24,258 nt of DNA, taken from the NCBI GenBank assembly GCA_003242115.1, contig QBMP01000029.1, positions 1 through 24,258 of the forward strand, written 5' to 3'. This document shows positions 1-24,258 of this stretch, piece by piece; positions within the stretch are counted from its first letter, which is position 1, and each line of letters begins with the position of its first letter. The notes beneath the pieces are model-generated. The model was not told the origin of the DNA. It was given only the letters and a program-made list of their open reading frames with translations, and ran no database searches. The position numbers were made by a program, and so were the translations under genes. The stretch comes from Phormidesmis priestleyi. Its GTDB lineage: Bacteria; Cyanobacteriota; Cyanobacteriia; Phormidesmidales; Phormidesmidaceae.

Positions 1-503
1 TTCGCCAGCGGAATAAACAGCTTCCAGGGCAAATCGGTGGGGCTACCGAAAGCTTCAGAATTAAAAAAATTGCCCCAGCGACCAATTGCTTGTCCCAAAA
101 TCAAAGAGGGGGCAACGACATCAGCCATTTGCCAAAAGGACAGTCGGTTTAGCCGAGAAAACAGCCATGCGGCCAGCGTTCCGCCTATGACTGCGCCGTG
201 AATCGCAATCCCGCCTTTCCAAATAGCAATAATATCGCCGGGTCGCTTTGCGTAAGCGGGCCGCTCAAATAAAACGTAGTAGGCTCGGGCGCAAGGAATC
301 GCCGCAATCACCAGCCAAATCACCATATCACCAACTTTTTCAGGATCGATGCCGCGTTTTTTGGCCAAATACTGTGAGAGGGCGACGCCAATTAGCACAG
401 CAGAAGCAATCAGCAGACCGTACCATCGCAGCGTCAGCGGGCCAATGCTAACAATGTCTGGCCCCGGAGACTGGAAGCGGGCCATGAGTGCAAACCCATT
501 CAT
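1..503 (-). CDS. lgt: Prolipoprotein diacylglyceryl transferase Lgt (3' end outside window)
   Basis: Lgt is an integral inner-membrane enzyme. It moves a diacylglyceryl group from phosphatidylglycerol to the lipobox cysteine of preprolipoproteins, the first step of lipoprotein maturation. Only the first 167 residues lie in the window; the family is usually about 260-300 residues long. The translation shows the family landmarks: an N-terminal hydrophobic segment after a WYGL motif (residues 27-30), HGAVIGG at 102-108 holding the essential His region, and the Lgt signature [10 protein letters not shown] at 141-150. The usual GAR motif reads CAR (71-73), keeping the Arg. The start is taken at ATG 503; a second in-frame Met lies six codons later and cannot be excluded. 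The identification is firm; regulation cannot be seen. Confidence 0.95.
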
Positions 504-587
504 GGAAGATACCTAAACTAACGATAGTGCAAACTCAAAGTGAACTTGTAATGCTGCCTTGCAAGCCTGTAAACAAGGCCAACGTAA

Positions 588-623
588 AGAGCGCGCTTTA
601 GCCCTAAAAGCCAGTAGCGCTCT
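588..623 (-). terminator. Possible hairpin terminator downstream of the VOC gene
   Basis: AGAGCGC (588-594) is the exact reverse complement of GCGCTCT (617-623). The interval between them can form an inner GCTTT/AAAGC helix. The structure lies in the 229-base space between the minus-strand VOC gene and lgt, about 110 bases past the VOC stop. On the minus strand the stem is followed by only a short T run, so it may be a weak terminator or just a hairpin. A HIP1 palindrome lies in the same spacer near 652. Confidence 0.3.
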
Positions 624-732
624 CTTGTGTTTTCTTTATCCATTGTGCCAGCGATCGCTGACACAGAAAGATTTGTCTCTTCGTAGTTTCTTTGTCACCG
701 TGAAGCTCAGATGGTTTTAGAGCGAATAGGCG

Positions 733-1383
733 CTAGTTCTCGACTTCGGCCATTTCAATAATTTCGCCATTGAAGTCTTTGACTAAGAAATTGAGGGGGT
801 GATCGCGCCGCAGCTTATGGCGAATGCCCCTAGTTTGCACCTGCATCAGCAAATATTCCAGGCAGTCATGATCAAAGCAAACATGCCGCTGGCGGTTACT
901 GGTGCCTAAGCTCGCCCCGCTAATGACGTGCAGTTGAGTGTTCTTTTTGAGCTGATACCACAGTCCATCGGGTCTGCCGTAAGCGCTGTTCGCACCGCCC
1001 AAGTTCCCCAGACCATTTCCCAGGCTACTTCCCAGGCCGCCGCCCAAAGCCGCCCCAAACGGGTCGAGTCCACCCGCCGTACCCAACGTCTGCTCATAGT
1101 TGTAGTAATAGTGCAACGGCACATCGGCTGCTAAAAGGCTCAGCGGCCCTTCATAAAAGCGCTGCGCCACCTCCAGATCAGACACCATCACGGTATGCAC
1201 TTTGGGGGCACTGCTCAAAAACGCCCACATTGCGCCCGCATAGGCCACTAACAGCATCACCATAATGCCTTGGGTGGAGACTAGCGCATCCAAAGGCAAT
1301 CCCTGAAACACGTTGGCCAGCAGACTATGTGAAAGGGGTGAAGAGATCTGTGAATAGAGCGAATAGGCAAAACTCGTGATCAT
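733..1383 (-). CDS. Membrane-anchored VOC / glyoxalase-like domain protein
   Basis: 216-residue protein. Residues about 36-57 form one hydrophobic segment. Residue 62 onward resembles the start of a vicinal-oxygen-chelate (glyoxalase/bleomycin-resistance) module: VHTVMVSDLEVAQRFYEGPL at 62-81, then strands around WYQLKKNTQLHVI (142-154) and RHVCFDHD (166-173), ending with a typical C-terminal strand (FLVKDFNGEIIEMAE, 199-213). Candidate metal ligands are H63, H152, H167 and E210, but I cannot assign them without alignment. A glycine-rich stretch at 101-131 interrupts the domain. Substrate and reaction are unknown; VOC proteins include isomerases, dioxygenases and binding proteins. The start is ATG 1383. 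It is transcribed toward lgt and diverges from the sigma-like gene across a 263-base spacer, so expression is probably independent. Confidence 0.7.
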   Translation of the reverse strand: MITSFAYSLYSQISSPLSHSLLANVFQGLPLDALVSTQGIMVMLLVAYAGAMWAFLSSAPKVHTVMVSDLEVAQRFYEGPLSLLAADVPLHYYYNYEQTLGTAGGLDPFGAALGGGLGSSLGNGLGNLGGANSAYGRPDGLWYQLKKNTQLHVISGASLGTSNRQRHVCFDHDCLEYLLMQVQTRGIRHKLRRDHPLNFLVKDFNGEIIEMAEVEN

Positions 1384-1646
1384 GGCGGATTCGAGAGAGT
1401 AAATTACAGTTTATCAACTAAGTAATAGAAGCTGAGAAATAAAGATCCATTCGTAGACTAGGCCAGTATAGTATTGCTAGTTGATGCTTGTGGCCGCTGT
1501 ATGGGCAAGCTGGTGAGCGTCAAACTCAAAACAATTGATGAGTGTGAATGAGCGTGACCAGAGCGATCGCACTCATTTGGCCACTAATTAATTAAGCCAT
1601 CAATTCCGAGCAAACCCCTTTATTCTTAAAATTCTGCTTAGATCCT

Positions 1647-2447
1647 GTGCAAATTCCTACGTTTCCTGAATGCGATCACGATTTGGTTAAGGCGCTGATT
1701 CACCTGAGCGACGCCGAACTCGTGGATCAGCTTCAGCGATCGCCTAAGGATGGCAAATATTTTACCGCGATCTTTTGTCGCTACAGCCCGGTGGTATATT
1801 CGCTGATTCGGCATTCGGCAAGGTCGCCCGTTCAGGCCGAATACTTATTTGCCATTACTTGGCGGCACATTCTCAACGAGCTAGGCGGCATTGATCTAGC
1901 CCGATTGCAGGCTCAGACAGACAAAGCCTCACCGGGCAAAACCAGCCCCGGCGAATTGTCTTTGCAGGCGTGGCTAATTGGTATCACCGCCGCCTACATC
2001 AACCAGGCCGTGCTCCCCGATGTCGAAGACATTCACTACTCGCTCAAAGCTGCGCCACCACCGCTATGGTGCTACACCGAGCGCGCCCTTGACGGCCTTT
2101 TACCCAAGCATCGCTTGATCATTTTGATGGCTCAGACCTTTGAATGGAGTGAAACTCGCATCGCTGCCTATTTGCAAGCTGAAGGCGATCGCACCTCTCC
2201 GCAGGCCGTCAGCACCGAGCTAGAACTGGCCTATCAATCGCTAGAACGCGCTATTCCTGAAGATATGCAGGCAATCTATCTGGGCTATCCGTTAGCGATT
2301 GTGCCCGCTTTAGCCCCGGCTGCGGAGATTCTGAATGACTCTGATACTTCTGACACTTCTGATACTTCTGACACCTCTGACACCTCTGACATCTCTGAAA
2401 ATACTCAAGGGTCGCTCACCATTGAATTCGACGAATCGGATCTTTAG
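1647..2447 (+). CDS. Degenerate sigma-70 family-like protein with repetitive acidic tail
   Basis: 266 residues from a GTG start. The architecture suggests a divergent sigma-70/ECF-like factor. Residues about 20-80 (SDAELVDQL, then an F-CRYSPVVYSLIRH block and an FAITWRHILNEL block) resemble sigma region 2. After a linker, residues about 145-205 (ERALDGLLPKHRLIILMAQ, then a helix-turn-helix-like stretch ending in ELAYQSLERAI) resemble region 4. The region 2 helix that melts the -10 element is poorly conserved by eye, so promoter recognition is uncertain. The C-terminal tail (about 231-250) is a (Asp-Thr-Ser)n run encoded by six 9-base tandem repeats, and the last residues are acidic. The protein could instead be a non-DNA-binding sigma relative. 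It lies upstream of, but well separated (132 bases) from, the TPR gene, and has no obvious anti-sigma partner. Confidence 0.6.
   Translation: MQIPTFPECDHDLVKALIHLSDAELVDQLQRSPKDGKYFTAIFCRYSPVVYSLIRHSARSPVQAEYLFAITWRHILNELGGIDLARLQAQTDKASPGKTSPGELSLQAWLIGITAAYINQAVLPDVEDIHYSLKAAPPPLWCYTERALDGLLPKHRLIILMAQTFEWSETRIAAYLQAEGDRTSPQAVSTELELAYQSLERAIPEDMQAIYLGYPLAIVPALAPAAEILNDSDTSDTSDTSDTSDTSDISENTQGSLTIEFDESDL
2340..2393 (+). repeat. Six 9-base tandem repeats inside the sigma-like gene
   Basis: Six consecutive copies of a TCTGAYAYY unit (TCTGATACT, TCTGACACT, TCTGATACT, TCTGACACC twice, TCTGACATC), in frame and encoding Asp-Thr-Ser repeats. Copy number can change by slippage without shifting the frame. 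Confidence 0.95.
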
Positions 2448-2579
2448 CCTTCCTTTGGCCTTGACGGCTAGGCTAATCGGTGATTGAGGGTCACGAATCT
2501 AGCAAACTGGGTATCTTATTGGCGTAGTCGGCAAGCGTCATTAGAGCGATGCCAACAGCGTTAGATCGAGGAATCACTC

Positions 2580-3725
2580 ATGGGTTGTTGGCAGAAGAGT
2601 CTGGGGTCTGAGCGTCTGGGATCTGAGCATCTGGAATGGGAGGCGTTAGGAAAAGTCGCTGAACCGCTTACGGCCTTAGTTTTAGCCGCTATTAGCACGT
2701 TGGGCATGAGTGCGTTGGGCATCGGCGCTTTGAGTATCGGCGCTTTGAGTATTGATATAGAAGCGGCTCAGGCGGCTCCAAGCCTAACCGAGCAATTGCA
2801 CAGACCGCCGCAAGATGACATTCGCGCTCAGCGTAACGTGGCCGATCAATTTTTGCTATTGGGCACTGAGCAATTGTCTTTGGGCAACCACTCAGATGCC
2901 ACGACAGCCCTACAGTCGGCGGCGAGTGCCTATCATTATCTCGGCGATCTGCAAGGCATGGGTGAAGCCTACGAGCAGCTCGTTAAGCTGTACAGCGGCT
3001 TAGGCCAATACCGTGATGCGGAGAGGGTCGTGCGTCAGCAGTTGGCAATCGCTCGCAGCAACAATAACTTCAGCGATCAGATCCTCGCGGTCAATAATCT
3101 TGGCACGATCAGGCTCCAAACCGGCGATCTCGATTCGGCTTGGTCGGCTTTTTCAGAAGGGCTGAGCATTGCTCAATCTGTCGAAAGCGATCGCGGTATC
3201 GGGCTATCGCTGAGTAACTTAGGGCTGATCGCCACTGCGCGCGGACAGGCCAACGACGCCCGCAAATACTACGAAGTTGCGGCTAACTACCGCGCCCGCG
3301 CCCGCGACTATGCCGGACAAGCCAACACAGACAGTAACTTAGGCGATGTGTACCGCAGCGCTGGCCGAACCTCAGAAGCCATTGGCGCTTACCGCCTGTC
3401 GCTTTCACTGGCTCGTGACCTTAGCGACGCTTACATTCAGCTGCGCGCCTTAGACGGCCTGATTGCAATCTACCGGCAGCGCAATGAACCCCAAGAGCTG
3501 ACCCGCTACTTGGGCGATCGCATCACCCTCACCCTCAGCACTGGCGACGACTGGCAGCGCCTAGTCACCCTCAGAACCATCGGCGAAATTTATCAAGACA
3601 ACGGAGACTTTGCTGCCGCTCGTGATGCCTTTCAAAGGGCTTTGTCATTGGCTCAAACGCTGGAGCGCAAAACCGTTCAAGCAGAGCTAACTAACCTGAT
3701 TTTGGCGCTGCCGGGAGTCCAATAG
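2580..3725 (+). CDS. Secreted tetratricopeptide-repeat (TPR) protein
   Basis: 381 residues. The N-terminal 25 residues are Leu/Gly/Glu-rich and not a classical n-region. Residues about 27-60 form one long hydrophobic stretch ending in AQAAPS, a plausible signal peptidase I site. The rest is almost entirely TPR helices: clear units include a block near NNLGTIRLQTGDLDSAWSAF, one at NLGDVYRSAGRTSEAIGAY and one at TIGEIYQDNGDFAAARDAF, each with the small-Gly-Tyr/Ala pattern of the family. TPR superhelices bind peptides or proteins; here that would be in the periplasm or thylakoid lumen. No enzymatic domain is visible. ATG 2580 has a GAGG about seven bases upstream. Partners are unknown. It lies upstream of trmD with a 100-base gap, which does not prove co-transcription. 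Confidence 0.8.
   Translation: MGCWQKSLGSERLGSEHLEWEALGKVAEPLTALVLAAISTLGMSALGIGALSIGALSIDIEAAQAAPSLTEQLHRPPQDDIRAQRNVADQFLLLGTEQLSLGNHSDATTALQSAASAYHYLGDLQGMGEAYEQLVKLYSGLGQYRDAERVVRQQLAIARSNNNFSDQILAVNNLGTIRLQTGDLDSAWSAFSEGLSIAQSVESDRGIGLSLSNLGLIATARGQANDARKYYEVAANYRARARDYAGQANTDSNLGDVYRSAGRTSEAIGAYRLSLSLARDLSDAYIQLRALDGLIAIYRQRNEPQELTRYLGDRITLTLSTGDDWQRLVTLRTIGEIYQDNGDFAAARDAFQRALSLAQTLERKTVQAELTNLILALPGVQ
2721..2750 (+). repeat. Perfect 15-base tandem duplication in the signal segment of the TPR gene
   Basis: ATCGGCGCTTTGAGT occurs twice back to back, encoding IGALS-IGALS in the hydrophobic core of the export signal. A degenerate third copy (ATGAGTGCGTTGGGC type) precedes it, so the core seems to have grown by repeat expansion. 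Confidence 0.95.
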
Positions 3726-3825
3726 CCAATGCAGTGGCCGCTAGGAAACGTGTATGATCCGGTAGAGCCTTCAGGCGTTTTACGATGCCCTTCTGCGCCG
3801 CTTTTTCCGGGCCGCTCTACACTTT

Positions 3826-4548
3826 ATGGATTTGCCGACCGCTCCTTTGCGATTTGACGTTATCACCCTCTTTCCCGATTTCTTTACCTCACCTTTGGCC
3901 ACTAGCCTTACAGGGCGGGCCTTACAGCGGCAAATAGCGACCGTCCACCTGACGAATCCCCGCGACTTCACCACCGATAAGCACCACCGCGTTGATGATA
4001 TTCCCTATGGGGGCGGGGTAGGCATGGTGATGAAGCCGGAGCCAATTTTTGCAGCCGTCGAATCTTTGCCGCAGTGCCCTCGCCGAGAGGTGATCTTGCT
4101 GACACCGCAGGGCCAGACAATGAATCAGCCCTTGTTTAAAGCGCTATCTACCGAGTACGATCAGCTCGTGCTAATTTGCGGCCATTACGAGGGCATTGAT
4201 GAACGAGTACTCAACTTGGTGACTCGTGAAGTGTCGCTAGGTGATTTTGTGCTCACAGGCGGCGAAATTCCGGCCTTAGCGCTGATTAACGGCGTCATGC
4301 GGCTGCTACCGGGCACGGTTGGCAAACCCGATTCGCTTAAGTACGAAAGTTTTGAAACCCCTTTGCTCGACTATCCGCACTACACTCGCCCTGCTCAGTT
4401 TCGGCAGTGGGCAGTGCCTGATGTGCTAACGTCCGGCGACCACGGCGCGATCGCTCAATGGCGAGAACAGCAGCAAATTCAGCGCACCCAGCAGCGACGC
4501 CCAGATTTATATGAACTCTATAGCAGTCCTGACAGCAGTGGTCTTTAG
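3826..4548 (+). CDS. trmD: tRNA (guanine-N1)-methyltransferase TrmD
   Basis: TrmD uses SAM to methylate G37 next to the anticodon in tRNAs reading CUN, CCN and CGG, preventing +1 frameshifting. The 240-residue length is typical. The trefoil-knot SAM site is visible: LLTPQG at 91-96, [11 protein letters not shown] at 118-128 and [11 protein letters not shown] at 137-147. The N-terminal [11 protein letters not shown] (10-20) and the conserved [15 protein letters not shown] (53-67) are also present, as is the C-terminal [10 protein letters not shown] segment. The linker position that is Asp in E. coli TrmD (EDSF, catalytic D169) appears as YESF here, with Glu at about 174. This may be a clade feature and needs alignment. 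ATG 3826 lies eight codons before the usual family start and lacks a strong ribosome-binding site. The stop lies one base before ispF, implying coupled translation. Confidence 0.97.
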
Positions 4549-4549
4549 T

Positions 4550-5035
4550 ATGAACATCCGCATTGGCAACGGCTACGACATTCACCGGCTGACGCGCGAT
4601 CGCAAACTCATTTTAGGCGGCGTTGATATTCCTCATACCCACGGCCTGCTCGGCCACAGCGACGCTGATGCGCTGACCCATGCGATTATGGATGCGCTGC
4701 TAGGAGCGCTCAGTCTCGGTGACATTGGCCTATACTTTCCCCCTAGCGATCCCCAATGGGCCGGGGCCGACAGCCAAATGCTCTTAAAGCAAGTGCATCA
4801 GATGGTCACAAATAGCGGTTGGCACATCGGTAATATTGACACCGTGGTAATTGCGGAGCAGCCTAAGCTCAAACCACACATTGCGGCGATGCGCTCTAGG
4901 CTAGCCACGACCCTAGACATTGCCCCCGATCAAATCGGCATCAAGGCCACCACCCACGAAAAACTAGGCCCCTTAGGCCGTGAAGAAGGGATTGCAGCCT
5001 ATGCGATCGCCCTCTTGCAGAAATTACCGAGCTAA
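4550..5035 (+). CDS. ispF: 2-C-methyl-D-erythritol 2,4-cyclodiphosphate synthase IspF
   Basis: IspF cyclises CDP-ME-2-phosphate to ME-cyclodiphosphate and CMP in the MEP isoprenoid pathway, which in cyanobacteria supplies carotenoids, phytol and quinone tails. Starting at ATG 4550 gives 161 residues, the normal size, beginning directly with the conserved [12 protein letters not shown]. Metal ligands appear as D10, H12 and H44 (in [17 protein letters not shown]). The C-terminal [17 protein letters not shown] motif is present. An upstream in-frame ATG at 4511 lies inside trmD and would add 13 non-conserved residues, so I reject it. The chosen start is one base after the trmD stop, an arrangement suggesting translational coupling, although the enzymes share no pathway. 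No terminator is evident just downstream. Confidence 0.97.
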
Positions 5036-5146
5036 TCGCAATTACTGAGCACGCCTATTGCCTGTCCTATCCACCAACTCTGCTGAGTAGACAGTTTATT
5101 TCTTTGTCCACTGACAGCGCCGCCGTTAGCCACTTTCACGATATTT

Positions 5147-5205
5147 CTATGAAGCTGGCTAAACCAAATAGAGGCCAGCCAGCTAGAGGCCAGCTAGCTT
5201 CATAG
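5147..5205. repeat. 14-base inverted repeat with 31-base spacer
   Basis: CTATGAAGCTGGCT (5147-5160) pairs with AGCTAGCTTCATAG (5192-5205) with a single C/T difference that would be a G-U pair in one RNA orientation. The spacer and right arm also carry a direct repeat TAGAGGCCAGC. There is no T tract adjacent, so an intrinsic terminator is unlikely. It lies about 110 bases after ispF. Confidence 0.85.
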
Positions 5206-5238
5206 AATGCGAATGTTAAAAAATATATGTCCAGCTAA

Positions 5239-5259
5239 GCCAAAATGCGTAATTTTGGC
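5239..5259. repeat. Perfect 8-base inverted repeat, 5-base loop
   Basis: GCCAAAAT (5239-5246) and ATTTTGGC (5252-5259) are exact reverse complements around GCGTA. It could be an RNA hairpin or a protein-binding dyad. The function is unknown. Confidence 0.85.
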
Positions 5260-5376
5260 AAACAGTCAAGCAAAGTATCAGAATATACGCAAATACCCCT
5301 GTATTATTTATACAATCTTTGAGAACAATTAAAGAGCATGTTAAGACGTGCTGAATGTATATGAAAGTGGCTTCTA

Positions 5377-5390
5377 TGTGAAGCTTCACA
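5377..5390. repeat. 14-base perfect palindrome
   Basis: TGTGAAGCTTCACA is fully self-complementary, a form typical of dimeric regulator operators. It lies about 285 bases before the BON-like gene start. No specific regulator can be named. Confidence 0.8.
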
Positions 5391-5674
5391 GTTATCTATC
5401 AGGTCTGATCTATAAAGTTTGAATGCAGCTTTGCTAAAGGCGATTTTCTGACTATGACTTTCCGACTATTAGGAGCCTGACTATCCAGAGCCTCAACACA
5501 AAAGTTTAGATGCAGCAAGGCAGAAGAGAAAGAACCGGCAGAAAAGGTGAGGAACAGCCTGACAGCTAACTAGCAGGCAATTGGGCAAGTAATTGGGCAG
5601 ATAAATTTTGAGCGGTAAGCGTTTGAATCAAGTGTCAGCTCAACGACAAAGTATCGATTTTGGAGGCAGAAATC

Positions 5675-6046
5675 ATGGGTGTAATCAGAGAATCTTCAGG
5701 GCTAATAGCATCTGCTACCGCCCAACCGCCGAGTCAATTTACAGCAGGCGCTGATCGGCCTTACGGCAGTATATTTCGCAGCAGCCCACCGGAGCGCATC
5801 GGAATTTACGGTGAGTATGACTACAACGGTTTGGCTAACCGGGTGACGCACTGCTTTCAGCAGGCTATCGGCGATCAGGCCGCTCGTCTTAAAGTTCGTC
5901 AGCGTGGCTGTGTTGTGATTTTGAGTGGTGCTGTCGCCTCACGCAATTTACTAAACTACGCTGTCAATTTAGCCAATAAAGTAGAAGGCACCGCTCTCGT
6001 CGAACTCTATAAGATGACGGTGATAGAAGACGAGCTAGCAGCTTAA
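5675..6046 (+). CDS. Small BON-domain-like protein
   Basis: 123 residues from ATG 5675, chosen because GGAGG at 5662-5666 sits at ideal distance; a TTG five codons upstream overlaps that site and is unlikely. The first 45 residues are low-complexity and probably disordered. Residues about 52-115 look like a BON fold: a helix (LANRVTHCFQQAI), then LKVRQRGCVVILSGAVAS with the V-x-L-x-G-x-V signature (about 80-88), then an NLLNYAVNLANKVEGTALVEL helix-strand unit. BON domains bind phospholipid or cyclic nucleotide ligands in some proteins and are often periplasmic, but no signal peptide is visible here, so it is probably cytoplasmic. The long structured upstream region suggests its own regulation. 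It converges on accC. The exact role is unknown. Confidence 0.65.
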   Translation: MGVIRESSGLIASATAQPPSQFTAGADRPYGSIFRSSPPERIGIYGEYDYNGLANRVTHCFQQAIGDQAARLKVRQRGCVVILSGAVASRNLLNYAVNLANKVEGTALVELYKMTVIEDELAA

Positions 6047-6123
6047 GAGCAACGTAATTTTCAAGCGCTGAGCCCTTGGCAGGCCAAAACCAGTCGCCGC
6101 AAGCTAGGATCAGCAGCAGCAGC

Positions 6124-7467
6124 CTACTCCATCATCGTCGCGACAAAGTTGGTGTAGACCTCTCCTTTTAAAAACATCGGATTCTCCAACACCTTTTGAT
6201 GAAACGCAATCGTGGTTGGCAGCCCGGTGATGGCACATTCTCTCAAAGCCCGCTTCATCCGCCGAATAGCGGTTGCCCGGTTCGGCCCCCAGACAATTAG
6301 CTTGCCGATCAGCGAATCGTAATAAGGCGGAATTTCGTAATCTGTATAGACGTGGGAATCCATCCGCACGCCCAAGCCACCAGGGGCCAAGTAGCCGCTG
6401 ATCCGGCCCGGATTGGGCCGAAAGTTGTGCTCAGGATCTTCAGCATTAATGCGGCATTCTATTGAGTGCCCGCGCAGGTGAATATCGGCTTGGGTGAAGG
6501 GTAGGCGATCGCCCTGCGCCACCTGAATCTGCGCAGCAATTAGATCAATGCCGGTAATCATCTCCGTCACCGGATGCTCCACCTGAATGCGCGTATTCAT
6601 CTCCATAAAATAAAAGCTGCCGTCATGATCGACCAAAAACTCAACCGTTCCGGCCCCGGCATAGTTAATCGACTGCGCCGCCCGCACCGCCGCATCACCC
6701 ATTTTCTGACGCAAATCAGCATCTAAGAGCGCACTAGGCGCTTCCTCTAAAAGCTTTTGGTGGCGGCGCTGAATTGAGCAATCGCGCTCACCTAAATGCA
6801 CCACATTGCCATAGTTATCCGCCAAAATCTGAAATTCAATATGGCGTGGATTCTCGACAAATTTTTCTAAATAGACGCCTGGATTGCCAAACGAAGCCTC
6901 GGCCTCCCCTTGAGCGGCCAGAAACATTTTTCCCAGCTCATCAGGCTCTTTGACTAGCCGCATACCTCTGCCGCCGCCACCTGCGGTCGCTTTGATAATA
7001 ACCGGATAGCCAATTTCCGCCGCTAATGTAGCCGCCTCTTCCTGACTGCTCAACAGCCCTGCGCTGCCCGGTACCGTCGGCACATTTACTGCCTGCATCG
7101 TCGCTTTAGCGGTCGATTTATCGCCCATCGCCCGCATCGCATCTGGCGTCGGCCCAATAAACGTAAGATTATGATCGGCGCAAATTTCGGCAAAGCGAGC
7201 GTTTTCAGCTAAAAACCCGTAGCCAGGATGAATTGCCGTTGCGCCTCTCGTCAGCGCCGCCGCAATAATATTAGGAATGTTTAAATAGCTTTTACTGCTT
7301 GGGGCTTCTCCAATGCACACCGCTTCATCAGCTAGCTCTACATGCAGCGCATGGCGATCCACCGTAGAATGCACAGCCACTGTGGCAATGCCCATCTCTT
7401 CGCAAGTGCGCAAAATTCGCAGCGCAATTTCGCCCCGATTGGCAATCAAAATTTTAGAAAAATTCAT
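6124..7467 (-). CDS. accC: Biotin carboxylase subunit of acetyl-CoA carboxylase (AccC)
   Basis: AccC carboxylates biotin on the BCCP carrier using ATP and bicarbonate, feeding malonyl-CoA to fatty-acid synthesis. The 447-residue length matches the bacterial stand-alone subunit. The N-terminal [13 protein letters not shown] (6-18) is diagnostic. The ATP-grasp residues are in place: K117 in GDKSTAK, K159 with GGGGRGM at 163-169, and the metal/catalytic block [14 protein letters not shown] at 289-302, including E289, N291, R293 and E297. Numbering is one ahead of the E. coli enzyme, from memory. The ATG start at 7467 is unambiguous. accB and accD are not in the window; cyanobacterial acc genes are often scattered. 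The 250 bases upstream, before tRNA-Leu, hold a short direct repeat (TCTGTCTGGG twice near 7621-7641) and nothing else I can name. Confidence 0.98.
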
Positions 7468-7717
7468 CAGGTAGCCAGCAACTTTTCGCTGAGTCGTTAG
7501 GGAACTGATCGTATCATGCAGGGCTATTGCCCAATTGTCGGGATTGAGCCTTAGCTCAGTATCTCATCTAGGATCTCACCAATAGGCAGATCTGCTAGGT
7601 CTGTTGGGTTTTATCTTTGCTCTGTCTGGGGTCTGTCTGGGATCTTTTTGGGTGCTATCAAAAAAACCGCTAAAAAGAACTCGTTATAGGGTAAGTTTAA
7701 AAGCCACTGCTGCTTTT

Positions 7718-7799
7718 GCGGATGTGGTGGAATTGGTAGACACGCACGCTTGAGGGGCGTGTGGCTTAGGCCTTGCGAGTTCGAGTCTCGCCATCCGCA
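7718..7799 (+). tRNA. tRNA-Leu (anticodon GAG)
   Basis: 82 bases with a full cloverleaf. The acceptor stem is GCGGATG/CATCCGC with discriminator A. The anticodon stem is CACGC/GCGTG around the loop TTGAGGG, giving anticodon GAG (reads CUC/CUU). There is a long type-II variable arm, and the T stem is GCGAG/CTCGC around TTCGAGT. CCA is not encoded. It has no intron, unlike the tRNA-Leu(UAA) gene of many cyanobacteria. A TTATAG about 30 bases upstream may be a -10 element. Confidence 0.97.
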
Positions 7800-7816
7800 T
7801 ATTTTCAGTGCTAGCT

Positions 7817-7860
7817 ATAGCCCCTGTACAGATATCTTTACGAAGCTGTGCAGGGGCTAT
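7817..7860 (+). terminator. Strong hairpin after tRNA-Leu, probable terminator
   Basis: The arms ATAGCCCCTGTACAG (7817-7831) and CTGTGCAGGGGCTAT (7846-7860) pair over 15 positions with a single T-G wobble, around a 14-base loop. The hairpin starts 17 bases after the tRNA. The following T run is weak, so termination may depend on stem strength alone. Confidence 0.65.
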
Positions 7861-8057
7861 TGGGTTTAAACCGCCTGTTTTCTCGCCTGCTTTTCTTTTC
7901 GCTGAGTATTCACAGATGATTCATAGGTGATTCTATTCTGTAGAGTCTGTAGAGGCTTTCTTAAGATCTGCTCAATCAGGCACTCCTCTTCTAAATTGGT
8001 TTGTTGGTTATGATGAAACGGAATCATAAACTTTTGTAAACACCTGCCGTACCTGCT

Positions 8058-8684
8058 TTGACTTTAACTTCTCCTTCTGCTCGCAGCGCTGAAAGCTTGG
8101 CTTGGCATTCCTTGCACCCTCTGTGGCAAGGAGACAAGTCAGTAGTTGATCAGGGGCTTCCTCACGATCAGCTCTCGCCAGCTTGGCAAATATTAATGCT
8201 CGGAGATGGCTCCCCAACGCGCCACTTACAGTTGCTGACTCGCGAACCCACGGAAGTCGATGTGATTGACATGTCACTGGTTGATTCGATTGGAGATAGT
8301 GCCCCGGCGCAAATCGAAAAAGTGCCGGGGCCGCATTTACGGCGGCAGGTTTGGCTGCGAACGGCCTCAGGGCAGCGCTTAGCCTATGCCACATCTTGGT
8401 GGGAAGCCAGTCATGTGGATGAATATTTGAAGAATCGATCCTTGCCGGTTTGGGCAAGCTTGGCACAGCTTCGCACTGAGCTGTATCGCGATATTCAAGG
8501 CATTTACTTTGGGCGTTCGGCGGCATTAGCCGCAGCGTTTGAGCAGGAGGGGCCTTTTTGGGGGCGGCACTACCTGTTTTGGCATCATGGCAAGCCGCTG
8601 ACGCTGATTTATGAAGTATTCTCGCCCTATCTAATTCGCTACCTGGGGCCAATGGGCGCTGAAGGCGGTTCGTGGCTAAAGTAA
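8058..8684 (+). CDS. ycf21: Ycf21/DUF98 family chorismate lyase (4-hydroxybenzoate synthase)
   Basis: Members of this cyanobacterial/plastid family split chorismate into 4-hydroxybenzoate and pyruvate, supplying the head group of plastoquinone. The 208-residue protein shows the characteristic pattern: WQILMLGDGSPTRHLQLLT (about 43-61, first core strand), then RRQVWLRTASGQRLAYATSWW (about 96-116), a central IQGIYFGRS block, and a GRHYLFWHHGKPLTLIYEVFSPYLI end (about 168-192). An upstream in-frame TAA at 8037-8039 means the only start retaining the conserved N-terminus is TTG 8058; the first ATG would remove the first core strand. No good ribosome-binding site precedes it, so translation may be weak or use a non-standard start. 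It converges on the CDF transporter gene. The family assignment is from recognition, not alignment. Confidence 0.82.
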   Translation: MTLTSPSARSAESLAWHSLHPLWQGDKSVVDQGLPHDQLSPAWQILMLGDGSPTRHLQLLTREPTEVDVIDMSLVDSIGDSAPAQIEKVPGPHLRRQVWLRTASGQRLAYATSWWEASHVDEYLKNRSLPVWASLAQLRTELYRDIQGIYFGRSAALAAAFEQEGPFWGRHYLFWHHGKPLTLIYEVFSPYLIRYLGPMGAEGGSWLK

Positions 8685-8748
8685 TGATCCTTTGCCGATC
8701 TACGGGCAGATCTACGAGCGATCAGTCTGACTGACGAATGGCCGCCCC

Positions 8749-9711
8749 TTACTGATAGGGCTTAGCAGCGTTAGGGGCATTATCTTGATAGGCTTGGTCG
8801 AGCCAAATTTGGGCGCGCACGGGGCCATAGTGCTCTCTTAAGGAGCGCTCAACTCGCTCACCAATGGTGCTGGCAATCACCATAAACTCTGGATGTAGGG
8901 CTAAGTGAAGCTCTATCCAAACTTGGCGACCAACCATACCGCGCGATAAAATTCGGGTACAGCGAGTGACGCCTTCTATTTGGCAGGCGATTTGAGCGAT
9001 CGCTTCAGGCGCTATTGCGGTAGGCTTTAGCAGCATCGGCAGTTGCTTGTTCAACATTTGCCACAGGCTTTTAACCAGCAAAGCCACTAGCCCGACGGCT
9101 AAAAGCGGATCTAGCCAGCGATAACCGTTGGCAATGGCTACTAGCCCCAACAGCACTAACCCGGTTAGCCAAGCATCTGCCATTAGATGCTCAACATTGA
9201 GCTTTAGTGCCAAGCTATTGAGCGATTTGCGCTGTTTTGCTGCGGCCAGCACAGCGGCAGCGACTAAGATCACCATCACCACAATTAAAATGATCAGCGA
9301 TCGCGTGACGGCTACCGGCAAAGCAGCCCTAACGCCGCCTTGAGCACCTTGGGCATAACTACTCTGCAACGACAGCGCCTGCACCAGCACCTCAACCTGG
9401 CTCAGTGCCATTATCACAATTGAAATGCCAGCAAACCCCAACATCGCTGACAGCAGAAGCGCCCCAGCCGCTTCACCTCGACCATGACCCCAAATTTCTT
9501 TACCGAGCGTGCGATGAGGCGAAGACACCGCAATTAGGCTCAGCAACGTACTAAACACATCTACTAATGTATGCAGCGATTCGGCCAACAAGCACAAAGA
9601 ACGGCTGATCCAACCAGCCGTTAACTCAACTACAAACAATAAAAGCGTTGCCCACAATATCAATAGCAGCAGGCGATAGCTTACCCGCCGCTGGTGTCCG
9701 AGTCCATTCAT
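8749..9711 (-). CDS. Cation diffusion facilitator (CDF) metal transporter
   Basis: 320 residues, a typical CDF size. CDF proteins are homodimeric proton antiporters that export Zn2+, Co2+, Fe2+, Cd2+ or Mn2+. Six hydrophobic segments are visible. The transport site residues are H47-xxx-D51 (HTLVD, in the LLAESLHTLVDVFSTLLS helix) and H175-xxx-D179 (HLMAD). The GHGRGE motif (75-80) after the second helix is the usual GHGKxE. The C-terminal residues about 230-310 look like the ferredoxin-fold metal-sensing domain. His in both tetrads is typical of Zn-type members, but specificity is not provable here, and no His-rich loop is present. The ATG at 9711 is the first plausible start. A promoter plus terminator-like hairpin lies about 170-270 bases upstream on the same strand, so expression could be attenuated. 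Confidence 0.9.
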   Translation of the reverse strand: MNGLGHQRRVSYRLLLLILWATLLLFVVELTAGWISRSLCLLAESLHTLVDVFSTLLSLIAVSSPHRTLGKEIWGHGRGEAAGALLLSAMLGFAGISIVIMALSQVEVLVQALSLQSSYAQGAQGGVRAALPVAVTRSLIILIVVMVILVAAAVLAAAKQRKSLNSLALKLNVEHLMADAWLTGLVLLGLVAIANGYRWLDPLLAVGLVALLVKSLWQMLNKQLPMLLKPTAIAPEAIAQIACQIEGVTRCTRILSRGMVGRQVWIELHLALHPEFMVIASTIGERVERSLREHYGPVRAQIWLDQAYQDNAPNAAKPYQ

Positions 9712-9879
9712 AGCGCTTAGGCTATCACGAAGGGAAGCTTACCGCATGTCGTTGAGCCGGTCATTGACCAAAAATTTTGAAGCATTATGATTGGCTTTTT
9801 TAAGCCTTTAATGCCCGCCTTTACCAGTCTTTATTATCGGAGAGGGAACGCTTTAGTTGCGCTGTTGAATCGTTTAAAA

Positions 9880-9945
9880 TCAGAAAAGGCACCGACGACT
9901 GGCCGTGTTTCGTCTCGGTGCCTTAACTGGTTCGCTCCTCACACT
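9880..9945 (-). ncRNA. Candidate ~65-nt small RNA (or terminated leader of the CDF gene)
   Basis: On the minus strand a near-consensus promoter is followed, about seven bases later, by a short unpaired segment (GTGTGAGGAGCGAACCAG). Then come a strong hairpin and a T-rich tail (TTTTCTGATTTT). This is the anatomy of a self-contained small RNA gene of roughly 65 nt. The hairpin arms AAGGCACCGA/TCGGTGCCTT are perfect, and GAC/GTC inside extends the stem past a single bulged G, leaving a 12-base loop. The unpaired 5' end contains GTGTGAGGAGC, which is complementary over ten bases to the ACUCCUCACAC core of the cyanobacterial small RNA Yfr1, and is also Shine-Dalgarno-like. Because the CDF gene lies downstream on the same strand, the same elements could instead form a transcription attenuator in its leader. 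I recognise no riboswitch fold. There is no expression evidence. Confidence 0.45.
9886..9924 (-). terminator. Rho-independent terminator (minus strand)
   Basis: The ten-base arms AAGGCACCGA (9924-9915 read on minus) and TCGGTGCCTT (9895-9886) are perfect, extended by GAC/GTC, and followed on the minus strand by TTTTCTGATTTT. On the plus strand no T tract follows, so the direction is minus. It would end the candidate small RNA or interrupt read-through into the CDF gene. Confidence 0.75.
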
Positions 9946-9950
9946 CAACT

Positions 9951-9979
9951 AATATAGAGGATGTTTTCACTTTTGTCAC
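9951..9979 (-). promoter_or_regulatory. Near-consensus sigma-70 promoter for the candidate small RNA
   Basis: On the minus strand GTGACA (9979-9974; 5 of 6 to TTGACA) and TATATT (9956-9951; 5 of 6 to TATAAT) are separated by exactly 17 bases. The predicted start is around 9946-9944, just before the GTGTGAGGAG segment. Confidence 0.5.
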
Positions 9980-10053
9980 CTGGGGTGGACATTGCTCTGA
10001 CTGGCACAGCTGATTAGATTTAATCTCTAAAAGTCTTCGTCAGCGGCTGAGTG

Positions 10054-10089
10054 AGCGCAAATCTCCATAAAAGCGCAAATCCCTATAAA
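10054..10089. repeat. 18-base tandem duplication across the DALR stop codon
   Basis: AGCGCAAATCTCCATAAA (10054-10071) is followed directly by AGCGCAAATCCCTATAAA (10072-10089), with two differences. The second copy contains the stop codon of the minus-strand DALR gene, so the duplication may have created or moved that stop. Confidence 0.9.
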
Positions 10090-11207
10090 TCAATCGGTGC
10101 TTTTTCACCCAGGCAGTTGCGCAGCAATACGTTCAGCCTATTTTTTGTGGCCATTACCAGGCCAAACCAAACCTGAAACCGAAACCTTTCAGCTTCACTA
10201 GCGGTTACTGAAAGCTTGCCAAACCCACCCAAACAAGTCCGATGAAAGCAGTCAAACGCTTGGCATAGGAGGCTTGCACGCTTCAACAGCAAAATATGTT
10301 GCCGTAGGGGCCAGCGATAAGGAATCCAAAACATATCATCGGCTGTTTCAATAAGTAACTGAATCAACTGCCAAGATTGAGGGGTGTTACCCCTCAGTTG
10401 ATAGCTATTTGTTAGCCAAGGTAGCTGTGCAGATTGAGACATCTCGCTATTAATGAGTTGAGCCTCATGCCAAAGCCGCAGCAATCCGCAGCAGCGCGCA
10501 TGAGTATGTTGAATTTGCCATAAAGATACGTGAATATCTGCACAAGCGTCATTTTTCTTAATGGAATCAAACTCTTTAGAAAATAGCGAGGAAATTGAAT
10601 AGCTTAGAGGTGCCAACGGGCTCTGATTTAGAAATAGCTGAGAAAGCTGATGGTCTTTTTCACAAAATGTTTGAGACTGCTGTAACCACCCGGCAATCCC
10701 AACCTCAGAAAGGCGAAATGATAGCCATCCTAATCGCTGAGTTCCTATCTCAAAATTAGACCATAGTTGAGCTGCTGAAGCTAAATTGCAGGGATTGTGA
10801 TCTGGCTCACAAGAGAGTTGATGCTGCTGACTTTCTCTTAATTGATTGAAAACCCATTCAGAAATGCTTAAAAGAGATTGGTTTTGCATTAGAGGACTGC
10901 TTTTGGCTAACACTTTAGGCAATGCAGACACGTAAAGAACTGATCTGGCAGTTTGCTTTTTTTGAAGCGGTATTTTTGGCCAAAGCTTTTCTTTGTCGTC
11001 CACCCCGAAAACAGCGCTGCTCAAAGCCTTGTAAGAGCCTCCAGGTATAGAGTTGAAGTTTGCCAGGTGGCCTGACGAAGCCGATGAATGATCGCTGTTT
11101 TGTGAAGAGATGATGAAGCTGTCTGCTGAGGCTTCATCATTACCCAATAAAAATCGATCTAGGCTGCATAACAGGACAGCTTTGAGGGGTAAATTTATCA
11201 CAGTCAT
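10083..11207 (-). CDS. Stand-alone DALR anticodon-binding-domain-like protein
   Basis: 374 residues from ATG 11207. A TTG at 11267 would add 20 residues; neither start has a clear ribosome-binding site. The C-terminal ~150 residues resemble the all-helical DALR domain with which arginyl-tRNA synthetase grips the anticodon stem. HTHARCCGLLRLWHEAQLI matches the Y-AHARI-SILRKA block of ArgRS. A later FHRTCLGGFG and the final FGLVMATKNRLNVLLRNCLG-KAP resemble the F-C-VLG and ALVAATRQVL-LGL-LLG-APERM end of ArgRS. There are no HIGH or KMSKS motifs and no Rossmann fold, so it is not a synthetase. The N-terminal ~130 residues are Ser-rich with no recognised domain. A tRNA- or RNA-binding role is an inference. 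The gene is visibly AT-richer and uses more TTA/CTT/AAA codons than its neighbours, and I noticed no HIP1 site from about 9305 to 12375. Confidence 0.65.
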   Translation of the reverse strand: MTVINLPLKAVLLCSLDRFLLGNDEASADSFIISSQNSDHSSASSGHLANFNSIPGGSYKALSSAVFGVDDKEKLWPKIPLQKKQTARSVLYVSALPKVLAKSSPLMQNQSLLSISEWVFNQLRESQQHQLSCEPDHNPCNLASAAQLWSNFEIGTQRLGWLSFRLSEVGIAGWLQQSQTFCEKDHQLSQLFLNQSPLAPLSYSISSLFSKEFDSIKKNDACADIHVSLWQIQHTHARCCGLLRLWHEAQLINSEMSQSAQLPWLTNSYQLRGNTPQSWQLIQLLIETADDMFWIPYRWPLRQHILLLKRASLLCQAFDCFHRTCLGGFGKLSVTASEAERFRFQVWFGLVMATKNRLNVLLRNCLGEKAPIDL

Positions 11208-11625
11208 AGATCGCCAATAAGATAAAGAAAGCGTTTTAACAAGAGGGGTGATTACCGTCTTTATCAAAGCATTTTAAGATTTGTATGCACTTAGTCCGAA
11301 AAAATGCTGAAGTGTAGATAAAGTAAGAAATTTAATCGTACAAAACCCAACAATTTATATTAATGTACTTACAACATTCGACACGTACCGTCTAATTCAC
11401 GCATCTTTTGTTGCTGAGCAATGTGAGCAATAACTGATGATGACAGTACAAATCACAGGCCATTGAATGCCCCTTTAAGTAATGGTTATGTGAGATCACT
11501 ACCTACTAACACTTGATTAGAAGATGCCTAATTTGAACTGTCCGTGTTTTTACGGATGATGAGGATTGTAGTGATTGTCTATGTCTATTTCGGCTCAAAG
11601 TTATGCCATTACTCAAGTGCGTTAG
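11208..11625. other. 418-base divergent intergenic region (DALR / Crp-Fnr)
   Basis: An AT-rich spacer between divergent genes should contain promoters in both directions. I see three GTAC words (near 11339, 11364 and 11385) and a GTGA-GA-TCAC partial dyad near 11492, but no site with CRP (TGTGA-N6-TCACA) or NtcA (GTA-N8-TAC) spacing. A 31-codon frame starting at 11556 overlaps the Crp start and lacks a ribosome-binding site. Nothing else is supportable. Confidence 0.5.
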
Positions 11626-12372
11626 ATGACACTATCTTCACCCGTTAAGCTCAACTCTAGTATTGCGAATATGTCCTCTCCTTCTTCTTCAGACAATGCC
11701 CGTCCATTTCTGGCATGGCAGCGTATTTCTGATTGGGCTAGCGAACACTATCGGTGCCGCACATTCAATAAAGATGAGAAGATCCCGGCCAGGCCCGGAT
11801 TGCTGTATTTGGTGCAAAAAGGGTCTGTTCGGCTGTTGGGTAACGCTCAAGTTAATGCGACTATCCGCAAAAAGGGCACTGCTGCGAGGCTGCCTTCAGT
11901 AGCTGCAGAAGAAGCTTTCTTAGGCTTTGTCGGGGCCGGTCAACCGTTTGAGGTGGTAGCTCAGCCGCCGTTTACGCTGCAGAGCTTTGCCCATGTGGAT
12001 CAAACTACGGTGATTTGGCTGTACTGGAATGATTTGGACACTTGGCCTCATTTTCAAAAAGAGGTGTTGGATGCTTTTCGCCGTCAGCATCAGCGTAAGC
12101 TTTTGTGGCTGAGCACGCTGGGTCAGCGCCGAACGATTGATCGGCTGCTGGGCTTTTTAACGCTTTTAATCGACGAGCATGGTGAACAGTGTGAGCAGGG
12201 TTATTATCTGCCCTTTCCGCTGACTCATGCGCAAATTGGCAGCGCGATTGGCTCTACCCGGGTAACGGTAACTCGGCTGATGGGCAAGCTGCGTCAGGGC
12301 GGGCTGATTCAGAACTATGGCGACAATTTGATCTGCATTTCTAAGGAGACGGATTGGAAACGGCAGGGATGA
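11626..12372 (+). CDS. Crp/Fnr family transcriptional regulator with NtcA-like helix-turn-helix
   Basis: 248 residues. An N-terminal sensor region (about 40-135) looks like a shortened or divergent cyclic-nucleotide-binding beta-barrel, beginning with LLYLVQKGSVRLLG (59-72). A dimerisation helix follows (about 143-185, ending RRTIDRLLGFLTLLIDEHG). Then a winged helix-turn-helix with LTHAQIGSAIGSTRVTVTRL at 199-218; the IGSTRVTVTRL core matches the recognition helix of the nitrogen regulator NtcA, so target sites may resemble NtcA boxes. The cAMP-binding R-S/T motif of Crp is not visible, so the effector is unknown. The protein is longer at the N-terminus than NtcA (about 223 residues), and I do not think it is NtcA itself. 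An alternative ATG at 11671 would remove 15 Ser/Pro-rich residues. It converges on the copper ATPase gene; no regulatory link is shown. Confidence 0.85.
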   Translation: MTLSSPVKLNSSIANMSSPSSSDNARPFLAWQRISDWASEHYRCRTFNKDEKIPARPGLLYLVQKGSVRLLGNAQVNATIRKKGTAARLPSVAAEEAFLGFVGAGQPFEVVAQPPFTLQSFAHVDQTTVIWLYWNDLDTWPHFQKEVLDAFRRQHQRKLLWLSTLGQRRTIDRLLGFLTLLIDEHGEQCEQGYYLPFPLTHAQIGSAIGSTRVTVTRLMGKLRQGGLIQNYGDNLICISKETDWKRQG

Positions 12373-12404
12373 ATTGCGATCGCGCCAGAAGACAGAAAAG
12401 AAGG

Positions 12405-12436
12405 GTGGAAAAGTAGGGAAGTCTTTGCTTTTCCAC
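12405..12436 (-). terminator. Hairpin terminator between convergent Crp and copper-ATPase genes
   Basis: GTGGAAAAG (12405-12413) and CTTTTCCAC (12428-12436) form a perfect 9-bp stem with a 14-base loop. On the minus strand it is followed by CCTTCTTTTCTG, suiting termination of the copper-ATPase transcript. It sits between two convergent genes and may act in both directions. Confidence 0.5.
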
Positions 12437-12466
12437 TGGTTATTAGAACTGGCCATTAGGTTTGGG

Positions 12467-15070
12467 CTATTCGGACTGGTAACGCTGCGTTTTTAACAAT
12501 AGAGAATTGACGACTACGGTAACTGAGCTGAGGGCCATTAAGCCGCCCGCTAAGCCTGGGCTAAGTGACAGTCCAAAAGCAGGTAGCAAGACACCAGCCG
12601 CTAACGGAATACAGATAAGGTTGTAGGCAAAAGCCCAAAGTAGGTTTTGGCGAATTTTGTTGAAGGTGTTGCGACTGAGCTGAATGGCGGCAATGACATC
12701 CGTCAAAGCATCACCCATCAGCACAATATCAGCAGTCTCCATCGCGACTTCGGTGCCGGAGTTAAGGGCGATTCCCACATCAGCTTGGGCTAGGGCCGGA
12801 GCGTCGTTGATGCCGTCGCCGACGAAGCCGATGCAATGGTGGCTCGATTGCAGTGCGGCAACCGCGTCTACTTTGCCTTGGGGAGTAACTTCGGCCTGGA
12901 CTTGGCTGATAGGGAGATTGATTTGGCGGGCGATCGCTTGAGCTGCTGCGACACTATCGCCACTCAAAATACGGATGCTAATCCCCATGTCTTGCAGTTG
13001 TTCGATGGTGCTGAGTGCTTCAGGCCGAAGGGTATCGGCTACGCCGATGAGGCCAATAATTGGGCGCGGCGACTGCGCTTGAGCAATGTAAACGGCGGTT
13101 TTGCCCGATTGGCCAAGCGTATCAGCGGTAGATTGAGGTTCGCTACCAACCGAGAAGCCGTTTTTTTGCATCCAGGCCAAGTTGCCGATGAAGAATGGGA
13201 TGTCTTTTAGGGCGTCCTCATCGTTAAAATAACCAGAAAGGTAACCAGAATCAGTCAGATCGATGCGGGCACAGGCTCCGAACCCGGCTTCAGTCGAGAA
13301 AGCAGCAGCAGGCAAAAAGTCGAGATTTTGTAACTTTGCTGCTTTTTGAATCGCGATGCCGAGTGGATGCCGGGTGCCGCTTTCAATGGTGGCGGCAATT
13401 TGGAGAAGCTGATTTTGACTCAAGCTGCTTACTAGAGGAATGCAATCGGTGACTTGCGGCTGGCCAGTCGTCAGCGTACCCGTTTTATCAAATACCAGCG
13501 TGTCCAGGCTGCGGGTGGCTTCCAGAATATCGCCGCCGCGAATCAATAGGCCTCGCTCTGCGCCGATGCCGGAGCCCACCAAAATAGCCGTCGGGGTGGC
13601 TAGCCCCAACGCGCAAGGGCAAGCGACCACAATCACGGCGATCGCTAACTTCAAACTCACCAACAGCCGCCAAGATTTTGAGGCGACCATTTCAACCGGC
13701 ATATCCGGCATTGTCTCTGGCATCATTGGAGCTTGATGAAAACCCTGGTGCAAGCCCTGATGAACAGACGTCATCACAGTCGGCGCGACATCGGGCCAGA
13801 TTGAGCAGCCGACAAAGTACCAAAAGCTAAACGTCAGCGCGGCGCAGATCAGCACGCCATACGTAAAATAGCCCGAAATCAAATCGGCGAGTCCTTGAAT
13901 GGGCGCTTTACGGGTCTGCGCCGTTTCGACCAAGTGGATCAGTTGAGCCAGCGTCGTCTCTGCGCCTGTGCGAGATACCTGTAGCGTGATCGCACCCGTT
14001 TGATTGAGACTACCAGCGACTACCTCGTCACCAATCTGTTTGACAACAGGCAAGGATTCCCCGGTTAGCATAGATTCATCGACGGTGGTTTGGCCTTGAG
14101 CAATGACGCCATCTACCGGCACTTTTTCACTGGGCAGTACGCACAGCCATTCGCCGACCTGCACTTGGCTCGCCGGGATTTGGACGCCAGTGGTTTCGCT
14201 TGTTTGGGCTGTTGAGGTGGGTTCGGGGACAAGGCGGGCAAAGGTGGGCTGGAGGGCGATCAGCGATCGCAGTGAGCTTGCCGCCTGAAACCTTGCCCTT
14301 TGCTCTAGCGTGCGCCCCAGCAAAATAAAGCTCAGCAGCATCACCGGCTCATCAAAGAAGCACTCCCAGCCCAAGGCCGGAAACACTAGCGCCGCTACGC
14401 TGGTGAAATAAGCGCTAAGAGCACCTAAGCTCACAAGCGTATTCATGTTTGGGGAGCCGCGACGGATGCCTGCAAAGCCATCTATCAAGATTTTTCGAGC
14501 CGGGAAGAGCAGGGTGAGCGTGGCGAGTGCGCCGTGAAACCAGAGAGCGGTGAGAACTGTAACGAGCAGTGTGGTAACAACATTCAGCGGGCCAAAATTG
14601 GGGCTCGGCAGCGCTTGCGTCCAGGCAAAATGCTGAAGGTGGCCAATTGTTGAAAGGATCAGCAACAGGGTGGCAACAGCTAGCTGACGGGTCTGATTTT
14701 TTTGACTTTGTTCTTTGCGCTCTAGCCACTCGGTTTCGGCGGCTAGGGGGCTTTGGGCATTGGCGGTGCGCAGTTTGCTAGGGTAACCGGCAGCGGTGAG
14801 GGCTTGGGCGATCGCGGCAAAATCTGCCTCAGCCTCACAATCGACGGCGGCTACCTCAGTCACCAAATTTACTCTCGCTTGGATCACGCCCTCGCACTGG
14901 GCCAGCTTTTTTTCGACCGTGCTAACGCAGCCCGCACACATCATGCCTTCTACGTCTAGCACAATTGTCTCAGTGGCCAGTTCGCTGGCCGGTTCGCGGG
15001 TTAGTTCGGTGGCCGTTTCTGCCATTGTCTCGGTCATGCTTTGCGTTTTCTCTGCGGTCGCTTCTGTCAT
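12467..15070 (-). CDS. ctaA: Cu(I)-translocating P1B-type ATPase (CtaA/CopA family)
   Basis: 867-residue copper pump. An N-terminal heavy-metal-associated domain carries [16 protein letters not shown] (CxxC at 45-48). TGES (337-340) is the actuator loop, [13 protein letters not shown] (481-493) contains the CPC metal site (484-486), DKTGTLTTG (528-536) the phosphorylated Asp, HPLG (568-571) the nucleotide-domain HP motif, and [10 protein letters not shown] (751-760) the hinge. C-terminal YN (816-817) and MALSS (845-849) complete the Cu(I)-type P1B-1 signature. The CAGCV metal site and the VNLVTEVA segment recall CtaA, the cytoplasmic-membrane importer that supplies plastocyanin and cytochrome oxidase, rather than PacS; this subtype call is inference. 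Two unusual parts are a repetitive Thr/Glu leader (1-35) and a His/Met-rich external loop (433-461). ATG 15070 is the first start, but internal Mets at 12 and 16 are possible. Confidence 0.93.
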
Positions 15071-15229
15071 CTCTATCCACTGGGCTCGATCAGATCCTGC
15101 TATGAGCCTACGTCAAATTTCCGTGCGCGTGGAAAAAGAGCTTTCGAGATCCCTTGTAAAGCGGCCTGAGATAGGTTGAGATAAGAATGTGTCTTTCATC
15201 CGCATAAATGCAAAAGCCTCTAGGAAAGT

Positions 15230-17089
15230 ATGTTTTCTGATATTGCGAATCATTGGGCCAGTCAGTGCATTCAGGCATTGGCAAAGCGGAAAATTGTTCG
15301 CGGCTATCCTAACGGCACCTTTCGGCCTTTGGCTACCGTCACCCGATCTGAATTTGCAGCGCTGATGCCAAGGATATTTGAGGAAATGAGTGAGCGACAG
15401 GCAGCAAAGGCGTTTCGCGATGTGCCTAAACAGCATTGGGCTCATGAGGCGGTGGCTTGGGTGAGCCAGCGCGATCTATTTAGCGGCTTTGGCGACTATG
15501 CGGATGGCTCGTTTCGGCCTCGTCAGGCCATTTCTAGAGCGCAGGCGATCGCCGCTATAATCACTGGGTTGCAGGCGATGCAGGGGGTTGCAGCAGTCAT
15601 TGAGCCGGATGCTGCTTTGGAGACTAGAGCTGAACCGGCAGCGACGAACAATTTGACGGCTCAATCTCAGTATATTGCGCAATATTTTAGAGATGCGGCG
15701 GATATTCCTATCTATGCGCAAGAGTCAATTGCCGCCGCGCTTGAGCAACAGCTTTTGGAATCGCTGAGCCAACCGCGCTTTTTGCGGCCTAACCAGGCGA
15801 TGACTAGAGGTGAAGTCGCGGCTTTGCTGTGCAGGGCTTTGGCAATACCCCTGGCAGAAATGGGCCAGTATCCGGCTCTCGCTGACGATCAGCAAGAGAC
15901 ATTTGAGCGTTTTTTGCAGCAGGAAGCGACGTTCGATGCCTCGCGGCTGGCTTTTTTGGATAGCGGCATTGAGCGATCGCGCTACCGCTCGGACATTGCT
16001 CAATACGCTAAGCGCCTTCAAGACTTGTCGAGTATCAGTGCGCCGCTAAATAAAACAGCCGCTTATCCAAAAATCGGCAAAATGTTTTTTGTAAACGAAA
16101 GTGGCTTAGAATTTTTGCCGTCTGATATTCTCTCTGGCTGTGTGTGCCTTTCGACGGTTCAAGCCGATCAGCGGCACACTCGTTGGCTGGGTCGAGATGC
16201 GTTGAGCGACTATCAGCTATGGAGCGCCACTAAGTTTATCCCGCTGTTGAATACCGCCGCGAGAGCTAATGCTATTGCCCCAACTGTCGCTATCGATCAG
16301 TATCGCATTCGAGCTATGGGTACTGCTGAGCCAAACTATACCTTCGATGAATTAGCTAGCGGCATTATCAACTACAGCGATCGCATTGCCACTTCCAATG
16401 CGTTGGCCGTGACGTTTAAAAACTTTGAAACGCCTGAACGCCTAGAGGCATGGACACAGCAAATGAGCGGCAATCAAGCGCTGTCGTTTCAGGGACGCTA
16501 CGGTGAAGCGCCTTTTATTGAGCATCCCGAACTGTGGAATCCGCTAACTAATCAGACCGCTTTACGCTCCAGCGCCCAGCGCCACGACGGCCAAAACCTG
16601 ATGTCTACTTACGACCTCACTCGACTGATCACAATGGCCGCTTGGCATTCTCAAATTCCTAAGTCAGCTCAGATCCCGGACATTCAAGGCCACAGCTTAG
16701 CACCCATTATTCGAGCGATGGGCGTTGATACGGCCCGCTATGTGGATGTGGCGTTAGAGACGTTGGGGTTAGCTGATTGGGTGCTAGAGCCCGTCATTAT
16801 TTCTAAATGCGGATTTGGCCGTAGTGAGGGTCGCAACCAAACCGAACTCACCTACTGCGCCTTAGCTCAATTTAGTCTCCCCAGACACATAGCCAGACAA
16901 GCCAATAAGCAGACGACCGCGCCAGCAGCGCCAGATTTCACCGCTAGCTATCAGCAATACTCTCTAGGACTGACGCTAATCGCCGCCCAAAACGCCAGCG
17001 ACCCCAACCAAGAAGCCCGATACGTAGACGCTTTAATGGCCAGCGCAGTCACTGAAATCATTCGCCGCGCGGTACTCGAAACGCTTTAA
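15230..17089 (+). CDS. SLH-domain protein fused to a serine beta-lactamase/DD-peptidase-like domain
   Basis: 619 residues. Three S-layer-homology units are visible: about 1-50 (FSDIANHWASQCIQAL then GYPNGTFRPLATVTRSEFAAL), 61-113 (FRDVPKQHWAHEAVAWV then ADGSFRPRQAISRAQAIAAI) and a weaker one at 152-205. SLH domains anchor proteins to secondary cell-wall polymer or, in cyanobacteria, to peptidoglycan. Residues about 280-550 resemble the penicillin-recognising serine hydrolase fold: WSATKF gives S332-xx-K335, ATSNAL (387-392) stands where an SxN/SDN motif is expected, and SKCGFG (525-530) sits where KTG/KSG usually is. The missing hydroxyl residue makes activity doubtful. No signal peptide precedes the first SLH unit, and ATG 15230 with an AGGAA upstream leaves no room for one. 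This gene is divergent from the copper ATPase. The SLH call is firm; the hydrolase call is moderate. Confidence 0.75.
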   Translation: MFSDIANHWASQCIQALAKRKIVRGYPNGTFRPLATVTRSEFAALMPRIFEEMSERQAAKAFRDVPKQHWAHEAVAWVSQRDLFSGFGDYADGSFRPRQAISRAQAIAAIITGLQAMQGVAAVIEPDAALETRAEPAATNNLTAQSQYIAQYFRDAADIPIYAQESIAAALEQQLLESLSQPRFLRPNQAMTRGEVAALLCRALAIPLAEMGQYPALADDQQETFERFLQQEATFDASRLAFLDSGIERSRYRSDIAQYAKRLQDLSSISAPLNKTAAYPKIGKMFFVNESGLEFLPSDILSGCVCLSTVQADQRHTRWLGRDALSDYQLWSATKFIPLLNTAARANAIAPTVAIDQYRIRAMGTAEPNYTFDELASGIINYSDRIATSNALAVTFKNFETPERLEAWTQQMSGNQALSFQGRYGEAPFIEHPELWNPLTNQTALRSSAQRHDGQNLMSTYDLTRLITMAAWHSQIPKSAQIPDIQGHSLAPIIRAMGVDTARYVDVALETLGLADWVLEPVIISKCGFGRSEGRNQTELTYCALAQFSLPRHIARQANKQTTAPAAPDFTASYQQYSLGLTLIAAQNASDPNQEARYVDALMASAVTEIIRRAVLETL

Positions 17090-17168
17090 CCTGCGCAGAT
17101 ATGGCTCACGGGCGTCGGGTATTGCTAATGTGTAGGAACGGCCAAGCAAGCAAATAAATGAACGGCTG

Positions 17169-17774
17169 CTATCGCGGTAAAACATCGTTTAAGCGTAGCT
17201 GCAAAGCCGGGAATAAAGATGAAGAGATGCTCTCGCCTAGCCTGTACTGATGTTGACGATACTCATCACCTTCTAGCTGACAAACAGTAAAGGTAGGCTG
17301 CTTCGGTCTGCCAATAAAAACAGTGCCGCCCAATCCTCGAAAATCGACAATCCAATATTCAGGGATACCGAGAAGCGCGTATTCTTCGACTTTTCGAGCG
17401 TAGTCAGTTTCCCAATTGGTGCTGACAACTTCTACCGCTAGCCGCACCGAACGCCCCAACGTGATGACAGGCGATCGCTCCCACAAAGGCTCGTTAATTA
17501 GGTTAGTCTCATCTAACACCAAAATATCTGGACGGCGAGCGGTCGCGATCTCTCCAGAAGCACGGATTAGGCAAGTCCGTGGCATGAACCAAGGAAGCTG
17601 AGCCTCAGCAATGGCCAATCCAATTTTGACCATGAGCTTACCGCCGACTGTTTCGTGGGGGCCAGTCGGTTCCATATCAATTAGCTCCCCATCGGCTAGC
17701 TCGTAGCGAGGGTTGTCGCCGTAGTGAGCAATAAAATCATCAATGGAAAGGGCGGATGTAAGCGCGTAGGTCAT
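17169..17774 (-). CDS. Uma2 family (DUF820) PD-(D/E)xK nuclease-fold protein
   Basis: 201 residues, typical length. Uma2/DUF820 proteins are very abundant in cyanobacteria and have a restriction-endonuclease-like fold, but their biological targets are largely unknown. The N-terminal MT-SIDDFIAHYGDNPRYELADGELI pattern (with YELxDGELI at about 24-32) is diagnostic. The likely active site is D83 in RRPDILVLDE, E115 in LAVEVVSTN and K128 in YARKVEEYALLGIPEYWIVD. All key residues are present. The ATG at 17774 lies nine bases after the stop of psb30 on the same strand, so the two are probably co-transcribed. The pairing is unexpected, since one encodes a photosystem subunit. Many Uma2 genes are mobile or expanded in copy number, but no repeat borders are visible here. 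Confidence 0.9.
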   Translation of the reverse strand: MTYALTSALSIDDFIAHYGDNPRYELADGELIDMEPTGPHETVGGKLMVKIGLAIAEAQLPWFMPRTCLIRASGEIATARRPDILVLDETNLINEPLWERSPVITLGRSVRLAVEVVSTNWETDYARKVEEYALLGIPEYWIVDFRGLGGTVFIGRPKQPTFTVCQLEGDEYRQHQYRLGESISSSLFPALQLRLNDVLPR

Positions 17775-17783
17775 GAGCGCGCC

Positions 17784-17924
17784 TTACAGATCGCCGCCTC
17801 GAAGCGCTAGCAAAAAGACGACCGCAGGGCCAGCAATCACCACCAATGCCAGCATGGTTAGCTGCCCAATCAAAACAAAATCAATGTTGCTTACAAAAGA
17901 AAGTGCGCCGTCTAAAAAAGCCAT
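17784..17924 (-). CDS. psb30: Photosystem II reaction centre protein Psb30 (Ycf12)
   Basis: A 46-residue single-span membrane protein, too short for routine gene finding. The sequence starts MAFLDGALSFVSNIDFVLIG and continues QLTMLALVVIAGPAVVFLLA, then ends RGGDL. The QLT-LALV-IAGP-V--LLA-RGG-L pattern is the hallmark of Psb30/Ycf12, a peripheral small subunit at the edge of photosystem II near PsbJ, PsbK and cytochrome b559, involved in PSII stability. A perfect GGAGGATAA ribosome-binding site precedes ATG 17924. A TACAAT at 17982-17977 on the minus strand could be the -10 box, giving a leader of about 45 bases. The gene is followed nine bases later by a Uma2 gene. Confidence 0.9.
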   Translation of the reverse strand: MAFLDGALSFVSNIDFVLIGQLTMLALVVIAGPAVVFLLALRGGDL

Positions 17925-18149
17925 TTATCCTCCGAACAGTTCAGGCCGAACTACGAATCAGTGTTCATTAGCAAGCATTGTACCTGTTGGCGGTGAGCAG
18001 AATTAAAGTTTGTTTACAAAATTCTAAGGTTTAAAGTAAGGCTCAAAAAATCCTTAAAATCCCCAAAAAAAGCTTATGCACACTCAGCGGTTTAGCGTTT
18101 TGGAGCCTTTAGCCGTTAAGGTAGGCACTGATGCTTTAAACAATTTTTT

Positions 18150-18560
18150 ATGGCTACTTGGCAGTGTGTTAAAAACTGCGGGGCCTGCTGCCAGCTTGAT
18201 CCGGCAGATCGCCCCGACCTCGCTGATTATCTGTCGCCTTCGCAGCTATCGCTGTACATGAGTATGGTGGGCGACGATGGCTGGTGCATCAATTACGACC
18301 AGACCAGCCGGGAATGCAGCATTTACGCTGATCGCCCTGTTTTTTGCCGCGTTGAACCCGAAACTTTTGAGCAGCTATATCAAGTTGCGCCTGCCGATCT
18401 CAATGGCTTTGCGATTGAGTGCTGTGAGCAGCAAATTTCAGGTGTTTATGGAAATCGCAGCCCAGAAATGGATCGTTTTTACCAGGCAGTAGGCATTGAG
18501 AGCCAAGTGATCGATCTTACGCCTGACAGTTGGATCACGCCCGATGATGAGCGCCGATAA
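18150..18560 (+). CDS. YkgJ family cysteine-cluster protein
   Basis: 136 residues with the YkgJ (putative zinc- or iron-binding) signature. CVKNCGACC (C6, C10, C13, C14) is followed by GWCINYD (C46), ECSIYADRPVFCRVEP (C56, C66) and a late ECCEQ pair (about 105-106). The spacing and the IY-RP-CR motif are characteristic. The biochemical role is unknown; a metal-binding or Fe-S assembly function is usually suggested. The ATG at 18150 begins right before the cysteine motif. It lies upstream of two GDT1-family transporter genes in the same orientation, but a hairpin with a short T run directly after its stop suggests partial transcriptional separation. The grouping with cation transporters fits a metal-related role, which is inference. 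Confidence 0.88.
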   Translation: MATWQCVKNCGACCQLDPADRPDLADYLSPSQLSLYMSMVGDDGWCINYDQTSRECSIYADRPVFCRVEPETFEQLYQVAPADLNGFAIECCEQQISGVYGNRSPEMDRFYQAVGIESQVIDLTPDSWITPDDERR

Positions 18561-18590
18561 TCGTCTGAAGATTGCGCTTCGGGACGATTT
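18559..18590 (+). terminator. Hairpin terminator overlapping the YkgJ stop codon
   Basis: AATCGTC (18559-18565) pairs with GACGATT (18583-18589), and GAAG/CTTC extends the stem inside, followed by TTTTAC. The arm begins within the TAA stop codon. It may reduce read-through into the GDT1 genes. Confidence 0.5.
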
Positions 18591-18625
18591 TACAGATAAT
18601 GAAAGAAATATGAAATGAACGTATT

Positions 18626-19003
18626 GTGAGTGCCCCTAACCCGATTTCTTCCCTTCAATCTGACCCGATTGAAGCCACCGCTAGCACCAGCAACACGTCT
18701 GAGACCCCAAGCGCTTTTGGCGGCACCTTTTGGCGCGTGTTTTTATCGACCTTTGTCACTATTTTTTTAGCGGAACTAGGCGATAAAACTCAGGTGGCGA
18801 CGCTGCTGTTGAGTGCGCAATCGCGATCGCCAGTGGTTGTATTCTTGGGTGCAGGGCTAGCGCTAATCTCAACGAGTTTGCTAGGGGTGTTGCTAGGCCA
18901 GTGGTTAGCCAAGCGAATCTCGCCAAGCACACTAGACACCTGCGCCGGAATTTTACTGCTGCTGATTACCATTGGCCTCATCGGCGATATTGTCGGCCAA
19001 TAA
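18626..19003 (+). CDS. Half-size GDT1/TMEM165 (UPF0016) cation transporter, first subunit
   Basis: 125 residues from GTG 18626; no ATG in frame fits. About 35 Ser/Thr-rich residues precede three hydrophobic helices. The family motif E-x-G-D-K-[TS] is present as AELGDKTQ (E50, D53, K54, T55). Full-length family members (Mn2+/Ca2+ exchangers, such as yeast Gdt1 and cyanobacterial Mnx) contain two such halves. This gene encodes one half and the next gene the other, so the working transporter is probably a heterodimer in the thylakoid or plasma membrane. The cation is inferred from the family. The second helix region ends SLLGVLLGQWLA, typical of the repeat. The genes are 36 bases apart and surely co-transcribed. 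Confidence 0.88.
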   Translation: MSAPNPISSLQSDPIEATASTSNTSETPSAFGGTFWRVFLSTFVTIFLAELGDKTQVATLLLSAQSRSPVVVFLGAGLALISTSLLGVLLGQWLAKRISPSTLDTCAGILLLLITIGLIGDIVGQ

Positions 19004-19039
19004 ATAACCTCTGAACAACTCTCGAACACCCCGTTTCCT

Positions 19040-19327
19040 ATGGATTTTCAGCTTTTTATAGTGAGTTTTATCACGGTGTTTGTGTCAGAGCTAGGCGATA
19101 AAAGTCAGCTAGCAGCGATCGCGCTGGGCGGATCTTCACCCTCACCTAAAGCCGTTTTCTTCGGTTCAGCCAGCGCCTTACTGCTCGCGTCTTTACTCGG
19201 CGTACTGCTCGGCGAAAGCACCGCTCTACTGCTGCCCAAAAAATTGGTTAAAGGACTAGCAGCCCTCGGTTTTGGCCTGCTAGCCGTGCGCTTGCTGTGG
19301 CCAGAACCAGAAGGACTCGATTTGTAA
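19040..19327 (+). CDS. Half-size GDT1/TMEM165 (UPF0016) cation transporter, second subunit
   Basis: 95 residues, three predicted membrane helices, with SELGDKSQ (E17, D20, K21, S22) near the N-terminus and SLLGVLLGES (51-60) in the second helix, mirroring the upstream protein. It lacks the upstream protein's polar N-terminal extension and begins almost directly at the first helix. Together they supply the two inverted E-x-G-D motifs that form the cation site in full-length GDT1 proteins. The ATG at 19040 lacks a strong ribosome-binding site. The next gene, the S8 peptidase-like one, is convergent 30 bases away. Confidence 0.88.
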   Translation: MDFQLFIVSFITVFVSELGDKSQLAAIALGGSSPSPKAVFFGSASALLLASLLGVLLGESTALLLPKKLVKGLAALGFGLLAVRLLWPEPEGLDL

Positions 19328-19357
19328 TAGCGATAGTAATCGCGGCATCACCCAGCC

Positions 19358-20992
19358 TTACTGCGCTGATTTTGCCCACCAAGCTAGCGCATAGGGAATC
19401 GCTGCGCCGCCGCTCTTTTGCACTACTCGCAGCTTGTACTGACCGTTGGCCGGAATCGGGATAAAAATATGCTCTACGCTGTCTTCTTCACTGACAGATG
19501 ACCACACGCTTTGGCTAATATCGGTCGCATCGGCAGGCATGAGACACAGATCTAAATTGCCCAGTGGTTGACCGCTAAAGCTTTCGCCAATGTCGTAGTA
19601 CTCATCGTTAGAGTTGAGTTCGACGACGCGCTCCCAGGAAAGGGTGGCGCTCAGGTAGCTGCCGCCTTCGAGCGGGGCATTAAATACGTAGTCTTGGGCA
19701 TTGCTATCAGCGGTGGCGCTGTAGTTCCAGCCAACCATTGGAATTTCACCCGGAGCCCATTCCCCATTCACAAACTGCTCATAGGCTCTAAACGCATTCA
19801 GATGGCCAGTGCCCAAGTTGGCATCTAGCGGAATTTTTTGATCGCGGTAGGCGTCGGAGTCGAGCCAGGTTTTGCCGCGTTTATCGAGTAGAGTGCGACT
19901 CATACCCAAAATCGAGCCATCGCCCGGATCTTTAATTTTATCGGCGGCGTTCATCAGCACTGATTTCATCACCAGCGGTTCTCTGGAGTCTAAGCTCCAG
20001 TTGCTAGCGCCTGATCGAAACTGGCGATCGCCCAATTCTTGCAGCAGCGCCACCGTCGCCACCACATGCGGTGCAGCAAAGCTAGTGCCGCTGCTAATCG
20101 TCAGCCGACCGTCCGGGTTAAACAGCTCAATGTCACTGCCTGGTGCCACCAAGTCAATCGAGCGCCGCGCCCCAACATTGGATTCTTCAACCGGGCTTGC
20201 GGGTTCACTGCCCAAGTTAGCAGAATCTAACCGGGTAAAAATGCCATCAACGCGAGCAGAAAAGGCGACACTCATGCCATTGAAATTATCGGTCGGAATC
20301 GGAATGCCGCCCTGGCCCTGGTTGCCCGCGATGACATACAGCAGCTTATGCACCCGCGATGACCAGTCAATACACTGCGTTAATAGGGCGTTGCCATCGA
20401 GCGTAGCGTTGGGCCTTGCGTCTCGGCTCAGCGGTTCGCCAAAGCTAAAGTTAGTTGCGCGCACGTCGCCGCTGTTTTGCAGGGCAATATGCTGTGAGGC
20501 TAGGCACTCTTCGGGCTGACCCGTTTCTTCAGTAAAGTTGCTAGACGCGGCTGAGTAAAGCACCGCATTTGGGGCAACGCCTTTGACAATTTTATCGCGG
20601 CTGAGAATCACGCTGGCCACATTGCCCGCATGACCATCGACGGTACCATCAGCGATCGCGGGTTCATCCAATTCAAATACCCGGCTCACCCGCACCACAA
20701 AATTTTGATTGGAAATTTTATCAATGCCAAATACGCCAGGGCGACCAATTTCCACTTGGCCAATCGCAATTTTGCGCCCTGTCAGGTTATACGGCGCTTC
20801 CTGCAATCTTCTGGCATCGATGCCTTCTGGCCCTACCGACGTCGAGAGCGCCAGCGCTGGTAGCCCAATCACAACAACGCCAAACCCAATGGCAAAGCGA
20901 GTCAGCGGCGCGCGCCAAACCCGCCTCGCCTTCAGCTCTGCTTTAAACGGTAACAATTGAGCTAGAAAAGATGAGCCGGTAGGATTCGCCAT
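19358..20992 (-). CDS. Subtilisin-like (S8) serine peptidase-fold protein, atypical catalytic Asp region
   Basis: 544 residues. A single hydrophobic segment at about 31-52 acts as membrane anchor or uncleaved signal. The S8 core follows: DGHAGNVASVI contains the catalytic His (H121), YVIAGNQGQGG the oxyanion Asn (N224), and SSGTSFAAPHVVATVALL the nucleophile (S304). The strand that should carry the catalytic Asp, usually VAVIDSG, reads IAIGQVEIG, placing Glu81 at the Asp position by eye. The His motif is HAG rather than HGT. A C-terminal part (about 400-544) resembles a beta-sandwich pre-peptidase-like or P-domain-type module. It may be a low-activity protease or a pseudo-protease that binds polypeptides outside the membrane. 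The ATG at 20992 is the only sensible start. The gene diverges from rpe across 292 bases. Confidence 0.85.
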   Translation of the reverse strand: MANPTGSSFLAQLLPFKAELKARRVWRAPLTRFAIGFGVVVIGLPALALSTSVGPEGIDARRLQEAPYNLTGRKIAIGQVEIGRPGVFGIDKISNQNFVVRVSRVFELDEPAIADGTVDGHAGNVASVILSRDKIVKGVAPNAVLYSAASSNFTEETGQPEECLASQHIALQNSGDVRATNFSFGEPLSRDARPNATLDGNALLTQCIDWSSRVHKLLYVIAGNQGQGGIPIPTDNFNGMSVAFSARVDGIFTRLDSANLGSEPASPVEESNVGARRSIDLVAPGSDIELFNPDGRLTISSGTSFAAPHVVATVALLQELGDRQFRSGASNWSLDSREPLVMKSVLMNAADKIKDPGDGSILGMSRTLLDKRGKTWLDSDAYRDQKIPLDANLGTGHLNAFRAYEQFVNGEWAPGEIPMVGWNYSATADSNAQDYVFNAPLEGGSYLSATLSWERVVELNSNDEYYDIGESFSGQPLGNLDLCLMPADATDISQSVWSSVSEEDSVEHIFIPIPANGQYKLRVVQKSGGAAIPYALAWWAKSAQ

Positions 20993-21134
20993 AAACCGAA
21001 AAATAGTTGAATTGAATTAAGTTGATAGCTAACGTAGAGCAACTCTAACTCAAATATTGAGGCGGTGGTAGCGCCTCAAACCCTCTAATCGATTTGACTG
21101 ATTCGTGACAACTCAGAAGAGCAGGGTAAATATT

Positions 21135-21162
21135 TTGTTACAATGAGCACACTATATAGAAT
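21135..21162 (+). promoter_or_regulatory. Possible promoter upstream of rpe
   Basis: TTGTTA (21135-21140) and TAGAAT (21157-21162) with a 16-base spacer fit a sigma-70 promoter for rpe, giving a leader of about 115 bases. An overlapping TATATA (21153-21158) is an alternative -10. A CTTTTTGCACAAAAAG dyad at 21183-21198 lies in that leader. Confidence 0.35.
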
Positions 21163-21284
21163 AGATCTTTCTCTATAGTCAGCTTTTTGCACAAAAAGGC
21201 ACCGCAGGCAGAATCCGCCGCCGCAAACAGCAGATAAAACCCCAGAAAATACCCCAAAAACATTCACTTGAGAGGCGCTCTTCA

Positions 21285-21986
21285 ATGGCAAATTCCAACA
21301 AATCCGTCGTCGTTTCACCGTCGATTTTGTCCGCCGATTTTGGTCGCCTTGGAGAAGAAATTCGCGCCGTCGATCAGGCCGGAGCTGACTGGATTCATAT
21401 TGATGTGATGGATGGCCGCTTTGTGCCAAACATCACCATTGGCCCCATGATCGTCGAGGCCGTGCGCCCCTACACCGACAAGCCTTTAGACGTGCATCTG
21501 ATGATCGTCGAGCCCGAAAAGTACGTTGAAGACTTTGCTAAAGCAGGCGCTGACATTATCTCGGTGCACTGTGAGCACAATGCCTCGCCGCACCTGTACC
21601 GGACGCTGGCTCAAATTAAAGAGTGCGGCAAAAAGGCGGGCGTCGTCCTCAACCCCGGCACGAATTTAGACCTGATTGAGTACAGCCTGGATCTGTGCGA
21701 TTTGGTGCTGATTATGAGTGTGAACCCTGGCTTTGGGGGGCAGAGCTTCATTCCGGGCGTCGTGCCCAAAATTCGTAAGCTCCGAGCGATGTGCGATGAG
21801 CGCGGCCTCGATCCTTGGATTGAAGTAGACGGGGGCCTAAAGTCTCACAATACTTGGCAAGTGCTAGAAGCGGGTGCAAATGCTGTGGTGGCCGGTTCTG
21901 CTGTATTTAAAGCGCCTGACTATGCAAAAGCCATTAGCGATATTCGCAACAGCAAGCGGCCTGTGCCTGAGCTAGCAGCGGTGTAG
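21285..21986 (+). CDS. rpe: Ribulose-phosphate 3-epimerase
   Basis: Rpe interconverts ribulose-5-phosphate and xylulose-5-phosphate in the Calvin cycle and pentose phosphate pathway. The 233 residues form the standard TIM barrel with all signatures: [15 protein letters not shown] (11-25), [18 protein letters not shown] (36-53, metal ligands H38 and D40), LDVHLMI (68-74, H71), [15 protein letters not shown] (143-157) and IEVDGGL (179-185, D182 the second catalytic acid). A GAGAGG precedes ATG 21285 at good distance. A strong bidirectional-looking terminator follows 38 bases after the stop, so it is probably monocistronic. Confidence 0.98.
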
Positions 21987-22023
21987 CACTCATAGCACTG
22001 TGGAACTCCAGTCAATAAGAGTG

Positions 22024-22058
22024 ATAAAACCGCCTTGTCAGCCACAGGGCGGTTTTAT
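22024..22058 (+). terminator. Intrinsic terminator of rpe
   Basis: ATAAAACCGCCTTG (22024-22037) pairs with CAGGGCGGTTTTAT (22045-22058) over 14 positions with one wobble and a 7-base loop. The A/T flanks give T tracts on both strands, a classic shape. Confidence 0.88.
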
Positions 22059-22155
22059 TGTGAGCGATCGCCGTAACCTAGCTAATGAGGTCAAAAAGCG
22101 GGCACTCTAAGGGCTGAAAGCTTTCTGTCAGTTCAGCGATCGCTGCCTACCGCCT

Positions 22156-22347
22156 ATGCCCTCTATCGAAGAGCCCTCTATCGAAAAAAGAGTCTCTAAA
22201 ATATTTGCCACGCGCCAAATCACGCGCAGAGATCAGCAGGTGCTGATGGCACTATTTTCTAGCGGCAAAATCAGCCCAACCGACGAAGCCCTGATCAACA
22301 AAATCTACGAAGCCCTCAGCGCCGGACGTCTGCGAGTCGTTGAGTAA
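22156..22347 (+). CDS. Small hypothetical protein, probably helical
   Basis: 63 residues from ATG 22156. I do not assign a named family. The N-terminus repeats PSIEEPSIEK (direct repeat CCCTCTATCGAA...). The rest predicts as three helices: VSKIFATRQITRRDQQVLMALFS, then GKISPTDEALINKIYEALSAG, then LRVVE. The pattern of a short basic turn (TRQITRRDQ) followed by two amphipathic helices is common in small conserved cyanobacterial proteins that I recall only generically. No cysteines, membrane segment or export signal. It follows a HIP1 palindrome (22138) with no strong ribosome-binding site, and lies upstream of two tRNA genes on the opposite strand. Codon use looks real (balanced third positions, no rare runs). 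Confidence 0.6.
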   Translation: MPSIEEPSIEKRVSKIFATRQITRRDQQVLMALFSSGKISPTDEALINKIYEALSAGRLRVVE

Positions 22348-22379
22348 CGCCGTGAAATTCCGCCTTAAAAAAATTAAAA

Positions 22380-22451
22380 AGCCCATGACGAGGATTGAAC
22401 TCGTGACCTCACCCTTACCAAGGGTGTGCTCTACCACTGAGCCACATGGGC
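22380..22451 (-). tRNA. tRNA-Thr (anticodon GGT)
   Basis: 72 bases on the minus strand. The acceptor stem is GCCCATG/CATGGGC, the D arm GCTC/GAGC, the anticodon stem CACCC/GGGTG with loop TTGGTAA giving anticodon GGU, and the T stem ACGAG/CTCGT around TTCAATC. The discriminator is T (position 22380). CCA is not encoded. The downstream sequence on this strand is TTTTTAATTTTTTT, which can act as a termination tract. Confidence 0.97.
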
Positions 22452-22511
22452 AAAATGTGTGCTGCAAAAGCAGATTGTCAAAGCAAGCTGCAAAAGCGAT
22501 TGCGAAGATGG

Positions 22512-22593
22512 TGGGCCAGGCTGGATTCGAACCAGCGTAAGCATAGCTAGTGGATTTACAGTCCACCCCCATTAACCACTCGGGCACTGACCC
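22512..22593 (-). tRNA. tRNA-Tyr (anticodon GTA)
   Basis: 82 bases on the minus strand, type-II with a long variable arm. The acceptor stem is GGGTCAG/CTGGCCC with discriminator A. The anticodon loop CTGTAAA lies between GTGGA and TCCAC and gives anticodon GUA. The T stem is GCTGG/CCAGC around TTCGAAT. It lies 60 bases upstream of tRNA-Thr on the same strand, so both may come from one precursor. Confidence 0.97.
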
Positions 22594-22657
22594 CCGCCAT
22601 CTACGGCTTATAAAATGTAGCATACGATGCGCCCGCTTTGTCAGTAAAAACAAACCA

Positions 22658-22685
22658 CCGACCGATGCTGATATCGGCGGCTTTT
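22658..22685 (+). terminator. Possible terminator between the tRNA pair and nth
   Basis: CCG-A-CCGAT (22658-22666) pairs with ATCGGCGG (22673-22680) past a bulged A, followed by CTTTTCC on the plus strand. It would stop plus-strand transcription coming from the small gene at 22156 before nth. Confidence 0.45.
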
Positions 22686-22719
22686 CCTTAAGCTGTGAAT
22701 GCTTTTACAAGAAAGGGCT

Positions 22720-23382
22720 ATGACGTCTTCTGCGCCATCTCAGTTGGATATTCACACAGCGTTTACCAAACTGCGCGAGGTCATGCAGGCGTATCCGCGA
22801 GCGGCCATGTTTCAGCTAGCGACAGAAGGCTACAGCTCTCTATTCGAGCAGTTAGTGTCGTGCATCATTTCGATTCGTACCTACGACGAGGTGAGTTTGC
22901 CGGTATCACGGCGGCTGTTTGCCAAGGCGAATACACCGCAGGCCATAAACGAGCTGTCGGTGGCGGAGATTGAAGCGCTGATTGCGAAAAGTACGTATGC
23001 GGAGCGCAAGGCACAGCAGATTTGGGCTATAGCTCAAACCATTCTCCAAACTCACAACGGCGAACTCCCTGCCGACGAAGCCACCCTGCTCAGCTTTACC
23101 GGCGTCGGCCCCAAATGTGCCCACCTTGCTTTGGGTATTGCCTGCCATCAGCCCTACATCAGCGTCGATGTGCACGTGCACCGAGTGATGAACCGCTGGG
23201 GCTACGTGCAGACAAAAACGCCTGAAAAGACGACCAAAGCACTCGCAGCGAAGCTACCCAAGGAGTATTGGATAGAAACAAACCGGCTGCTAATGCCGTT
23301 TGGGAAGCACATTTGTAAGGGGCAGCATCCGCAGTGTACAAGCTGCCCGTTGGCGGACAAGTGCCCTAAACTTGGTGTGTAA
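22720..23382 (+). CDS. nth: Endonuclease III (DNA glycosylase/AP lyase)
   Basis: Nth removes oxidised pyrimidines and cleaves the abasic site in base-excision repair. Starting at ATG 22720 gives 220 residues and places an AAAGGG ribosome-binding site 4-5 bases upstream; an ATG 21 bases earlier (22699) lacks one. The helix-hairpin-helix reads LLSFTGVGPKCAHLAL (123-138) with the catalytic Lys132, and SVDVHVHRVMNR (148-159) supplies the catalytic Asp150. The [4Fe-4S] ligands C199, C206, C209 and C215 (C-x6-C-x2-C-x5-C) are intact. The substrate-pocket segment reads CIISIRTYDE instead of the LLSAQATD of the E. coli enzyme, a variant also found in other family members as far as I recall. The stop is followed by a gene remnant and then an IS element, but nth itself is complete. 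Confidence 0.93.
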   Translation: MTSSAPSQLDIHTAFTKLREVMQAYPRAAMFQLATEGYSSLFEQLVSCIISIRTYDEVSLPVSRRLFAKANTPQAINELSVAEIEALIAKSTYAERKAQQIWAIAQTILQTHNGELPADEATLLSFTGVGPKCAHLALGIACHQPYISVDVHVHRVMNRWGYVQTKTPEKTTKALAAKLPKEYWIETNRLLMPFGKHICKGQHPQCTSCPLADKCPKLGV

Positions 23383-23417
23383 GCTCGGTCTACAAAAGCG
23401 AAAACCATTTGGCACAG

Positions 23418-23505
23418 GTGAAAATCTACTACGAGCCGGAGATGGCGCTATTGACCGTTTTTTTGGCAGACGCCACGTAAGAACCAGATTGTGACCGGAC
23501 TAGCA
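23418..23505 (+). pseudogene. Remnant of a small DUF2283-like gene, frameshifted and cut by an IS
   Basis: From GTG 23418 the frame reads VKIYYEPEMALLTVF and then, after a run of seven T (23458-23464), LADAT and stop. Removing one T (six T) restores WQTPRKNQIV, which together with the first part matches a small protein pattern I recall from cyanobacteria (KIYYEPE-ELLTVFWQ-PRKNQI; DUF2283-like, by memory only). The restored frame then runs into the sequence where the insertion element begins, around 23500. The gene is thus broken twice: by a homopolymer frameshift (real or a sequencing error) and by the insertion. The remainder of the gene should lie beyond the IS outside the window. Confidence 0.5.
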
Positions 23506-24258
23506 GCCTGTCGGAGAGAAGAATTTTCGTCTAGCATTGAGGGACTATCAAGTGAGACATTATGCCTCGAAAATTCAAAACGGTAGATTACGGGATGATA
23601 TTAAAGCAAACCGTTAGTATTGAAGATTGCTTGCCCCCAAGTCATCTTGCTCGTTTTTTGGTCGAGGTAATCTCTCAGCTCGATCTGGGTAGTATTTACA
23701 ACGAGTATGGAGCAAAAGGTGGAATTGCAATTGCGCCAGAGATTTTACTCGGACTATTGATATACGGTTATGCCACAGGCATTTTCAGCTCTAGGAAGAT
23801 AGAACTAGCAACCCATGAATCAATCCCATTCCGATACATAGCGGGGAACTTGCATCCTGACCATGACACAATTGCTAATTTTCGCAGTCGTTTTTTAGAA
23901 CAACTTGAAGAATTGTTTGTTCAAGTGTTGGAAATGGCAGTTTTGGCAGGAGTATTACAAGTTGAAGACATCAGTGTTGATGGCACTAAAATTCATGCCG
24001 ACGCATCGAAAAGTAAAGCGGTGAGCCACAAGCGGCTTGAAGAGAAACGAGTACAGCTACGGATGGAAGTAGAAGAACTGCTACAAATGGGTCAACAGGC
24101 AGATAGAGCGAAAGTCCTGGAAAGTATTGATATTCCCGCAGAAATTGACCGTCGTAACAAGCAGTTGGACAATCTTGCCGAAGCGCAAAAAGCGTTACAA
24201 CATCGTGCGCGAGAACGATTTGAAGCAGAACAGGCTAAATATAGTGAAAAAATGGCGG
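23500..24258 (+). mobile_element. Insertion sequence (IS1182-like), left end, continues past window
   Basis: The transposase frame, the drop in GC content, and the interruption of an adjacent reading frame all indicate an insertion sequence. The left terminus is probably near TAGCAGCCTGTCGGAGAG (23501-23518), because the remnant gene ends there. The inverted repeat and target duplication cannot be checked without the right end. Confidence 0.7.
23562..24258 (+). CDS. IS1182-like transposase (3' end outside window)
   Basis: The first 232 residues of a DDE transposase. The N-terminal region (about 15-120) is the DUF772-type domain seen in IS1182/IS5-group enzymes: APEILLGLLIYGYATGIFSSRKIE (59-82, the L-L-Y-Y-G--SSR-IE pattern), then HPDHDTIANFRSRF (98-111). 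VEDISVDGTKIHADASK (134-150) contains the first catalytic Asp (D140). A charged helical stretch (155-232) follows, which in this group separates the first Asp from the rest of the catalytic core. The second Asp and the Glu would lie beyond the window, so intactness is unknown. ATG 23562 is preceded by GTGAGACATT, a weak ribosome-binding site. The sequence is AT-richer than its neighbours and I noticed no HIP1 site in it, consistent with recent arrival. Confidence 0.9.
   Translation, partial: MPRKFKTVDYGMILKQTVSIEDCLPPSHLARFLVEVISQLDLGSIYNEYGAKGGIAIAPEILLGLLIYGYATGIFSSRKIELATHESIPFRYIAGNLHPDHDTIANFRSRFLEQLEELFVQVLEMAVLAGVLQVEDISVDGTKIHADASKSKAVSHKRLEEKRVQLRMEVEELLQMGQQADRAKVLESIDIPAEIDRRNKQLDNLAEAQKALQHRARERFEAEQAKYSEKMA

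Follow-up and report, generated by a model that had tools for sequence, protein, structure and literature searches.

A probable Yfr2-family (Cyano-1) small RNA gene upstream of a CDF cation-efflux gene in Phormidesmis priestleyi

A stand-alone small RNA (sRNA) gene of the Yfr2 family (Cyano-1) very probably lies on the minus strand of the window, the whole 24,258-nucleotide stretch of Phormidesmis priestleyi DNA analysed here. The gene would have its own sigma-70-type promoter and a product of ~65 nt that ends in a terminator-like hairpin and most likely pairs with Yfr1, and the CDF cation-efflux gene downstream would be an incidental neighbour. The sequence-only reading of this region had proposed either a new sRNA gene or an attenuator of metal export. 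The features referred to throughout are as follows, in the direction of transcription for the sRNA gene and then for its neighbours:

9974..9979, minus strand: -35 element GTGACA (promoter scan; TGAC conserved in relatives)
9951..9956, minus strand: -10 element TATATT, with a 17-nt spacer to the -35 element (promoter scan; TAnnnT conserved in relatives)
9880..9945, minus strand: predicted Yfr2-family (Cyano-1) sRNA (RF01701 match and orthologs; both ends predicted)
9935..9944, minus strand: 5' motif GUGUGAGGAG, unpaired in the predicted fold, complement of the Yfr1 motif CUCCUCACAC
9927..9934, minus strand: conserved extension CGAACCAG (alignment of family sequences)
9912..9924, minus strand: 5' arm of the hairpin, 13-bp stem (fold and covariation)
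9900..9911, minus strand: apical loop GAAACACGGCCA, 12 nt (same in 25 of 25 distinct family sequences)
9886..9899, minus strand: 3' arm of the hairpin, with a single bulged G at 9896 (fold and covariation)
9876..9887, minus strand: T-rich tail TTTTCTGATTTT, terminator-like, its first two T being the end of the stem (sequence)
8749..9711, minus strand: CDF cation-efflux gene, incidental downstream neighbour (PF01545, E 2.7e-19; TIGR01297, 106.7 bits, above cut-off)
10083..11267, minus strand: hypothetical gene upstream, on the same strand as the sRNA, without a Pfam or NCBIfam match
11626..12372, plus strand: divergent Crp/Fnr-type regulator gene (PF13545, E 5.9e-12)

The elements lie where the sequence-only reading had placed them. 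On the minus strand, GTGACA (9979-9974) and TATATT (9956-9951) are separated by 17 nt, AGTTGA-GTGTGAGGAGCGAACCAG and then the hairpin follow downstream of the -10 element, and the promoter, the predicted ~65-nt transcript, the hairpin and the T-rich tail occur in the proposed order between 9979 and 9876. The transcript is predicted to start near 9945 and to end near 9880, or at ~9876 with the second T-run included. The claimed hairpin is also borne out, as AAGGCACCGAGAC/GUC(G)UCGGUGCCUU spans 9924-9886, its 13-bp stem carrying one bulged G and closing on a 12-nt loop, and the T-rich tail comes next; the hairpin was absent from the output of a terminator scan that admits loops of 3-8 nt. Its fold has a z score of -2.5 (2 of 200 shuffles fold equally well), and nine promoter-like sites were observed in 10 kb against 9.7 expected from shuffles. 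Judged from the window alone, the promoter and hairpin make a weak case, barely above chance, hence it is the comparison with relatives that decides.

A relaxed Rfam search of positions 9700-10100 matched the full length of RF01701 (Cyano-1; model positions 1-69 of 69) at 9948-9881, with 39.3 bits and an E-value of 2e-5. The Rfam cut-off for this family, an operational limit, is 41 bits and the window copy falls below it; at the gathering threshold, three tRNAs are the only Rfam matches in the whole window. The Cyano-1 motif characterises the Yfr2 sRNA family (PMC8400943), whose members Yfr2a-c are expressed in Synechocystis, with the unpaired 5' end and the 12-nt loop as their two most conserved parts (PMC2662882, Voss et al.). 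The window RNA shows the same design as the described Yfr2-5 of Prochlorococcus and Yfr2a-c of Synechocystis PCC 6803: an unpaired, Yfr1-complementary 5' motif like GUGUGAGGAG (left unpaired by the predicted fold and identical in all 25 distinct family sequences), and a 12-nt central loop with GAAACA (GAAACACGGCCA) on a long stem (13 bp) that is broken by one base near the loop. This one-base bulge, on the 3' side and three pairs from the loop, is in the identical position in the RF01701 structure line. The window copy departs from the RF01701 consensus in its loop, GAAACACGGCCA versus GAAACAAGGAAA, as well as in its score. No riboswitch was found among the five Rfam matches in 9700-10100 at E-values up to 10, and other Rfam families were likewise rejected as candidates, the matches there other than Cyano-1 all having E-values of 0.8 or more. 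Thus the earlier statement that the element belongs to no known riboswitch or sRNA family holds for riboswitches and fails for sRNAs, since Cyano-1/Yfr2 is a known family.

The own genome, an assembly ~93% complete that may contain further Yfr2 copies, yielded a single RF01701 match at E-values up to 1 (150 of 266 candidates scored). A search with a covariance model built from the family group (150 of 2165 candidates scored) gave no further Yfr2 copy, its next match (E 0.58) lying at the same site on the opposite strand. Nostoc PCC 7120 has four Yfr2 (PMC6974561). A repeat element was considered and rejected, as blastn found one copy in the genome and six other matches that were short, with E-values of 1 or worse.

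RF01701 matches were present in 55 of 58 genomes searched (own genome included) and exceeded the cut-off in 21 of the 58. Within the taxonomic family of the window (35 genomes, G000-G034), ten genomes were over the cut-off, 24 were below it and one had no match. Two of the ten, G022 and G026, exceed it through a paralog; loci with the same core as the window score over 41 bits in eight family genomes (G010, G013, G018, G019, G025, G028, G030 and G034). We compared 37 family loci, comprising the window and 36 stretches around RF01701 matches. The core GTGTGAGGAGCGAACCA is present in 34 of these, the remaining three being diverged paralogs. These 34 core loci, which yield 25 distinct sequences for alignment, come from 33 genomes: G026 gives only a paralog, and G005 gives two loci that both lie close to a contig end and are probably fragments of a single one. 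In all 25, the 5' motif, the 12-nt loop, the two T that follow the stem and the last two bases of CTG are the same. CGAACCA is likewise present in 25 of 25, the 34 loci having been selected for it, and the final G of the extension in 24 of 25. The GAAC of this extension (CGAACCAG) can pair with GUUC of Yfr1, and its CAG pairs with CUG at 9883-9881.

The hairpin, together with this small CAG/CUG helix, forms standard pairs in 400 of 400 cells of the alignment. Compensatory changes, with both sides altered, occur at nine of the 16 pairs (37 cells, compared with 9.5 +/- 2.1 in shuffles), and sliding the pair partners drops pairing to 31-60%. A further measure of covariation, the number of further pair types, was not above shuffles (12 versus 13.5). 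RNAalifold recovers the same structure from the family sequences unaided. The five stem pairs adjoining the loop show no variation among the 25 distinct sequences.

The promoter is also constant in position. In all 34 core loci of the family, TGAC occupies -37 to -34 with respect to the GTGTGAGG motif, compared with 0 to 3 of the 34 for each of 25 other four-base upstream blocks, and TAnnnT follows at a spacer of exactly 17 nt in all 34. The sequence-only reading had proposed a search of related genomes for the hairpin plus promoter, and when this comparison was run relatives shared both, to an extent that, on these alignments, is far beyond chance. The sRNA gene thus has its own predicted promoter and terminator of the Yfr2/Cyano-1 type, and the stand-alone sRNA gene proposed earlier is supported by the Rfam match, the covariation and the conserved promoter. 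Taken together, the comparisons indicate a real sRNA gene of a known family which the standard Rfam threshold misses in its own genome.

To follow the core beyond the family, a split pattern of 41 fixed bases was searched against a prokaryote genome collection, giving at least 117 stretches, with 80 loci among the matches listed. Of these 80, 79 have cyanobacterial titles (e.g. Nostoc, Calothrix, Oscillatoria, Leptolyngbya, Thermosynechococcus, Gloeomargarita), and L151, titled Candidatus Gracilibacteria, is perhaps a binning error. The wider set overlaps the family set by at least four loci, and its 80 loci were selected by identity in 41 bases, hence only the remaining positions are informative. 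At these positions, all 560 cells for the seven stem pairs that adjoin the core are paired with G-T allowed, the stems comprising 26 different sequences among the 80 loci listed. TGAC at -39 to -32 with TAnnnT at a spacer of 15-18 was present in 78 of the 80 listed loci (all but L114 and L154), the spacer being 17 in 72 of those 78.

The covariance model of the family group gave matches at E-values up to 0.001 in 97 of 291 genomes sampled from the phylum; the other 194 gave none with the strict filters used, under which weak matches can be lost. Eighty-nine of the matches reached at least 65 bits, in 87 genomes. These strong matches to the core group are single-copy in 85 of the 87 genomes that have one, with two copies each in G049 and G280, and matches under 65 bits are probably paralogs.

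The CDF gene is the neighbour that invites a different interpretation, in which the hairpin belongs to a metal-sensing CDF leader and polymerase stops there unless metal is present. The geometry reported for this in the sequence-only reading is correct, as hairpin and CDF gene share a strand and the CDF start (9711) lies ~235 nt from the predicted transcript start. Furthermore, Yfr2b and Yfr2c of Synechocystis share start sites with downstream genes, for which read-through has been suggested (PMC2662882). Neighbours were counted by tblastn at E-values up to 1e-5, in loci with at least 1300 nt downstream or at least 1800 nt upstream; CDF was counted only downstream of sRNA loci, and the wider figures come from the 80 loci listed. 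On this basis, 14 of 32 family loci and 6 of 68 wider loci are followed by a CDF relative in the same orientation, which lies within 400 nt in 10 of 32 and 2 of 68, respectively. For the remaining 18 family and 62 wider loci, tblastn detected none, and there the promoter, core and hairpin persist intact. Since the sRNA persists where no CDF relative was detected downstream, the claim that it is an attenuator controlling metal export is not supported. The distance from sRNA to CDF match also varies, from 45 to 1176 nt. The element does not keep a conserved position in the leader of a regulated gene, nor does it match a described riboswitch family, and a separate conserved block occupies the CDF start itself. 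We consider an attenuator very improbable. At most, the CDF gene would receive read-through from the sRNA, which is possible in the source strain by analogy with the two Synechocystis copies, and with no conserved design.

The block at the CDF start, TTCGTGATAGCCTAAGCGCTATGAA, contains an inverted repeat and lies at 9707-9731 on the minus strand, overlapping the start codon. The pattern AGCCT-N3-5-GCTATGAA occurs at the CDF start in 8 of the 15 family loci with a CDF match, and its N4 form has one occurrence in the own genome. For local control of the CDF gene, this block makes a stronger candidate than the hairpin does.

Upstream neighbours recur as well. The most persistent neighbour tested is a divergent Crp-type gene, seen at 25 of the 32 family loci and 42 of the 59 wider ones; in both sets it is more constant than CDF. 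For the hypothetical gene, tblastn gave an upstream, same-strand relative at 7 of the 32 family and 36 of the 59 wider loci, figures that are lower bounds because this gene is poorly conserved; by these counts it is a more constant neighbour than CDF in the wider set only, and rarer than CDF within the family. The Crp/Fnr-type regulator resembles PtrA (91.4 bits, under the cut-off of 300). NtcA was rejected as its identity (42.8 bits versus a cut-off of 244.95), and alignments with three NtcA chains found among solved structures cover only regulator residues 157-232. Elsewhere in the window, a plus-strand frame at 23562-24257, open at the window end, is presumably transposase-like.

The recurring neighbours contrast with a published remark that yfr2 loci are unconserved and multi-copy (PMC6778093), the orthologs here often having the same upstream Crp-type gene. 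They also share a longer invariant core, GTGTGAGGAGCGAACCA plus GAGACGAAACACGGCCAGTCGTC, than the Yfr2 family as published. By these comparisons, the window copy is one of a group whose core is conserved, whose upstream neighbours recur and whose members often score below the Rfam cut-off.

The hypothetical gene raises a second alternative, namely that the hairpin merely terminates this gene and that the promoter-like sequence is there by chance. The gene is on the same strand, its end is ~137 nt before the Cyano-1 match, and the hairpin is followed by a T-rich tail. Against this, the promoter is kept in 34 of 34 family loci, an invariant loop and 5' motif are needless for termination, a known sRNA family (RF01701) is matched, and the sRNA is retained at 25 of 32 family loci for which the search gave no relative of the upstream gene, which together leave a mere terminator even less probable than an attenuator. 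Finally, a small protein gene of ~20 codons (GTG AGG AGC ... TGA) can be read by eye as an open frame across the element in the window, but scarcely merits belief, as its start codon would sit at the predicted 5' end of the RNA with no room for a ribosome site, the stem changes are compensatory, and 2 of 25 family sequences (G002 and G023) differ in length by one base, which shifts the frame.

For the Yfr2-family sRNA, the proposed partner is Yfr1 (RF01116), which shares the motif as a reverse complement and is a separate gene here, distinct from the window RNA. The own genome has one Yfr1 match (contig C53, 51.8 bits, over the cut-off), with an IMP-dehydrogenase-like (guaB-like) frame upstream as read from its translation; guaB is a published neighbour of yfr1 (PMC6778093). 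Yfr1 was found in 56 of the 58 genomes searched. Its motif, CUCCUCACAC, is a perfect complement (10 of 10) of the first ten bases of the sRNA, GUGUGAGGAG, and beyond one mismatch the GAAC of the sRNA pairs with GUUC of Yfr1. The duplex of the first 22 nt of the sRNA with Yfr1 is predicted at -24.6 kcal/mol, excluding the cost of opening Yfr1's own stem; shuffling the sRNA part 1000 times gave no duplex as low, and shuffling Yfr1 1000 times gave one. The 10-mer complementarity alone is no proof, because CTCCTCACAC has four occurrences in the genome (one being Yfr1 and one the sRNA complement) versus three for the reversed pattern. Published work describes the Yfr1 and Yfr2 motifs as nearly complementary and reports that, in Prochlorococcus, Yfr2 completely prevented Yfr1 or Yfr10 from interacting with ppa mRNA (PMC6778093). 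For Nostoc, gel shifts show an interaction between Yfr1 and Yfr2, and Yfr2 increases under nitrogen deprivation (PMC6974561).

Of the 31 Yfr1 genes read (56 were found), 30 have GTTCA ahead of the motif; the exception is G035 of the genome family f2. The GTT lies within the predicted 5' stem of Yfr1, which gives another reason for its conservation. A longer pairing with Yfr1 was considered as a special property of the core group and rejected, since pairing of the three diverged paralogs with the Yfr1 of their respective genomes is about as strong (-22.1, -25.2 and -23.1 kcal/mol versus -24.6 for the window sRNA). In one genome, G038, a Yfr2-like match of 42.8 bits (C1:1399587-1399658, plus strand) ends 87 nt before a Yfr1 match (1399746-1399809), and the two partners may lie side by side there.

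The 5' motif is more variable in f2, a family of small genomes (1.6-3.0 Mb) that are probably picocyanobacteria. Twelve of its genomes, picked for having zero matches to the family covariance model, all matched RF01701, in 34 places of which 30 were fetched, and ten of the 12 matched RF01116, with GTTC absent before the Yfr1 motif in all ten. The searched form of the 5' motif was found in 16 of the 30 Cyano-1 loci and missing in 14, which carry variants such as GTGTGTAGGAGG or GTGTGAAGGAG when read directly. L010, L259, L260, L261 and other f2 loci have a 5' motif that departs from GUGUGAGGAG, yet in these genomes Yfr1 keeps its motif CTCCTCACAC. Because the 5' motif varies in f2, the description as a perfect complement is not valid across the whole Yfr2 family, and these sequences argue only weakly for co-evolution of the sRNA with Yfr1.

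In the proposed mechanism, an sRNA of ~65 nt would be made from its own sigma-70-type promoter and end at the terminator-like hairpin, both transcription and termination being predicted. As its 5' end is unpaired in the predicted fold and a perfect complement of the Yfr1 motif, the sRNA most likely acts by pairing with Yfr1: GUGUGAGGAG would bind the conserved single-stranded Yfr1 motif and may hold Yfr1 off its mRNA targets, an effect transferred from the published Prochlorococcus and Nostoc work. The invariant upper stem and 12-nt loop may form a second contact site. That they are frozen while the lower stem drifts compensatorily might point to a second conserved partner besides Yfr1. More tentatively, and with rather less than even confidence, we suggest that the window copy represents an orthologous group of its own inside Yfr2 ("core Yfr2"), single-copy for the most part and syntenic in part, in which 41 bases are identical across distant cyanobacteria, with a second conserved partner (protein or RNA) besides Yfr1 and a long-lived link to the upstream Crp-type regulator gene.

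These results replace a supposed new metal attenuator with what would be its correct annotation, a Yfr2-family sRNA, and show that the Rfam cut-off for Cyano-1 (41 bits) misses a conserved Yfr2 copy in 24 of the 35 family genomes. They also provide an ortholog that is well defined by its core, promoter and neighbours for functional work on Yfr1 and Yfr2 outside Prochlorococcus.
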